NCBI RefSeq assembly: GCF_000170915.1 | Contig: NZ_ABCT01000005.1 | Span: forward strand, 124,001-188,000 | Direction of reading: 5' to 3' | DNA length: 64,000 nt | Source of the DNA: Limnobacter sp. MED105 | GTDB taxonomy: Bacteria; Pseudomonadota; Gammaproteobacteria; Burkholderiales; Burkholderiaceae_B | In this document: one piece after another, positions 1 through 64,000 of the stretch | Layout: each line of letters begins with the position of its first letter | Numbering within the stretch: the first letter of the stretch is position 1 | Notes under the pieces: model-generated | Told to the model about the DNA's origin: nothing | Databases searched by the model: none | The model's input: the letters and a program-made list of their open reading frames with translations, nothing else | Translations under genes and position numbers: made by a program

Positions 1-68
1 TGAATGTGTTCGGTGGGTTTTTGGTCACCCGTCGCATGCTTGAAATGTTCAAGAAAAAGAACAAATAA
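1..68 (+). CDS. pntA: NAD(P) transhydrogenase alpha-type subunit, C-terminal tail (partial)
   Basis: The window opens inside a gene whose last 21 codons end at the TAA at 66-68. The visible tail, NVFGGFLVTRRMLEMFKKK and two more residues, matches the end of the membrane part of the PntA alpha subunit (E. coli PntA ends in a similar FGGF-VT-RML-MF pattern). It lies 24 bases before pntB, which fits a pntA-pntB operon for the proton-translocating transhydrogenase. In many Betaproteobacteria the alpha subunit is split in two; which form this is cannot be told from the tail. Confidence 0.8.
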   Translation, partial: NVFGGFLVTRRMLEMFKKKNK

Positions 69-92
69 ACCAACAGCGATCTGGAGAAATTT

Positions 93-1538
93 ATGGAATT
101 GAGTTTCAACGCAGTGACGCTGTTGTATCTGGTGGCGTCAATCTGTTTCATTCAGGCTCTGAAGGGCCTTTCACACCCCACAACTTCTCGTTTGGGGAAC
201 ACCTTCGGCATGGTAGGTATGGCAATTGCAATTGCCACCACAATCGGTTTGATCTTCAAGCTGGCTGAAATTGCGGGGCAATCTGCGGTGACTGGCCTGG
301 GCTGGGTGCTGGCTGGATTGGTTGTGGGCGGTGGCTTGGGTACTATCATGGCCAAGCGCGTCGAAATGACCAAGATGCCTGAGCTCGTGGCCTTCATGCA
401 CAGCATGATTGGTTTGGCGGCTGTGGCGATTGCGGTTGCAGCTGTTGCTGAACCGGATGCCTTCGGCATCACGGCCAAAGGCAACTTCGACATTCCACTG
501 GGCAACAAAATCGAGTTGTTCATTGGTACCTTCGTGGGTGCAATTACCTTCTCGGGTTCAGTGATCGCTTTCGGCAAGTTGAGTGGCAAGTACAAGTTCC
601 GCCTGTTTCAAGGTGCACCTGTGCGCTTCACCGGTCAACATCAGCTCAATGCGGTGTTGGGCCTTGTGATGGTGGGCTGTGGCATCTGGTTTGCCGTGAC
701 GCAAGACTGGACACCCTTCATCATCATGACGATTGCTGCCTTCATTCTGGGTGTAACACTGATTATTCCAATCGGCGGTGCCGATATGCCCGTGGTGGTG
801 TCCATGCTGAACAGCTATTCCGGCTGGGCGGCAGCAGGTATTGGCTTTTCGCTGAACAACAGCATGTTGATCGTGGCAGGTTCGCTGGTGGGCTCCTCTG
901 GCGCAATTTTGTCGTACATCATGTGTAAGGCCATGAACCGTTCATTCTTCAACGTGATTCTGGGTGGTTTTGGTGGCGAGGCTGATGCAGGTGCCGCAGG
1001 CGGTGGCCAGCAACGCACCGTGAAAAGCGGTTCTTCCGACGACGTGGCTTTCTTGCTGACCAACGCTGAAACCGTGGTGATTGTGCCCGGTTATGGCCTG
1101 GCCGTTGCCCGTGCGCAGCACGCCCTGAAAGAGCTGAGTGAGAAGCTGACGCACATGGGTGTTACGGTGAAGTACGCCATTCACCCAGTTGCAGGCCGTA
1201 TGCCCGGCCACATGAACGTGTTGCTGGCCGAGGCTGAAGTGCCTTACGACCAGGTGTTCGAGATGGAAGACATCAACAGCGAATTTGCGCAAACCGATGT
1301 GGTGTTGGTGCTGGGTGCGAACGACGTGGTGAACCCTGCGGCTAAAGACCCCAAGAGCCCGATTGCAGGCATGCCAATTCTGGAAGCCTACAAAGCCAAA
1401 ACCATTATCGTGAACAAGCGTTCAATGAACGCGGGTTACGCCGGCTTGGACAACGAGTTGTTCTACATGGACAAGACCATGATGGTGTTTGGCGATGCCA
1501 AGAAAGTAATCGAAGACATGGTGAAAGCGGTCGAGTAA
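93..1538 (+). CDS. pntB: NAD(P) transhydrogenase subunit beta
   Basis: The 481-residue product is full length for PntB, the inner-membrane subunit that couples proton entry to hydride transfer from NADH to NADP+. The first 280 residues form a series of hydrophobic helices (membrane domain II). A Gly/Ala-rich linker near residue 300 leads into the NADP-binding domain III, with the VPGYGLAVARAQH motif near residue 330 and the later GANDVVNPAAKDP and NKRSMNAGYAG segments typical of the family. The ATG is preceded by a GGAG-like ribosome site. The gene follows the pntA tail by 24 bases and is closed by a hairpin terminator. Its expected role is NADPH supply. Confidence 0.97.
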   Translation: MELSFNAVTLLYLVASICFIQALKGLSHPTTSRLGNTFGMVGMAIAIATTIGLIFKLAEIAGQSAVTGLGWVLAGLVVGGGLGTIMAKRVEMTKMPELVAFMHSMIGLAAVAIAVAAVAEPDAFGITAKGNFDIPLGNKIELFIGTFVGAITFSGSVIAFGKLSGKYKFRLFQGAPVRFTGQHQLNAVLGLVMVGCGIWFAVTQDWTPFIIMTIAAFILGVTLIIPIGGADMPVVVSMLNSYSGWAAAGIGFSLNNSMLIVAGSLVGSSGAILSYIMCKAMNRSFFNVILGGFGGEADAGAAGGGQQRTVKSGSSDDVAFLLTNAETVVIVPGYGLAVARAQHALKELSEKLTHMGVTVKYAIHPVAGRMPGHMNVLLAEAEVPYDQVFEMEDINSEFAQTDVVLVLGANDVVNPAAKDPKSPIAGMPILEAYKAKTIIVNKRSMNAGYAGLDNELFYMDKTMMVFGDAKKVIEDMVKAVE

Positions 1539-1565
1539 ATTCGACGCAATTGCCTTGTTTTTAAG

Positions 1566-1598
1566 AAGCCCGGTGAGAAATCATCGGGCTTTATTTTT
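1566..1598 (+). terminator. Rho-independent terminator after pntB
   Basis: A 10-base arm at 1566-1575 pairs with 1582-1591 (one G-T wobble) around a six-base loop and runs straight into a T-rich tract to 1598. It sits 28 bases after the pntB stop. The T tract also forms the last codons of the convergent hydrolase gene. Confidence 0.85.
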
Positions 1599-2466
1599 TT
1601 GCAATGTCGCAAATGCGTTGCACCACCAGTTCGGTGTGTTCCATGGGCAAGAAGTGCGTGGCATCGGCAATCACTTCAATGTGGGCCTTGGGCAAACGTT
1701 TTCGAATTCGCGCGTGTGCAGTGGCGGGAAACGTAGAGCCTTTGCCAGCTGCAAGAATATGGATGGGGCAGCCCGGGTCCCGAATCCAGCGTGCGGCATT
1801 GGGTTCGGTGTGTTGAAAGGTCAACGACTCCCAATGGGGTGGGCAGGCCAGTTCAACTTCATTGTTGCTGGTCGGCACAAAGCCATGTTCCACGTAGGCT
1901 TGTAACCACTCGTCGCTCCATGTTCCGAAAGCTTTTTTGCTGCGGTAATTCTCAAAAGCGTCTTGATGTGTCGGGAAACTTGCCCGCCTTCTCGCTGCTG
2001 CTGCGGCCATTGCAATTCGGTCAGCAAAGCCAAACCAATTGGCCAGGCGCAATGCAAACCCCTGCTTTGGATCCAGTAGCACCGGTTCCACCAACACAAG
2101 GCCTTTTACCTTGTCAGGCCTTTGTGCTGCAGCTGCAAGGCTGGTTGTGGCGCCAATTGAATGCCCTGCAAGCCACATGGGTTCACTGGCCTGGTCAAGC
2201 ACGGCGATCAGGTCTTGGTAGTAGGTGGTCCAGCCACGAAAAGTTTTGGGGTTACCTGCCGAGCGGCTTTCGCCGTGCCCGCGCATGTCCCAGGTGTGCA
2301 CATCAAAGTGAGGCAGCAATTCGCGCAGCAATGGTGTGTATGTTTTGGCGTTGAAACCTGTTGCATGGGCCCAATGCAGTTTGGGTTTGTTGCCGGATTT
2401 CGACCAGCGCATCATTTGAATGGCGCTGCCATCGTGGGAAACAATGGGGTAAGCAGATTCGATCAT
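1591..2466 (-). CDS. Alpha/beta hydrolase
   Basis: The 291-residue protein has the alpha/beta-hydrolase layout: an oxyanion-type HATGFNAKTY segment near residue 33, WDMRGHGES near 59, the nucleophile elbow GHSIG with Ser103, and a C-terminal ADATHFLPMEH segment carrying the likely catalytic His. The substrate cannot be told from sequence. The start ATG overlaps the queA stop by four bases (ATGA), so it is translated with queA, but I know of no functional link. Its 3' end lies in the pntB terminator. It could be annotated as an esterase or an epoxide-hydrolase-like enzyme; neither is proven. Confidence 0.85.
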   Translation of the reverse strand: MIESAYPIVSHDGSAIQMMRWSKSGNKPKLHWAHATGFNAKTYTPLLRELLPHFDVHTWDMRGHGESRSAGNPKTFRGWTTYYQDLIAVLDQASEPMWLAGHSIGATTSLAAAAQRPDKVKGLVLVEPVLLDPKQGFALRLANWFGFADRIAMAAAAARRRASFPTHQDAFENYRSKKAFGTWSDEWLQAYVEHGFVPTSNNEVELACPPHWESLTFQHTEPNAARWIRDPGCPIHILAAGKGSTFPATAHARIRKRLPKAHIEVIADATHFLPMEHTELVVQRICDIAKK

Positions 2467-3551
2467 TCGGTGCGTTCAAGCCACATGGCGTCGCCGTAAC
2501 TGAAGAACCTGTATTGTTGCGCAATTGCATGCGCATATGCATTGAGTATGTTGGTTTTTCCGGCAAAAGCAGACACCAGCATCAGCAAGGTGCTTTTGGG
2601 CAAATGGAAATTGGTGATCAGCCTGTCGACCACCTTGAAGGTATAGCCGGGCTTGATAAAAATTTGAGTGTCGCCAGCATGGCCGCTGCGCGCAAATTCT
2701 GCTGCCTTGCCCACACCCTCGGTGGTATTTAAATTGCAGCCTGTTTCTGTGGCCCAAGCCTCCAGTGCACGCAGGGAAGTGGTGCCCACTGCCACTACTC
2801 GACCACCGTTTTCTTTGGCTTTGATCATCGCGGCAATTACAGCACCTGAAATCGCATAGCGCTCGCTGTGCATCACATGTTCGTCCACGTTGTCCGTTTT
2901 CACCGGCAAGAATGTGCCAGCGCCGACGTGCAATGTCAGGTTCAGCAGTTTCACCCCGCGTGCCTGCACTTGTTGAAGCAATTGTTCGGTGAAATGCAGG
3001 CCAGCTGTGGGTGCGGCTACGGCGCCTGGCTCCCGCGCAAACACGGTTTGGTAGCGTTCGTCGTCTTGGGCATTCGCGTTGTGTTCAATGTAAGGCGGTA
3101 GGGGCAGGGCGCCATGCGCATCCAGCAGATCAGGCAGGCTGAGGCTACTTTCCAGCAACTCCAGCTCGTACATCATGTCGTGTTTGCTAAGCACGCGCGC
3201 TTTGGCCACGCCAGCCAACACCACTTCACTGCCCGGTTTGGGTGACTTGCTGGCCCGAATCATGGCGGTGAAACGCTTGTCGTCGAGAATGCGCTCCAGC
3301 ATGACTTCGATTTTTCCGCCGCTGGCTTTGTGGCCCTGAAGGCGGGCCTTCAGCACTTTGGTGTCGTTGATCACCAAAACATCATTGGGTCCAAGCAAGT
3401 TTAGTACATGCTCAAACAGGCGGTCTTCGATGGGTTTGTTGTTCTCGCAAACGAGCAAGCGCGACTCTCCACGGATTTCCGGAGGATGTTGGGCAATAAG
3501 TTGTTCTGGAAGATTGAAATCGAATTCGGACAGTTTCATGGTTGCTTTCAT
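2463..3551 (-). CDS. queA: S-adenosylmethionine:tRNA ribosyltransferase-isomerase
   Basis: QueA transfers and isomerises the ribose of AdoMet onto 7-aminomethyl-deazaguanine in tRNA, the penultimate step of queuosine synthesis in the cytoplasm. The product starts MKLSEFDFNLPEQLIAQ after four extra residues and carries family blocks such as FAREPGAVAAPTAGLHFT and NFHLPKSTLLMLVSAF. The start at 3551 has an AGGA just upstream; the inner ATG at 3539 aligns better with the E. coli start but lacks a ribosome site, so either is possible. The gene lies 14 bases downstream of tRNA-Leu and overlaps the hydrolase by four bases. Confidence 0.96.
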   Translation of the reverse strand: MKATMKLSEFDFNLPEQLIAQHPPEIRGESRLLVCENNKPIEDRLFEHVLNLLGPNDVLVINDTKVLKARLQGHKASGGKIEVMLERILDDKRFTAMIRASKSPKPGSEVVLAGVAKARVLSKHDMMYELELLESSLSLPDLLDAHGALPLPPYIEHNANAQDDERYQTVFAREPGAVAAPTAGLHFTEQLLQQVQARGVKLLNLTLHVGAGTFLPVKTDNVDEHVMHSERYAISGAVIAAMIKAKENGGRVVAVGTTSLRALEAWATETGCNLNTTEGVGKAAEFARSGHAGDTQIFIKPGYTFKVVDRLITNFHLPKSTLLMLVSAFAGKTNILNAYAHAIAQQYRFFSYGDAMWLERTE

Positions 3552-3565
3552 GTTGTCCTGGGGGC

Positions 3566-3652
3566 TGGTGCCGAGGGCGGGAATCGAACCCGCACGTTAT
3601 CTCTAACACTGGATTTTGAGTCCAGCGCGTCTACCAATTCCGCCACCTCGGC
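3566..3652 (-). tRNA. tRNA-Leu (anticodon CAA)
   Basis: The minus strand folds into a class II tRNA of 87 bases. The acceptor pairs GCCGAGG with CCTCGGC, the anticodon loop CTCAAAA gives CAA for the UUG codon, a long variable arm follows, and the T loop has GGTTCGATTCC. The discriminator A is followed by an encoded CCA. It lies directly upstream of queA on the same strand and may share its transcript. Confidence 0.95.
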
Positions 3653-3817
3653 AAGCCCGCAATTATGGCAAAAAACAATATTGAACACAACACCCCTTTG
3701 CAGAAATAAGTCATTTTTTTTGCGATTGCCGAAAATGTGCCCCTCTCGTGGGATTACCGCTTGCGCAACGAACCCACATACTGCTTGTGTACCTTATCCA
3801 AAACGGGTTTGTTCACA

Positions 3818-5398
3818 ATGTCTTTCAAGTGGAAATGGTTGCTTACTACTTTTGTAGCCCAGTTGCTGCTGGGGGGCATTTTCACGGGTATTCAATACGT
3901 ACACATGGGCAAGTTGGCCGAGCAGGACTTGTTTCGGGTTCAGGAAAGTTTTCAGTCCGAATTGACCAAGGCTCATTTGGCCAGCCATGGTCACGCGCTG
4001 AATGGGCTGTCTTCGACCGTTCGGGATTTCTACTCGCGTTACAAGCCTGCTGCTGTATGGGTGAGCAAGGGCAATGAACTTGTTTATGCCATGGGCGATG
4101 TGCCCGATGAGCTGACCGTACCTGCTGCCCCTTTGTTGTCGATTTTTGATCTACCCGCTTCCGGGCAACAGTTGAAGGTGTTGTTTGATGAAAATGAGGT
4201 GTATCGCAGCCGCAATGACATGTTGTTTTACCTCGCGGGTGTGTTCCTATTGAGTGCGCTGGCTTGCTCAATGATTCTGTTGGGCTTGAGCAATACCTTG
4301 TCCGCCCGGCTCGAGGACCTTCGCAGCAAGGCCATGGAGCTGCAATCTGGAAAAATTCAGTCCCGAATCGAGGTGGCCGGACGTGATGAAATTTCCTGTC
4401 TGGGTGCGGCCTTCAACAGCATGGCTCAGGCCATTGAGTTGCAAATGAAGGCCATGGAGGAAAGTCACGCTCGGTCCGTGTCCGAGAAGAACAGGCTTGA
4501 TCTGTTGTTGTCTTCTCTGGCCAGTGGTGTTGCCTATCTGGACGAGCGTTTCAATTTGCTGTACCTGAACAAAGCGCTTGCAAAAATGTTGAGAATTGAC
4601 ACGATCAATCCTGAGTCGGCCAAGCTGGAGGCAGTGTTAATTCAGGCCGGAGTGGTTCGAGAGCAGCGGATACGTCTAAAAGACCTGGTGACTGACTATT
4701 TTGGCAATCATGAAATGCCTGTTGAGCTGAATTTCACGGATGGTCGGGTGTTGCAATTCCGGTTTGCGGTGTACAGCGACAAAATTCAGGGGGCTCATGC
4801 GGTGTTGATTGTGGACGATGTCAGCATTCGAAAAAATGTGGAGGATCTGCGCAATGAAGTAGAGCGCGACCCGTTGACTGGTGTATTGAACCGACGGGGT
4901 TTTGATATGACTTTGGAGGCCAGGCTTTCACGACTGTTGCCCGGAGAAACTATGGGGCTCATGTTTCTCGACCTCGACGGATTTAAAGCGGTGAATGACA
5001 CCCTTGGGCACAAGGCAGGTGATCAAATCCTGAAAACCAGCGCCACTTTGCTGAAAGGCGCCACCCGGAACGTAGATCATGTTGCGCGCTTGGGCGGCGA
5101 CGAATTCGCCATTATTGTGGCCCGCTGCAATATTCAATTGCTTAAAAACATTGCCGAGCGAATTATTGAATCGTTTGCTTGCGACAAGTTGTTGGTGCGT
5201 GTCCGGCAAAACCATGGCTTGACGGTGTCTTGCAGTATTGGTGCGGCCATGCATCCATTGCACGGGCATTCCATTCAGCAACTGCTTGAAATTAGTGATG
5301 AGCAAATGTACCAAGCCAAGAAAGCGGGTAAAAATTGTTATCGAATTGCCGGAGTGGCCAGTGAATCGGTAATTCGTGATGCGGCAGTCAAGGTTTGA
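3818..5398 (+). CDS. Membrane diguanylate cyclase (HAMP-PAS-GGDEF)
   Basis: Translation from the ATG at 3818 gives 526 residues. The first helix is WLLTTFVAQLLLGGIF, a periplasmic segment of about 110 residues follows, then a second helix near residue 140. A HAMP linker comes next, then a PAS-like sensor region, and a C-terminal GGDEF domain. The LGGDEF active site near residue 425 is intact, and RNVD lies five residues before it as an allosteric I-site, so the enzyme should make cyclic di-GMP from two GTP and be product-inhibited. An upstream ATG at 3737 would add 27 polar residues before the membrane helix and is less likely. The 3' end overlaps the convergent CsbD-like gene by 11 bases. 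Confidence 0.9.
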   Translation: MSFKWKWLLTTFVAQLLLGGIFTGIQYVHMGKLAEQDLFRVQESFQSELTKAHLASHGHALNGLSSTVRDFYSRYKPAAVWVSKGNELVYAMGDVPDELTVPAAPLLSIFDLPASGQQLKVLFDENEVYRSRNDMLFYLAGVFLLSALACSMILLGLSNTLSARLEDLRSKAMELQSGKIQSRIEVAGRDEISCLGAAFNSMAQAIELQMKAMEESHARSVSEKNRLDLLLSSLASGVAYLDERFNLLYLNKALAKMLRIDTINPESAKLEAVLIQAGVVREQRIRLKDLVTDYFGNHEMPVELNFTDGRVLQFRFAVYSDKIQGAHAVLIVDDVSIRKNVEDLRNEVERDPLTGVLNRRGFDMTLEARLSRLLPGETMGLMFLDLDGFKAVNDTLGHKAGDQILKTSATLLKGATRNVDHVARLGGDEFAIIVARCNIQLLKNIAERIIESFACDKLLVRVRQNHGLTVSCSIGAAMHPLHGHSIQQLLEISDEQMYQAKKAGKNCYRIAGVASESVIRDAAVKV

Positions 5399-5621
5399 GT
5401 TTGTTGCGTATCTGGGTCAGGCTTTTGTTGACCTCTTTTCCCAAGGCTTTGCCTGTGCTTTTCACCGTGGTTTTCGCGGTCTCTGCGGCGTCTTGGGTGG
5501 CGCCTTTCAGTTTCTGAAATTGGCCTTCACGTTGCAGTTGTTTGTTGCCAGTCAGTTCGCCAATTTTTTGTTTGGTCACACCCACTGCCATATTGATTTT
5601 GCCTTCGTATTTACCCGCCAC
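5388..5621 (-). CDS. CsbD-family stress-response protein
   Basis: The 77-residue product begins MAGKYEGKINMAVGVTKQKI and is followed by GELTGNKQLQREGQ, the recognisable CsbD pattern of a small, charged, helical protein. Family members are induced by general stress in several bacteria, but their molecular role is unknown. There is no signal peptide or membrane helix. The gene is convergent with and slightly overlaps the diguanylate cyclase. No promoter is obvious in the 120 bases up to the dehydrogenase gene. Confidence 0.85.
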   Translation of the reverse strand: MAGKYEGKINMAVGVTKQKIGELTGNKQLQREGQFQKLKGATQDAAETAKTTVKSTGKALGKEVNKSLTQIRNKLKP

Positions 5622-5741
5622 TTTTGTATCCTCCCAGTGTGTTCAGCAGTGTAACTTGCCCCGCATTTTCATGGTTAGCCCCAGTGTCGAAGCCGGCAAT
5701 TAGCCGGTAGCCTTCTAGCAACCCAACTGGAGACATTGCCC

Positions 5742-6671
5742 ATGAAGATTGTTTGGCTGGAAAGCGAGACCGTACGTACCCCCTTGCCACGCCCAGAGTG
5801 CGCACACACCTGGACTGAATACCCGTTCACCACGGCAGACACGCTGAAAGAGCGCATCAAGGATGCAGAAATTCTGATCATTAACAAGGTGAAAATCGGC
5901 CCAGCCGAGCTGGATGCAGCGCCCAAGCTGAAAATGATTCAGCTGGTGGCCACCGGTACCGACAATGTGGACAAAGTGGCTTGCGCCGAGCGCGGCATCA
6001 AGGTAAGCAATGTGGTGAATTACGGCCCTGAATCAGTGGCTGAACACGCCATGGCCTGCATTTTGCAGTTGACCCGCCGTGTGCCGGAGTGGGAAGCACT
6101 GGTGCACGATGGCAGTTGGAGCGCATCGCGCTTTTTCTGCCTGCACACACTGCCCATGCGTGGCCTGCATACCCAAACGCTGGGCGTGTTGGGCAGCGGG
6201 GCGATTGGTGGCAAGCTGATCGAATTTGCCAAGGCTTTTGGCATGACCATTTTGCACATTGAACGCCAAGGGGTAGACAAGCCGCGCGATGGTTATGTGA
6301 CTTTTGAGCATGGTTTGGCTCACAGCGATGTGCTTAGCCTGCATTGCCCCTTGAATGAGCAAACCAAAGGCTTGATCGGGCCCGATACCATTCCCAAAAT
6401 GAAGAAAGGCGCGATTTTGATCAACACCGCACGCGGTGGTTTGGTGCAGTTTGATGCATTGAAACAAGCCATTGAAAGTGGGCACCTGGGTGGCGCTGCA
6501 CTCGATGTACTGGAAGTGGAACCACCCCCTCGCGATCACCTGATGGTGCAGTGGCAACACCCTCGCTGTATCATCACGCCGCACGTGGCCTGGGGCACTG
6601 AAAGTTCGCAAGCCAATGCGGGGCGCTTGGCTGTAAAACATGTCGACGAGTTTATTGCTGAAAACCTTTAA
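5742..6671 (+). CDS. D-2-hydroxyacid dehydrogenase (glycerate dehydrogenase-like)
   Basis: The product of 309 residues has the NAD-dependent 2-hydroxyacid dehydrogenase layout: a split catalytic domain at both ends and a central nucleotide fold with GVLGSGAIGG near residue 150. INTARGGLVQ carries the catalytic-loop Arg, DVLEVEPP the Glu, and ITPHVAWGT the catalytic His. The closest named relatives are glycerate/hydroxypyruvate reductases (HprA), so interconversion of hydroxypyruvate and glycerate is the best guess; the substrate is not certain. The ATG at 5742 follows CTGGAG; an in-frame TTG at 5736 is a weaker start. Confidence 0.88.
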   Translation: MKIVWLESETVRTPLPRPECAHTWTEYPFTTADTLKERIKDAEILIINKVKIGPAELDAAPKLKMIQLVATGTDNVDKVACAERGIKVSNVVNYGPESVAEHAMACILQLTRRVPEWEALVHDGSWSASRFFCLHTLPMRGLHTQTLGVLGSGAIGGKLIEFAKAFGMTILHIERQGVDKPRDGYVTFEHGLAHSDVLSLHCPLNEQTKGLIGPDTIPKMKKGAILINTARGGLVQFDALKQAIESGHLGGAALDVLEVEPPPRDHLMVQWQHPRCIITPHVAWGTESSQANAGRLAVKHVDEFIAENL

Positions 6672-6709
6672 GCAGGCAGCGCCGATTGGCTGTTGTATGA
6701 AAAGTACAT

Positions 6710-6734
6710 TTGCTGCACCCAGCCGGTGCAGCAA
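6710..6734. repeat. Perfect 10-bp hairpin between dehydrogenase and helicase genes
   Basis: TTGCTGCACC at 6710-6719 and its exact complement at 6725-6734 flank a five-base loop. No T tract follows on either strand, so it is not a standard intrinsic terminator. It lies in the leader region of the helicase gene, 56 bases before its start, and could be an RNA stability element or an operator. Confidence 0.5.
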
Positions 6735-6790
6735 GTGAATTTAAAGCAATTGCACAAATAATAAGCATCAAATAGGCTTAGAATGCGTGC

Positions 6791-8410
6791 ATGACACAAA
6801 CTGAACCGTATACCATCAGCGCTGCTGAAGAAGCCGCACTCGCGAATGTAACCTTTGCAGACTTCGCGCTGCACCCCGACATCCAGAAAGCCATTGATGC
6901 CCAGGGGTACACCCAACCTACACCCATTCAAGCCAAAGCCATCCCGGTTGTGATGACTGGCGTAGACGTCATGGGCGCAGCCCAAACCGGTACCGGCAAG
7001 ACCGCCGGGTTTTCGCTGCCCATTTTGAATCGCTTGATGCCCTTGGCCACCGAGAACACCTCGCCTGCCCGCCACCCGGTTCGTGCGCTTATTTTGACGC
7101 CCACCCGCGAATTGGCTGATCAGGTGGCTGCCAACGTGCACACTTACGCCAAGTTCACACCGCTGCGTTCAACCGTGGTGTATGGCGGTGTTGACATCAA
7201 CCCCCAAATTCAGACCTTACGCCGTGGGGTTGAGTTGGTGATTGCGACGCCTGGCCGCCTGCTGGATCACGTTCAGCAAAAAAGTATTAACTTGGGACAG
7301 GTCCAGGTGCTGGTGCTGGATGAAGCCGACCGCATGCTGGACATGGGCTTTTTGCCCGACCTGCAACGAATTATCAATTTGTTGCCAAAAACGCGCCAAA
7401 ACCTTTTGTTTTCAGCCACGTTTTCGCCTGAAATCCAGAAGCTGGCCAAAAGCTTCATGGTGTCGCCCACCTTGATTGAAGTGGCGCGCCGTAATGCCAC
7501 ATCTGAGAACATCAAGCAGGTTATTTTTGCGCTGGACAGTGAAGAAGACAAACGCATGGCGGTTTGCCACCTGATTCAAAGCAAAGCACTGAGCCAGGTG
7601 ATTGTGTTTTCAAACACCAAGTTGGGCACAGCCCGATTGGCGCGCCACCTTGAAAAAGAGGGTGTGTCGAGCACAGCCATTCACGGTGACAAAACCCAGA
7701 TTGAACGAACCAAATCGCTGGAAGCGTTCAAGGCTGGTGAGGTAACCGTATTGGTGGCCACCGATGTGGCAGCCCGTGGTTTGGACATTGCTGATTTGCC
7801 TTGCGTGATCAACTATGACCTGCCCACCACGCCTGAAGATTACGTGCACCGCATTGGCCGCACAGGCCGCGCGGGTGCCAAGGGCACGGCGTATTCGTTT
7901 GTCGTAAAACGCGATGAACGTGCCTTGAAAGACATTGAAAAGTTGATTGGCAAAGCCTTTGTACGTGAAGAGCTTGAGGGCTTTGTGCCCGGGGCGCGGG
8001 CGCCAAGGGAAGAGCGAAGTGGTCGCGAAGGTCGCAGTGAGGGGCGCAGCGATGGCCGCACTGAGGGCCGCACCTACGAGGGTCGTTCTGATCGTCGCCC
8101 TGCACGCAGTGGCGATGAAGCTGCGCCAGCCCGTGAACGTCGTCCGTCACGTGACATGTCCTATCAAGGTGCCCGTTTCAACGACAACGCGCCAATTCAT
8201 CGCGATGCTGAATACGAACGCTTGCGCGCCAAGCTGGCCCAAACTCGGGTGAAAGACTCGCTGTTTAACCAGCCTTATCAGGAATCCAAAGAAGACAAGG
8301 CGGCTGCTGAAGCGGCTGCTTCGGGTCAATCCGCTTCGGCTGCGAACAAACCCAAGAGCAAGAATGCTGCGCCTGTGGCGTTTTTGTTGGGTGGCAACCC
8401 AAGAAACTGA
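6791..8410 (+). CDS. rhlE: DEAD-box RNA helicase, RhlE type
   Basis: This 539-residue ATP-dependent RNA helicase has the full motif set: Q motif region PTPIQAKAIP, Walker A AAQTGTGKT near residue 62, PTRELADQV, DEAD near 177, SAT, the RGLDIADLP block and HRIGRTGR near 352. RhlE-type helicases act in ribosome and RNA metabolism, often in the cold. After about residue 400 a tail rich in Arg, Gly, Ser and Glu with repeats such as EGRSEGRSDGRTEGR is typical of RNA-binding extensions in this subfamily. The gene stands alone on the plus strand and converges with gluQ with only nine bases between stops. Confidence 0.93.
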   Translation: MTQTEPYTISAAEEAALANVTFADFALHPDIQKAIDAQGYTQPTPIQAKAIPVVMTGVDVMGAAQTGTGKTAGFSLPILNRLMPLATENTSPARHPVRALILTPTRELADQVAANVHTYAKFTPLRSTVVYGGVDINPQIQTLRRGVELVIATPGRLLDHVQQKSINLGQVQVLVLDEADRMLDMGFLPDLQRIINLLPKTRQNLLFSATFSPEIQKLAKSFMVSPTLIEVARRNATSENIKQVIFALDSEEDKRMAVCHLIQSKALSQVIVFSNTKLGTARLARHLEKEGVSSTAIHGDKTQIERTKSLEAFKAGEVTVLVATDVAARGLDIADLPCVINYDLPTTPEDYVHRIGRTGRAGAKGTAYSFVVKRDERALKDIEKLIGKAFVREELEGFVPGARAPREERSGREGRSEGRSDGRTEGRTYEGRSDRRPARSGDEAAPARERRPSRDMSYQGARFNDNAPIHRDAEYERLRAKLAQTRVKDSLFNQPYQESKEDKAAAEAAASGQSASAANKPKSKNAAPVAFLLGGNPRN

Positions 8411-8419
8411 GCCTAGAAA

Positions 8420-9328
8420 CTAAGCAGCCTGTGCTGCCCGGTAGTTGGCCCAAACCGGGGTCGCCAATTCAAGCCACTGAGTTACTTCAGTGGCTTTTAT
8501 TTTGCCCAAACCAAAGTGTTGCCACACGGTGTTCAAATTCAGCACCGGGTCTTGTTCAGGCACGGCCAAGGCACCGGTTTGCTTGGATAATTTTTGGCCA
8601 TCTTCGGCCAATATAACGGGCAGGTGCCAATAGCTTGGGGGATTCACAATAGCTTGTGTCTCAAGCCCGCCCTGCAAGGCCTTCCAAACAGCAATTTGCC
8701 GGGCGGTGGTGTCTGCCAGGTCTTCGCCGCGCACAATGTGCGTCACCTTGCTTGCCAAATCATCGACAACCACGACTAGGTGATAAGCCCAAAACCCATC
8801 GCCTCGTTTCAATACAAAATCGCCACTACTGGCATTCAAGTCGTCATTGAATGTACCTAGCCGGTGGTCGTGCCACTGTATTGGCTCGGTCGGGCAGCGA
8901 AAACGAATTGCGCGTGCCTCGCGGCCTTCAGGCATGCCATGGCGGCAAGTGCCGGGGTAAATGCGGTTTTCGCCAAGCGCCCGCTGTGAATTGGCGTCGT
9001 CGATTTCCTTTCGGGTGCAGGCGCAGGGGTAGGTTAGGTTCAGAATGTTCAGGTGTTTCAAAGCGGTTTCATACACTGAATGCCGTTGCGATTGCACCCA
9101 CACCTCCCCTTGCCATTGAAGGCCATGGCGTTTCAAGGTGCGCACAATGTGTTCAACAGAAGCCGTGTCGCAACGCCCCTCGTCAATGTCTTCAATGCGC
9201 AAAAGCCATTGCCCGTGGTGCACCTTGGCATCCAGAAAGCTGCCCAGTGCGGTGGCCAGCGAACCCAAATGCAGTGGGCCAGTGGGCGAGGGGGCGAATC
9301 GGCCAATGTAGGGCGCTGGAGCGGGCAT
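8420..9328 (-). CDS. gluQ: Glutamyl-Q tRNA(Asp) synthetase
   Basis: The 302-residue protein matches the catalytic half of glutamyl-tRNA synthetase without the anticodon domain, as expected for GluQ, which attaches glutamate to queuosine of tRNA-Asp. Motifs are RFAPSPTGPLHLGSLATA (HIGH-like), ALGSFLDAK, the zinc-type CACTRKEI and the KLSKQTGA equivalent of KMSKS. ATG 9328 gives MPAPAPYIGRFAP; a GTG at 9337 would add three residues. It starts 12 bases after the LysR stop, so the two are probably cotranscribed. With queA nearby it points to queuosine-modified tRNAs. Confidence 0.93.
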   Translation of the reverse strand: MPAPAPYIGRFAPSPTGPLHLGSLATALGSFLDAKVHHGQWLLRIEDIDEGRCDTASVEHIVRTLKRHGLQWQGEVWVQSQRHSVYETALKHLNILNLTYPCACTRKEIDDANSQRALGENRIYPGTCRHGMPEGREARAIRFRCPTEPIQWHDHRLGTFNDDLNASSGDFVLKRGDGFWAYHLVVVVDDLASKVTHIVRGEDLADTTARQIAVWKALQGGLETQAIVNPPSYWHLPVILAEDGQKLSKQTGALAVPEQDPVLNLNTVWQHFGLGKIKATEVTQWLELATPVWANYRAAQAA

Positions 9329-9340
9329 GTTCTGCACGGT

Positions 9341-10252
9341 TTATTGAGGTGGCTGGAAGTTAAGTTGCACTGTGGCCAGGTGCTTGGTCCACCAGTCGAG
9401 CGCCTTGCCTTGGCTTCCGCGTTGCCATGCAAAGCACAGGCTGCTTTGCCGGGTCACATCCTCGGTTTTCTTGATCAGCAAGTCGCCGTTCGCAACTTCG
9501 TGCTCAATCAAATTCCAGGGCAGCCAGCCACAACCCAAACCGGCCAGTTGGGCTTTCACCTTGGTTTGCAGATTGGGTACCGTCAGCACGGCCTGCCCGC
9601 TTTGCAAACCAAATGTCAGGGGTTTGAAGTTTCGGGAGGTGTCACCCACGGCCACTGCACGGTATTGGCGAATGGTGTCTATGCACAAGGGCTCTTCCGC
9701 ATGGGCCAGCGGATGATCGGGCGCTACCGCGAACACGAAAAGTGATTGACCGAAGCTTTGAATGTGTAAGCCGGTGGCGCTGGCAAACTGGTTTTGATCC
9801 AGACGACTGCCAATCAGTAGGTCGGCTCGACCCGAGTACAAAGCCTCCCAGGTGCCCGACAGCACTTCGCTCGAGAAACGCAGCCGGGTGGGGCTTTCCA
9901 GCGCATCAAACGCCTGAATCCAGGGAATGGCCTTCTCGAACGGCACCACTGAATCCAGCACAATCCGCAACTCGGCCTCCCAGCCACTGGCCACGGCTTT
10001 CACACGCTTGGTGAGTGCGTCGGTGCTCTCCAGTAGTTTGCGACCCTCCTCCAGCAGGGCTTTGCCCGCAGGGGTCAACTTGGCTTTGTGGCCCGACCGG
10101 TCGTAGATCAGAACATCCAGGCTTTCTTCCAGTTGTCGCAGTTGGTAGGTGATTGCCGAAGGCGCTTTGTTCAAGGCCACCGCAGCGGCGGCAAAACTGC
10201 CCCGTGCTTCAATCAATTCAAGCAGGGCAAGGCTGTCGAGGTTGATGGTCAT
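9341..10252 (-). CDS. LysR-family transcriptional regulator
   Basis: The 303-residue protein has the LysR layout: an N-terminal winged helix-turn-helix (LALLELIEARGSFAAAAVAL then APSAITYQLRQLEESL) and an effector-binding domain from about residue 90. It is divergent from the pirin gene, with 98 bases between the starts, and upstream of gluQ. LysR genes of this layout commonly control the divergent gene, so the pirin/flavodoxin pair is the likely target; the effector is unknown. Family relatives next to pirin genes are often of the AaeR/YhaJ kind, but I cannot confirm that here. Confidence 0.9.
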   Translation of the reverse strand: MTINLDSLALLELIEARGSFAAAAVALNKAPSAITYQLRQLEESLDVLIYDRSGHKAKLTPAGKALLEEGRKLLESTDALTKRVKAVASGWEAELRIVLDSVVPFEKAIPWIQAFDALESPTRLRFSSEVLSGTWEALYSGRADLLIGSRLDQNQFASATGLHIQSFGQSLFVFAVAPDHPLAHAEEPLCIDTIRQYRAVAVGDTSRNFKPLTFGLQSGQAVLTVPNLQTKVKAQLAGLGCGWLPWNLIEHEVANGDLLIKKTEDVTRQSSLCFAWQRGSQGKALDWWTKHLATVQLNFQPPQ

Positions 10253-10266
10253 GGGGTTCAGTTTTT

Positions 10267-10283
10267 TTGAATGAGTTCGTCAA
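10267..10283. promoter_or_regulatory. Candidate LysR operator between lysR and pirin gene
   Basis: A dyad TTGA-N9-TCAA lies in the 98-base divergent region, 14 bases before the LysR start. Short dyads of this size in this position are the usual form of LysR autoregulatory sites. The match is short and could be chance. Confidence 0.35.
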
Positions 10284-10350
10284 ATTCTACGCCTTGTTTG
10301 GCTGCATGGCACCACCTACACTGAATTCATCATTCAACAGGAGGTTGAAC

Positions 10351-11061
10351 ATGTTCCAGATCAGAAAATCCAGCGAGCGCGGTTATGCCAACCATGGTTG
10401 GCTTGAGAGCTATCACAGCTTCTCCTTTTCCAGCTACTACGATCCCAAGCACATGGGCTTTGGCCCTTTGCGCGTGATCAATGAAGACATTGTTCAACCG
10501 CAAACCGGGTTTGGTACCCATGGCCATCGCGACATGGAAATCATCACCTACATGTTGGGTGGCGAACTAAGCCACCGGGACAGTCTGGGCGGTGGTTCTG
10601 CCATCAAGCCCAATCAGATTCAGCGCATGAGCGCAGGCACCGGTATTCGCCATTCCGAAATGAATGCGCACAAAACCGAGGCTGCGCACTTGCTGCAAAT
10701 CTGGATTGAGCCTGCGGTGAATGGCGTTGAACCTGGCTACAAAGACCACGACCTGGATGTGGAAAGCATTACCGGCCAGTTGGGACTGGTGGTAACAGGC
10801 GACAAAGCCGAGGCCGAGGCAAAGAAAATTGCCTTTATTCACCAGGACGCAAAAATGTACGCAGGCCGCTTGAGCAATCAAAGCGTGCACCGCGAGCTGG
10901 ACCCCGCACGCAAAGGGTATCTGCATGTGGCCAAGGGTTCGCTGAGCGTGGGCAATGTGCTGTTGCAAACCGGCGATGCACTCTTGATTGCAGGTGAACG
11001 TGAGCTGAATTTTGACGTAAGTGAACAGGCCGAAGTTCTTTTCTTCGACTTGCCCGCTTGA
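10351..11061 (+). CDS. Pirin-family protein (possible quercetin dioxygenase)
   Basis: The ATG at 10351 follows a strong AACAGGAGG ribosome site and gives 236 residues. The bicupin pattern of pirins is clear: GFGTHGHRDMEIITYMLGG and HRDSLGGGSAIKPNQIQRM near residues 55-90, with the metal-ligand His and Glu residues, then MSAGTGIRHSEMN. Bacterial pirins of the YhhW/YhaK type can cleave quercetin in vitro; their cellular role is uncertain. A longer reading from 10267 lacks a ribosome site. The flavodoxin-like gene follows by 26 bases, suggesting a two-gene redox unit controlled by the divergent LysR protein. Confidence 0.92.
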   Translation: MFQIRKSSERGYANHGWLESYHSFSFSSYYDPKHMGFGPLRVINEDIVQPQTGFGTHGHRDMEIITYMLGGELSHRDSLGGGSAIKPNQIQRMSAGTGIRHSEMNAHKTEAAHLLQIWIEPAVNGVEPGYKDHDLDVESITGQLGLVVTGDKAEAEAKKIAFIHQDAKMYAGRLSNQSVHRELDPARKGYLHVAKGSLSVGNVLLQTGDALLIAGERELNFDVSEQAEVLFFDLPA

Positions 11062-11087
11062 TTGTTACAACAACGAGGGAGTAAAAA

Positions 11088-11648
11088 ATGACACAAGTTG
11101 CAATTGTTTATCACAGTGGTTACGGCCACACCGCAAAAGTGGCCGAGTTTGTTCAGCAGGGCGTGGATGCTGTGGAAGGTGTACAAAGCCACCTGATTTC
11201 TGTGAACGACGTGAACGATGCCACATGGGACGTGTTGGCCAAGGCTGACGCCATTATTTTCGGCTCGCCCACCTACATGGGCGGGGCTTCGGCAGACTTC
11301 AAAAAGTTTGCTGATGCGTCCAGCAAAGTGTGGTTCAGCCAAGGCTGGAAAAACAAGGTGGCGGGTGGTTTTACCAACTCGCTTTCCATGAGTGGCGACA
11401 AGCTCAGCACGCTGCAATATTTTGTAACCTACGCCATGCAACACGGCATGATCTGGGTGGGCAGTGCCACACCCGGCGCGCAAAAGCCAGGTGATGTGGC
11501 AGAACTGAATCGTGTGGGCTCTTGGGTGGGCGTGATGACCCAATCCGACAATGCCCCTGCAGACGTTACTCCGCCTGCGTCTGACCTTGAAACTGCGAAG
11601 ATTTACGGCAGCAGGGTGGCCGAGTTTGCAAAGAAGTTGTCGGCCTAA
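11088..11648 (+). CDS. Flavodoxin-family NAD(P)H:quinone oxidoreductase (WrbA-like)
   Basis: The 186-residue protein starts with an FMN phosphate-binding loop (VAIVYHSGYGHTAKVAEFV, residues 4-22) and has the family loop IIFGSPTYMGGASADFK near residue 60, as in WrbA and related quinone reductases. It should bind FMN and reduce quinones by two electrons in the cytoplasm. It is slightly shorter than E. coli WrbA (198 residues) and lacks that protein's exact signature, so the general family name is safer. It sits directly behind the pirin gene with a GAGGGAG ribosome site. Confidence 0.85.
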   Translation: MTQVAIVYHSGYGHTAKVAEFVQQGVDAVEGVQSHLISVNDVNDATWDVLAKADAIIFGSPTYMGGASADFKKFADASSKVWFSQGWKNKVAGGFTNSLSMSGDKLSTLQYFVTYAMQHGMIWVGSATPGAQKPGDVAELNRVGSWVGVMTQSDNAPADVTPPASDLETAKIYGSRVAEFAKKLSA

Positions 11649-11683
11649 TAGTTAGCCCAAGACGTGAATGGGCTGTAATCAAA

Positions 11684-11699
11684 TATCCGTTTGCGGATA
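11684..11699. repeat. Short hairpin just before dnaE
   Basis: TATCCG, loop TTTG and CGGATA form a perfect six-pair hairpin ending 10 bases before the dnaE ATG, next to its GGGGGG ribosome site. A role in dnaE translation is possible but unproven. Confidence 0.35.
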
Positions 11700-11709
11700 A
11701 AATGGGGGG

Positions 11710-14700
11710 ATGACTAATTCATCCCCCACATTGCCTTCCACGTTTGTTCACCTGCGCATGCACACCGAGTTCTCGGTGCTCGACGGCATGGTGCGCGTGG
11801 GCGAGGCTGTCAAAGCCGCCGCTGGCTGCGGTATGCCTGCCCTGGCCATTTCCGACCTGTCCAACCTGTTTGGTCTGATCAAGTTTTACGGCAAGGCGCG
11901 TGGTGCTGGCGTTAAGCCAATTGCTGCTTGCGATGTGTGGATTGAAAGCGACCGCGACGAAGAACAACCCGCACGCATGTTGTTGCTGGTGCAAAACCAC
12001 AAAGGTTATTTGCAACTTTGCGAGTTGTTAAGCCGGGCGTTTTTGCGCAACCAGAAGCGCGGCAAAGCCACGCTGAAGTTTGAATGGTTTGATGAAGTGG
12101 GCTGTGATGGTCTGATCGCCATTTCAGGCTTTGCAAGTTCAGATATTGGCCAGTTCTTGCTGGGCGGCAACATGGCCCGCGCAGAAGACTCTGCCCGAAA
12201 ATTCCTGAAACACTTTGAAGGCCGGTACTACATCGAGCTGCAACGCGATGGCTCAACCCAGGCCGAGAACCTGGTGAATTTGAGTTGCCAGTTGGCTGCC
12301 AAGTTGCAGTTGCCTGTGGTGGCCACGCACCCAATCCAGTTTTTGAAGCCCGAAGACTTCCGTGCGCATGAGGCGCGGGTGTGTATTGCGCAGGGCGAAA
12401 TTTTGTCGAATCCGCGCAGGCCTCGCCGCTTCACCGAGCAGCAGTATTTCAAAACCGCGCAGGAAATGGCAGAACTGTTTGCCGACATTCCCAGTGCCAT
12501 TCGCAACAGCATTCGAATCGCCCAGCGCTGCAATTTAACGCTTGAATTGGGCAAGCCCAAGCTGCCCGCATTCCCCACGCCCGATGGCATGACACTGGAT
12601 GACTACCTGGTGCATTTGTCCAAGGAAGGTTTGGAAAAACGCTTGGCGCACCTGTTCCCGAGTATCGAGGAACGGGAAAAAATGCGTCCGGAATACGAAG
12701 CGCGTTTGAAAATTGAATGCGACACCATCATTGGGATGGGCTTTCCCGGTTACTTCCTGATCGTTCAGGACTTCATTAACTGGGGCAAGAAAAACGGTGT
12801 GCCAGTTGGCCCGGGCCGGGGCTCGGGCGCAGGTTCACTGGTGGCTTATTCACTGGGCATTACCGACCTTGATCCGCTGCGGTACGACTTGCTGTTCGAG
12901 CGTTTCTTGAACCCTGAGCGGGTTTCAATGCCCGACTTCGACATTGACTTCTGCCAGGACAACCGCGACCGCGTCATCGACTATGTGAAGCAAAACTACG
13001 GGCGCGATGCGGTCAGCCAAATCGCCACCTTCGGTACTTTGGGTGCGAAAGCAGTTATTCGTGATGCGGGCCGCGTGCTCGACATGCCCTATATGTATTG
13101 CGACGGCCTGTCGAAGCTGATTCCGCAAACCCCCGCCGACCCTTGGGACCTGGACCGGGCCATGGCCGACGAACCTACCTTCCGTGAACGGGTGGAAAAC
13201 GAAGACGAAGCCAAGGAAATTATTGCCGTGGCTCGGCCACTCGAAGGCCTGACCCGCAACGTGGGTATGCACGCGGGTGGCGTGTTGATTGCGCCGGGCA
13301 AGTTGACTGACTTCTGCCCTTTGTATTGTGCCGATGGTTCTACCGATTCCGTGGTGTCGCAGTACGACAAAGACGACGTCGAAGCCGTGGGCCTGGTGAA
13401 GTTCGACTTCTTGGGTTTGCGCAACCTGACCATTCTGGACTGGGCTGTGCGCTGGGTGCGCGAAAACTATGAAGACCAGCGCGACTTCCGCTTGGAAGAC
13501 CTGCCGCTGGACGACCCGGCTGTGTATCAGTTGTTCTCAGATGGCAACACCACCGCTGTGTTTCAGTCTGAATCGCGTTCCGCGAAAGACCTTGAAAAGA
13601 AATTAAAGCCTGACAACTTTGAAGACATCATCGCCTTGATGGCGCTGAACCGCCCCGGTCCTTTGGGTTCCGGCATGGTGGACGACTTTATTGCCCGTAA
13701 AAAAGAAACTTCGAAAACCGGGAAAGGGCGTGCGGAGTGGTACTTCCACCCCAAGCTCGAAGGCATCCTGAAAAGCACCTACGGTGTGATTGTTTACCAA
13801 GAGCAGGTGATGCTGGTTGCCCAAATTTTGGCGGGTTACAGCCTGGGTGGCGCCGACTTGCTTCGCCGTGCGATGGGTAAAAAGAAGCCCGAAGAAATGG
13901 CCAAGCAGCGTGAAATTTTCACGACCGGTGCAACCGAGCGCGGCGTAGACCCGGCGGTGGCCAAGCAGCTTTTCGATTTGATGGAAAAGTTTGCGGAATA
14001 TGGTTTCAACAAATCACATTCGGCTGCTTACGCGCTGATTGCATATCACACGGCCTGGTTGAAGGCTCATTACCCAGCTGAGTTCATGGCGGCGTCCATG
14101 AGTTCTGACATGGACGACACCGACAAAGTAAAAATCTTTGTTGAAGACGCCATGGCCATGTGCCAGGTGCCGGGAAAAAAAGCGGGCACCACAGTCACCA
14201 TGCTGGGCCCGGATGTGAACGAATCCAACTTCCGTTTCACAGCGGTGCGCATTGATGGTGAAAAACGCGCCAGCGCCATTCGTTACGGTTTGGGTGCGGT
14301 GAAAGGTACAGGCCAGGCCGCTTGTGAAGCGATTGTGGCCGAGCGCAATGCCAATGGCCCGTTCACCAGTCTGTTCGACTTTGTGAAACGGGTAGACAGC
14401 AAACAAATCAACCGCCGGGTGATTGAAGCACTGATCCGCGCAGGCGCATTCGATGCCTTGAACCCTGACCGTGCCAAATTGTTGGCCAGTTCGGGTCAGG
14501 CCATGGAATGGGCAGCACAGCAAGCTGCCACAGCCTCGCAAGTCAGCTTGTTTGGTGAAGACCTTGGGGGCGATGCGCCGCCGGAATTGGTGGAAGTACC
14601 CACCTGGAGCGAACGCGAAAAACTGCAACAAGAAAAAGCGGCCTTGGGTTATTACTTCAGCGGGCACCTGTTCAAAGCCGATGAAGCGAATGTGCGCCAG

Positions 14701-15240
14701 TTTGTAAAGTTGCGCCTGAAAGACCTTTCGCCTGGCCGGGACATGGTGTGGATGGCGGGTGTTATCGCATCGTTGCGCACCATGATGACCAAGCGTGGAA
14801 AAATGGCCATTGTGTTGCTCGACGATTCCACGGCACAGGTTGAGTTGTCCATTTTCAATGAGCAGTTTGAGGCCAATCGCAACTTGTTGAAAGAAGACTC
14901 CTTGCTGGTTTTACAGGGCAAGGTGTCTGAAGATTCGTACACCGGTGGTTTGCGAATTTCAGCCGAGAACCTGTATTCGCTCGCCAGTGCGCGTGCTCAC
15001 TTTGTCAGCCGCTTGAGGCTGAGTATGAATGGGCAATCGGATGCTGAAAAGCTGCGCGCCATGCTGGAACCGTTTCGTGACCCGGAGCAGGGTTGCCTGG
15101 TTGAAATTGACTATCACAATGGCCATGCAGCCTGCGTGGCCCAGTTGAGCAGTGAATGGAAAGTGCGGCCCGAAGAAGATTTGCTGATTGAAATGCAAGG
15201 CTGGCTGGGTGAGGGCAAGGCGAAATGGGTGTTTGGCTAG
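11710..15240 (+). CDS. dnaE: DNA polymerase III alpha subunit
   Basis: This is the replicative C-family polymerase, 1176 residues, normal length for DnaE1. It starts with a PHP domain (HLRMHTEFSVLDGMV near residue 11). The palm carries VSMPDFDIDFC near residue 405 with catalytic aspartates, GVPVGPGRGSGAGSLVAYS before it, and GMHAGGVLIAPGK and GPLGSGMVDDFIARKK after it. A helix-hairpin-helix region around residue 900 and an OB-fold near residue 1010 (VWMAGVIASLRTMMTKRGK) complete the layout. The gene appears to be a single transcription unit. Downstream lie 573 bases without a recognisable gene. Confidence 0.98.
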   Translation: MTNSSPTLPSTFVHLRMHTEFSVLDGMVRVGEAVKAAAGCGMPALAISDLSNLFGLIKFYGKARGAGVKPIAACDVWIESDRDEEQPARMLLLVQNHKGYLQLCELLSRAFLRNQKRGKATLKFEWFDEVGCDGLIAISGFASSDIGQFLLGGNMARAEDSARKFLKHFEGRYYIELQRDGSTQAENLVNLSCQLAAKLQLPVVATHPIQFLKPEDFRAHEARVCIAQGEILSNPRRPRRFTEQQYFKTAQEMAELFADIPSAIRNSIRIAQRCNLTLELGKPKLPAFPTPDGMTLDDYLVHLSKEGLEKRLAHLFPSIEEREKMRPEYEARLKIECDTIIGMGFPGYFLIVQDFINWGKKNGVPVGPGRGSGAGSLVAYSLGITDLDPLRYDLLFERFLNPERVSMPDFDIDFCQDNRDRVIDYVKQNYGRDAVSQIATFGTLGAKAVIRDAGRVLDMPYMYCDGLSKLIPQTPADPWDLDRAMADEPTFRERVENEDEAKEIIAVARPLEGLTRNVGMHAGGVLIAPGKLTDFCPLYCADGSTDSVVSQYDKDDVEAVGLVKFDFLGLRNLTILDWAVRWVRENYEDQRDFRLEDLPLDDPAVYQLFSDGNTTAVFQSESRSAKDLEKKLKPDNFEDIIALMALNRPGPLGSGMVDDFIARKKETSKTGKGRAEWYFHPKLEGILKSTYGVIVYQEQVMLVAQILAGYSLGGADLLRRAMGKKKPEEMAKQREIFTTGATERGVDPAVAKQLFDLMEKFAEYGFNKSHSAAYALIAYHTAWLKAHYPAEFMAASMSSDMDDTDKVKIFVEDAMAMCQVPGKKAGTTVTMLGPDVNESNFRFTAVRIDGEKRASAIRYGLGAVKGTGQAACEAIVAERNANGPFTSLFDFVKRVDSKQINRRVIEALIRAGAFDALNPDRAKLLASSGQAMEWAAQQAATASQVSLFGEDLGGDAPPELVEVPTWSEREKLQQEKAALGYYFSGHLFKADEANVRQFVKLRLKDLSPGRDMVWMAGVIASLRTMMTKRGKMAIVLLDDSTAQVELSIFNEQFEANRNLLKEDSLLVLQGKVSEDSYTGGLRISAENLYSLASARAHFVSRLRLSMNGQSDAEKLRAMLEPFRDPEQGCLVEIDYHNGHAACVAQLSSEWKVRPEEDLLIEMQGWLGEGKAKWVFG

Positions 15241-15813
15241 ACGAGCGGCCTTATTCTTCCAGCCAACTCAGCGGGGCTGCCCGATTCCTCACCGAAAACC
15301 GCTTCATCCCTTTTTGAATTCATTCTTGCTCACCTCCCTCGGCAAAACACATGGCCGAGTCTCGGTGTTGGCTAATCGCCAAACGCAGCGAATGAATCCA
15401 AACGGGGCGGTTTTCTTGAAGTTCGTAACAGGCAAACCCACTGCCGAGTTGGCCGAAGCACCGCCGTTGGCGAATCTTCCACACACTCCGCTAGGGCTCG
15501 GTTGCGTGATCAATCAGCAGCGATGTCCCAATCGCCTCGCCTTCAAGAAAACCTGCCCTTGCGTGCCGAGCAGGGCCGGTGTTGCCCAGCATGGGCGACA
15601 GAGAACGATTCCGACCCGCTTTTTAGGAGGATCGTTATCAGGCATCGCAAGGCTCAGCAAGGGATAAACAGGTTTTCTGGCGAGAGATTGGGATTCGCGC
15701 TGATTGTGCAAGCGAACACGCTGATTGGGCGACGAACACATGCCGCTTGAGTCGAACCCGCTTGCCACCCACAACCGTGTAAACTTCGAGCATCCAATCC
15801 ACGTTCACGTTGC
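15241..15813. other. Unexplained non-coding stretch with several hairpins
   Basis: No convincing gene is present in these 573 bases: open frames on both strands lack ribosome sites and family features. The stretch does hold several exact hairpins: TTGGC-TAATC-GCCAA at 15368-15382, GCCCA-GCA-TGGGC at 15584-15596, and AACGAT at 15604-15609 pairing with ATCGTT at 15631-15636. GGTTTTCTTGAAG near 15412 recurs as its complement near 15541. A 21-base tandem direct repeat (two imperfect copies) starts at 15698. This could be a structured RNA, a degenerate mobile or repeat element, or both. The signatures of RNase P RNA, tmRNA and 6S RNA were looked for and not found. Confidence 0.5.
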
Positions 15814-17580
15814 ATGCCCGAAATCACTGACTACACCGCCAAAGGCCTATACAAACGCCTGCTTTCCTACAGCCTGCGTTATTGGCCGCTTTTTGCGACA
15901 TCTCTAATTGCCCTGGTGTTCGCCGCTGTCACCGAGCCCTTGTTTGCCAGCCTGATGAAGCCGCTGATCGACGAGAACTTTTCCGGCGAGCGAACCGAAA
16001 TGGCGAAGTGGCTGCCGGTCATCATCATTGTATTGTTCCTCATCCGCGGTTTGGCCACGTACATCAACGAGTATTGCAGCGCCAAACTGGCTGGCTTGGT
16101 GGTTCACGATTTGCGATTTGACATGCTGTCCCGAATTTTGCGTTTCCCGAATTCATATTTTGTTGAGCAACCCGCCGGGAAAATCATTTCTACGGTGTCT
16201 ACCAACGTGGATGCGGTCACCGAAGCGGGTTTCAACATCATCACTGTGCTGATTCGTGACGGTGCAATTGTCATTGGCCTTATGGCTATTCTGCTTTACA
16301 CCAATTGGCAACTCACCCTGATCTGCTTTGCAATTCTTCCTTTGATCGCCATTGGTGTATCCGTGGCGGCCAAGCGTTTGAACCGCTTTGCGCACAGCGC
16401 GCAAACCTCGCATGCCGATTTGGTGCAAAGCATTTCTGAGGTCATTGGTGCACAAAAAATCATCAAAATTTATGGTGCACAACAGGTGGAAACCGATCGC
16501 TTCATGAAAAGTGCAGATGAAATCATGAAGTCGCGCGTGAAGCTGGTGGCCACCAGTGCGGCCAACTCTGCAATTGTTCAGTGGATACTCGCCGCCGCTG
16601 TGGCTGCTGTGGTGTACTTCGCGGGTATTTTGGCTGAAAGTGACAGCATGACTGCGGGCGATTTCGCGTCGTTCATGACTGCCATGATGATGTTGCTGGC
16701 CCCGGTCAAGCGCCTCACTAATATTAACCAGCAACTTCAGAAAGGCCTGGCTGCGGCAGACAATGTATTCCGGGTTGTCGACCGTTCCATTGAAAACTCC
16801 AGCGGTACCCACACCACCGATCGGGCCCTCGGTTACATTGAATTCAACAAAGTGGGGCTGACCTTTCCCGGCGCAGAGGCACCCACGCTGATTGACATTA
16901 ATTTGTGGGTAAAGCCTGGCCAAACCGTGGGCATTGTGGGTGTGTCGGGCGGTGGCAAGTCCACACTGATTAACCTGCTGCCCCGTTTTCTGGACCCCAC
17001 AAGCGGCGTGGTGAAGCTGGACAGTGTCGATTTAAAACAATGGGATTTGCAGTGCCTTCGCCGCCAAATTGCAGTGGTAACCCAGGAAAGCCATTTGTTA
17101 AACGACACCGTGCGCAACAACATTGCTTACGGCGAAATGCGCGGTGCCAGCGATGAAGCCATTTTGAATGCCGCCCGCATGGCCAATGCCCTGCCTTTTA
17201 TTGAAAAACTTGAAAATGGTCTGGATACGGTGCTGGGCGACAACGGACTGAGATTGTCTGGCGGCCAGCGCCAGCGGATTTCAATCGCACGGGCGTTCCT
17301 GAAAAATGCGCCCATTCTTATCCTCGATGAAGCCACGTCTGCACTCGATTCCGAAGCAGAGCGTGAAGTTCAAGAGGACATGGAACGATTGCGCCATGGT
17401 CGAACCACACTGGTGATTGCGCATCGATTGTCCACGCTGACCACGGCCGATTTTATAATCGTGCTGGACCAGGGCAAGTTGATTGAGCAGGGTACCCATC
17501 AGGAGTTGCTGGCAAGGCAGGGCAAATACCACTACCTGCATTCCATTCAAAATCAGTCCACAAGTTTATCCACTGACTGA
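15814..17580 (+). CDS. msbA: Lipid A export ATP-binding/permease protein
   Basis: The 588-residue half-transporter has six N-terminal membrane helices in an ABC type I exporter domain followed by an ATPase. Walker A is VSGGGKST near residue 378, the signature LSGGQRQR near 482, Walker B LILDEATSALD near 500, and the H-loop IAHRLST near 535. Length and layout match MsbA, which flips lipid A-core across the inner membrane. The setting beside glycosyltransferases supports an envelope role. The last 28 bases overlap the convergent GT9 gene. No clear ribosome site precedes the ATG. Confidence 0.93.
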   Translation: MPEITDYTAKGLYKRLLSYSLRYWPLFATSLIALVFAAVTEPLFASLMKPLIDENFSGERTEMAKWLPVIIIVLFLIRGLATYINEYCSAKLAGLVVHDLRFDMLSRILRFPNSYFVEQPAGKIISTVSTNVDAVTEAGFNIITVLIRDGAIVIGLMAILLYTNWQLTLICFAILPLIAIGVSVAAKRLNRFAHSAQTSHADLVQSISEVIGAQKIIKIYGAQQVETDRFMKSADEIMKSRVKLVATSAANSAIVQWILAAAVAAVVYFAGILAESDSMTAGDFASFMTAMMMLLAPVKRLTNINQQLQKGLAAADNVFRVVDRSIENSSGTHTTDRALGYIEFNKVGLTFPGAEAPTLIDINLWVKPGQTVGIVGVSGGGKSTLINLLPRFLDPTSGVVKLDSVDLKQWDLQCLRRQIAVVTQESHLLNDTVRNNIAYGEMRGASDEAILNAARMANALPFIEKLENGLDTVLGDNGLRLSGGQRQRISIARAFLKNAPILILDEATSALDSEAEREVQEDMERLRHGRTTLVIAHRLSTLTTADFIIVLDQGKLIEQGTHQELLARQGKYHYLHSIQNQSTSLSTD

Positions 17581-18611
17581 ATTACAACCTCAGTGGGAAT
17601 GGCCGCCAGCAAACGCGTGGTGTCATCGGTATTGATGCTGTCGGGGTGGGGGAGTGGCCCAAAATCGCCAGCATAAATGACTGTGGCTTTGTCTGACCAA
17701 GGCCGCCATTCTTGTACCCACGAGGGGCCAAACAGCGCCACTTGCGGTACATTCAATGCCGCTGCCATGTGCATAGGGGCCGAATCTACGCCCACATAAA
17801 ACTTGCTCAATTTCAACAAAGCCGCAAGCAAAGGCAGGCTCATTTGGCCACCCACATTCACCAGTTGGTTTGAGCCCGGCGAACGCTTGGTGCGTGCCAG
17901 CCGCTCAATCTCGGCGGTCATGGCCACTTCCACGGGGTCTGGGCTGCATGTCAGCACCACGTGTAAACCCTGGTTTAGCAAATGCACAACCACGTCAGCA
18001 AACTTGTCGTCTTCCCAGCATTTGAAGGGCCAGCGAGCAGCAGGGTGAATCAACACAAATGGTCCATTCACCTTGTGTTGGGCCAGCAGTTTGTCGGCTT
18101 TGTCCAGATTCTCGGGGCTTGGGCGCAACACCATTTCACCGCGCAGGCTGCGGGGGTTAATGCCCAAGGCTTGCAGGCACAGCAGGTTCAGCTCCACGGC
18201 GTGTGCTTGCCCGCGGGGTGGAGGTACCACGCGGTGCGTAAAACAAGCATGCCACAGGGCCTTGTCGCGTTTTGCATAGGCCATTTGTACGCGCACTGGA
18301 GCATTTGAAAAGCGTGCAATCAACGCACCAATCCATTGATCGGTTAAATGCACCACTGCATCGTAACTGGTGCGCCTCACTTGAAAAATCAGGCCAAGTT
18401 CGGCCTTCAACCTTGCAAAACCTTTCAGCTTCCGGTCAATGCACAGCACCCGGTTTAAGTGTGGATTGTTTTGCAACAGGGGCGTGGTTTCTTTGTAAAT
18501 CAGCGTATCAACCTGTACGCCCGGGAATTGGTCGTGCAAGGCGTGGTACAAGGCCGTGGTTAACAGCACATCGCCGTGGTGCCTTAATTTAATCACCAAA
18601 ATTTTCTGCAA
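17553..18611 (-). CDS. Glycosyltransferase family 9 (ADP-heptose:LPS heptosyltransferase-like)
   Basis: The 352-residue protein starts KILVIKLRHHGDVLLTTAL, the typical N-terminus of ADP-heptose:LPS heptosyltransferases, and ends with the donor-site block YVGVDSAPMHMAAALNVPQV and LFGPSWVQEWRPW. The family transfers L-glycero-D-manno-heptose to the LPS inner core on the cytoplasmic face. Which heptose (I, II or III) cannot be assigned; its sequence is nearest to the WaaQ/RfaQ type. It overlaps the msbA end by 28 bases and is divergent from the GT4 gene, 148 bases away. Confidence 0.88.
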   Translation of the reverse strand: MQKILVIKLRHHGDVLLTTALYHALHDQFPGVQVDTLIYKETTPLLQNNPHLNRVLCIDRKLKGFARLKAELGLIFQVRRTSYDAVVHLTDQWIGALIARFSNAPVRVQMAYAKRDKALWHACFTHRVVPPPRGQAHAVELNLLCLQALGINPRSLRGEMVLRPSPENLDKADKLLAQHKVNGPFVLIHPAARWPFKCWEDDKFADVVVHLLNQGLHVVLTCSPDPVEVAMTAEIERLARTKRSPGSNQLVNVGGQMSLPLLAALLKLSKFYVGVDSAPMHMAAALNVPQVALFGPSWVQEWRPWSDKATVIYAGDFGPLPHPDSINTDDTTRLLAAIPTEVVIQSVDKLVD

Positions 18612-18759
18612 AGTATTTCAACCCGGTATTGATTAGAGTGAATTCACGCCCATGCGTGTGCGGTGGCGCATTAAACTGACAAATGAACCAGCGCGAACGT
18701 TGAGCAAACACAGAGCGAATATAGACCGTGATTCCAACCAATTTTGTTTTCCAATTCAA

Positions 18760-19893
18760 ATGACCAGCATTTTCTTCTCTGAAAGTTCCAAAAATATCGG
18801 TGGTCAAGAACTGCAGTTGCTCGAGCAGGCGGTGGGCCTGAAAGCCAAAGGCTACACACCTTATATATTGTGTCGGCCCGGCAGCCGCATTTCTCAGGAG
18901 GCCTACAAGCTGGGTTTGAATGTTGAATTTGTAGCATTTCGCAACGCCATTCACCCTCCCAGTGTATTAAGGCTTGCCAATTTGGTTCGGCTACATAAAC
19001 CCGTGGCGGTGGTGTGCCACAGCAGCCACGATGCCAATTTGTGTTCCATTACCGTGCATGCCTTGGCAAAAATTGGTTTGCTCAAGCCCCGGCCCACTTT
19101 AATCCGCATGCGCACCTACCAGCCTGGCCCGGCCAAAGCATTCACTTACAACCAAATGTTTGACCAAACTTTCACGCCCAGTCAGGCCCTGAAAGACCAA
19201 CTTTTGCAAAACAGTGGGGTGTTGCCCGAGAAAATCGGGGTTCTTTACCCCGGCATTGATTTTGAAAGTATCGCCGCCGCTGCGGCGCTAGGTTTGCCCC
19301 CTGAACTTGATGCGCGCTTGAGTGATTTGCAGCAGCGCCCTGTGATTGCCCATGCAGCCATGTTTCGAGTAGAGAAAGGGCACAGCTTCATGTTGCAGGT
19401 GGTGAAAGCTTTGCTCCCTCAGTTTCCGAACCTGTTGTATGTGGCAGCCGGCGAGGGTGAAACCCGCCAAGCCATAGAAACTGAGGCACAGCGTTTGGGC
19501 TTGGGTAAGCATGTGGTGCTGCCCGGCATGTTGAACCCAGTGGCACCGCTGATTAAACGTGCCGATGTATTGGTGATGCCTTCCAGTTATGAGCCCTTGG
19601 GCATGAGCCAAATTGAAGCTTTGGGTTTGGGTGTGCCTGTGGTGGTCAGCAATGTGGGTGGCCTGCCTGAAACAGTAAAAAGTGGTGTAACGGGCTATGT
19701 ATGCCCGGCACCCCATGCGCCCGGTGCGCTGGATGCCTGGGTTCAAGCACTGGGTGCTGTGCTTGCCGAACCCCACAAAGCCCGTGACATGGCCGCGCTG
19801 GGGCGGCAAACGGTGCTGGCCCAGTTTGGCAAACAAAGCAATATCGATGGTTTGGTGGGCACCATTCAAACACCAAGGCTGGGTCGATCCTGA
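18760..19893 (+). CDS. Glycosyltransferase family 4
   Basis: From the ATG at 18760 the product has 377 residues and starts MTSIFFSESSKNIGGQELQL, the GG-containing N-terminal loop of GT4 enzymes. The C-terminal domain holds the donor-binding SSYEPLGMSQIEA block (EX7E motif, near residue 275) and VSNVGGLPETV. It should add a sugar to the LPS core or another surface glycan; donor and acceptor are unknown. A longer frame from 18652 adds 36 residues that do not look like family sequence. The stop overlaps the next gene's start by one base. Confidence 0.88.
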   Translation: MTSIFFSESSKNIGGQELQLLEQAVGLKAKGYTPYILCRPGSRISQEAYKLGLNVEFVAFRNAIHPPSVLRLANLVRLHKPVAVVCHSSHDANLCSITVHALAKIGLLKPRPTLIRMRTYQPGPAKAFTYNQMFDQTFTPSQALKDQLLQNSGVLPEKIGVLYPGIDFESIAAAAALGLPPELDARLSDLQQRPVIAHAAMFRVEKGHSFMLQVVKALLPQFPNLLYVAAGEGETRQAIETEAQRLGLGKHVVLPGMLNPVAPLIKRADVLVMPSSYEPLGMSQIEALGLGVPVVVSNVGGLPETVKSGVTGYVCPAPHAPGALDAWVQALGAVLAEPHKARDMAALGRQTVLAQFGKQSNIDGLVGTIQTPRLGRS

Positions 19894-20702
19894 TGCCTTC
19901 GGTTCAGCGAATCGTTGTGTGGTTTGGCCAAGGGCTGCACAATGCCTTGGCAGCACGCGCCGCCTTGGGGCAATTGCAAGTGGAGCACCCCGGTGCAGAT
20001 TGGGTTTTGTTCGGCCCCCGCAGCAGCTTGTTTTTGTTTGAAATGGATGAGCGGGTGCCCGTGTACATTCCTTTGCGCACCCTAGAGCCGCGCCGCCCTG
20101 CGCAAACTCGCCTTTCTTATTACCTCGAAAAACGCGCCCAGTTTAAAAAGCTGCGCGGCTTGAAGCTTGATCTGTGTATTGGGATTTCTGCTTCGGTACC
20201 CTTGCCTGAATTGAACCTGCAAGCGGCCACGCAGTTTCAGCACGTGCAAAAAATGTTGGGTATCAGCGGAGATTTTATACAGCAAGAGTTATCGGATTTT
20301 CTGCAAGCTGAACGGCCTTCGTTGCAGGCTGGGCCCCAAGCCTTGGCTTATGCAACCCAGCTTTACCGCAAAACTTCACCCGGCCTGCCTAAGGCTGTGG
20401 CCTTGCTGTACGCAGAAGAAAATGCACCCGGTTTGGATATGCAATGGCAAGCCTTACACAGCAGCCTGGCCAAGCTAGATAGTAATGTGCACTTAACAGT
20501 GGCTGCAGTGATTGGGGAGAATCGCTTATTGGCCAGGCAATTAAACACCAGTCAGCCAGCTTGGCTACAACTGGCTTTGCCGCAAGCCATGGGCTTGATT
20601 GCGTACGCGGACCGAGTGATTACTTCTTCAGAAGTGATCACCCTAATTTGCGCCGAAATGGGCCGTTCAGACCGCCTCTTGTTGGTTAAAAGTCACAGTT
20701 AA
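19893..20702 (+). CDS. Heptosyltransferase-like protein, short and divergent
   Basis: This 269-residue protein is coupled to the GT4 gene (TGATG overlap). Its start, QRIVVWFGQGLHNALAARAAL, resembles the first strand and helix of GT9 enzymes, followed by a PGADWVLFGP segment. It is about 80 residues shorter than usual, and the donor-binding D-S/A-PMH block of GT9 is absent; the matching place reads ADRVITSSEVITLICAE. It may be a degenerate or repurposed heptosyltransferase. Both fold and function are inference. Confidence 0.6.
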   Translation: MPSVQRIVVWFGQGLHNALAARAALGQLQVEHPGADWVLFGPRSSLFLFEMDERVPVYIPLRTLEPRRPAQTRLSYYLEKRAQFKKLRGLKLDLCIGISASVPLPELNLQAATQFQHVQKMLGISGDFIQQELSDFLQAERPSLQAGPQALAYATQLYRKTSPGLPKAVALLYAEENAPGLDMQWQALHSSLAKLDSNVHLTVAAVIGENRLLARQLNTSQPAWLQLALPQAMGLIAYADRVITSSEVITLICAEMGRSDRLLLVKSHS

Positions 20703-20994
20703 GGCTTGGCTTTAGAAGCCACCCGCTTTGGGGTCGGCTTTACCTGGTTCTGAAATTCTAAGTTTTTCATTCGCAAGGCTTTTTGCGGTTCTCAAGGCGA
20801 TTTTGGTGAATTGTTGATGTCATAAAACTATGGGTTTGATCAATTTCTCCTGTTGCACGTCAGCGACAAAAACACCAATTTCCCCATTCTCACACCACGA
20901 TTTGGTTGGTCGGCCCAAGGGTCCCCGTGTACATTGTCTCTCGTGCCGCTAGAAATGGCGGCAAAGATTCAACCAACACTAATAAGGGTGAAAT

Positions 20995-22125
20995 ATGAAC
21001 AAGAAGCTAGTAGCTGCTGCTCTGGGCCTGGCATTTGCCGCTCCAGTATTTGCTGATTCATCAAACGTAACTTTGTACGGTCGTATCCACCAGACTCTGG
21101 ATCACCAGTCTGGCGAAACACGCACAGGCGGCGTAACTAACCAAGCCGGCGGCAGCTTCGTAGTAGAAGACGCTTCCTCACGTTTGGGCGTGCGCGGTGT
21201 TGAAGACTTGGGCGGTGGCCTGAGCGCAATTTTTGCCTACGAATTCGGTGTGACCACTGATGCAGTTGAGTCTGGCGCTGCCGGCGAAGCTGGTCCTATG
21301 TCTACACGTCACGCTTACTTGGGTTTGAAGGGTTCATACGGTTTGTTTGTAATCGGTTCACAAGACGGTGGTAACGATTCTCAAGCTCCTCTGTACAACC
21401 AAGCTTCTTTGATTGGTTCTGTGTCTAACAACGGTGGTCCTTTGACAACTGTTGGTGGTGGTGGTGCAATCGTATCAAACACATGGGCTATTCAGCGTCA
21501 ACAGCGCGTAGGTAACTCCTTCGGCTACGCTGGTAACTTCGGCAGCGTACAAATCAGCGCCCGTCACTCCATGCAAGGCGACAACGACCAGTCTAACAAC
21601 ACAGCAACACTGGTTAAAGAAAACGATTTCCGCGCAACTGAAATCACAGCAACCTACAAGGTTGGTGCTTTGACTGTTGGTGGTGGTTTCGCTAACTTTG
21701 ATCAGCAAGAACTGAACAACCCATTGGGTAACGGCGACATCGAGCGCACAATTCAGGGTGTTGCATCGTACAACTTCGGTGCCTTCACCGTTGCTGGTTT
21801 GGTGGCTCAGAACTCTTACGAAGCTCAAAACGCTGCTAACGGCGAAGACAGCGGTATCGAGTATGCATTGTCTGCAACTATGCCTTTGACTGCCAACTCT
21901 GGCCTGTTCGGTATGTACGGCTCCTCCGAGCGTTACGACCTGAACACAGAAGCACGTGAAAATACACAAGCTCAAATCGCTTACTACTACGATTTCAGCA
22001 AGCGTACACGTACATACGTTGGTTTCAACCGCGTAGAAAGCGAAGTTGAAGCATCAACTGTTGGTACAGCTGGTAACAAGACAGAGCGTGACAACTTCAC
22101 AATTGGTCTGCGCCACAACTTCTAA
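20995..22125 (+). CDS. Trimeric outer-membrane porin
   Basis: The 376-residue precursor begins MNKKLVAAALGLAFAAPVFA, a signal peptide cut before DSSNVTLYGRI, the standard start of Burkholderiales general porins. It ends with NFTIGLRHNF, whose terminal Phe is the outer-membrane assembly signal. The body alternates short strands and Gly/Asn-rich loops, as in a 16-strand barrel. Codon choice is unusually narrow (for example ACA for Thr, GGT for Gly), as in very highly expressed genes. The ATG follows AAGGGTGAAAT. The 292-base upstream region holds no gene; I could not pick out a confident promoter. A strong terminator follows. Confidence 0.94.
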   Translation: MNKKLVAAALGLAFAAPVFADSSNVTLYGRIHQTLDHQSGETRTGGVTNQAGGSFVVEDASSRLGVRGVEDLGGGLSAIFAYEFGVTTDAVESGAAGEAGPMSTRHAYLGLKGSYGLFVIGSQDGGNDSQAPLYNQASLIGSVSNNGGPLTTVGGGGAIVSNTWAIQRQQRVGNSFGYAGNFGSVQISARHSMQGDNDQSNNTATLVKENDFRATEITATYKVGALTVGGGFANFDQQELNNPLGNGDIERTIQGVASYNFGAFTVAGLVAQNSYEAQNAANGEDSGIEYALSATMPLTANSGLFGMYGSSERYDLNTEARENTQAQIAYYYDFSKRTRTYVGFNRVESEVEASTVGTAGNKTERDNFTIGLRHNF

Positions 22126-22164
22126 TTCAACGCCAGGCTTAGGCTTGGTTTGAATGCAAAGTTT

Positions 22165-22193
22165 GAAAAAGCCACCTTCGGGTGGCTTTTTCT
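22165..22193 (+). terminator. Rho-independent terminator after porin
   Basis: GCCACC and GGTGGC (22171-22176 and 22181-22186) close on a stable TTCG tetraloop, extended by five A-T pairs and followed by T residues. It lies 40 bases after the porin stop. Confidence 0.93.
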
Positions 22194-22250
22194 ATTTCAG
22201 CCAGCGCAACACCCTCATCCATTCGCACATAAAGCCGAAAAATCGGGCGA

Positions 22251-22284
22251 AAAAAAAGCACCTGGTTTATTCAGGTGCTTTTTT
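22251..22284. terminator. Bidirectional terminator between porin and secreted protein gene
   Basis: GCACCTG at 22258-22264 pairs with CAGGTGC at 22272-22278. There are seven or more A residues before and six T residues after, so it can stop transcripts from both sides. It lies 35 bases beyond the minus-strand secreted protein gene. Confidence 0.85.
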
Positions 22285-22318
22285 AACTCAACTCGGCTCT
22301 ATTCAATCGAAGAACCAA

Positions 22319-22720
22319 TTACTGCAAATTCATGTCCAGTTGTACGCCGCACAAGGTGCTGCTGTACCGTGTAGCGCTGCCACTGTTGCTCATGCAACCC
22401 AGTGAGGTGGTTTGAAGTTGGGTTTCGGATACTTTCAAGCCAAAAAACAAATCGGGGTATTTGTTGCCTTCTTCACGGCTTAGCTTGAATACCCAGTCTC
22501 CAGTACCCCATTGGGCGCCCATGGGGGCTTTGTTGCGGTCCTGGTTCAGTCTGAACCCATAGCCCAAGCCACCGTTCTCAGAACTGGTCCAGCGGCCCCA
22601 TTTGCTTAACGGGTTTTGCCCATCGATATTCAATGTCACGCCGCCAGCTTGGGCACTGACCAAGGCGGGTGCCAGCAAAGGTGTTAGCACTAAGCAGGCG
22701 CAAATCAATGTTTTTTTCAT
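22319..22720 (-). CDS. Unknown secreted protein
   Basis: I do not recognise this 133-residue product. It starts with a clear signal peptide, MKKTLICACLVLTPLLAPAL followed by VSAQA, with cleavage likely after VSAQA or SAQ. The mature part of about 110 residues is rich in Gly, Trp and Asn (SKWGRWTSSENGGLGYGF) and has two Cys near the C-terminus that could form a disulfide. There are no membrane helices. The gene has a good ribosome site (GAAGGGA), a promoter-sized upstream gap and its own terminator, so it is a real single gene. A periplasmic or secreted location is inferred. Confidence 0.75.
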   Translation of the reverse strand: MKKTLICACLVLTPLLAPALVSAQAGGVTLNIDGQNPLSKWGRWTSSENGGLGYGFRLNQDRNKAPMGAQWGTGDWVFKLSREEGNKYPDLFFGLKVSETQLQTTSLGCMSNSGSATRYSSTLCGVQLDMNLQ

Positions 22721-22805
22721 GTTCTTATTCCCTTCAACAGCAGCAATTCAAGCAATTTGCGCTGTTTCGCATGCAAGGCTTTAATTATGCGCGTAATTTT
22801 GATGT

Positions 22806-22839
22806 GGATAAAGCGGGAGAAGGGTTGCCTTCACCCCGC
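22806..22839 (-). terminator. Possible weak terminator of the biotin operon
   Basis: On the minus strand, about 75 bases after the bioB stop, GCGGGG and CCTTC-type arms form a hairpin (CCCCGC at 22834-22839 with GCGGG at 22813-22817; CCTTC at 22828-22832 with GAAGG at 22819-22823). Only three T residues follow, so termination would be weak. Confidence 0.4.
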
Positions 22840-22914
22840 CAAACCATTGATTTGAATCAGATATTTAAACCTGCTATTTGATGATTCTTGAATAAAAACA
22901 ATAAGTTTCGGTGC

Positions 22915-23910
22915 TTAATTCTCAAGTCGCTTTAAGCCCAGTTTTTCAAATAACTTGGTGTCGCGTTCCAATTCCGGGTTGTCTGTTACCAACAGTTTTT
23001 CGCCGTAGAAAATTGAATTGGCACCCGCCAGGAAACAAAGCGCTTGGGTGCTCTCATTCATGCTTTCCCGGCCGGCTGACAAACGCACAAAACTGGTGGG
23101 CATGGTGATGCGGGCCACAGCAATGGTGCGTACAAAATCAAGCGGATCAATTTCGGCGTTGTCGGCCAATGGTGTGCCTTCAACTTTCACCAGGTTGTTG
23201 ATGGGTACGCTTTCTGGTGGCTCGGCCATGTTGGCCAGTTGAGCGATCAAACCTGCGCGCTGGGTTACCGTTTCACCCAAACCCACAATGCCACCGCAAC
23301 ACACCTTGATGCCTGCATCACGAACGCGGTCTAGCGTGTCCAAGCGGTCTTGGTAAGTGCGGGTGCTGATAATGTCGCCATAAAAATCGGGCGAGGTGTC
23401 CAGATTGTGGTTGTAGTAATCAAGGCCAGCCTCTTGCAATTGCTTGGCTTGGTGTTCTTTCAGCATGCCCAGGGTAACGCAGGTTTCCAGCCCCATGGCT
23501 TTCACAGCGGTCACCATTTCGCCCACCGCATCAACCTGGTGGTCTTTGGGGCTGCGCCATGCAGCACCCATGCAAAAACGTGTGGCGCCTTTGTCTTTGG
23601 CGGCTTGGGCGGCTTTCAGCACTTCCTCAATGGGCATCAGCTTTTCAGCTTCAACACCAGTGTTGTACTTGGCCGATTGGGGACAGTAACCGCAGTCTTC
23701 AGGGCAGCCGCCGGTTTTAATGGAAAGCAGGGTGGAAAGTTGCACGGTGTTGGCATCGAAATGCTCACGGTGTACCTGTTGCGCCTTGAAAATAAGGTCA
23801 TTGAAAGGCAGGGCGAACAAGGCTTCAATGGCCTCTACGCTCCAACGCTGAGTATCCACGGTGGGTGGGGCTGTTTTCTTGTTTTCAACCCAGGTAATTT
23901 GGCTTTCCAT
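22915..23910 (-). CDS. bioB: Biotin synthase
   Basis: BioB is the radical SAM enzyme that inserts sulfur into dethiobiotin. The 331-residue product carries the CX3CX2C cluster motif (CPEDCGYC, Cys69/73/76) that binds the AdoMet [4Fe-4S] cluster. Conserved family blocks include [25 protein letters not shown] and [12 protein letters not shown] 23910 has GAAGGA at a good distance; an upstream ATG six bases earlier overlaps that site. It is the last of six biotin genes, nine bases after bioA. Confidence 0.97.
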
Positions 23911-23919
23911 GTGCATCCT

Positions 23920-25266
23920 TCAGAACAATTCGCTTCCGGGGCCAGGTGCAATCAGGCTGCCCCAGCGTTTTAATACTTGCATCAGTGTTTGGTAGGCGTT
24001 CTCGAGTGTTTCGGGTGTGGTGCAATAAGGTGGCACCCAATACACAGTGTTGCCCAAGGGGCGCACCACAATGCCCAATTCGAGAAACGTTTGGCGTATC
24101 CATTGACTCGCGCTTGAACCATACTGACTGTGACTGGATTTTAGCTCAAAGGCCGCCACGGTGCCGCACACGCGCGGGTTTTCAATCAGGGGGTGGCAAG
24201 CCAAGGTGGGTAACCAACGTTGATGTGTGGCTTCAATGCGCTGAATATTTGCCCAGGTTTTTTCTTCATCGAACAAGGCAAGGCTGGCCAGGGCCGCAGC
24301 GCAACCCAGTGGGTTGGCGGTGTAGGAATGGCCGTGCAGCAAGGCGTTGCCCACCTTGTCGCTTAAAAATGCATCGTACACAGCCTGGCTGGTGAGGGTA
24401 GCCGCCATGGGCATGAAGCCCCCTGTAAGCCCTTTTGAAATGCAAATAATATCGGCTTGCCCGCCGAACTGAGCCACCTGCTCGGCGGCAAACAGGGTGC
24501 CGGTTCGGCCGAATGCGGTAAACACTTCATCGAAAATGACCAGCACACCGGCCGCTTCGCAGCGTTTGCACAATTCAGCCACGTGGGCTGGGCGCATGAA
24601 TCGCATACCGCTGGCACCTTGAATCAAGGGCTCCAACACCAGGGCTGCAATGTCTCCGGCATTGTTGGCCAATAACTGGTCGAGTGCAGCCAGGGTCTCT
24701 TCTTCCGTGCAGGCGCAAACACCGATGGGTATGAAATCAACTTGAAATAGCCAAGGAGCGAATGGGTCGTAAAAACCGCTGGACTTGCCGGTGGCCATGG
24801 CACCGAAGGTGTCGCCGTGATAACCGCCTTCCAGCGCAATGATCCGTTTTTTGGTGGTCACGCCTTTGTTTTGCCAATATTGAAAGGCCATTTTCAGGGC
24901 CACTTCAATGGCAGTCGAACCATTGTCGGAATAAAACACTTTGGCCATGGGGGCTGGGGCACTCTTTACCAGGCGTTCAGCCAGTTGCACGGCGGGGGGG
25001 TGGGTTACACCGGCGAACATGACATGCTCCAGCTCTAGCGCTTGCCGGGCAATAGCCTTGGCAATCGCCGGGTTGCTGTGGCCATGAATGTTCACCCACC
25101 AGCTTGAAACAGCGTCAAAGTATTTGTGACCTTGTGCGTCAAACAGAAATTCGCTTTCACCACGTACCACTGCCAAGGGTGGCGCAGCGGTTTGCATTTG
25201 CGTAAACGGGTGCCAGCAGTATTGCGAATCCAGTTCAAGCAATTCGGTGTGGGTAAGTTGTTTCAT
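23920..25266 (-). CDS. bioA: Adenosylmethionine-8-amino-7-oxononanoate aminotransferase
   Basis: BioA makes 7,8-diaminopelargonic acid using AdoMet as amino donor. The 448-residue class III PLP aminotransferase shows CWHPFTQM near the start, FYSDNGSTAIEVALKMA, EGGYHGDTFGAM, FDEVFTAFGRTG and the PLP-lysine block CISKGLTGGFMPM near residue 276. Length is normal. It lies between bioD (six bases) and bioB (nine bases). Confidence 0.97.
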   Translation of the reverse strand: MKQLTHTELLELDSQYCWHPFTQMQTAAPPLAVVRGESEFLFDAQGHKYFDAVSSWWVNIHGHSNPAIAKAIARQALELEHVMFAGVTHPPAVQLAERLVKSAPAPMAKVFYSDNGSTAIEVALKMAFQYWQNKGVTTKKRIIALEGGYHGDTFGAMATGKSSGFYDPFAPWLFQVDFIPIGVCACTEEETLAALDQLLANNAGDIAALVLEPLIQGASGMRFMRPAHVAELCKRCEAAGVLVIFDEVFTAFGRTGTLFAAEQVAQFGGQADIICISKGLTGGFMPMAATLTSQAVYDAFLSDKVGNALLHGHSYTANPLGCAAALASLALFDEEKTWANIQRIEATHQRWLPTLACHPLIENPRVCGTVAAFELKSSHSQYGSSASQWIRQTFLELGIVVRPLGNTVYWVPPYCTTPETLENAYQTLMQVLKRWGSLIAPGPGSELF

Positions 25267-25272
25267 AGGGGC

Positions 25273-25890
25273 TTACAAACTGCCTAGCGCGCGAATAAGC
25301 CGCTCTGGCATGCAAAATTCAGCCAGTGCCTGCGGGCTCAATTCATTGAAAACCGGCAATTCAGCCAACACCGGTACTTCGCCGAAATGTTCAATGGCTT
25401 CGCGGTTGGCTGGGTGTGTTTCACCCACCATCACCACGCCCAACACAGGCACGCCAGCAGCTTTCAAGGCCTGCAGTGAAAGGCAGGTGTGGTTAATTGT
25501 GCCAAGCCCGCTGCGGGCCACCAGCAGGGCGCAGCTGTTCAGGTGTTTCATCAGGTCGAGCATGGTGTCGCGCCAGTTCAAGGGTACCATGCACCCGCCG
25601 GCGCCTTCGATAATCAGTCGCTCTGCTTTGGGCAACACAAAGTCACTGAGCTGAATCTTTATGCCATCAATGTCTGCCGCCTGGTGGGGCGACAAGGGCT
25701 GGGTGAGGCGATACGTTTCCGGGTGCACTGTGCAGCCGCTCAAGCGAGCAATCCACTCGCTGTCGCTGCCACCGTCAAGCCCGCTTTGAACGGGTTTCCA
25801 GTAATCGGCTTGCCAGTGTTTGCACAACCAGGCGCTAGCGATTGTTTTACCGATGCCGGTGTCGGTGCCAGTCACAAACAAATGTTTCAC
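25273..25890 (-). CDS. bioD: Dethiobiotin synthetase
   Basis: BioD closes the ureido ring of dethiobiotin with ATP and CO2. The 205-residue protein has the P-loop GTDTGIGKT at residues 8-16, the KPVQSG substrate segment and EGAGGCMVPL. Its start overlaps the bioC stop by four bases (ATGA), so the two are translationally coupled. Confidence 0.95.
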   Translation of the reverse strand: MKHLFVTGTDTGIGKTIASAWLCKHWQADYWKPVQSGLDGGSDSEWIARLSGCTVHPETYRLTQPLSPHQAADIDGIKIQLSDFVLPKAERLIIEGAGGCMVPLNWRDTMLDLMKHLNSCALLVARSGLGTINHTCLSLQALKAAGVPVLGVVMVGETHPANREAIEHFGEVPVLAELPVFNELSPQALAEFCMPERLIRALGSL

Positions 25891-26687
25891 GGCCGTTCCA
25901 GATAGTAAAAACCAATGTGGTAGTTCATGGTGCAGGCTTCGCCCAAGGCGGATATTACCTTGCGAAGGTTCACTGGCGTGTGGTTTACGCGGGGTTGGTC
26001 TGCACCAATGGCACGCAGGCTGCGTGCAAAGGAAAGCCCATCAGGATGATGGTCCAGAAAGTTTTTGGTGTGGTGTGCAGTGCTGGCGGCAATGCCCTCT
26101 GCAACCAGTGCGTTCAGGATGTTTTGCAAATCATCGTGGCTGGGCAGGGGCCGCAAGCCACTGGTTTGCCCCGTGTCCTCGTGCGCTACCTCCCAGGCTT
26201 GAAATGAGCCATCCAGCAACACACTGAAGGCGATGGTATTGGACACCGAGAGCCAGCGTCGAATGGCCTCTTCAATGTTGCTGAACCATTGCGCACACAT
26301 GCCTGACACCAGCAGTGAATGGTTTGGAATCCACAGGTGTTCTACGGCCAGCTCCTCGCCATTGAGTAGGTGGGTGTGCAGGCGCTCAGTGGGGTACTTG
26401 CGCTTCAGCTCGGTGAGCATGCCTTGCGCCAAATCAACGGCATGCACGGCGCTTTGCGGAAATTTGTTCAACAAATGCTCGGTTAAAAAACCGGTGCCAC
26501 TGCCCACATCGACGCAAGCCTTTGGGTTGAAATTGACCGGCAGCATTTGATCCAGCCACTGACCCAGATGTTGGGCTGAGTGTTTCTGCACGCGAGCATG
26601 GTGATCGTAATCGCGGGCAGCATCGGAAAAGCGGCTTGAGGCAGCCCGGGCTGAATTCGGTTTTCGCGGCAATGCGTTTTCAGACAT
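25887..26687 (-). CDS. bioC: Malonyl-[ACP] O-methyltransferase
   Basis: BioC methylates malonyl-ACP to disguise it as a primer for pimelate synthesis. The 266-residue class I methyltransferase begins with the family segment SSRFSDAARDYDHHARVQ and has the AdoMet loop CVDVGSGTGFLTEHL near residue 58, then AVDLAQGML. Placement between the esterase gene (17 bases) and bioD (overlap) confirms its pathway. It opens the biotin route by supplying methyl-pimeloyl-ACP precursors through fatty acid synthesis. Confidence 0.93.
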   Translation of the reverse strand: MSENALPRKPNSARAASSRFSDAARDYDHHARVQKHSAQHLGQWLDQMLPVNFNPKACVDVGSGTGFLTEHLLNKFPQSAVHAVDLAQGMLTELKRKYPTERLHTHLLNGEELAVEHLWIPNHSLLVSGMCAQWFSNIEEAIRRWLSVSNTIAFSVLLDGSFQAWEVAHEDTGQTSGLRPLPSHDDLQNILNALVAEGIAASTAHHTKNFLDHHPDGLSFARSLRAIGADQPRVNHTPVNLRKVISALGEACTMNYHIGFYYLERP

Positions 26688-26704
26688 TTCAATGTAGCTT
26701 GAAA

Positions 26705-27448
26705 TTAATGCTGGCTAAGAAGGGGCAACAAGATGTCAGTATACCGCGCAGGGGCGGTGGCAATGCCTGCGTGCTCGGAAGCCAGTGTGTACAGCCCACG
26801 GTTTTGCTGTTTCAGAGTGGGATCGAAGGATTGCTGTGCCAGCGCGAGTGGCACTATTTCATCCGTGTTGCTGGCCCAGGCGTGCAATTCTGCACCATGG
26901 GAAAGGGCCTGTTTCAAGGCCTGTGCAGCGTTTAACGTTTGCATGCTGCGCAGGTCGGCCAACAAGGTTTGTTCGTTCAAAGTGGCCCAGTGCGCATCGT
27001 GCCCGCAGCGTTTGTGAAAGTCTGCCAATACCTCGGCCATATTCTGTTCGGCCTTGTGGATCATGCGGGCAAGCACCCGGTTGTTGGTGAAGTGCGTAAA
27101 TCCGTGCAAGCTGAACAGGCTGTGCCAGCGCACTGAAAAATCAAGCAGTTTCGAAAACCCGAGCGAATGCCCGAGGCCCAGCCAGGGTACTTCGGCGTGG
27201 GCCAGTACCAGGCTGTGTAGCACTTCAGCGGGGTAGTGCACCCAAGGGCTCTGGTTGTTGATCCCCTGTGTGTAAATCATCAGACCTTGCCGGGCTTGCT
27301 CGGGAAAATAGCCTGCTTCCAGGCAGACAAACAAGGTGGTGTTGCGTGTATTTGCTGGCAGGGCATTGAGCAAGGCGTTGAAAAAACGGTGGTTGTAGCC
27401 CCAGCCGTGAGCCATGAACAGCACTTGTGTAATTTCGGGCTGCTTCAT
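26705..27448 (-). CDS. Putative pimeloyl-[ACP] methyl ester esterase
   Basis: The 247-residue alpha/beta hydrolase has FMAHGWGYNHRFF near residue 11, a nucleophile elbow GHSLG with Ser95, and a likely Asp (SNTDEIVPL) and His (ASEHAGIA) near the C-terminus. It lies between bioF (four-base overlap) and bioC (17 bases), where BioH, BioG, BioK or similar esterases are encoded in other bacteria. It most likely removes the methyl group from pimeloyl-ACP methyl ester to end chain extension. The sequence is not clearly BioH or BioG, so I give no symbol. Function rests mainly on context. Confidence 0.75.
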   Translation of the reverse strand: MKQPEITQVLFMAHGWGYNHRFFNALLNALPANTRNTTLFVCLEAGYFPEQARQGLMIYTQGINNQSPWVHYPAEVLHSLVLAHAEVPWLGLGHSLGFSKLLDFSVRWHSLFSLHGFTHFTNNRVLARMIHKAEQNMAEVLADFHKRCGHDAHWATLNEQTLLADLRSMQTLNAAQALKQALSHGAELHAWASNTDEIVPLALAQQSFDPTLKQQNRGLYTLASEHAGIATAPARYTDILLPLLSQH

Positions 27449-28623
27449 GCGCTCACCTTCCAGTGGGTGAGCGCGTGCAGCAGTTGCTCATACACGGCTT
27501 GCTGGTGGCCTGTGTTGAGTGCAAGTCGAACTCGCGCAGCATTTGGCGGTACCGTGGGCGGGCGCACTGCAGATGTTCGAATACCCGCTTGCTGCAAATG
27601 GGCTTTGAGTTCGAGGCATGCGGTGTTGCTGCCCACCACCAGGGGCACAATGTGGGTGTTCGATAACCCCGTGTCGAACCCCTGTTCATGTACGCGGCTG
27701 CGCAGTGTTTCGGCGGCAGTGTGCAGCGCGCACCGTTCCTTGTTCAGGTTTGGAATGATTTCCAGGGCTTTGCTGACCGCACCAATCACGAAAGGCGAGG
27801 GCGCAGTGGAATACACAAAGCCTGTGCAGCGGTTGACCAAATATTGCTTGAATGTTTCGCTGCATGCGATGTAGGCACCGCTTACCCCCACAGCCTTGCT
27901 GAAAGTGCCCATGATCACCCAGTGCCCCATGGCTTTCAGAGCGTCAATGGCGGGGTCGGTTATCGCACCCAGTCCGCGTCCCTGTGGGCCCCATACACCT
28001 GTGGCATGCGCTTCATCCAGGTACACCACAGCCTTGTGTTGCAGGGCAATTTCTGCGAGTTGTTCAACCGGCAGCAAATCACCTTCCATGCCAAAAACTG
28101 TTTCTGACACAATGATTTTCGGCTGCGTGGATTCGGTGTGTTTGGCCAGCAGTTCAGCCAAATGCGCCATGTCGTTGTGGCGAAACCGAATTTGTTTCAC
28201 GCCTGCCAACTGGCAGGCGTGGTGCAGGCTGGCGTGGTTCAGTCGGTCGGTGAAAACCAAAGGATCAACGCCACTCCACAGGCTTTTGTCCAGCAGTGCG
28301 GCAAGCCCGCTGGCATTGGCTTGGTAACCACTTGAAAACACCAGCGCGGCTTCAGCGTTTTTGAATTGTGCAACTTGCGATTCCAGTTGTTCAAAGCAGT
28401 CCAGGTTGCCTGACAACAAACGCGATCCGGTTGCGCCTGCGCCGTATTTTTTCGCGCATTCATGGCCTGCTTCGACAATGTCGCCGCGCTGGGCCAGGCA
28501 CAAGTAATCGTTGCTGGAGAAATCGAATGCACGCTGGTTCAATGGGCAGGGCAGCAACACCCGCTTCAAGCTGTCTTGGGCCAAAAGTTCAAGGCGTTGC
28601 TGGCTGGCTTGGCTCAGGTTCAT
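27445..28623 (-). CDS. bioF: 8-amino-7-oxononanoate synthase
   Basis: BioF condenses pimeloyl-ACP with alanine. The 392-residue PLP enzyme shows FSSNDYLCLAQ, RLLSGNLDCFEQLE, DRLNHASLHHACQL, the YLDEAHATGVWGPQGRG block and the PLP-lysine segment GTFSKAVGVSGAYI near residue 240. Its ATG lies six bases after the rng stop and its stop overlaps the esterase start, making it the first biotin gene in the run. Confidence 0.96.
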   Translation of the reverse strand: MNLSQASQQRLELLAQDSLKRVLLPCPLNQRAFDFSSNDYLCLAQRGDIVEAGHECAKKYGAGATGSRLLSGNLDCFEQLESQVAQFKNAEAALVFSSGYQANASGLAALLDKSLWSGVDPLVFTDRLNHASLHHACQLAGVKQIRFRHNDMAHLAELLAKHTESTQPKIIVSETVFGMEGDLLPVEQLAEIALQHKAVVYLDEAHATGVWGPQGRGLGAITDPAIDALKAMGHWVIMGTFSKAVGVSGAYIACSETFKQYLVNRCTGFVYSTAPSPFVIGAVSKALEIIPNLNKERCALHTAAETLRSRVHEQGFDTGLSNTHIVPLVVGSNTACLELKAHLQQAGIRTSAVRPPTVPPNAARVRLALNTGHQQAVYEQLLHALTHWKVSA

Positions 28624-28629
28624 TGCAGT

Positions 28630-30108
28630 TCAGGTCAAAATAATGTCGTAGTGTTCCTGCACAAACAAGTTGTCCACTTGCAGGGTAATTGGTTTGCCCA
28701 CAAATTCTTCAAGCATGCCCAGGTGTTGCGCTTCCTCTTCCAGAAACAGGTCGATTACAGCAGGGCTTGCCAAAATACGAAATTCTTTTGGGTTGAATTG
28801 GCGGCTTTCGCGCACAATTTCCCGCATAATTTCGTAAGCCACGGTTTGCGCAGTTTTAACCTGCCCCTTGCCTTGGCAGCTTGGGCAGGGTTCACACAAC
28901 AAATGCGCCAGGCTTTCGCGGGTGCGCTTGCGGGTCATTTCAACCAGGCCCAGTGCGGAGAAGTCGGTGACACTGGTTCGGGCGCGGTCCCGGTCCAGGG
29001 CCTTTTGCAATTCGCTTAACACGGCTTTTTTGTGTTCCTCGGTGCTCATGTCGATGAAGTCGATCACGATGATGCCGCCCAGGTTGCGCAGGCGCAGTTG
29101 CCGCGCAATCGCGTGTGCGGCTTCCAGGTTGGTTTTGAACACTGTTTCTTCAAAATTGCGTGCACCGATAAAGCCGCCGGTGTTTACATCGATGGTGGTC
29201 AGCGCCTCGGTTTGATCGATGATCACATAACCGCCCGATTTCAATTCAACCCGGCGGCCCAGCGCTTTTTGCAATTCATCTTCAATGTTGTACAGCTCGA
29301 ACAAGGGCCGTTCGCCCTGGTGCAATTGCAGGCGGTCTTTGGTTTCCTGTGCATAGGTTTCAGCAAAGGTCAGCAGGTTCTTCAGGGTTTCTTTTGAATC
29401 AATCAGAATGGCTTGGGTGTCTGCACTCACCAGGTCACGCACCACACGCTGCGCCATGGTCAGGTCTTCGTAAATCAAGCTGGGTGCGGGTTTGGTGCGG
29501 GTTAATTCCAGCATCTCGCGCCAGCGGGTTCGCAGGTAATTCACATCTGCAGTCAATTCCTCGTCAGTGGCTTCTTCGGCGTGGGTGCGAATAATAAAGC
29601 CACCGGTGTTTTCAGGCAGCAGGCGGGTGAGTTTTGCGCGCAGCTCTTCTCGCTCGCCTTCATTCTCGATGCGCTGTGACACGCCAATGTGTGGGTCTTG
29701 CGGCAGGTGTACCAGCATGCGGCCAGCCAAGCTGATTTGCGTAGTGAGCCGTGCGCCTTTGGTGCCCAGCGGGTCTTTGCTGACCTGCACGATAATGGTT
29801 TGCCCCTCGAAGACCATTTTCTCAATGGCAGGCGGTGGGTTTCCATTCTGCTTCGATTGGTGGTGGTTGTAAGTGCGGTGTTCCCACAGGTCGGCCACAT
29901 GCAGAAACGCTGCACGCTCCAGCCCAATGTCGACAAATGCAGATTGCATGCCGGGCAGCACACGCACCACTTTGCCCAGGTACACATTGCCCACAATGCC
30001 GCGGGTTGATGTTCGTTCAATGTGAAGTTCTTGCACAGCGCCGTGCTGAACAATGGCCACGCGCGTTTCCTGCGGTGTCACGTTCACCAGTATTTGTTCG
30101 TTGATCAT
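28630..30108 (-). CDS. rng: Ribonuclease G
   Basis: RNase G trims the 5' end of 16S rRNA and degrades some mRNAs. The 492-residue protein starts MINEQILVNVTPQETRVAI and has an S1-type domain (RGIVGNVYLGKVVRVLPGMQ), the metal-binding IIVIDFIDM near residue 310, and the zinc-link Cys pair in CEPCPSCQGKG. The long E-type scaffold is missing, so it is RNase G rather than RNase E. It follows maf by 17 bases and ends six bases before bioF. Confidence 0.95.
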   Translation of the reverse strand: MINEQILVNVTPQETRVAIVQHGAVQELHIERTSTRGIVGNVYLGKVVRVLPGMQSAFVDIGLERAAFLHVADLWEHRTYNHHQSKQNGNPPPAIEKMVFEGQTIIVQVSKDPLGTKGARLTTQISLAGRMLVHLPQDPHIGVSQRIENEGEREELRAKLTRLLPENTGGFIIRTHAEEATDEELTADVNYLRTRWREMLELTRTKPAPSLIYEDLTMAQRVVRDLVSADTQAILIDSKETLKNLLTFAETYAQETKDRLQLHQGERPLFELYNIEDELQKALGRRVELKSGGYVIIDQTEALTTIDVNTGGFIGARNFEETVFKTNLEAAHAIARQLRLRNLGGIIVIDFIDMSTEEHKKAVLSELQKALDRDRARTSVTDFSALGLVEMTRKRTRESLAHLLCEPCPSCQGKGQVKTAQTVAYEIMREIVRESRQFNPKEFRILASPAVIDLFLEEEAQHLGMLEEFVGKPITLQVDNLFVQEHYDIILT

Positions 30109-30125
30109 CTTTTGCTTCTTGGGTA

Positions 30126-30797
30126 TTAATCGATTCTTTTCGTAGCTTGGGCCACCGTTTGAATATGACGAATCAATTCGCTGGTTTCAAACAGTGGTAA
30201 ACCCATAATGCCAGAATGACTGCCGGAAATGTGACGAACGTATTGCCCCGCGATCCCCTGAATGCCGTAGGCGCCCGCTTTGTCGAAAGGTTCGCCGCTG
30301 GCAATGTAGGCATGGATGAAGGTTTCGGGAAGTTTTGTGAACTCCACGTGTGACGTTTGCACGGTGCTTCTGGTCGCAGTGGTGCTGCCATCGACATGAA
30401 GCCACGCGCCTGCCACTGCCGTGTGAACTTCGTGGATGGTGTTGGACAAGCTTTGCAGCATTTGAAAGGCCTGTGCGGCATTTTCCGGTTTGCCCAGAAT
30501 ATTGCCATTCAGTGCCACAGTGGTGTCGGCGGCAAGCACCAGCCCGCTTAATTGCTGCGCACGCATGGCCTCAAGCGCGGCATTCAGTTTCAGTTGCGTA
30601 ACCCGTTGCACGTACAGCAAGGGGTCTTCGTGCTCAAAAGGCGCTTCGAGTGCCTCGGCCTCTGGGCTGCTCTGCGCTAAGAACACCTGCACTTGCAATC
30701 CAAGGGTTTGAAGCAATTCGAGTCTGCGCGGGCTGCGTGAAGCAAGCCAAACCTGGCCAGGTAAGCCGCTGTGTTCCGGGAGAACGGGTGTGTTCAT
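30126..30797 (-). CDS. maf: Maf-like nucleoside triphosphate pyrophosphatase
   Basis: From the ATG at 30797 the product has 223 residues. Family signatures are LASRSPRRLELLQTLG, EAPFEHEDPLLYVQRVTQLK, VLAADTTVALNG and the C-terminal GAYGIQGIAGQYV. Maf proteins hydrolyse non-canonical or canonical NTPs and affect septation. The long frame that runs upstream to 30929 overlaps rlmH and adds 44 residues unlike the family. It starts eight bases after rlmH in the conserved nadD-rsfS-rlmH-maf-rng block. Confidence 0.92.
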   Translation of the reverse strand: MNTPVLPEHSGLPGQVWLASRSPRRLELLQTLGLQVQVFLAQSSPEAEALEAPFEHEDPLLYVQRVTQLKLNAALEAMRAQQLSGLVLAADTTVALNGNILGKPENAAQAFQMLQSLSNTIHEVHTAVAGAWLHVDGSTTATRSTVQTSHVEFTKLPETFIHAYIASGEPFDKAGAYGIQGIAGQYVRHISGSHSGIMGLPLFETSELIRHIQTVAQATKRID

Positions 30798-30805
30798 GGT
30801 TGGGC

Positions 30806-31276
30806 TTATTCGCGGTGGTACGGATGCCCAATGGTAATTGAAAATGCGCGGTACAGCGCTTCCACCAGCAGCACGCGCGCCAGCGCATGGGGCAGGGTGA
30901 GGTCGGAAAGCCGCCACATGCCCTGGCATTGCTGCTTCAGGTTTTCATCAAGGCCGTCGGCGCTGCCGATTAACAGGCAAAGGGTTTCACTGCTGTTGTG
31001 CCATTTCTGAAGTTGCTCAGCCAAGGCTTTGCTGGTGTGGCGCTCACCCCGTTCATCGAGTGCAACCACCCGTGCGCCATTGGGTATGGCCGCACGAATG
31101 CGCTCGGCCTCTTTGGCGAGAATTTGGTCAACGGGTTTGCCTGCAGACCGGTCTTCCGGTTTCAATTCTTTGATGGTCAGTTTCCAGTCGTTCGGAAAGC
31201 GTTTCTGGAACTGATCAACGGCCTGTTGCGCCCATGGCTCGATTTTGTGAGACAGGGCGATGACGTGGATTTTCAA
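30806..31276 (-). CDS. rlmH: 23S rRNA pseudouridine-1915 N3-methyltransferase
   Basis: RlmH methylates pseudouridine 1915 of 23S rRNA in assembled 70S ribosomes. The 156-residue SPOUT protein has VALDERGERHTSKALAEQL, LLIGSADGL and the C-terminal LSDLTLPHALARVLLVEALY and YHRE. The only start consistent with family alignment is a TTG at 31276 (TTG AAA ATC CAC), with no strong ribosome site, which suggests low or coupled translation. It lies 15 bases after rsfS. Confidence 0.93.
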   Translation of the reverse strand: MKIHVIALSHKIEPWAQQAVDQFQKRFPNDWKLTIKELKPEDRSAGKPVDQILAKEAERIRAAIPNGARVVALDERGERHTSKALAEQLQKWHNSSETLCLLIGSADGLDENLKQQCQGMWRLSDLTLPHALARVLLVEALYRAFSITIGHPYHRE

Positions 31277-31291
31277 AGCGAAGAGAAAAAC

Positions 31292-31714
31292 TTAGTTGTA
31301 CTGGCTTGAGTAGGCCTCGGCCTGTTGCGGGAAATAATCCACGCCGGGCATGGGTTTGCTTAGACTGTGCGGGTTCAACTTCACGCGCACTGGCTTGCCA
31401 CCCCAAATTTCTTCCAGGTTGTAATACTCGCGAATGGCGGGTTGCATCAAATGCACCACCACATCGCCCAGGTCGACCAGTACCCATTCGCCTGTGTCTT
31501 CACCTTCGGTGCTGAACACTTCACCGCCAGCCTCCTTGGTTTTCTCGCGAACGTTGTTGGCCAAAGCGCGGGTTTGGCGGTTTGAAGAGGCTGAGGCAAT
31601 GATGACTCGGTCAAAAACACCGGTAAGGTGGGTCGTGTCGAAGATGGCGATGTCTTGTGCCTTGATGTCTTCGAGGGCGTCAATCACGACGCGCTGCAAT
31701 TTACGCAATTCCAT
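31292..31714 (-). CDS. rsfS: Ribosomal silencing factor RsfS
   Basis: The 140-residue protein (from ATG 31714, MELRKLQRVVIDALEDIKAQ) is an RsfS/Iojap homologue, which binds ribosomal protein L14 and blocks subunit joining under starvation. Typical blocks are FDRVIIASASSNRQTRAL, GEDTGEWVLVDLGDVVVHLM and REYYNLEEIWG. A TTG 39 bases upstream would extend it without family support. It lies 42 bases after nadD. Confidence 0.93.
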   Translation of the reverse strand: MELRKLQRVVIDALEDIKAQDIAIFDTTHLTGVFDRVIIASASSNRQTRALANNVREKTKEAGGEVFSTEGEDTGEWVLVDLGDVVVHLMQPAIREYYNLEEIWGGKPVRVKLNPHSLSKPMPGVDYFPQQAEAYSSQYN

Positions 31715-31756
31715 GCAATTCCAAAGGTTTGTTAATTGCCTGAATTCTAACAACTT

Positions 31757-32407
31757 TCAGGGCTGGGCGCGACCATAAACTGGGTGCTGTGTCAGGTACT
31801 TGAACACGGCGGTGGGCAGGCAGGCTTCAAGTTTAAAGCGGGCGGTTTCCTCCACCTCGGCATTGGCTGAGCCCAGTAGCTCGAATTGTCTCCGAATTTG
31901 GGTTGAGCTGATGTTCACGCTGGGCATGGGTATACGAAACAGGCGGTCTTGAAGCAAATGTCGTTTTAATGCCTCGGGAACCTGAAAATCGCCCCATTGG
32001 GTGCGGTCTACCACGCCAATGCGGGCGTAATCAAACAGGCTTTGCCAGTGTTTCCAGCTGGTCAGGTTGGCCAGTTGGTCAGCCCCAATCACGAAAGAAA
32101 ACTTGTGGTCGGGGTGCTGTTCGCTGAGTTTTTCGAGCGTGTCCACGGTGTAGGTGGGGCCTTCATGCTCAATTTCGAAGGGCTCTACGCGCCAGGAGTG
32201 CACGCCATCAATGGCCAGTTCGACCAGTTTTTTGCGAACGTCGGCAGGTGCAAGCTCGGCATTGGGTTTTTGCCAAGGCTGGCCTGCGGGCATGAACCAC
32301 ACTTCATCGGCCATACACTGTGCTTGGGCTGAACGAGCCATTTGCAAATGCCCCATGTGGATGGGGTTGAACGTGCCGCCGATGATGCAGATTTGCCGGC
32401 CGGCCAT
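31757..32407 (-). CDS. nadD: Nicotinate-nucleotide adenylyltransferase
   Basis: NadD makes nicotinic acid adenine dinucleotide from ATP and the mononucleotide that NadC produces. The 216-residue protein has CIIGGTFNPIHMGHLQMA near its start (T/HxGH nucleotidyltransferase motif), SFVIGADQLANLTSWKHW in the middle and NISSTQIR near the end. It begins three bases after the hemF stop. Together with nadA, nadB and nadC at 48-52 kb it covers most of de novo NAD synthesis. Confidence 0.95.
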   Translation of the reverse strand: MAGRQICIIGGTFNPIHMGHLQMARSAQAQCMADEVWFMPAGQPWQKPNAELAPADVRKKLVELAIDGVHSWRVEPFEIEHEGPTYTVDTLEKLSEQHPDHKFSFVIGADQLANLTSWKHWQSLFDYARIGVVDRTQWGDFQVPEALKRHLLQDRLFRIPMPSVNISSTQIRRQFELLGSANAEVEETARFKLEACLPTAVFKYLTQHPVYGRAQP

Positions 32408-32410
32408 GGT

Positions 32411-33322
32411 TTAAGCGGCCAGCCAGTCGCGGTCCACCAAAAAATCGGTGTACAGCCTGGCTTCCGCACTGCCCGCCTCGGGTTGCCAGTCGTAGCGCCA
32501 TTTCACCTGCGGGGGCATGCTCATCAAAATGGATTCGGTGCGGCCACCGCTTTGCAGGCCAAACAGGGTGCCACGGTCGAATACCAAATTGAATTCAACG
32601 TAGCGGCCACGCCGATAGGCCTGGAAGTCGCGTTCGCGTTCGCCGTAGGCCATGTTCATGCGGCGTTCAACAATGGGCAGGTAGCCTTTCAGGAAGGCAT
32701 CGCCCACGTTGCGAGTCATTGCAAAGCTCTGCTCAAAACCCAGCTCGGAAAAATCATCAAAGAACACGCCACCCACACCGCGGGGTTCTTTGCGGTGTTT
32801 CAGGTAAAAATACTCGTCGCACCATTTCTTGAACTTGGCATGGTAGTGCGCACCAAAGGGGTCGAGTGCATTTTTGCAGCTTTGGTGAAAATGTTTTGCG
32901 TCTTCTTCAAAGCCATAATAAGGAGTTAAGTCCATGCCGCCGCCAAACCACCACACCGATTCACCTTCCACGGTGGTGGCTGCAAACAGGCGCACATTCA
33001 TGTGCACTGTGGGTACATAAGGGTTGCGGGGGTGAAATACCAGTGAAACGCCCATGGCTTCAAAACTGGCACCCGCGAGGCCTTGGCGGCTGGCGGTGGC
33101 TGAGCCGGGCAACTTGTCGCCCATCACATGGCTGAAATTGACACCGCCACGCTCCAGCAAACTGCCTTCTTCCAGCACGCGGCTGCAACCGCCGCCCCCT
33201 TCAGCCCTTTCCCATGAATCGTTCAAAAAAGGTTTGTTTTCGAACTGACCAATGCCCTCAATGATGCTGCTTTGAAGGCCCTGGAGGTATTGCTTCACCT
33301 GATTCAGTTCAGAGGGTGTCAT
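32411..33322 (-). CDS. hemF: Oxygen-dependent coproporphyrinogen III oxidase
   Basis: HemF decarboxylates two propionates of coproporphyrinogen III with O2 during haem synthesis. The 303-residue protein has [58 protein letters not shown] and [16 protein letters not shown], all family hallmarks. It indicates aerobic growth and complements hemL at 60 kb. It is 15 bases after purD and three before nadD. Confidence 0.97.
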
Positions 33323-33337
33323 TGTTCTAGGTCCTGA

Positions 33338-34609
33338 TTACTTGCGATTGATGGCGCGATAGCCAATATCGCTTCTAAACTGCATGCCATCAAAGCTGAT
33401 GGTGTCGATCAATTCATAGGCTTTGGCCTGCGCCTGGCGCACGGTGTCTCCCAAAGCAGTGGCGCACAGAACCCGGCCACCTGAAGTCACGGCCTTGCCG
33501 TTTTGCTCGACAGTGCCGGCATGAAACACCACTGCCTGGTCGCTGGCTTCAGCGCGCAGGGTGATTTCATCGCCCGTGCGCGGGGTTTGCGGATAGTTGT
33601 GCGCAGCGATCACTACACCCAAAGCCGTGCGGCGGTCCCATTCTGCTTCAACCTTGTCCAGCGTACCGTCAATGGCGTGGTCCAGCAAATTCACGAAGTC
33701 GCTTTTCAGGCGCATCATGATGGGTTGGGTTTCCGGGTCGCCCATGCGGCAGTTGAACTCCAGCACTTTGATGTCGCCCTTGTCGTCGATCATTAAGCCC
33801 GCATACAAGAAGCCGGTGTACACCAAGCCGTCTTTTTTCATGCCGGCAATGGTCGGGTAAATTACTTCGCGCATTACGCGGGCATGCATGGTCGGCGTAA
33901 CAACCGGGGCCGGGCTGTACGCACCCATGCCGCCGGTGTTGGGGCCTTGGTCGCCGTCCAGCAAACGTTTGTGATCCTGGCTGCTGGCCATGGCCAAGGC
34001 GTTCACGCCATCGACCATCACAATAAAGCTGGCTTCTTCGCCTTCCAGAAATTCTTCAACTACCACACGCGAACCGGCGCTGCCCATGCTGTTGCCCAGC
34101 AACATGTCGTCAATGGCTTGGTGGGCCTCTTCGAGGCTCATGGCCACCACAACGCCCTTACCTGCGGCCAGGCCATCGGCCTTGATCACAATCGGTGCGC
34201 CTTTGGCGTTCACATAATCGTGGGCCTTGGCAGCGTCGGTAAATGTTTCATATTCAGCAGTTGGAATTTTGTGCCGCTTCATGAAGGCCTTGGCGTAGTC
34301 TTTTGAGCTTTCCAATTGGGCAGCCAGTTTGGCTGGGCCAAAAATACGCAAGCCGCGCTGGCGGAACAGATCAACCACACCGGCGGCCAACGGGGCTTCA
34401 GGGCCAACTACTGTAAGGTGCACTTGTTCTTTGGTCGCAAAATCGGCCAGTTCAGCCAGGTCGCTGATCGGCACATTTTCCATTTTGGCTTCCAGGGCAG
34501 TGCCGCCATTGCCGGGTGCAACAAAGACCTTTGTTACACCTGGGGTTTGGCAAATACGCCACGCCATGGCGTGTTCGCGGCCGCCTGATCCAATCACCAA
34601 AATTTTCAT
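33338..34609 (-). CDS. purD: Phosphoribosylamine-glycine ligase
   Basis: PurD joins glycine to phosphoribosylamine in purine synthesis. The 423-residue ATP-grasp enzyme starts MKILVIGSGGREHAMAWRIC and shows FVAPGNGGTA, IVIKADGLAAGKGVVVA, DGDQGPNTGGMGAYSPAP and EFNCRMGDPETQ. Length is normal. It is the second gene of the long minus-strand run, 21 bases after yebC. Confidence 0.97.
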   Translation of the reverse strand: MKILVIGSGGREHAMAWRICQTPGVTKVFVAPGNGGTALEAKMENVPISDLAELADFATKEQVHLTVVGPEAPLAAGVVDLFRQRGLRIFGPAKLAAQLESSKDYAKAFMKRHKIPTAEYETFTDAAKAHDYVNAKGAPIVIKADGLAAGKGVVVAMSLEEAHQAIDDMLLGNSMGSAGSRVVVEEFLEGEEASFIVMVDGVNALAMASSQDHKRLLDGDQGPNTGGMGAYSPAPVVTPTMHARVMREVIYPTIAGMKKDGLVYTGFLYAGLMIDDKGDIKVLEFNCRMGDPETQPIMMRLKSDFVNLLDHAIDGTLDKVEAEWDRRTALGVVIAAHNYPQTPRTGDEITLRAEASDQAVVFHAGTVEQNGKAVTSGGRVLCATALGDTVRQAQAKAYELIDTISFDGMQFRSDIGYRAINRK

Positions 34610-34630
34610 GTCTGCAGTGCTCCGTACTTT

Positions 34631-35356
34631 TTACTCGTTGATGATCACGTTGGTGTAAACCTGTTGCACGTCGTCCAGGTCTTCCAGCATGTCAATAATC
34701 TTTTGCATGCGAATGGCGTCGTCGCCTTCCAGCTCGGTTTCGCTGGCTGGTTTCATGGTCAGTTCTGCGTTTTCGAATTGCATGTTCGCAGCTTCAAACG
34801 CTGTTTTCAGGGTATGAAACTCAGGCACAGGACAAGTCACCTCGATCACACCGTCGTCAGAGGTAATCACGTCGTCGCCACCGTTTTCCAGTGCCACTTC
34901 CATGATCGTGTCTTCGCTGTGGCCTGGGGCAAAAATAAATTGGCCACAATGCTTGAACATAAAGGAAACCGAGCCATCGGTGCCCAAATTGCCGCCGTGC
35001 TTGGTCAGCGCGTGGCGAACTTCAGCCACCGTGCGCACTTTGTTGTCTGTCATGCAATCGATAATGACTGCTGCGCCGCCCACGCCATAGCCTTCGTAGC
35101 GAATTTCCTCGTAGTTCACGCCCTCGGCTTCACCGGTGGCCTTGGCAATGGCGCGCTGCACGTTGTCTTTGGGCATGTTGGCAGCCGCTGCCTTTTCCAT
35201 GGCCAAGCGCAAACGTGGGTTGGTGGCAACGTCGCCGCCGCCCACACGGGCTGCCACGCTGACCTCACGAATGATTTTCGTCCACACCTTGCCGCGTTTT
35301 TCATCCTGCCGGTTTTTACGGTGCTGAATGTTGGCCCATTTACTGTGTCCTGCCAT
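34631..35356 (-). CDS. yebC: YebC/TACO1-family protein
   Basis: The 241-residue protein starts [20 protein letters not shown] and carries [20 protein letters not shown], both diagnostic of the YebC/TACO1 family. Members have been described as transcriptional regulators and, more recently, as factors that help ribosomes translate proline-rich stretches; which applies here is not shown by sequence. It is the first gene of the fourteen-gene minus-strand run and is divergent from mscL. Confidence 0.93.
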
Positions 35357-35498
35357 GGCTCACTTTCTGTTGTTGAATCAAAGAGGTGCGATTTTATCAC
35401 CACCACGCACCTGCCGTATTGCCCAGAAAGGAATCCACAGCGATAATCTGCGCGGGTATTGGACTTTTACATTTGTATACATTCAACAAGGAGGCAAC

Positions 35499-35939
35499 GT
35501 GAGTTTGCTCAAAGACTTCAAGGCGTTTGCAGTAAAAGGCAATGTGGTTGATTTGGCTGTGGCGGTGATTATTGGTGGCGCGTTCAGCGGCATCGTGAAA
35601 AGCCTGGTTGACGATGTGATCATGCCGATTGTGGGCCGTATTTTTGGGAAGCTGGACTTTTCCAATTTGTATCTGCCCTTGGCAGAAATTCCCGCCAACG
35701 TAGAGCCCACGCTAACTGCAGTGAAAGCGGCAGGCGTGCCTGTGTTGGCTTATGGCAGTTTTATTTCTGTCATGATTAATTTTGTAATCTTGGCTTTCAT
35801 CATTTTCATGATGGTGCGCCAGGTCGGTAAGCTGACAGCCTCGCTTGCAAAAGAAGAGGAAGCCGCACCAGCCGCGCCGGCCCCCACGCCCGAAGATATT
35901 TTGTTGCTTCGTGAAATTCGTGACTCATTGAAAAAGTAA
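35499..35939 (+). CDS. mscL: Large-conductance mechanosensitive channel
   Basis: Translation starts at the GTG at 35499 behind an ideal AAGGAGG site and gives 146 residues. The first segment, [20 protein letters not shown], and the pore helix [20 protein letters not shown] are hallmark MscL, as is the second helix ([19 protein letters not shown]) and the C-terminal helical bundle after a Pro/Ala-rich linker. The homopentamer opens under osmotic downshock. The longer frame from 35328 overlaps the yebC start and is not used. Confidence 0.95.
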
Positions 35940-35958
35940 GATTTAATTTAGACTGGCT

Positions 35959-36001
35959 TCTCCAGATTCACAGTAGTACAATTTGAAGCTGAATCTGGAG
36001 A
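35959..36001 (+). repeat. 12-bp inverted repeat that can pair with the glycine aptamer
   Basis: TCTCCAGATTCA at 35959-35970 and its exact complement at 35990-36001 flank 19 bases between mscL and the riboswitch. The right arm contains the first conserved strand (AATCTGGAGA) of aptamer 1. The same 10 bases recur at the start of aptamer 2 (36084-36093), so the left arm could pair with either. No T tract follows, so it is a poor terminator. It may be an mscL 3' end, an anti-aptamer element or both. Confidence 0.6.
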
Positions 36002-36188
36002 GTGGCTGGTGCGTATCTGTGCTGGCCCGCCGAAGGCGCAATCCCCATGAACGCTCAGGCTTCAGTACAGGTTCAGAACGTCAAATCTGGAGAGCGCTGT
36101 GCGCGGCCAATCGCCTCGTAAGTACAGCCGCCGAAGAGGCAAGCAACGCAATCCGTTGTGAATCTTTCAGGCAAATGGACAGAGAGGG
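35983..36188 (+). promoter_or_regulatory. Tandem glycine riboswitch upstream of dadA-like gene
   Basis: Two gcvT-type aptamers lie in series. Each begins with AATCTGGAGAG (35992 and 36084), contains a conserved internal block (CCGCCGAAGGCGCAA near 36027; CCGCCGAAGAGGCAA near 36128), and aptamer 2 ends with TTTCAGGCAAATGGACAGAG near 36166. This is the standard two-aptamer architecture with a short linker. A hairpin with a T tract directly follows, so glycine binding probably switches termination. Most tandem glycine riboswitches turn expression on; the direction here is inferred. Confidence 0.92.
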
Positions 36189-36223
36189 GCTACAAGGCAA
36201 ATGGTTTGCCGAAAGCCCTTTTT
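36187..36223 (+). terminator. Riboswitch expression-platform terminator
   Basis: GGGCT at 36187-36191 pairs with AGCCC at 36214-36218 around a perfect inner hairpin (GGCAAA, loop TGG, TTTGCC at 36196-36210), followed by five T residues. The 5' arm directly abuts the end of aptamer 2, as expected if the aptamer fold and the terminator compete. Confidence 0.8.
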
Positions 36224-36246
36224 ACTGTTTGTGGAGCCTATTCCTC

Positions 36247-37536
36247 ATGAAAGCTATTGTTCTTGGTGCTGGTGTTACCGGCATTACTTCCGCCTGGTTT
36301 TTGAAACAAGAAGGTTTCGACGTCACTGTGGTCGACCGTCAGCCTGCCGCAGGCATGGAAACCTCATTTGCCAATGGTGGCCAAATTTCTGTGTCACATG
36401 CTGAACCCTGGGCCAACCCTGGCGCACCCAAAAAAGTGCTGAAGTGGTTGATGAAAGAAGACGCACCCCTTTTGTTTCGTTTGCGCGCAGACGCCCGCCA
36501 GTGGCGCTGGGGGATGCAGTTTTTGCGTGAGTGCACACCCGAGAAAACCCGCCACAACATCATTCAAATGGTGAATTTGGGCACCTACAGCCGCAGCACC
36601 TTGCAAGAGCTGCGCGCCGAGACTGGTATTGAGTACAACTGCCTGACCAAAGGCATTTTGCACTTTTACACCAACCAGCAGGAGTTTGACGATGCGTTGG
36701 AACCCGCTGAAATCATGCGCGAGTTTGGTTGTGACCGCAAAGTGATCAGCGCTGAAGAAGCCGTTCGCTTGGAACCCGCCTTGGCCACCGTGAAAGACAA
36801 AATTGCTGGCGCCACCTACACAGAAGCCGATGAAAGCGGCGATGCGCATGTGTTTACCCAAAACCTGTCGAAGCTTTGTGCAGCCAAGGGTGTTGAATTC
36901 AAGTACGACACTGCAATTTTGGGCCTGGATACCGAAGGCGGCCAGATCAGCGGCGTGCGCGTGCGTGGCGCAGATGGTCAGGTCCAAGTGCTGAAAGCCG
37001 ACAAGTACCTTTTGTGCATGGGCAGCTACAGCCCCATGTTGGTGAAGGACCTGGGCGTTGACCTGCTGATTTACCCAGCCAAAGGTTACTCGGCCACCCT
37101 GCAAATCGACGACGCCAGCAAGGCCCCACAAGTCAGCCTGACAGACGATGAATACAAACTGGTATTCAGCCGTCTGGGCGACAAGTTGCGCATTGCAGGC
37201 ACCGCAGAATTGAATGGCTACAGTACCAACTTGAACCATGTGCGTTGCCAGGCAATTACCCGCCGTGTCATGGAACTGTTCCCCGGCATGGCCGACCCAG
37301 AGCAGGCTGTGTACTGGACGGGTTTGCGCCCCGCAACACCCTCGAATGTGCCGTACATTGGTGTGTCCAAAATTTCAAACCTGTACCTGAACACAGGCCA
37401 CGGTACCTTGGGTTGGACTCACTCTTGTGGCTCAGGCCGCTCAATCGCCTCCATCATGAATGGCAAGCAGCCCGAACTAGATTTCGCATTTACTGGAATT
37501 TCTTCCAAGAAGGGCGAGGCCTTGGCCGTTGCCTAA
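36247..37536 (+). CDS. dadA: D-amino acid dehydrogenase (DadA-like)
   Basis: The 429-residue flavoprotein starts MKAIVLGAGVTGITSAWFLK, an FAD-binding Rossmann fold, and shows the DadA blocks ETSFANGGQISVSHAEPWAN and YWTGLRPATPSNVPYIG, with GHGTLGWTHSCGSGR near the end. DadA oxidises D-amino acids (chiefly D-alanine) to keto acids at the inner membrane, passing electrons to quinones. The glycine riboswitch and terminator upstream suggest that this enzyme oxidises glycine or that its expression is tied to glycine excess; that is inference. The start at 36247 lies just behind GGAGCC. A longer frame reads through the riboswitch and is wrong. Confidence 0.93.
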   Translation: MKAIVLGAGVTGITSAWFLKQEGFDVTVVDRQPAAGMETSFANGGQISVSHAEPWANPGAPKKVLKWLMKEDAPLLFRLRADARQWRWGMQFLRECTPEKTRHNIIQMVNLGTYSRSTLQELRAETGIEYNCLTKGILHFYTNQQEFDDALEPAEIMREFGCDRKVISAEEAVRLEPALATVKDKIAGATYTEADESGDAHVFTQNLSKLCAAKGVEFKYDTAILGLDTEGGQISGVRVRGADGQVQVLKADKYLLCMGSYSPMLVKDLGVDLLIYPAKGYSATLQIDDASKAPQVSLTDDEYKLVFSRLGDKLRIAGTAELNGYSTNLNHVRCQAITRRVMELFPGMADPEQAVYWTGLRPATPSNVPYIGVSKISNLYLNTGHGTLGWTHSCGSGRSIASIMNGKQPELDFAFTGISSKKGEALAVA

Positions 37537-37582
37537 GGCTTGTTTTTGCTAACATCAGCGCATTCGCCAACAGGATGTGCTG

Positions 37583-39400
37583 ATGTCTGATTCTGCAAAC
37601 AAAAATACCCATGCCGGGGCTGACAACGCCCCAGCCTCCAATTTTCTTCGCAACATCATCGATGCGGACTTGAAAAAGCCCGAGTACCAGGTGCGCCCGT
37701 GGGGCGGCCGGCCTGGCGGTGCCGATGCGCACGAAGGTGCGCCCGCTGACCCAGCAAGCATTCGCTTGCGTTTCCCGCCTGAACCCAACGGTTATTTGCA
37801 TGTGGGCCACGCCAAGGCCATTTGCGTGAATTTCGGTTTGGCCAAGGAATACGGCGGCGCTTGCCACATGCGCTTTGACGACACCAACCCTGAAAAAGAA
37901 AGCGAAGAGTTTGCGGATTCGATTCTGGATGCGGTGCACTGGCTTGGTTTTCGGTGGGAAAACTTCGGCGACGACAACCTGTATTACGCCAGCGATTATT
38001 TTGAGTTTATGTATCTGGCGGCTGAGTTTCTGATCCAGGCGGGCTTGGCCTACGTGGACGAACAAAACGCCGACGACATGCGGGCCAATCGGGGCACCTT
38101 GAACCAAGCGGGTGTTGATTCACCGTTCCGCAACAGGCCTGCCGAAGAAAGCTTGGCCCGCTTCCGTGCCATGCGCGCCGGTGAATTGCCAGACGGTGCT
38201 GCCGTGCTGCGTGCCAAAATCGACATGGCCAGCCCGAACATGAACATGCGCGACCCGGCCATTTACCGCATTCGCCGTGCCTTTCACCACCGCACAGCCG
38301 ATGACTGGTGTATCTACCCCATGTATACCTTTGCGCACCCCATTGAGGATGCGCTGGAGCGTATTACCCATTCCTTCTGTACACTGGAATTTGAGGACCA
38401 GCGCCCCTTCTATGATTGGTTGCTGAACAACCTGGCCAGCGAACACAAGGCGGCCGATGGTAGTGTACTGAAGCCCTTGTTGAGCCACCCGCTGCCCAAG
38501 CAAATTGAATTTGCACGTTTGAACCTGAGCTATGTGGTGACCAGCAAGCGCAAATTGCAGCAATTGGTGACCGAAAACAAACTCAGTGGATGGGACGATC
38601 CCCGCATGCCGACCATCGTGGGTTTGCGCCGTCGTGGGTATACCCCTGAAGCGATTCAGTTGTTCTGTGCCCGAATTGGTGTGTCCAAATCGGACTCCTG
38701 GATTGACTATTCCGTGCTGGAAGGCGCATTGCGCGACACGCTGGACCCAATCGCTCACCGCGCGGTGGCGGTGCTGGATCCTATTCCGCTGATTCTGGAC
38801 AACGTAGACGACGACTGGGCCGACTTGTGTACAGCGCCGGTTCACCCGCATCACCCCGAGTGGGGCATGCGCCAGTTCACAATCGGCAAGCGTCTGTGGA
38901 TTGAGGCAGAAGACTTTCAGGAGAACCCGGAGAAAAAGTTTTTCCGCCTGTTTCCCGGCAACAGGGTTCGATTGCGTTATGGCTATGTGATTGAGTGTAC
39001 CGGCTGCGACAAAGATGAAAGCGGCAAGGTGACTGCAGTGCATGCCCAGGTGTTTCTGGATAGCAAATCGGGTACTCCGGGTGCAGATACCTACAAGGTG
39101 AAAGGCAATATTCACTGGGTGGATGCAGAGGACTGCCTGCCCGCCACGGTGCGCCTTTATGATCGCCTGTTTACCGAAGAGCACCCAGATTCAGGTGGCA
39201 AGAACTTCATGGACAGCTTGAACCCGAATTCACTGACTGAGGTGAAGGCTTACCTGGAGGCTGGCTTGAAAGACGCTTTCACTGGAACTGTTTACCAGTT
39301 CGAGCGCCATGGTTATTTCGTTCACGACCTGAAAGACAATACCTTGGACAACCCGGTGTTTAACCGGGCGACTACGCTGAAGGACAGTTGGAGTAAATAG
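37583..39400 (+). CDS. glnS: Glutaminyl-tRNA synthetase
   Basis: The 605-residue class I synthetase has the HIGH-type block PEPNGYLHVGHAKAICVN, then MRFDDTNPEKESEEF, and the KMSKS-like VTSKRKLQQLV, with the C-terminal beta-barrel anticodon domain. It starts at ATG 37583 with CAGGA upstream; an in-frame GTG at 37577 is six bases earlier. It is 46 bases after dadA and could be cotranscribed, but glnS is essential and probably has its own promoter. A 27-residue stretch near 37680 with RPWGGRPGGADAHEGAP is an insertion not present in E. coli GlnS. Confidence 0.96.
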   Translation: MSDSANKNTHAGADNAPASNFLRNIIDADLKKPEYQVRPWGGRPGGADAHEGAPADPASIRLRFPPEPNGYLHVGHAKAICVNFGLAKEYGGACHMRFDDTNPEKESEEFADSILDAVHWLGFRWENFGDDNLYYASDYFEFMYLAAEFLIQAGLAYVDEQNADDMRANRGTLNQAGVDSPFRNRPAEESLARFRAMRAGELPDGAAVLRAKIDMASPNMNMRDPAIYRIRRAFHHRTADDWCIYPMYTFAHPIEDALERITHSFCTLEFEDQRPFYDWLLNNLASEHKAADGSVLKPLLSHPLPKQIEFARLNLSYVVTSKRKLQQLVTENKLSGWDDPRMPTIVGLRRRGYTPEAIQLFCARIGVSKSDSWIDYSVLEGALRDTLDPIAHRAVAVLDPIPLILDNVDDDWADLCTAPVHPHHPEWGMRQFTIGKRLWIEAEDFQENPEKKFFRLFPGNRVRLRYGYVIECTGCDKDESGKVTAVHAQVFLDSKSGTPGADTYKVKGNIHWVDAEDCLPATVRLYDRLFTEEHPDSGGKNFMDSLNPNSLTEVKAYLEAGLKDAFTGTVYQFERHGYFVHDLKDNTLDNPVFNRATTLKDSWSK

Positions 39401-39444
39401 CCAATTCATCGGGTACACTAGCCCTCGGACTAGGTATTCAGAAT

Positions 39445-41502
39445 ATGGCAACGAACCCAAACTACAATATTCGAGGTGCGCTGCTGACCATCCTGAACGG
39501 GATGGGTCCAGACAACGAGCACGAGGCGGACATTGCCCACCTGTGCCACCTCATGGAATGGTTTCGAGAAGGGGCTCCTGGCTCTGACTTCGAAATCGAG
39601 CGGCGATTCTCCATGCTGGTGGAGGCGCTTGAACAGTCCAATGACCTGCGCGTGCAGGTCAAAGGCTATCTTGAACAATTCCTGAAAGAATCACGTTACA
39701 GGTATACCTTTGCCGAGCTCGGCATTCTGGGCAGTGAAACTTTTGGCAAAGCGATGAAGAGTAGAATTTTTCAGCGTTTGCTACCTGCCACAGTAGACGA
39801 CAAAACCGTGCGTGAGTCGCTCAACTTAATGTTCCCGAAAGCTGACGACCATGAGTGGCTCGGATCGATTTCTACAGAGAGCTGGACCCGGCTTTTCTTT
39901 TTGCTTGAGTGGCTTGATCCTCGTTTGCCAATCTGGTTGCGTATTCAACACGAAATGTTGGAAGCCCTTGAAATGTTGGCTGTTCGAATTGCGGCACTGG
40001 GAATTGAGGCTGAAGTAGTTAGATGTTTGGGTATGTCTGATCGGCACACATCCCCCTTCGTAGAGCAGCACCTAGAACTTCGCGCAATGATCGCGCAGGC
40101 TCATGAGCGCCTAAACCAACATGAGTCACTGGCAGATTTGGGTGATCATCTCGATGTTTTGCTTGATCAATGCACGGATCAAATCAAGAGAGCCTATGCG
40201 CAAGCCAAGGTGCTGGGAATTTCTGTGACTTTAAGCATGCATTTGATTCGTCTTGAGCAGTCTATTGCTCGCATGCGTAAGTTGTTGCAACTCACGGGTG
40301 CGCTACCCACTGAAAATCGGGTGAGCGTTTGTGTAGAATTTTTGTGTACCTTAACTCGAGAAGAGAATCGCAAACATTCCATCGCAGATCTTTGGCAAGG
40401 ATTAACCGACAAGCTGGCTTTGCGAATTACTGAGCATGCGAGCAAGGCGGGCGAACATTACACCGCAGAGTCCAGGTCTGAGTATTGGCAAATGGGACGT
40501 GCTGCGGTGATTGGCGGTTTTGTAATCGCGATATTTGCGTTCATTAAAGTGTGGATGGTGGCGCTGAAACTTCCGCCATTTTGGGAAGCCATGATTTTTA
40601 GTTTGAATTACGGCGCCTGTTTTGTGGTCATTCATTTGCTACATGGCACAGTTGCGACTAAACAGCCTGCCATGACTGCCGCACGCATTGCATCTGCGAT
40701 CGATTCCCGCAACGGTCGATTGCGCTCCATGGATGGCGTGGTCGATTTGATTGCCCAAGTTGCAAGAACGCAGTTTATTGCGATTGCAGGGAATATGTTG
40801 CTCGCCTTCTCTACTGCTTTGCTGATCGGGTACGGTTGGACATTATTATTCGGCTCGCCTCCCATTGATGAGGAAAAAAGGGATCTTTTCCTTCATCAGG
40901 TCAACCCTTTAGCGTCAATGGCCATACCGCATGCCGCAATGGCGGGTATCGCCCTTTTCTTGACCGGAGTCGTTTCGGGGTACTACGACAATTTGTGTAT
41001 TTATGAAAGGGTGCCACTTCGCATTCGCAAGGTAATCTGGTTGCGCAAACTGCTGGGGGTTCAACGCTTAGCGCGGCTAGCCGATTATGCAGAGCATAAC
41101 CTTGGCGCGATCATGGGAAGTTTGTTTTTGGGGCTTATGCTTGGCTCACTGGGGTTCATCGGCTTTTTATTAGGCTTGCCGATCGACACAACACACTTTG
41201 CATTTTCATCAGCCCAGGTCGGCTATTCCATGCAGGCAGGAGGGTTTGAGTCAGGGTTATCTGGCTTGTTGTTCGCTTTGGTAGGCGTTGCTTTGATTGG
41301 GGCGGGAAACTTGTCGGTCAGCTTTGCCTTGGCTTTGTATACAGCGGTAAAAGCGCGTGGCGTTCACCACTTGGGTGTTTTCGATCTGACCCGTAAGGTG
41401 GGCCTGCGATTTCTTAAGACACCCACGGAGTTTTTCTTTCCACCAACACCTAAAAAAGACAACTCTGGGCTGCAAAACGATTCAGTCACTGAGGAAAAAT
41501 AA
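39445..41502 (+). CDS. PF10136-type membrane protein ('site-specific recombinase' family)
   Basis: The 685-residue protein resembles the betaproteobacterial family named SpecificRecomb (PF10136; Neisseria Gcr). The first 350 residues are soluble and helical; the rest has about six hydrophobic helices (near residues 352-372, 380-400, 440-465, 492-515, 555-578 and 605-640), including GLMLGSLGFIGFLLGLP. I see no tyrosine- or serine-recombinase catalytic motif and no DNA-binding domain, so the family name may mislead. The gene lies between glnS and a convergent adenosyltransferase gene, one base apart. Its function is unknown. Confidence 0.8.
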   Translation: MATNPNYNIRGALLTILNGMGPDNEHEADIAHLCHLMEWFREGAPGSDFEIERRFSMLVEALEQSNDLRVQVKGYLEQFLKESRYRYTFAELGILGSETFGKAMKSRIFQRLLPATVDDKTVRESLNLMFPKADDHEWLGSISTESWTRLFFLLEWLDPRLPIWLRIQHEMLEALEMLAVRIAALGIEAEVVRCLGMSDRHTSPFVEQHLELRAMIAQAHERLNQHESLADLGDHLDVLLDQCTDQIKRAYAQAKVLGISVTLSMHLIRLEQSIARMRKLLQLTGALPTENRVSVCVEFLCTLTREENRKHSIADLWQGLTDKLALRITEHASKAGEHYTAESRSEYWQMGRAAVIGGFVIAIFAFIKVWMVALKLPPFWEAMIFSLNYGACFVVIHLLHGTVATKQPAMTAARIASAIDSRNGRLRSMDGVVDLIAQVARTQFIAIAGNMLLAFSTALLIGYGWTLLFGSPPIDEEKRDLFLHQVNPLASMAIPHAAMAGIALFLTGVVSGYYDNLCIYERVPLRIRKVIWLRKLLGVQRLARLADYAEHNLGAIMGSLFLGLMLGSLGFIGFLLGLPIDTTHFAFSSAQVGYSMQAGGFESGLSGLLFALVGVALIGAGNLSVSFALALYTAVKARGVHHLGVFDLTRKVGLRFLKTPTEFFFPPTPKKDNSGLQNDSVTEEK

Positions 41503-41503
41503 A

Positions 41504-42061
41504 CTATTCAGGGCGGTTGAATCCTTTTTTCCACTGTACATCGCGAACGCCTTTTTTGTGGTGAATCCAGCGGGAGGCCACAAACAAAAAGTCGGAAAGG
41601 CGGTTCATGTACAGCAGCAGATCTTCGGGTAGTTTCTGTTGTTGATTCAGGTCGACCAACACACGTTCCGCCCTGCGGCAAACGGTGCGAGCCACGTGGG
41701 TATAAGCCGAGGCTTTGCTGCCGCCGGGCAAAATAAATTCTTCCAGGCGAGGCAGGGGCTCATTGAATTCCTTGATGAGGTCCTCCAGTCTTGCCACTGC
41801 CTGGGGAGGAAATACATCAAAGCCTGGCATGCAAAGGGCGGCTCCCAAATCAAACAGGTCATGCTGAATGCGGGTAAGTTCGGTGGCCAGTCGCTCGGGC
41901 AGGGCTTCGGTCAGTATCAAACCAAGGTGGCTGTTCAATTCATCGACATCGCCCATGGCATGAACGCGAAGGTCGTTTTTCGCCAAACGGCTGCCGTCGG
42001 CCAGGCCTGTCGTGCCATCGTCGCCAGTGCGGGTGGTGATTGAACTGAGTCTGTTACCCAT
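41504..42061 (-). CDS. Cob(I)alamin adenosyltransferase, PduO type
   Basis: From ATG 42061 the 185-residue product shows the PduO-type start SSITTRTGDDGTTGLADGSR (ATP-binding TRxGDxG) and later FILPGGSKASAYTHVARTVC, RRAERVLVDL and NRLSDFLFVASR. It transfers the adenosyl group of ATP to Co(I) corrinoid to form coenzyme B12. A 16-residue upstream extension in the same frame lacks family similarity. The gene is divergent from thiC and its promoter must lie in the shared 266-base region. Confidence 0.92.
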   Translation of the reverse strand: MGNRLSSITTRTGDDGTTGLADGSRLAKNDLRVHAMGDVDELNSHLGLILTEALPERLATELTRIQHDLFDLGAALCMPGFDVFPPQAVARLEDLIKEFNEPLPRLEEFILPGGSKASAYTHVARTVCRRAERVLVDLNQQQKLPEDLLLYMNRLSDFLFVASRWIHHKKGVRDVQWKKGFNRPE

Positions 42062-42117
42062 TGAATTGCGTGATCCGATAAAGTTGAACAAAAAGAGCGC
42101 CTTGTGCAAACCGCTTA

Positions 42118-42146
42118 TTGAGGTCTTTACGTGGCGGGCCTATACT
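42118..42146 (+). promoter_or_regulatory. Sigma70 promoter for thiC
   Basis: TTGAGG at 42118-42123 and TATACT at 42141-42146 are separated by exactly 17 bases, a strong sigma70 match. The expected start near 42153 is about 15 bases before the TPP riboswitch. Confidence 0.75.
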
Positions 42147-42166
42147 TTGAGCTTATTGAAGTTTAA

Positions 42167-42246
42167 CGCAGGGGTCCTGGCAAATTGTTGCCGGGTGAGA
42201 AAAACCCTCACACCTGTGCAGATAATGCTGTTTGCAGGAAGCGTTT
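42167..42246 (+). promoter_or_regulatory. TPP (THI-box) riboswitch upstream of thiC
   Basis: The conserved THI-box elements are in order: GCAGGGGTCC near 42168, GGGTGAGAAAAACCC near 42193, CACACCTGTGCAGATAATGCTG near 42209, then GCAGGAAGCG near 42234. This matches E. coli thiC TPP riboswitches. No intrinsic terminator is visible between it and the thiC ribosome site, so control of translation is the likelier mechanism. TPP should repress thiC. Confidence 0.92.
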
Positions 42247-42264
42247 CACTGGCTTACTCCCTAG

Positions 42265-44244
<1,980 letters not shown>

Positions 44245-44259
44245 TTTTTAAAAGAAAAA

Positions 44260-44288
44260 TTGACACCGCCCCCTCGTCTTTGTACGAT
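44260..44288 (+). promoter_or_regulatory. Strong sigma70 promoter for the CorC-like gene, inside the thiC terminator
   Basis: A perfect -35 TTGACA at 44260-44265 and TACGAT at 44283-44288 with 17-base spacing lie within the thiC terminator hairpin (44263-44298). The predicted start near 44295 would give a leader of about 214 bases before the CorC-like ATG. Confidence 0.75.
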
Positions 44289-44305
44289 TAGGCGGTGTTT
44301 TTTTC
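44263..44305 (+). terminator. Rho-independent terminator after thiC
   Basis: ACACCGCC at 44263-44270 pairs exactly with GGCGGTGT at 44291-44298 around a 20-base loop, followed by seven T residues. It overlaps the -35, -10 and start of the next gene's promoter. Confidence 0.75.
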
Positions 44306-44508
44306 TTACAGGAGTGCTCGGGCCTTTCCCGACCGTATATGGATAGTTCCAGTTGTCGAAGTTGCTTAAACTTCACTCAGCCATCAATGGCTACCCCCCT
44401 CAAAGCGCCTGTTGCGCGTCGTTTTTCCAAGTCCTTCCTGCCTGGCAATGCTCAAACAAGCTTTGTGCTTGATGCCTTTGTTGCGCCCTTGAATATTGGA
44501 GTGTCGAC
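44295..44508 (+). promoter_or_regulatory. Structured 5' leader of the CorC-like gene
   Basis: Three perfect hairpins lie in succession: TCGGG-N5-CCCGA at 44318-44332, GAAGTT-N5-AACTTC at 44358-44374, and AGCCA-TCAA-TGGCT at 44379-44392. The rest to 44508 is less clearly structured. A 60-codon frame starts at ATG 44339 and ends at 44521, 13 bases past the main start, without a ribosome site; it could be a leader ORF or chance. No known riboswitch class is recognisable. A regulatory RNA, possibly sensing a metal ion, is inference. Confidence 0.5.
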
Positions 44509-45819
44509 ATGGAAGTGCTGATTCTGATTGGTCTTATTGTGACCAATGGCTTGTTTGCCATGTCCGAAATTGCGCTGGTTACGGCCAGAAAGGCGCGTTT
44601 GGTGAAGTTGGCTGCAGAAGGCGACAAATCCGCTGCGGTTGCGCTTAAGTTGTCTGAAGATCCCACCAAGTTTTTGTCGACTGTGCAAATTGGTATCACA
44701 TCGATTGGCGTGCTTAGCGGTATTGTCGGTGAGGCTGTATTGGCCAAACCACTGGCGCTCTGGCTGCAAACCTTCGGCCTGGAAGTGGCGATGACAGATG
44801 TGGTGTCGACTGCCATTGTGGTTGTTGGTGTTACCTATGTGTCAATTGTGGTCGGTGAACTGGTGCCCAAGCGTTTGGGGCAAATCAGCCCGGAGGTCAT
44901 TGCCCGCTTGGTGGCAAGGCCCATGCAAATTCTGGCCATCGCTACACGCCCCTTCGTCATGTTTTTATCTTTTTCTACCCGTGGTTTATTGCGCATTATG
45001 GGTGTGAAAGAAAACACGGACAATGGTGTGACTGAGGAAGAAATTCACGCCATGCTGGACGAGGGTTCGGTTTCAGGCGTGATTGAAAGCAGCGAGCACA
45101 CCATGTTGCGCAATGTGTTCCGCTTGGACGATCGCCAACTGGGTTCACTCATGATCCCCCGTTCAGATGTGTTGTATCTGGACATTCGCCTGCCTCAGGA
45201 AGAGAACCTGAAACGGGTGATTGAGTCGGAGTACTCGCGCTTCCCGGTGGTAGATGGCAATCTGGACAACCTGATTGGTGTTATTCACGCCAAGCAGGCT
45301 TTGGCTTACGCCGCGCAGGGCAAGATGCCCGACTTTTCCAGTAATTTGCAGCAGTGCGTGTTTGTGCCTGAAACCCTGACGGGTATGGAGCTGCTGACCC
45401 AGTTCCGCAGCAATAACATGGACATTGCTTTTGTGATCGACGAGTACGGCGAGCTTGAAGGCATTGTGACCCTGCATGATTTGATGGAAGCCCTAACCGG
45501 CGAATTTACCCCGCACAACAAGGAAGATTCTTGGGCAGTGCAGCGTGACGATGGATCCTGGTTGCTCGACGGCGCCATTGCCATTCTGGAACTGAAAGAC
45601 ACCTTGAACATCAAGAGTGTGCCAGAAGAAGAAAAGGGCCGTTACCACACCCTGAGCGGCATGGTGATGCTGCTGACTGGGCGCTTGCCAGCCACCGGAG
45701 ACACGGTGGATTGGGAAGGTTGGCGGTTTGAAGTGGTGGATATGGACCAAAAACGAATCGATAAAATTTTGGCCTCACCGATCAAGGAAGGCGGCGAACA
45801 GGTCGATGAATCGGCCTAA
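44509..45819 (+). CDS. CNNM/CorC-family membrane protein (hemolysin-like, CBS domains)
   Basis: The 436-residue protein has an N-terminal CNNM (DUF21) membrane domain beginning MEVLILIGLIVTNGLFAMSE, with helices to about residue 160, a CBS pair (SGVIESSEHTMLRNVF, then RFPVVDGNLDNLIGVIH, about 190-330), and a CorC_HlyC transporter-associated domain at the end (DGSWLLDGAIAI, VDWEGWRFEVVDMD). Relatives are named hemolysins or CorB/CorC and take part in Mg2+/Co2+ export or resistance. The substrate here is unknown. It has its own strong promoter, a long structured leader and a terminator. Confidence 0.9.
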   Translation: MEVLILIGLIVTNGLFAMSEIALVTARKARLVKLAAEGDKSAAVALKLSEDPTKFLSTVQIGITSIGVLSGIVGEAVLAKPLALWLQTFGLEVAMTDVVSTAIVVVGVTYVSIVVGELVPKRLGQISPEVIARLVARPMQILAIATRPFVMFLSFSTRGLLRIMGVKENTDNGVTEEEIHAMLDEGSVSGVIESSEHTMLRNVFRLDDRQLGSLMIPRSDVLYLDIRLPQEENLKRVIESEYSRFPVVDGNLDNLIGVIHAKQALAYAAQGKMPDFSSNLQQCVFVPETLTGMELLTQFRSNNMDIAFVIDEYGELEGIVTLHDLMEALTGEFTPHNKEDSWAVQRDDGSWLLDGAIAILELKDTLNIKSVPEEEKGRYHTLSGMVMLLTGRLPATGDTVDWEGWRFEVVDMDQKRIDKILASPIKEGGEQVDESA

Positions 45820-45833
45820 GGCAGCAAACCAGC

Positions 45834-45866
45834 AAAAAAGCCTCAAGGAAACTTGAGGCTTTTTTG
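45834..45866. terminator. Bidirectional terminator between CorC-like and CsgG-like genes
   Basis: GCCTCAAG and CTTGAGGC close on a GAAA tetraloop, with six A residues before and six T after, so it can stop transcripts from both sides. It lies 15 bases after the CorC-like gene stop and about 28 bases beyond the CsgG-like gene stop. Confidence 0.93.
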
Positions 45867-45893
45867 TTGCTGTGGCCGCAGTTTTACGAGCGA

Positions 45894-47006
45894 TTAACGA
45901 ATTTGTGGACGGTTGCCCCACAGCAGCTTTTCTTGCATTTCGCGGGTGGTATTGCTGGTTGATTCCTGAGACGTTGCAGGCGCAGCACCGCCACTTCCAA
46001 ACAGGCCTTTTAATTCAGTGACTTCACTTTGTGATGATGCGGTTGCGGTGTTCTCATTGGCAGCTTCGCGAATGATTTCACCGGTGTAGGGGTCAATCAC
46101 AACGCTGGGGTCTTGCTTTGAGGCCGTTGAAGCGGGTGGTGGTGTGAGCACAATGGGCTTGTTGCGCAATTCGCCGGATTTCGCTGTACTTAACCTGGCA
46201 CAGCTTTGCGCTGACACATTGTTCATCTCGGTCAGCATGTTGAACACCGCATGCTCAATCACCATGCGAACCCCTTTTTGAATGGGTTCTTGCGTTCTTT
46301 CAGCAGCGCTGACATCGACGAGCCCATCGCTGAACAACCGGAAGTACCCACCATTCAATTCAGTGCCAATAATCTGTTTTTGAAGGCTTTGCGTATTCAC
46401 CACTTCAAGCGTTTTGGTATTCACCACACGCAGGTCGACTGCCACGTTCATGACAAAGTAGCGGGCGGCTGCGCCAATGAATCGAATGGATGACTCCAGG
46501 CTGCCACTGCGAATGTTGTAATTCACCTCGGTGATGCCACCCACGATGTGATAATCAGAGCCGGGCAGGGAGCCTGAAAAAATTTGCCGATGCGCTTTGC
46601 TGTCCGGGTTGTCAGTGATGAGTTTGTTGTCGGCGTACTTCAATTCCATGTCGGCGATGGTAGTGTCGAACCGCTCGACCATTGGGACCCCGGTTTTTGC
46701 CAGAGCAGAAATCACCATCAAGGCTGCACCTTGTGTGATTCGTTTTCCGTTGACCAGGTCTTCTTTGCCTGTGAAGTCACTGACCCGCCCCACGGCAAAG
46801 CGTTTTGCATTGGGGCCTCGCCCGCCTACCAAGGGTTTCAGGCATTCAAGTGCAGGGCTGTAGCGGGTTGTGTTTTCCACTACGCTTGCCCCATCAAAGG
46901 GGCTGACGTACTCCGCTTCACTGAAAGAGGGGAGCGTTGTACAAGCACTGGCCGATGCGGCAATCACCGAGATCAATGCAAACTTTGGAAGCGGGTAGCG
47001 GAACAT
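45894..47006 (-). CDS. CsgG/HfaB-family outer-membrane secretion lipoprotein
   Basis: The 370-residue precursor from ATG 47006 has a lipoprotein signal, FALISVIAASASAC, with lipidation at Cys22. The body matches the CsgG/HfaB family: KRFAVGRVSDFTGKED, QGAALMVISALAKTGVPMVE, and the long transmembrane-hairpin region GGITEVNYNIRSGS to RYFVMNVAVDLRVVNT. A Ser/Thr-rich tail of about 90 residues after residue 280 exceeds E. coli CsgG (277 residues) and resembles the longer HfaB. CsgG forms a nonameric secretion channel for curlin-like subunits. It lies 41 bases after the HfaA-like gene. A TTG 21 bases upstream is an alternative start. Confidence 0.87.
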   Translation of the reverse strand: MFRYPLPKFALISVIAASASACTTLPSFSEAEYVSPFDGASVVENTTRYSPALECLKPLVGGRGPNAKRFAVGRVSDFTGKEDLVNGKRITQGAALMVISALAKTGVPMVERFDTTIADMELKYADNKLITDNPDSKAHRQIFSGSLPGSDYHIVGGITEVNYNIRSGSLESSIRFIGAAARYFVMNVAVDLRVVNTKTLEVVNTQSLQKQIIGTELNGGYFRLFSDGLVDVSAAERTQEPIQKGVRMVIEHAVFNMLTEMNNVSAQSCARLSTAKSGELRNKPIVLTPPPASTASKQDPSVVIDPYTGEIIREAANENTATASSQSEVTELKGLFGSGGAAPATSQESTSNTTREMQEKLLWGNRPQIR

Positions 47007-47047
47007 AGTGGGCCTTTGTGTATTCAAGAGCAGTAAGTAACTTGGAA

Positions 47048-47368
47048 TCAGAAGCCGCCGTCGATGGAGGCGTTTTGAGAGCCGTTGTTGATCTGGGTGG
47101 CGGTAATGACAACGGTGTTGTTGTTGCCTTCGGTTTGTACATTGATCAAGTTGCCGATGGCCGTGGAGGCGAAGCCCCAGCCAGGTGATTCAACTTGGGT
47201 GCGGTTGAGGTTTGCGTCGCGGCGTGTGCCTGCAGGGGAGTCGATGTCGGTGACACTGCGCATGCCAAACGGTGTTTCGAATGAGCTGACATTGCCCTCA
47301 AAGGTTTGGGCATTTGCGCTGCTGAAGCCAAGGGCAAGGGTGGCAATACAAAGCTTGAGTAAATTCAT
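47048..47368 (-). CDS. HfaA-like holdfast-anchor/curlin-like protein
   Basis: The 106-residue precursor starts with MNLLKLCIATLALGFSSANA, a signal peptide. The mature 85 residues read NVSSFETPFGMRSVTDIDS, then RRDANLNRTQV and ASTAIGNLINVQTEGNNNTV and VITATQINNGSQNA. This is the pattern I know from Caulobacter HfaA: an S-F-x-x-P-F-G start, a R-D-A-N-x-N-R block and an AIGN-N-N-NTVV-x-x-TQ-NNG repeat similar to curlin. Anchoring of a surface polymer via a CsgG-like pore is likely, by family knowledge and its neighbour. The long frame from 47455 adds a non-family stretch. Confidence 0.75.
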   Translation of the reverse strand: MNLLKLCIATLALGFSSANAQTFEGNVSSFETPFGMRSVTDIDSPAGTRRDANLNRTQVESPGWGFASTAIGNLINVQTEGNNNTVVITATQINNGSQNASIDGGF

Positions 47369-47412
47369 TCGATGGTTTCCTTGATGTTTCCGGATGGTGT
47401 TAGCGGGGCGGT

Positions 47413-47455
47413 TTGCCCCAAGCGACCATTGGCTGTAGGTTGTCGCCCGGGGCAA
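47413..47455. repeat. Strong intercistronic hairpin between HfaD-like and HfaA-like genes
   Basis: TTGCCCC at 47413-47419 pairs with GGGGCAA at 47449-47455, and GCGACC/GGTTGTCGC inside extends the stem with a bulge. No T tract follows on either strand. In curli-type operons such hairpins can set subunit ratios through mRNA stability; this is inference. Confidence 0.65.
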
Positions 47456-47465
47456 GAAAGTTCAA

Positions 47466-48053
47466 TTAAGGACGCGCGCTGCCAATTGAAATATTGTTGC
47501 CAACTGCAGTGGCTGAAGCTGTCAGGCGAGTGGGGTCCCAACGGTATTCAGCCACGGCCACGTTGTCGCTGACGTTGCACTGGGCCACTGACAATTCAGC
47601 CAGGCTGGCATTGTCAAGGTTCAGGCTGAAGTTGTTGCCAATTGAAACGGCTTCAATAAGTACTTCGCCGGTTTTTGATGTGCTGCGCTGTGACAGGTTG
47701 ACCGAGGCCAGTTGATCGCCGTAGTTGCTTTGCGACACGTGGCGAACAGGCACAGTGGATGAGGATGTCAGCGAAATGGCAATGTTGTTGCCCACCGCTT
47801 GGGCTGAACCAGTGATGTTGCCGTTGTCGCGCATGACTACGTTTTGCAAATCGACGATCGCGGCGTTGGTACCGGTGTTGCTTTGAATGAAAATGCCGTT
47901 GTGGTTGTCGCTTAAATAATAGCTGCTGTCGAAATCAATGTTGGCATCGATTTCAACTTGACAGTCATTGCCTTGGCAGGTGGCGAAGGCGACTGAGTGC
48001 ATGGACAGCATTGCAGCCAGGATGGACAACGATTTTAGGGATTGCTTCATCAT
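47466..48053 (-). CDS. HfaD-like/curlin-repeat secreted protein
   Basis: The 195-residue precursor has a signal peptide (MMKQSLKSLSILAAMLSMHS then VAFA). The mature part is Asn/Ser-rich with three copies of a motif A-x-x-[VI]-G-N-N-[IF]-x-[IL]: AQAVGNNIAISL near residue 87, AVSIGNNFSLNL near 138, ATAVGNNISIGS near 185. Such repeats suggest stacked beta-strands as in curlins and HfaD. There are three Cys residues in the mature protein, two near the N-terminus. It is the first gene of the presumed hfaD-hfaA-hfaB-like unit, with a GGAG ribosome site at good distance. Assignment as HfaD is tentative. Confidence 0.65.
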   Translation of the reverse strand: MMKQSLKSLSILAAMLSMHSVAFATCQGNDCQVEIDANIDFDSSYYLSDNHNGIFIQSNTGTNAAIVDLQNVVMRDNGNITGSAQAVGNNIAISLTSSSTVPVRHVSQSNYGDQLASVNLSQRSTSKTGEVLIEAVSIGNNFSLNLDNASLAELSVAQCNVSDNVAVAEYRWDPTRLTASATAVGNNISIGSARP

Positions 48054-48158
48054 GAAGTGTGCTCCAAGAATATTGATGGGGGCTTAAAAAGACAAAGAAA
48101 GACAACGGGGTTCGGGCATTTGGGCAACGAGCGCTGTCGCATTAATGAAAATGCTCCC

Positions 48159-48182
48159 TTTGAGTGACTGGGACCACTCAAA
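48159..48182. promoter_or_regulatory. 8-bp dyad between HfaD-like gene and nadA
   Basis: TTTGAGTG at 48159-48166 and CACTCAAA at 48175-48182 form an exact inverted repeat with an eight-base spacer in the 190-base divergent region. It may be an operator for either gene or a small hairpin in the nadA leader. Confidence 0.4.
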
Positions 48183-48243
48183 AGTTCAGATGGCCCTTCG
48201 TTCTGGATTCCCGGGATTTTCTGGGGCCAAGGGAGTAAAATGC

Positions 48244-49425
48244 ATGCTTTCCTTGTCACCAACCGAGCGTTCCGTGAATCAAGTAGACATCAAGCCTGTT
48301 GAGTTCGATTTGCCGTCACAGGCCAGCCCCTCCACCAGTTGTAAACCCTCCCAGGCGTGGGCCCGCGTACCCCAGCAACCGGGGCCCGATGAAAGGGCTG
48401 CCTTGAAGGCAGAGATTAAGGCTTTGTTGAAGCAACGTGACGCCGTGCTCGTGGCCCACTATTACGTGGACTCCGAATTGCAAGACCTTGCCGAAGAAAC
48501 CGGCGGTTGTGTTTCAGATTCCCTGGAAATGGCGCGTTTTGGGCGCGAGAGCAAGCAACAGAACCTGGTGGTGGCGGGCGTGCGATTCATGGGTGAAACC
48601 AGCAAGATTTTGAATCCCGAGAAGCGCGTGTTCATGCCAGATCTGGACGCCACATGTTCACTCGATCTGGGGTGTCCCTCGGAGGAGTTCAATGCATTTT
48701 GCGATCAACACCCCGATCGCACTGTGGTGGTCTATGCCAACACCAGTGCGGCCGTGAAAGCCCGCGCCGACTGGATGGTGACCTCAAGCATCGCCTTGGA
48801 CATCGTGGGCCATTTGCATGCACAGGGGCAAAAATTGATTTGGGCTCCCGATCGGCATTTGGGTCAGTACATTCAGAAGCAAACTGGTGCCGATATGTTG
48901 CTGTGGCAGGGCTCGTGCCTGGTGCATGACGAGTTCAAGGCCGAGGAGCTGAAAATGCTAAAGGCTCAGCATCCGCAAGCCATGGTGTTGGTGCACCCGG
49001 AATCGCCTGCCGATGTGGTGGCACTGGCCGATGTGGTGGGCTCGACCACCCAGTTGATCAAGGCCACGCAAACGCCCGGTGTTGACACCTATATTGTGGC
49101 CACCGACAACGGCATTTTGCACAAAATGCGTCAGTTCGCCCCCGGTAAAACTTTGATAGAAGCACCCACTGCAGGCAATTCTGCGACTTGTAAAAGCTGC
49201 GCCCATTGCCCCTGGATGGCCATGAACGGTTTAAAGAACCTGCGCGACGTGTTGAAGACTGGATTTGACACGGGATTGGGTGAGGTACATGTGGACTCAA
49301 CCTTGGCCACGCAGGCCTACCGTTGCATTGACCGCATGCTGGATTTTGCGAAAACACATGGTATTTCCGGGCCTCGTGGCCAGGGTCGCCTGGAGCAGGC
49401 ACACAAGGGAGTGGGGCCAGCATGA
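48244..49425 (+). CDS. nadA: Quinolinate synthase A
   Basis: NadA condenses iminoaspartate with dihydroxyacetone phosphate to quinolinate using a [4Fe-4S] cluster. From ATG 48244 (behind GGGAG) the product has 393 residues with [44 protein letters not shown] and the late [10 protein letters not shown] near residue 315; the three conserved cluster cysteines lie in these blocks. The N-terminal 40 residues are variable. It ends in a four-base overlap with nadC, and nadB is convergent 70 bases further on. Confidence 0.96.
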
Positions 49426-50288
49426 GCCGTTCAGAACTTTTTCAATCGTTTGGGCCCGCGCTTGAGCTGGCTTTGCTGAAAAACGTGCACGATGCGATTG
49501 CCGAAGACATGGGCAACACCGACTGGACTGGTTTGCTTGTGCCCGAAGGCAAGTGGTGCAAGGCTCAACTGTTGTGCCGTGACAAGGCCGTGGTGTGTGG
49601 GCAAGACTGGTTCAATGGTGTGTTCAATACCCTTTGCCCGGGTGCGCATGTGCGCTGGCAGGTGCCCGAGGGACAGGAAGTTCAACCCGGCACTGTGGTG
49701 TGTGAAATTGATGCACATGCCCGCCCCTTGTTGACCGCAGAGCGTTCTGCAATGAACTATCTGCAACTGATGTCAGCCGTTGCCACCAGAACCAAACATT
49801 TCGTCAAGCTGATTGAAGGCACAAAAGCATCGATTCTGGACACCCGCAAAACGCTGCCGGGTATGCGTTTGGCTCAAAAGTATGCGGTACGGGTCGGGGG
49901 GGGGTTGAACCAGCGCCTTGCCTTGTACGACGGCATTTTGATCAAGGAAAATCACATTGCAGCGGCCGGTGGAATTGCACAGGTTTTGGCCAGTGCAGAT
50001 GCCCTGGGCGCGCCGCATGTGAGCGTGCAGATTGAAGTTGAAAGTCTGGTTCAGCTTGAGGAGGCTTTGCAGGCTGGCGCCAAGTCGGTGCTGCTGGACA
50101 ACTTTGGGCTAGAGGCCATGCGCGTTGCCGTGGAAGTGAACAAGGGCAGGGCCATTCTGGAAGCATCGGGCGGGGTGAACGAGCACACGGTGCGAGCGAT
50201 TGCCGAGACAGGTGTGGACCGCATTTCGATCGGGTCATTGACGAAAGACGTCACAGCGGTGGATTACTCGCTGCGGGTGCTGGATTGA
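49422..50288 (+). CDS. nadC: Nicotinate-nucleotide pyrophosphorylase (carboxylating)
   Basis: NadC converts quinolinate and PRPP to nicotinate mononucleotide. The 288-residue protein shows [52 protein letters not shown] and [18 protein letters not shown], all family hallmarks. Start overlaps the nadA stop (ATGA), so they are coupled. Confidence 0.97.
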
Positions 50289-50358
50289 CTGTTTAGCCAA
50301 CTCGTCGAGGTTGCCGCGATATCGCCTACTCTGCGGGGTTGGCAATAAACACCCGCGT

Positions 50359-51960
50359 TCACTTCTTCTTCGGTCGTTGCAATACCGTCGGAAATGCTTT
50401 GGGCAGGGTGCCCGGGTAGTCTGCACTGAAATGCAGACCACGGCTTTCCTTGCGGCTCAGCGCACTGGTCACGATCAGATCGGCCACATCCACCAGGTTA
50501 CGCAATTCCAGTAAATCCCGGCTTACGCGGAAGTTGCTGTAAAACTCCAGAATTTCCTCGCGAAGCAATTGAATGCGGTGTTGCGCGCGCTCCAGGCGCT
50601 TGTCGGTTCGTACAATTCCCACGTAGTTCCACATGGTCTGCCGCAGTTCGGCCCAATTGTGTGAAATCACCACTTCTTCGTCTGGGTCGGTCACGCGGCT
50701 TTCGTCCCAGTCGGGTAGTCCCATGGTTTCCCGGTGGGGTTTGGTCAGAATGTGGTTGGCAGCTGCTTGCCCCAGTACCACGCATTCCAGCAGGCTGTTG
50801 CTGGCCAGGCGGTTGGCGCCGTGCAGGCCGGTGTAGGCGGTTTCACCCACAGCATACAGGCCGGGAATGTCGGTTCGGGCGTTGTGATCAGTAACTACAC
50901 CACCGCAAGTGTAATGTGCCGCTGGCACCACTGGAATACCTTGTTTGGTGATGTCGATGCCCAGCTCAAGGCAGCGTTTGTAAATGGTCGGGAAGTGTTT
51001 CTTCAGCTTTTCAGCTGGTTCGTGGCTGATGTCGAGGTACACGCAATCCAGGCCACGCTTTTTCATTTCAAAGTCGATCGCGCGCGCCACCACATCTCGC
51101 GGGGCCAGCTCGGCCCGTTCGTCGTGTTCGGGCATGAAGCGTGTGCCATCTGGCAATTTCAGCAAACCACCTTCGCCGCGCACTGCTTCCGTGATCAGGA
51201 AGCTTTTGGCATAAGGGTGGTACAGGCAGGTGGGGTGGAACTGGATGAATTCCATATTGGAAATTCGGCAGCCCGCGCGCCAAGCCATGGCAATACCGTC
51301 CCCAGTGGCAGTGTCGGGGTTGGTGGTGTAGTTGTACACTTTGCCTGCGCCGCCGCAGGCCAGCACAATGTACGGGCAGGTGAGGGTGAGCACGCGTTGT
51401 GACTGCTCGTCCAGAATATACGCGCCCAAAATACCGGCCTTTTTTTCGCTCAGCCGGTCGCCCGTGATCAGGTCGATCACCATGTGGTGTTCAAACAATT
51501 GAATGTTCGGGTGGTTGCGCGCCTTGGCTTCTAGTGTGGTTTGCACTGCGTCGCCTGTGGCGTCTGCCACATGCAGAATTCGCCTGCGGCTGTGGCCACC
51601 TTCCCGGGTCAGGTGAAAGCCGTTGGGTTCGGTGTTGCTGGGGCCTTCTTCGTCTTCGCGAGAAAAAGGTACCCCTTGCTCTACCAGCCAGTCGATGGAT
51701 TTCGATGCATTTTCCAGAATGAATTGCACTGCATCGCGCTCGCACAGGCCGCCACCCGCTACCAGGGTGTCTTGTACATGTTCGGCCACGCTGTCGGCAG
51801 GGTCGCGCACAGCGGCGATGCCACCTTGGGCCCAACGGCTTGCCGAGTCGGAAACCGAGCGTTTGCAAATAATGGCCACTTTAAGCTTGTCTGCCAGTTG
51901 CAGGGCGGTGGTGAGTCCAGCCAAACCACTGCCAATAATGGCGACATCGAACTGTTTCAT
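50359..51960 (-). CDS. nadB: L-aspartate oxidase
   Basis: NadB oxidises L-aspartate to iminoaspartate, the NadA substrate, with FAD. The 533-residue protein has the FAD loop [19 protein letters not shown] at its start, [47 protein letters not shown] and [20 protein letters not shown] 51960 is used; a GTG six bases upstream is possible. It is convergent with nadC rather than in the same operon. Confidence 0.96.
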
Positions 51961-52065
51961 TTTCACGGTGATGCTTTGAATGTGTGAATTGTCATGCTCA
52001 CATCATATCGAAGCATAGGGTGCCCGGGTCAAATACGACCAATTTTGATGTGCTATTTCCTTGGT

Positions 52066-54066
52066 TTACAGATGTTGAACCAGCTGGTCGTGGTTGCCAA
52101 CCAGATGTTTCAGTTTGAATTCGTCAAATGGCATGGGCTTGGACAGCCAGAAGCCCTGAACGTAGTCGGCTCCCAGCTTTTTGACCAGGTCGAATTCTGC
52201 CTGTGTTTCCACCCCTTCGGTGGTCACCAGCAAGCCCATGATGTGACCCATTTCAATGGTGGATTCAAGAATGATCTGTCCATCTGTGTCCAGGTCTGCG
52301 CCTTGCACCAGCGATCTGTCGATTTTCAATTCGGTCACTGGAAAGCGTTTCAGGTAGGCCAGTGAAGAGTAGCCTGTGCCAAAGTCATCCACCGCGATCT
52401 GAAAATGCATCGCAGCCAGTTGGTTCAGTATGTCCAACGCTTGCTCTGGGTCTCGCATTGCGGCGCTTTCAGTGATTTCCAGCACTATGTGGCGCGATGC
52501 ATCGGGTTGCAGACGATGTAGGTGTTGCATGAAATCAATCAGGCTGGAGTCTTCGAGATCCATGGCGGACAGGTTGACTGACAGCCTGATGTTTTGATTG
52601 GCGCACAGGTTGATGATGGCGTAGGTTTGTTTAAGAACCAAGCGTGTAATGTCGCGGATCATGCCGGTTTGCTCGGCGAGTTCCATGAAGGCGCCTGGTG
52701 CAATCAAGCCGTGAACAGGGTGATTCCAGCGCAACAGTACTTCCGCCTGGTTAATGCTGTTGGTACGCAGGTTTAATTTGGGTTGAAAAAACAGGCAAAA
52801 CTCTTCGTCGGTAATTGCTTGGCGCAATTGGGCAATCAGTTCAAGCCGGTTGGCAGAACGCTGTTCAAGCCGTGCTTCAAAAACAATGCTGGTTTGGCGT
52901 GTTTTCTTGGCCAGCTGCCGGGCAATTTCCGCTCTGCGCATGAGTGTTTCCGGGCATTGGCCGTGCTCGGGATAGTGAGCAAGGCCTGCATGGCTCTGAA
53001 TGTCAAGTTGGTAATCCTGTACTCGCAGTGAACCATGCAACATGCGTTTCAGGGTGTGCTTCTTTAGCATGCTTTCCAGCAGGTCGCGTGGTAAAAGCAT
53101 GCAGAAAATATTGCCTTCAAGCCTTGCAATCACCAGGTTTTCCTGACAAATACGACTGGCCTTGCGTGCCACTTTGATCAACACCTTGTCGGCGACATCA
53201 TGTCCCAGCACTTCATTGATATTGTCCAGGTTGTCGATTCCCCAGATCACGATGCTTAGCGGTTCGCGGGCACTTTGTGTGCGTTCTCGCAAGGCAAGGG
53301 TTAAATAGGCGCGATTGTCCAACCCGGTCAATTGATCCTTGTAGGCTGTGCGCCGAATGACTTTGTCGCGTTCTTGCAGGCTCCTCGCCATGTGGTTGAA
53401 GGTAAATGCCAGCTGGTTGATTTCGCCAATCGAACTCTCAGGAAGTCGCCAATCATAATTTCCCTCGGCCATCAGTTGTGCGCTGGTGGTAATTTCTCCC
53501 AAGGGTTGAGTGATCGATTGACTGATCCAGCGGCTGCACAGGGTGCTAATAACCAGTACCAAAGCGGCAAGGCCAAGAATGTCTTCAACTTGCATGCTGA
53601 GCAGTGAGGCATTCGGAATGTGAGTGGCCCACAAGGTGATGGTTTGGGATGTTTGCTCTGGGCTTAGTGTGGTTTCCATTGCATGCAGGCGAATGCCGTT
53701 GCCGCATTTGAATCGCTGAATCTGTGATCCCAAAGGGGCTTGTGAATGTTCGCAGGCTTTGGGCCAGTGCAATGTTTCTTTTGCACCTTCCAGATCGCCA
53801 GAGTGGTAATACACCGGGGTCATGGCCAGCGTGTGGTCGTGTCCCGAGGCGTCGTTGTGGTCAATGGCCTGTGCTTTGGCGGTCAGCAGTTGGTCAATGC
53901 GTTCGGCATGTTGCGCACTGAACTGATTGTTCAAAATGGCATAAATGCAAAGCGACAGTGCCACCAAGGCTGTGATGCAAACCAGCAACGTGCGTGAGTT
54001 AAGCGAGATAACGGCGCTATTGGCGATCAGCGCACGCAACAGCCCGTTTTTTTTCGATGAAAGCAT
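52066..54066 (-). CDS. Cyclic di-GMP phosphodiesterase with degenerate GGDEF (HAMP-GGDEF-EAL)
   Basis: The 666-residue protein has a helix near residue 28-48, a periplasmic segment, a second helix near 165-185, a HAMP linker, a GGDEF-like domain and a C-terminal EAL domain. The GGDEF site reads RLEGNIFCML, lacking the catalytic residues, so no cyclase activity is expected. The EAL domain reads QAEVLLRW, with Val for Ala, followed by DDFGTGYSS and LKIDRSLVQ, and keeps the acidic metal ligands, so it should hydrolyse cyclic di-GMP. It offsets the diguanylate cyclase at 3.8 kb. Confidence 0.9.
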   Translation of the reverse strand: MLSSKKNGLLRALIANSAVISLNSRTLLVCITALVALSLCIYAILNNQFSAQHAERIDQLLTAKAQAIDHNDASGHDHTLAMTPVYYHSGDLEGAKETLHWPKACEHSQAPLGSQIQRFKCGNGIRLHAMETTLSPEQTSQTITLWATHIPNASLLSMQVEDILGLAALVLVISTLCSRWISQSITQPLGEITTSAQLMAEGNYDWRLPESSIGEINQLAFTFNHMARSLQERDKVIRRTAYKDQLTGLDNRAYLTLALRERTQSAREPLSIVIWGIDNLDNINEVLGHDVADKVLIKVARKASRICQENLVIARLEGNIFCMLLPRDLLESMLKKHTLKRMLHGSLRVQDYQLDIQSHAGLAHYPEHGQCPETLMRRAEIARQLAKKTRQTSIVFEARLEQRSANRLELIAQLRQAITDEEFCLFFQPKLNLRTNSINQAEVLLRWNHPVHGLIAPGAFMELAEQTGMIRDITRLVLKQTYAIINLCANQNIRLSVNLSAMDLEDSSLIDFMQHLHRLQPDASRHIVLEITESAAMRDPEQALDILNQLAAMHFQIAVDDFGTGYSSLAYLKRFPVTELKIDRSLVQGADLDTDGQIILESTIEMGHIMGLLVTTEGVETQAEFDLVKKLGADYVQGFWLSKPMPFDEFKLKHLVGNHDQLVQHL

Positions 54067-54153
54067 GCCGTATGGAATTTGCGAGGTTGAGCCTGATTAA
54101 AGCAAATTCAGGCTCTGCAAGGCATACCGCAAGAGGGGAGGTCTGTTTGTGGT

Positions 54154-54858
54154 TCAGCGTACCCGGTACAAGAGGTCCCAAACACCATGACCCAACTTAA
54201 TGCCACGGTTTTCGAATTTGGTCAGAGGCCGGTCGTTGGGGCGGGGTGCGAAAGGCGTTGAAGCCATGTTTTGCCAGTTGGGTGCCACACTGAGTACATC
54301 GTGCATGTGGTGGGCATAGTTTTCCCAATCGGTGGCGCAGTGAAGCACGCCGCCCGGCTTCATTTTCTTTGCCAGCTTGGCCACAAATTCGGGCTGAATA
54401 AGCCTGCGCTTGTGGTGGCGCGCCTTGCGCCATGGGTCGGGGAAGTACAACAGTACTTTGTCCAGACTGCTATCGGGAATCATGTCGCGAAGTACATCCA
54501 CCACGTCGTGGCAAATGATGCGAATGTTTTCAATGTTTTCTTCTTCAATCAACTTGATCAGCGAACCCACGCCAGCGGTGTAAATTTCAACACCCAGGTA
54601 ATTCACATTCGGGTGGGCTTTGGCAATTTTAGCGGTGGTTTCACCCATGCCAAAACCAATTTCAAGCCAGTTGGCTTGGCCGGTGGTACCCCATTGTGCG
54701 TCGAAATCAATTTGCATCTGGGCATTGTAGGCAATGCCCCACTTGGGCATGCCTTCTTCTACGGCACGTTCTTGGGCGCGTGAAATATGCCCCCGACGTT
54801 TCACAAAACTTTTGATGTGTTGGTCGCGAAACGGATTGTCGGGGGTTTGGTCTGTCAT
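54154..54858 (-). CDS. trmB: tRNA (guanine-N7)-methyltransferase
   Basis: TrmB methylates G46 of tRNA with AdoMet. The 234-residue protein has [35 protein letters not shown], and the signature [18 protein letters not shown], then [13 protein letters not shown]. Its ATG overlaps the thiG stop by four bases, so it is translated with the thiS-thiG unit, an arrangement common in Betaproteobacteria. Confidence 0.95.
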
Positions 54859-55670
54859 TTTGAACTGGAGGAAATAACGCCTTCCACGGGGGAAGAGGGG
54901 CTGGCCGTGTAAAACTTTTTCGGCATTCTACCTGCAAGAAAGGCCTCGCGACCGGCCTGCGTGGCCAAACGCATGGCACGGGCCATTTGAACCGGGTTCT
55001 GTGCCTTGGCAATGGCGGTATTCATTAGCACGCCAGCGCAACCCAGTTCCATGGCGATGGCGGCATCGGAGGCGGTGCCCACGCCTGCATCCACGATGAC
55101 CGGCACTTGCGCTTTTTCCAGAATCAGGTTGATGTTCCATGGGTTCAAAATGCCCATGCCTGAACCAATCAGCGAGGCCAAGGGCATGATGGCCAAACAG
55201 CCTACATCCTCTAGCTTGCGGGCGTAAATGGGGTCGTCGGAGCAATACACCATTACGTCGAAACCATCGGCCACCAGTTCTTTGGCGGCAATCAGTGTTT
55301 CTTCCATGTCAGGGTACAGGTTGGTGGGGTCGCCCAGCACCTCGAGTTTGCACAGATTATGGCCATCCAGCAGTTCACGACCCAGGCGCAAGGTGCGCAC
55401 CGCATCTTTGGCGGTATAGCAACCAGCCGAGTTGGGCAGGTAGGTGAATTTGTTGGGCGGAATGTAATCGAGAAGGCTGGCCTCACCTGCGTTTTGGCCG
55501 ATGTTGGTGCGGCGGATGGCCACTGTCACAATTTCAGCGCCACTTTCAGTGATGGCCTCGCGGGTTTCATCGAGGCTGGCGTATTTGCCAGTGCCCACCA
55601 GCAAGCGGCTGGTGAATTCACGGCCACCTACTTTCCAGGTGTCGTTGTGCTTTTCAGTTGAGGTGTTCAT
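54855..55670 (-). CDS. thiG: Thiazole synthase
   Basis: ThiG forms the thiazole phosphate ring from deoxyxylulose phosphate, ThiS thiocarboxylate and dehydroglycine. The 271-residue protein (ATG 55670) has [64 protein letters not shown] and [16 protein letters not shown]. The usual frame extension upstream is not used. It follows thiS by 31 bases. Neither thiO nor thiH, which would make dehydroglycine, is adjacent. Confidence 0.96.
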
Positions 55671-55701
55671 GAGGGTACTGCTCCTGATTGGTACTGATTG
55701 T

Positions 55702-55905
55702 TTAGCCACCACCCACGGCAACCACAATTTCAAGGCTGGCCCCGGCGTTCAGTGGCGTGGTGGCGTGCTGGCTTTTGGGCACAATTTCACCGTTCAGTTC
55801 GACAGCGATGCGCTTGCCGGTGAGTTTGAGGCTTTCCACAAGGTGCGCCACAGTGCTGTTCTCGGGCATTTCACGATTTTCACCGTTGACTGTAACTTGA
55901 ATCAT
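55702..55905 (-). CDS. thiS: Sulfur carrier protein ThiS
   Basis: The 67-residue beta-grasp protein begins [20 protein letters not shown] and ends VVAVGGG. The normal ThiS C-terminus is Gly-Gly; here three glycines end the chain, with the last glycine the expected site of thiocarboxylation. It delivers sulfur to ThiG. It leads the thiS-thiG-trmB unit. No TPP riboswitch was seen upstream. Confidence 0.95.
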
Positions 55906-56046
55906 GGCTTGAGCGAATGAGCTTGTGTAAGTTTGTTACTATCGATTAACGCGATAATCAAACCGGATCAATCTTGCTTGCAAGCCTTGATTCTCTCATT
56001 ATCTGAAAACGAAATAACCGCGCGGCGCACAGAAACCGGAGCCTAC

Positions 56047-57003
56047 ATGCACTCAGTAGTTCATTTGTTGAAAAGTACCACCTTCCCCAGCGTGAAGCGC
56101 TTGAACCTGGAAACCATTCAGGTGAATCTGGGTTACCTGTGTAATCAAAGCTGTACACACTGCCATGTGAATGCAGGCCCCAATCGCACCGAGCTGATGC
56201 AAGACGAGCAAATTGGCCAGTTGATTGCCCTGATGAATCAGGGTTGGGTGAAAAAACTTGATTTGACCGGTGGTGCTCCGGAGATGAACCCGCGCTTCAA
56301 GCGCCTGGTGGTGGCTGCGCGCAAAGCAGGTGTGCATGTGATTGACCGGTGCAACCTGACCATTTTGAGTGAGCCAGGCTATGAGGATTTGGCTGAATTT
56401 CTCGCTGAAAATGAAGTTGAAATTTTTGCATCCTTGCCTTGCTACCTTGAAGACAATGTGGACAAGCAACGCGGCAAGGGTGTGTTCGATGCCAGCATTG
56501 CAGGCCTGCAAAAACTGAATGCACTCGGTTATGGCGACAAGCTGCGTTTGACCTTGGTGTTTAACCCGCAAGGTCCTTCATTGCCACCCCCGCAAGAAGC
56601 ACTGGAAGCCGATTACAAGGCTGTGTTGTTCGAGAAGTTTGGCATTCGCTTCACCGGCCTGGTGACAATCACCAACATGCCGATTGCCCGTTTTGGCAGT
56701 ACCTTGATCAGCAAGGGCACGTTCGAGACCTATATGAACACGCTGAAAGGTGCTTACCGGGAAAGTAACCTGGCGGCGGTGATGTGCCGCAGCCTGGTGT
56801 CGATTGACTACGAAGGCACGCTGTACGATTGCGACTTCAACCAGCAACTGGGTTGGCCTGTGCGCGATTCACAGGGCAGGGCGCTGACGTTGGCTGATTT
56901 GACGCAGACCGCGCTTGATTCCATCGAAGTGGTGGTGGGTGACCATTGCTATGGCTGTACCGCGGGTCAGGGCAGCAGCTGCGGTGGTGCCTTGGCTGCT
57001 TGA
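56047..57003 (+). CDS. arsS: Arsenosugar biosynthesis-type radical SAM protein
   Basis: From ATG 56047 (behind CCGGAG) the 318-residue protein has the radical SAM motif CNQSCTHCHVNAGP (CX3CX2C) near residue 38, LDLTGGAPEMNPRF, and a C-terminal Cys-rich end (CRSLVSIDYEGTLYDCDFNQ and CYGCTAGQGSSCGG) as in ArsS (DUF3641). ArsS takes part in making arsenosugars from methylated arsenic in bacteria. No other ars gene is nearby, so a different substrate cannot be excluded. The longer frame from 55933 is less likely. The last 37 bases overlap a convergent gene. Confidence 0.88.
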   Translation: MHSVVHLLKSTTFPSVKRLNLETIQVNLGYLCNQSCTHCHVNAGPNRTELMQDEQIGQLIALMNQGWVKKLDLTGGAPEMNPRFKRLVVAARKAGVHVIDRCNLTILSEPGYEDLAEFLAENEVEIFASLPCYLEDNVDKQRGKGVFDASIAGLQKLNALGYGDKLRLTLVFNPQGPSLPPPQEALEADYKAVLFEKFGIRFTGLVTITNMPIARFGSTLISKGTFETYMNTLKGAYRESNLAAVMCRSLVSIDYEGTLYDCDFNQQLGWPVRDSQGRALTLADLTQTALDSIEVVVGDHCYGCTAGQGSSCGGALAA

Positions 57004-58334
57004 TTGTTTGGCGAGGCCAGTGCTGTGTGCTGGCTTTGTTCCATCAGGCGTTTGGCCAGGCGAAGGGCGCTTTCTGATTCTTGCGATGCAGATTCGGCCA
57101 CCTGTTCAACCTGGCTCAGCAGGTTAGACCACGCGGTTTGATTCACAGCCATGTACTCGGCCAGCTTGTTTGATTCATGCTGCCCGGCATTTATTTTTTG
57201 GCTGGCCAACACCAAACCCTCAATCGATTCTTTCAGGGCCTGTTGGCTTTGCTCGACCAGTTGCTGCAATTGCCGGTTGTTTTCGGGTTCGGTCAGGGTC
57301 AATTCCATTTGTGAGGAATCCAGCCGGCCCAGCAGCTGGCGGCTGACCTCGCCGGCTTTCCGCAAGCCCTGCGCAGCGCTTCGAATGTCAGCGCGCAAAC
57401 CTTCAAGTTGGGTTTGCATGATTTCCATGTGGTTTTCGGCTTTGGCGTTGCGTTGCTCGCTGTTCAAGGTTGATTTCACCACTTGGGTGCCTTGGGTAGA
57501 CAGCTGGTGAAATGATTTTGCAAACTGCAATACCGCCCGCCCGCTCTGGTTCAGTTCTTCAAGTTGTTGGCCAATTTGCATCAGCGTGCCGCGATGCTCC
57601 AGTTGCTGATTGCTGTTCAGCGCTTTCAGCACACCTTCAAGGGCCGCGTGGGCTCCCTCCCGTTTCTGGTCGTTTTCTTGTTGGCTATGCAATGCGCGGC
57701 TCAACATTTGTACGCGACGACCCAGGGCAAGTGTTTTTCGATGGGTGTTCCATTGAACGCCCAAGGCAAAGCCAATCGAAGCCAGCAAGGTCGCAAGGCC
57801 GAATACCAAGACAAGGTAACCGTTGGTGGCTTGGGCAATGTGTGCTTTAAGTTGGGCCAGTTTCGGCAGTGTGTCCAGCCTAAGCTGTGTCTCCAGCTGG
57901 CGCTGGGTTTCCAGATCTGAATTGATGCCGGCCACGGGGCGCGACAGTGCTTCAATGCTTTGAGTAAGCAACACTTGCAGGGTTTGGCTGTGCAGGGCAC
58001 CGAACCACTGAATTCCCTTGTTTTGCTGGCTGACCTCTTGGCCCAAACCCAGCAGGGCCTTCAGGCCCTGAGGTTGAACGGTTTCACTGCCTGGGCCATT
58101 GAGGGCCAGCAATTCTTGTTGAATGCGACCTTCAACCAAATTGATTTGGGCCAGCTGTGTATTGCGAATGTTGTCCGATTGGCTTTTGGCGAACAGGCCT
58201 ACCGTCAACAAAACCAGGGCTGCGATCAGCAAACCTGCTGAAAACTGCCCTAGCTGCCGAACAAACTTGGGCCTGACCGGCGTTGGGGCGTGGTCTTCAA
58301 ACGCTTTGGCGGGGTCGGCTTGTGGTTCGGTCAT
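56967..58334 (-). CDS. Two-helix membrane protein with long coiled coil (chemoreceptor-like)
   Basis: The 455-residue protein has one helix near residues 31-50 (FSAGLLIAALVLLTVGLFA), a periplasmic segment of about 125 residues and a second helix near 176-196 (LVLVFGLATLLASIGFALGV). The C-terminal 250 residues are Gln-rich heptads (coiled coil). The layout recalls methyl-accepting chemotaxis proteins and PilJ, but the conserved signalling-tip sequence of MCPs is missing. Function is unknown. It overlaps arsS by 37 bases at the 3' end. Confidence 0.7.
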   Translation of the reverse strand: MTEPQADPAKAFEDHAPTPVRPKFVRQLGQFSAGLLIAALVLLTVGLFAKSQSDNIRNTQLAQINLVEGRIQQELLALNGPGSETVQPQGLKALLGLGQEVSQQNKGIQWFGALHSQTLQVLLTQSIEALSRPVAGINSDLETQRQLETQLRLDTLPKLAQLKAHIAQATNGYLVLVFGLATLLASIGFALGVQWNTHRKTLALGRRVQMLSRALHSQQENDQKREGAHAALEGVLKALNSNQQLEHRGTLMQIGQQLEELNQSGRAVLQFAKSFHQLSTQGTQVVKSTLNSEQRNAKAENHMEIMQTQLEGLRADIRSAAQGLRKAGEVSRQLLGRLDSSQMELTLTEPENNRQLQQLVEQSQQALKESIEGLVLASQKINAGQHESNKLAEYMAVNQTAWSNLLSQVEQVAESASQESESALRLAKRLMEQSQHTALASPNNQAAKAPPQLLP

Positions 58335-58355
58335 TGATCCATTGGTTTTCGGAGT

Positions 58356-58520
58356 TTAGATTTGAGTCATCTCGAAATCTTCTTTGCGGGCGCCACATTC
58401 CGGGCAAACCCAGTTTGGTGGAACATCTTCCCATTTGGTGCCAGGGGCAATGCCTTCGTCGGGCACGCCAGCCGCTTCATCGTATACCCAACCGCAAATC
58501 AAACAAATCCAAGTATTCAT
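58356..58520 (-). CDS. Rubredoxin
   Basis: This 54-residue gene is too short for many gene callers but is clear: MNTWICLICGWVYDEAAG, then GTKWEDVPPNWVCPECGARK. The four iron-binding cysteines form two CX2C pairs (CLIC and CPEC). Rubredoxin carries single electrons in the cytoplasm, for example to alkane hydroxylases or in oxygen-stress defence. In many Betaproteobacteria it is divergent from thiD/thiE and hemL, as here. It lies 21 bases before the coiled-coil protein gene on the same strand. Confidence 0.93.
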   Translation of the reverse strand: MNTWICLICGWVYDEAAGVPDEGIAPGTKWEDVPPNWVCPECGARKEDFEMTQI

Positions 58521-58576
58521 TCTGAGCTACTTCCAGAAAAAAAATTGCAACGGGTGGATAATACTGAGTTTGGCAG

Positions 58577-58604
58577 CCGACTACAAAGGTTGTCGGTCTT
58601 TTTT
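58577..58604 (+). terminator. Terminator-like hairpin directly before thiD
   Basis: CCGAC at 58577-58581 pairs with GTCGG at 58592-58596 (plus two further pairs across a T-T mismatch), followed by TCTTTTTT. It ends 10 bases before the thiD ATG, so it could act as an attenuator or simply block readthrough. No TPP aptamer is visible in the short region before it. Confidence 0.5.
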
Positions 58605-58613
58605 GGGTTTTGA

Positions 58614-59447
58614 ATGACACTGACTGTACCCTTGGTGCTGACCTTTTCAGCATCAGATCCCACTGCTGGCGCGGGTTTGCAAGCCGATGCCTTGACTGTT
58701 TCCGCTCTTGGCGCACATCCCCTGACCATTCTGACCGGGCTGACAGCCCAGAACACGGCGGGAGTGGCGCGCTTCGAGGCGTGTACCCCCGACTGGATTG
58801 ATGATCAACTCACTGCCTTGCTGGACGATGGCATTTCGCCCAGTGCCATTAAAACCGGGGTGTTGGGCAGCACGGCGGCTGTGGCAGCGGTGCTCAAAGC
58901 AAAAAGCCTGTGGCCTTCGGTGCCGTTGGTTGTAGACCCCGTGCGGGCCTCCGGCCGGGGCGATGCCTTTGGCGGACAAGGGCTGTTCGACTACTACAGA
59001 AATCAGCTGTTCCCTGCGGTCGATTTGCTGACCCCCAACTGGCCCGAGGCACAGGCATTTACCGGAGCACAAACGGTGGATGAAGCCGGTGAGCGCCTTT
59101 TGAAAATGGGATGTAAGGCTGTGTTGTTGAAAGGCGAGCACCTGGAGTCTGGCGATATTGTGAATCGTTTGTATAGGCCTGGTCAGCCGGTTGTTGAATT
59201 TCCTTGTGAACGCCTGCCAGGTCAATATCATGGCTCGGGCTGTACCTTGGCCAGTGCCTGTGCCGTTGGGCTTGGTCAGGGTTTGAGCGTTCAAGAAGCT
59301 GTAGAGCTGGCACTGGAATACACTTGGCAAGCCCTCAGTTGTGGTTTTGTGGTGGGCAAAGGCCAGTTGATTCCCGATCGCATGCACTTGATGCAACATT
59401 TGGAAGACGATGGCTATGACAGTGATGAGAACACGATTGAAGAATGA
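58614..59447 (+). CDS. thiD: Hydroxymethylpyrimidine/phosphomethylpyrimidine kinase
   Basis: ThiD phosphorylates HMP and HMP-P. The 277-residue ribokinase-family protein shows FSASDPTAGAGLQADALTVS, GVLGSTAAVAAV, VPLVVDPVRASGRG (family pattern DPV) and the PGQYHGSGCTLASACA end block. It sits behind a short leader with a terminator-like hairpin and no clear ribosome site (GGG only). Its 3' end overlaps thiE. Confidence 0.94.
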   Translation: MTLTVPLVLTFSASDPTAGAGLQADALTVSALGAHPLTILTGLTAQNTAGVARFEACTPDWIDDQLTALLDDGISPSAIKTGVLGSTAAVAAVLKAKSLWPSVPLVVDPVRASGRGDAFGGQGLFDYYRNQLFPAVDLLTPNWPEAQAFTGAQTVDEAGERLLKMGCKAVLLKGEHLESGDIVNRLYRPGQPVVEFPCERLPGQYHGSGCTLASACAVGLGQGLSVQEAVELALEYTWQALSCGFVVGKGQLIPDRMHLMQHLEDDGYDSDENTIEE

Positions 59448-60126
59448 ACTGGACACTCGACTGAGCACGCGACTGATCAAGGGCGTTTACGCCATCACGC
59501 CCGAGCGCTCGGCCCTGTGGACTCCTGACGCAATCGTTGATTGTGTGGCGGCGGCGCTGGATGGAGGGGTACGTTTGTTTCAGTGCAGGCAGAAAAATTG
59601 GCAGCAAGCGGAGTTGATCGAATTGGTCGGGCAGCTTGATGCCCTGTGCGAGAAGTACGATGCCGCCCTGATTTTGAATGATGTGCCCTCTGAGGAGTTC
59701 GCGAAGTTTGAGGGTGGTGCGGTGGCTGGTGTGCATTTGGGTAAAACCGATGAGGCCATTCTGAAGGCGCGAAGCAGCCTAGGAAGTAAATGGGTGGTGG
59801 GTGCTTCTTGTTACAATCAGTTTGAAATGGCCGAACAGGCCGTGCGTGAAGGTGCCAGTTACGTGGCTTTCGGAGCCATGTACCCAAGCGCCACCAAACC
59901 CAATGCAGTGCGCGCTGAACTCGATTTGTTTGGCAAGGCTCGCAGTCTGGGTGTGCCGGTTGTGGCCATTGGTGGAATTACGATTGAGCGGGTACCCGAA
60001 TTGATGAAAGCTGGCGCACATGCCGTGGCTGTGGTCAATGGTTTGTTTGGAATGGAACCCAATGCTGAGCAGGTTTGTAGTGTGGCACAGCAGTGGGTTG
60101 AGGCAGTCAATGGATGCCATCAATAA
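59410..60126 (+). CDS. thiE: Thiamine-phosphate synthase
   Basis: ThiE joins HMP-PP and thiazole phosphate. The 238-residue product has LIKGVYAITPE, RLFQCRQKNWQQAEL (usual Q-x-R-x-K region; here the family's QLRDK is replaced by QCRQKN), GVHLGKTDEAI, YVAFGAMYPSATKP and VVAIGGITIERVPELM. It begins in the last 38 bases of thiD; a second ATG at 59425 is also possible. It precedes hemL by 15 bases. Confidence 0.92.
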   Translation: MAMTVMRTRLKNELDTRLSTRLIKGVYAITPERSALWTPDAIVDCVAAALDGGVRLFQCRQKNWQQAELIELVGQLDALCEKYDAALILNDVPSEEFAKFEGGAVAGVHLGKTDEAILKARSSLGSKWVVGASCYNQFEMAEQAVREGASYVAFGAMYPSATKPNAVRAELDLFGKARSLGVPVVAIGGITIERVPELMKAGAHAVAVVNGLFGMEPNAEQVCSVAQQWVEAVNGCHQ

Positions 60127-60141
60127 TTTGGAGTTTCAAGA

Positions 60142-61437
60142 ATGAGTAGTCAGGAAGTGAGCCAAAACGAAGTGCTGTTTGAACGTGCTCAGAAAACAAT
60201 TCCCGGTGGTGTGAATTCGCCTGTGCGCGCATTCCGTTCGGTGGGCGGTACACCCCGTTTCTTCAAGCGTGCCAATGGTCCCTATGTGTGGGATGCCGAT
60301 GACAAACGCTACATTGATTACATTGGCTCTTGGGGCCCTGCCGTGTTGGGTCATGCGCACCCTGAAGTAATCAAGGCCGTGCAAGACGCCGCAGTGGGTG
60401 GCTTAAGCTTTGGTGCACCCACCGAGGGTGAAATCGTGATGGCAGAAACATTGTGCGACATGTTGCCTTCACTGGAACAGGTTCGCTTGGTGAGTTCTGG
60501 CACTGAGGCCACCATGAGCGCCATTCGTTTGGCGCGTGGCTTCACCGGCCGCGACACCATTGTGAAATTTGAAGGTTGTTACCACGGCCATGCAGACAGC
60601 TTGCTGGTGAAAGCGGGGTCCGGTTTGCTGACCTTCGGCAACCCAACCTCGGCAGGTGTGCCTGAAGATTTCGCCAAGCACACCCGTGTGCTGGACTACA
60701 ACAATGTGGAGCAACTGCACGAGTTGTTCAAAGCCAGCGGCAGCAGCATTGCCTGTGTCATCGTTGAGCCGGTTGCGGGCAATATGAATTTGATCAAACC
60801 CACCCGCGAATTTCTGAATACCTTGCGCGAATTGTGCACCCAGCACGGCGCAGTCTTGATATTTGATGAAGTGATGACCGGTTTTCGTGTGGGGCCTCAA
60901 GGTGTGCAGGGCGTGTATGGCATTACGCCCGACTTGACCACCTTGGGTAAAATTATTGGTGGTGGCATGCCCATGGGTGCTTTCGGTGGTCGCAAGGACA
61001 TTATGGCGTGCATTGCACCCCTCGGCCCTGTTTATCAAGCGGGTACCTTGAGCGGCAACCCGGTTGCAGTGGCAGCAGGTTTGACCACCATGTGTTTGTT
61101 GAAGCAGGAAGGCTTTTACGAGAAGCTGGAAACCCAAACCCGCAAATTGGTTGAAGCGTTTAACCAGGTGGCCTATGCCCACGGCGAAACCTTTTGTGCA
61201 GACAGCATTGGTGGCATGTTCGGCATTTACTTCAGCGAGAAAGTGCCCACCGGTTTTGCGGAAGTAAGTGCATCGAACCGTGATCGTTTCAACAAGTTTT
61301 TCCATGCAATGCTGAATGCAGGTGTGTACCTGGCACCTTCGGCTTACGAGGCAGGGTTTGTATCTGTAACACACGACGATACCGTGATCGAGGCCACCAA
61401 GGTGGCCATCGACAAAGCGTTTGCTGCGATTCAGTAA
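60142..61437 (+). CDS. hemL: Glutamate-1-semialdehyde 2,1-aminomutase
   Basis: HemL makes 5-aminolevulinate from glutamate semialdehyde in the C5 haem pathway. The 431-residue PLP enzyme shows [17 protein letters not shown] at its start, [36 protein letters not shown] and [17 protein letters not shown], with the PLP Lys near residue 269. A strong terminator follows. It is the natural partner of hemF at 32 kb. Confidence 0.98.
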
Positions 61438-61440
61438 AAA

Positions 61441-61476
61441 AAACCGCCTTGGCTACAAACCAAGGCGGTTTTTTTG
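61441..61476. terminator. Rho-independent terminator after hemL
   Basis: AAACCGCCTTGG at 61441-61452 pairs exactly with CCAAGGCGGTTT at 61460-61471, with a T tract to 61476 and an A tract before, so it can stop both hemL and the convergent MAPEG gene. Confidence 0.95.
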
Positions 61477-61492
61477 ATTCTCGTGTAGCCGC

Positions 61493-61897
61493 TTAACAGA
61501 CCAGCAAATACACCATGTACAGCGTAATAAACACCTGAAGCAAGAAGAATGTGGCTCGCAGGAACACCTGAATGAACGAAGTACCGCTGATGTGTACCAC
61601 GCTTTGCGCAATGCGAGCATAGAGTACGAAGGCAGCCAAAGCATTGATAGCCTCAACCTCACCCATCAGCCCGGCCATGGCCACAACACCCGCGAATACC
61701 GGAAAGTTTTCCAGACAGTTCAGGTGCGCTGATTTTGCGCGTTGCAAGAACAACGGGTCGGTGGATTCTTTGCCACGCTCCCAGCTGTCGATACGTTTTT
61801 GGCCTAGCAAGGCTTGTGGCACGCGAGGTAGGGCGTAGAACAATGCCAGAACCAGAATCCAGCCGGCGTAAAGCAATACGGTGGTGTAAGCGTTCAC
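61493..61897 (-). CDS. MAPEG-family membrane protein
   Basis: From the GTG at 61897, behind AAGGAGAC, the product has 134 residues and four hydrophobic helices. RAKSAHLNCLENFPVFAGVV is the MAPEG signature (R-x-x-x-A-x-x-N-x-x-E-x-x-P). The family includes glutathione-dependent membrane enzymes; bacterial members are poorly characterised. A 24-residue N-terminal extension from 61969 is not supported by a ribosome site. Confidence 0.88.
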   Translation of the reverse strand: MNAYTTVLLYAGWILVLALFYALPRVPQALLGQKRIDSWERGKESTDPLFLQRAKSAHLNCLENFPVFAGVVAMAGLMGEVEAINALAAFVLYARIAQSVVHISGTSFIQVFLRATFFLLQVFITLYMVYLLVC

Positions 61898-61993
61898 TGT
61901 TTTGTCTCCTTCTTGTATGGGGTTAAGTGATGAAAATTCACCGCTGATTATGGGTGAAGGCACATGCACTGACCATCATAAGTTCGGACAAAA

Positions 61994-63496
61994 TCAATCT
62001 TCCTTTGCTTTCTTCACGACCGAATAACGTTCAAGTGTTTTCTTTCGGGCCACATCGTGTTCAACCACGGGCCGTGGGTAGGTTTCACCCAGTACCACAC
62101 CCGCCATTTGCAACTCAAAGGGCGGGCACTCGGCCGGGTTGTGAATGTATTTGTTGGACAGTTTGGCCAGCTCTGGGCAGTACTTGCGAATAAATTTGCC
62201 GTCCGCATCGAATTTCTCGGACTGGCTGTACGGGTTGAAAATGCGGAAATAAGGTTGTGCATCGCAACCGCTGCTGGCTGCCCATTGCCAGCCACCGTTG
62301 TTGGCTGACAGGTCAAAGTCGTTCAAGTGCTCGGCAAAGTACTTCTCGCCCCAGCGCCAGTCTAGCCCTAGGTCTTTGGTCAAAAAGCTGGCGGTCACCA
62401 TGCGCAACCTGTTGTGTTGAAAACCGGTTTGGTTCAATTGACGTTGCGCGGCGTCCACCAGTGGGTAGCCTGTTTTGCCTTCGCACCACGCTTTGAACAG
62501 GCGTTGTGCTTTTTCGTCGGCGTCCCATTGAATTTGATCATATTCAGGCTTGAATGCCTTTTCGGCCGCATCGGGGCGGTGGTAAATGATCTGGAAATAA
62601 AAATCGCGCCAGATCAGTTCATTCAACCAACCCATCGCGCCTTCGCTGCCATCGAATTTAAACCGGTCATAGGCTGCTTTGGCCAATCTGCGAATGGAAA
62701 TGGTGCCGAAGCGATTGTGCACACTCAGGTAGCTCACGCCTTTGATGGCGGGGAAGTCGCGCGCCACTTTGTATTTGTCCATGCGGTTGAGAAAGTCCTC
62801 AAAGGCATCCAGCGCACCTTCCTCGCCAGGCTTGATCATGTCCAGCAAATTCGTACGTTTGAATCCCATGTGGTCCAGACTGGGTGCGGTCAAATTGGAA
62901 TCTTTGGCCAGTGATCCCACTCGTGCTTCGCTGGGGTAGGGCGTCAGGTGAAATGCGTCCAGTTTTTTCAGGCAAGCATTCTTGAAGGGTGTGAACACGC
63001 TGAAAAACTTGCCTGCTTGGGTCAGCACTTCATCTTCTTCAAAGATGGCCTGGTCTTTGAAGCGAAACAATTCAATACCTTTGCCCTGCAGGGTTTTGCC
63101 CACGGTGATGTCACGGTGAATGGCTGCGGGTTCATAGTCTTTGTTGGTGAACACCGCCTGTACGCCCAGTTTCGTCGCCAAATCCGGAATTGCTGTTTCG
63201 GCATGGTCATACATCAGGTGCAGATCGCCCCCAAAGCCTTGCAGCTTTGTTTTCAGGGCCATGCAGCTTTCCCAAATAAACTCCACCCGTCGGTCTGCCT
63301 TGTTGGGCAAGGCATCCAGAATGGTTTTGTCGTACACGAACACGCAATGCACCTGTTCGCAGTGCTTGAGCGCGTAAAACAGGGCTGCGTTGTCGTGGGT
63401 GCGCAGGTCGCGCCGAAACCACATCAAGCCCTTGCTGTACCGGCCCGGCTTGGGTTGAGTGGACAGTGGGTGGTTTTCCAGAAGTGAAGCAGGCAT
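61994..63496 (-). CDS. phrB: Deoxyribodipyrimidine photolyase
   Basis: The 500-residue protein repairs UV pyrimidine dimers with light, using FAD and an antenna chromophore. It starts with GRYSKGLMWFRRDLRTHDN (photolyase N-terminal fold) and ends with FAD-binding blocks WLNELIWRDFYFQIIYHRPD, RMVTASFLTKDLGLDWRWGE, LSANNGGWQWAASSGCDAQP and FRIFNPYSQSEKFD. It is the only gene on its strand before yqgE, with 96 bases to the divergent start. Confidence 0.95.
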   Translation of the reverse strand: MPASLLENHPLSTQPKPGRYSKGLMWFRRDLRTHDNAALFYALKHCEQVHCVFVYDKTILDALPNKADRRVEFIWESCMALKTKLQGFGGDLHLMYDHAETAIPDLATKLGVQAVFTNKDYEPAAIHRDITVGKTLQGKGIELFRFKDQAIFEEDEVLTQAGKFFSVFTPFKNACLKKLDAFHLTPYPSEARVGSLAKDSNLTAPSLDHMGFKRTNLLDMIKPGEEGALDAFEDFLNRMDKYKVARDFPAIKGVSYLSVHNRFGTISIRRLAKAAYDRFKFDGSEGAMGWLNELIWRDFYFQIIYHRPDAAEKAFKPEYDQIQWDADEKAQRLFKAWCEGKTGYPLVDAAQRQLNQTGFQHNRLRMVTASFLTKDLGLDWRWGEKYFAEHLNDFDLSANNGGWQWAASSGCDAQPYFRIFNPYSQSEKFDADGKFIRKYCPELAKLSNKYIHNPAECPPFELQMAGVVLGETYPRPVVEHDVARKKTLERYSVVKKAKED

Positions 63497-63592
63497 GGGA
63501 ACAACTTAAATTTGGGTTGGTCTGTGCGCTTTAAGGCGGGTAGAGGAACGCCCACCCGCTTTTGCACAGTTAAAAGGCATTACAATTTTGGC

Positions 63593-64000
63593 ATGAGCGA
63601 GACCGAAATTTCCACTCCCGATGAATTTAGCTTGTCCGGTCAGTTGTTGATCGCCATGCCGAACATGCTCGACCCCAGTTTTGCAGGGTCTGTGGTGTAT
63701 TTGTGTGAACATTCCGGCAAGGGTGCCATGGGCTTGGTCATCAACCGGCCCACTGATCTGGACATTGAAAGTTTGCTGGAAAAAATCAATGTGGATGTAG
63801 CGGGTTACATGCCAGCCCATTTCCCGGTGATGATGGGCGGCCCTGTTGCGGCTGAACGTGGTTTTGTGTTGCACACCGAGCCTTTGAACTGGAATTCATC
63901 GCTGAAAGTGAACGATGAAATTTCCCTGACCACCTCTCGCGACATTCTTGAAGCTGTGGCCCGCGGCGAAGCGCCGGGCAAATGGCTGATCACCCTGGGT
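63593..64000 (+). CDS. YqgE/AlgH-family protein (5' part; runs off the window)
   Basis: The first 136 codons are visible and open to the window edge. The product begins MSETEISTPDEFSLSGQLLI, then AMPNMLDPSFAGSVVYLCEH and GLVINRPTDL and MMGGPVAAERGFVLH, which fits the UPF0301/YqgE (AlgH) family of about 190 residues. Its molecular role is unclear; it is often followed by the Holliday junction resolvase YqgF and pyrimidine genes, which would lie outside the window. Confidence 0.92.
   Translation, partial: MSETEISTPDEFSLSGQLLIAMPNMLDPSFAGSVVYLCEHSGKGAMGLVINRPTDLDIESLLEKINVDVAGYMPAHFPVMMGGPVAAERGFVLHTEPLNWNSSLKVNDEISLTTSRDILEAVARGEAPGKWLITLG

Follow-up and report, generated by a model that had tools for sequence, protein, structure and literature searches.

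A rearranged and shortened hfa gene trio in Limnobacter, a putative outer-membrane export and attachment system

In Caulobacter, the products of hfaA-hfaB-hfaD are the proteins that fix the holdfast to the cell, and the targeting of HfaA and HfaD to the outer membrane and the surface depends on HfaB; the holdfast polymer itself is exported by HfsDAB, and HfsD is required for the proper localisation of HfaB (PMC6707917). The same article describes the anchoring of polysaccharide adhesins to cells as largely uncharacterised (PMC6707917), and HfaE is named as a further Caulobacter anchor protein in another article (PMC6372794). The window analysed here, a stretch of 64,000 nucleotides from Limnobacter sp. 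MED105, contains a locus that resembles the Caulobacter crescentus anchor in having homologues of all three proteins, in that its HfaB is a CsgG-family lipoprotein, and in a motif common to HfaA and HfaD. It differs from that anchor in its D-A-B gene order, a shorter D protein, an extra tail of about 100 residues on HfaB and the lack of a convincing HfsB. Furthermore, to our knowledge no stalk is known in Limnobacter, unlike in Caulobacter. With the curli system CsgG-CsgA of Enterobacteria the locus has the pore family of HfaB in common, whereas curlin repeats are missing and csgE/F are not found in the locus. The amyloid protein FapC of Pseudomonas has three repeats, as does the Limnobacter D protein, whose predicted fold matches it moderately; the exporter of the Fap system differs from the CsgG type.

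The preliminary description had placed three tandem genes on one strand, and the open frames bear this out: three secreted-protein genes occupy positions 45894–48053 on the minus strand in the order hfaD-like, hfaA-like, hfaB-like. The hfaD-like gene (47466–48053, minus strand, refined start at 48053) encodes 195 amino acids with a Sec-type signal and three repeats of about 49 residues, and the hfaA-like gene (47048–47368, minus strand) encodes 106 amino acids with a Sec-type signal and one related motif near the C-terminus. The hfaB-like gene (45894–47006, minus strand) encodes a CsgG-family lipoprotein of 370 amino acids with a C-terminal tail of about 100 residues; the ATG at 47006 is preferred as its start, the listed TTG at 47027 being less likely. 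The signal sequences of D and A were assigned by eye, as were the signal sequence followed by a cysteine at the N-terminus of B and the purine-rich stretch, similar to a ribosome site, before each ATG of the trio. Gaps of 97 bases (D–A) and 41 bases (A–B) separate the genes. The trio is flanked by nadA (from 48145, plus strand) and, on the other side, by a CNNM/CorC-type gene (44509–45819, plus strand) convergent with hfaB. Between these two converging genes lies a terminator-like hairpin of the intrinsic type (45834–45865), flanked by A and T runs, with a folding z of -5.29 and 0 of 200 shuffles folding equally well (76 nt, minus strand). It is absent from the output of a consensus terminator scan, and probably serves as the transcription end for both converging sides. 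A scan for sigma-70 promoters found none.

The window HfaB matched the NCBIfam family NF037935 (HfaB) with an E-value of 4.4e-85 and 285 bits (cut-off 300; query read from the TTG at 47027), a cut-off that HfaB exceeds in 0/16 Limnobacter genomes. The window HfaA matched NF037934 (HfaA) with 4.6e-11 and 43.1 bits (cut-off 50; query without its first methionine). As these scores lie just below the curated cut-offs, both proteins are regarded as homologues and not as certified equivalogs. The CsgG domain is present in HfaB (Pfam PF03783, 1.8e-17, 63.8 bits, cut-off 20.8), which also matched CsgG structures at 1.9e-8. Comparison of the profiles of 16 Limnobacter-type A proteins and 15 Caulobacterales HfaA proteins by hhalign gave a probability of 99.1%, with none of 60 column-shuffled Limnobacter profiles scoring as high; against the sequences of solved structures the Limnobacter A profile had no credible match (best 0.74). 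A conserved motif, E-K-[LM]-L-[WY]-G-x-[RK]-P, stands at the end of the C-terminal tail of HfaB (window 45894–46200); it was seen in all 12 Limnobacter-type tails compared, three further loci having been removed by a filter, and is absent in the sister genome (locus L064).

The window D protein itself had no credible match to a Pfam or NCBIfam family, NF037936 (HfaD) included. That family was matched in two of the 16 genus genomes, the L. litoralis orthologue at 7.7e-8, and by three of 15 aligned D orthologues, the best at 3.4e-8 and below the cut-off. When 15 Limnobacter-type D proteins were set against 16 HfaD proteins of the Caulobacterales type by hhalign, the probability reached 96.6%, and again 0/60 column-shuffled Limnobacter profiles attained the observed score. 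At the level of sequence, the window D is recognised as a relative of HfaD indirectly, by way of the orthologue matches and the profile comparison. The three HfaB-, HfaA- and HfaD-like assignments made at the outset thus stand, and the outcomes named beforehand as refuting them, small proteins without a link to HfaA or a lipoprotein unrelated to CsgG, were not observed with NCBIfam, Pfam and hhalign. The repeat unit of D, present in three copies of about 49 residues, reads Q-x-N-x-G ... A-x-A-[VI]-G-N-N, and HfaA has one such element; the pattern A-x-A-h-x-N occurs once in 14 of the 16 Limnobacter-type A proteins and in none of the other two. By sequence, the motif Q-x-N-x-G / A-x-A-h-G-N is common to HfaA and HfaD. 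In profile comparisons the probability for D with A within Limnobacter was 57.7% in one run and 59.7% in another, that for HfaA with HfaD within Caulobacterales 94.2%, and that for Limnobacter D with Caulobacterales HfaA 82.8%, with only 0.7% for Limnobacter A and Caulobacterales HfaD.

HfaB was found in 16/16 Limnobacter genomes and all 16 loci read D-A-B, as do 15/15 Limnobacter-type loci (L050–L064), a set that overlaps largely with these genomes and includes one sister genome. As had been noted from the window, this order is not that of Caulobacter: among 65 other loci (L065–L129, nearly all alphaproteobacterial by title), 57 read A-B-D, 54 of them as called and three if an over-extended B frame is allowed. 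The counts were made with separate family profiles for A and D, because after iteration the A and D profiles had come to collect each other's proteins (149 and 179 hits). By these family profiles the remaining eight of the 65 loci are without one or two of A, B and D, some of them at contig ends; L067 and L118 have an incomplete trio although their flanks extend for about 6 kb in both directions. The D protein, counted from the first start codon, has 194–297 amino acids in Limnobacter (195 in the window) against 397–492 in the other loci, where it is about twice as long; one fused D frame of 909 amino acids lies outside that range. Of 12 loci examined, 10 retain nadA as a neighbour (nine from Limnobacter itself, plus the sister genome G012), as do 15/15 in the overlapping set L050–L064. 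The CNNM/CorC-type neighbour is missing at some loci, for example in L. litoralis. In 21 comparisons with the window copy (three genes in each of seven loci) dN/dS was 0.035–0.31, values that are rough because dS exceeded 1 in 12 of the 21. With all three genes in one order in 16/16 genus genomes, together with the low dN/dS, the pattern is not due to chance, and the D-A-B trio is a fixed genus-wide trait of Limnobacter. Among the matches listed in a search of the open-licence literature, no paper on a Limnobacter hfa locus was found.

The closest named loci are those of Limnobacter, in agreement with the betaproteobacterial host proposed beforehand, and strong HfaB matches are scarce outside the genus. 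In a sample of 200 genomes of the family HfaB matched in 66 at 1e-3. Besides the window's own genome, 12 of them had strong matches, at 1.4e-65 or better (nine Limnobacter genomes together with G012, G102 and G122); the rest were CsgG-like and none was better than 1.1e-16. G102 and G122 have HfaB alone in common with the Limnobacter locus. At 1e-20, HfaB was found in 2/399 genomes of the order sample, both of the genus, in 1/369 of the class sample, the window's own, and in 18/398 of the phylum sample, the 17 besides the window's own all lying outside its class.

It is concluded, with a probability of roughly 70%, that hfaDAB encodes a small system dedicated to export across the outer membrane and serving attachment, a core of export and attachment that is shared in part by two of the alternatives considered below. 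By homology, HfaB would form the pore as a CsgG-type lipoprotein, and by analogy with Caulobacter, HfaA and HfaD would reach the periplasm via Sec and then the surface through HfaB. On the surface the two proteins may stack into a compact beta-rich complex, the structure having been predicted for D only; an HfaA with a single motif may, however, fail to polymerise. The complex would serve attachment either as a short adhesin itself or as a base to which a surface polymer distinct from the classical holdfast is fixed. The genus keeps hfaDAB at one fixed site, the link to the holdfast secretion genes of Caulobacterales having presumably been lost or never been present.

A true holdfast anchor, in which a polar adhesive polysaccharide made by a Wzx/Wzy-type locus is tethered by HfaDAB as in Caulobacter, would account for the conservation of all three anchor proteins. 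Poly_export matches occur in 16/16 Limnobacter genomes, and the Wza-like gene of the window genome lies inside a large EPS-type locus (labels given by eye). However, the Poly_export frames fall into three size classes (221–298, 383–396 and 779–968 amino acids), none of them common to all genomes, and Asticcacaulis HfsD had an identity of only 23.6–28.4% to ten Limnobacter Poly_export frames. The sole Poly_export match of the window genome is on another contig than the trio, which fits the earlier statement that the window lacks genes for holdfast polysaccharide. A two-row HfsB profile matched in 11/11 alphaproteobacterial control genomes (1.4e-11 to 3.4e-142, two of the controls having supplied the rows), whereas in Limnobacter it matched in one of 16 genomes, marginally (7e-4) and partially, in a 511-aa frame on a Poly_export contig; it had no match in the window genome or in the sister genome (0/1), and a single HfsB query found nothing in 16 Limnobacter genomes. 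An HfsG search, run with no control, gave just three weak matches among the 16. Within 12 stretches examined, HfsA and HfsF queries had matches of 22–26%, and HfsB, HfsC, HfsG and HfsH none at 1e-3. At the scale of whole genomes, the absence of hfs refers to HfsB, the one hfs protein searched with a control. A classical hfs set is thus unlikely in Limnobacter, which probably makes other surface polysaccharides, and the true holdfast anchor is itself an unlikely explanation. As a key gene of holdfast-sugar secretion is apparently missing, the trio probably acts as a small lone adhesin or as the holder of a different polymer.

The alternative of a curli-like fibre, in which a long amyloid fibre destined for a biofilm matrix leaves through HfaB, with HfaA as nucleator and HfaD as subunit, is suggested by the CsgG homology of HfaB, by the repeats and by the predicted fold of D. 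The AlphaFold2 model of D had a mean pLDDT of 70.5, with block means of 76–90 over residues 51–190 and below 50 over residues 1–50, and contains three strands per repeat in three repeats. Compared with the PDB by Foldseek, its top match was the amyloid FapC (E 9.1e-5, probability 0.99, TM-score 0.24); the entry at rank 2 was again FapC, but with E 0.15 and a probability of only 0.03. CsgA came fourth (0.24). In a VIA-align comparison FapC alone among 168 chains exceeded Z 5 (Z 5.2, below 8; rmsd 4.2, 108 residues). Foldseek against viral models gave none at E 0.001 (best 1.2e-3). No credible match to the sequences of solved structures was obtained with the D and HfaD profiles (best 0.54 for D, none for HfaD), and the FapC chains were matched by neither profile up to E 10. 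The model suggests a FapC-like fold, the match being moderate and not proof, and D is predicted from it to be a stacked beta-repeat protein. The model of HfaA, whose structure the preliminary description had proposed to predict, was uninformative (pLDDT 47.2). The curlin link put forward at the same time was not upheld: Pfam Curlin_rpt had no match in A or D of the window (up to E 10), in a set of 16 A proteins (up to E 1) or in 16 Caulobacterales HfaD proteins. The three-gene locus, flanked by nadA and the CNNM/CorC-type gene, contains no accessory gene; moreover, D has only three repeats and A one motif. A long fibre is considered improbable, to about the same degree as the holdfast anchor.

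The history of the locus was approached through a tree of HfaB. Removal of duplicate loci left 91 rows, to which five outgroup rows were added; halving of most alphaproteobacterial loci reduced the set to 68, and the final tree has 62 rows, after exclusion of the wrongly framed outgroup rows L022 and L026, of the remaining three CsgG-like outgroup rows and of L037, which has a long branch. Limnobacter and its sister genome group together in a single clade (99/97), adjoined by an alphaproteobacterial clade of Caulobacterales-type and Geminicoccaceae-like rows (98/92), and the branch joining the two has support of 97/78. The deep order is unsure because of several long branches. With that proviso, the tree gives no support to direct transfer from present-day phages.

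Related genes were also seen on phages and plasmids. In jumbo phages of Caulobacter and Brevundimonas (L035, 4302–6667; L036, 4357–6962) HfaB is followed by a repeat protein similar to HfaD (1.3e-17 and 2.2e-15 with the D profile), and the small gene before HfaB has no match to the HfaA profiles; the surface of an infected host might be modified in this way. The part of the CcrColossus phage paper drawn on here mentions neither CsgG nor HfaB (PMC3556154). In two IMG/VR contigs (L130, 4438–7180; L131, 4512–7107) HfaB is likewise followed by a D-like protein, and the small secreted protein before it is HfaA-like in L131 (7.1e-7) and marginally so in L130 (0.033–0.039). On plasmids of Photobacterium and Vibrio (L033, 7953–10026; L034, 7932–9864) HfaB is accompanied by a repeat protein with weak similarity to D (1.4e-4 and 1e-3) and by one more small secreted protein. 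An HfaB of 471–475 amino acids with a long C-terminal part is found on a Variovorax plasmid and in two genomes of the window's family (L032, 7322–14113; L048, 7028–9139), and on the Variovorax plasmid the gene after it encodes an 'S-layer family' protein of about 1570 amino acids with weak similarity to D (0.002). Such proteins may well receive the label CsgG/HfaB family from NCBI pipelines, as those on plasmids do.

A recent horizontal acquisition from Caulobacterales or their jumbo phages, with little present use, for which the HfaB/HfaD modules borne by plasmids and by phages of Caulobacter and Brevundimonas and the near-absence of strong HfaB elsewhere in the order (the three further genomes of the denser family sample aside) might be quoted, is very improbable, since the Limnobacter and sister clade stands beside and not inside the alphaproteobacterial one, and the genes occupy one chromosomal site, have a GC content of 0.52–0.55 against 0.54 for the window and show low dN/dS, so that any acquisition would be old.

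A broader and tentative proposal is held to be possible and still short of an even chance. The HfaABD anchor may be one use of an older, mobile, stand-alone adhesin composed of a CsgG-type pore and FapC-like beta-repeat proteins, of which Limnobacter, jumbo phages and Vibrionaceae plasmids would keep forms without the classical holdfast, the polysaccharide having been wired to it later in Caulobacterales. Anchor proteins that apparently occur without the classical holdfast secretion genes would offer a natural test of what the proteins alone do in anchoring, and the three-repeat HfaD would be a smaller target for structure work. Limnobacter is often found with algae and particles, and the hfaDAB trio would provide a candidate attachment factor for this genus.
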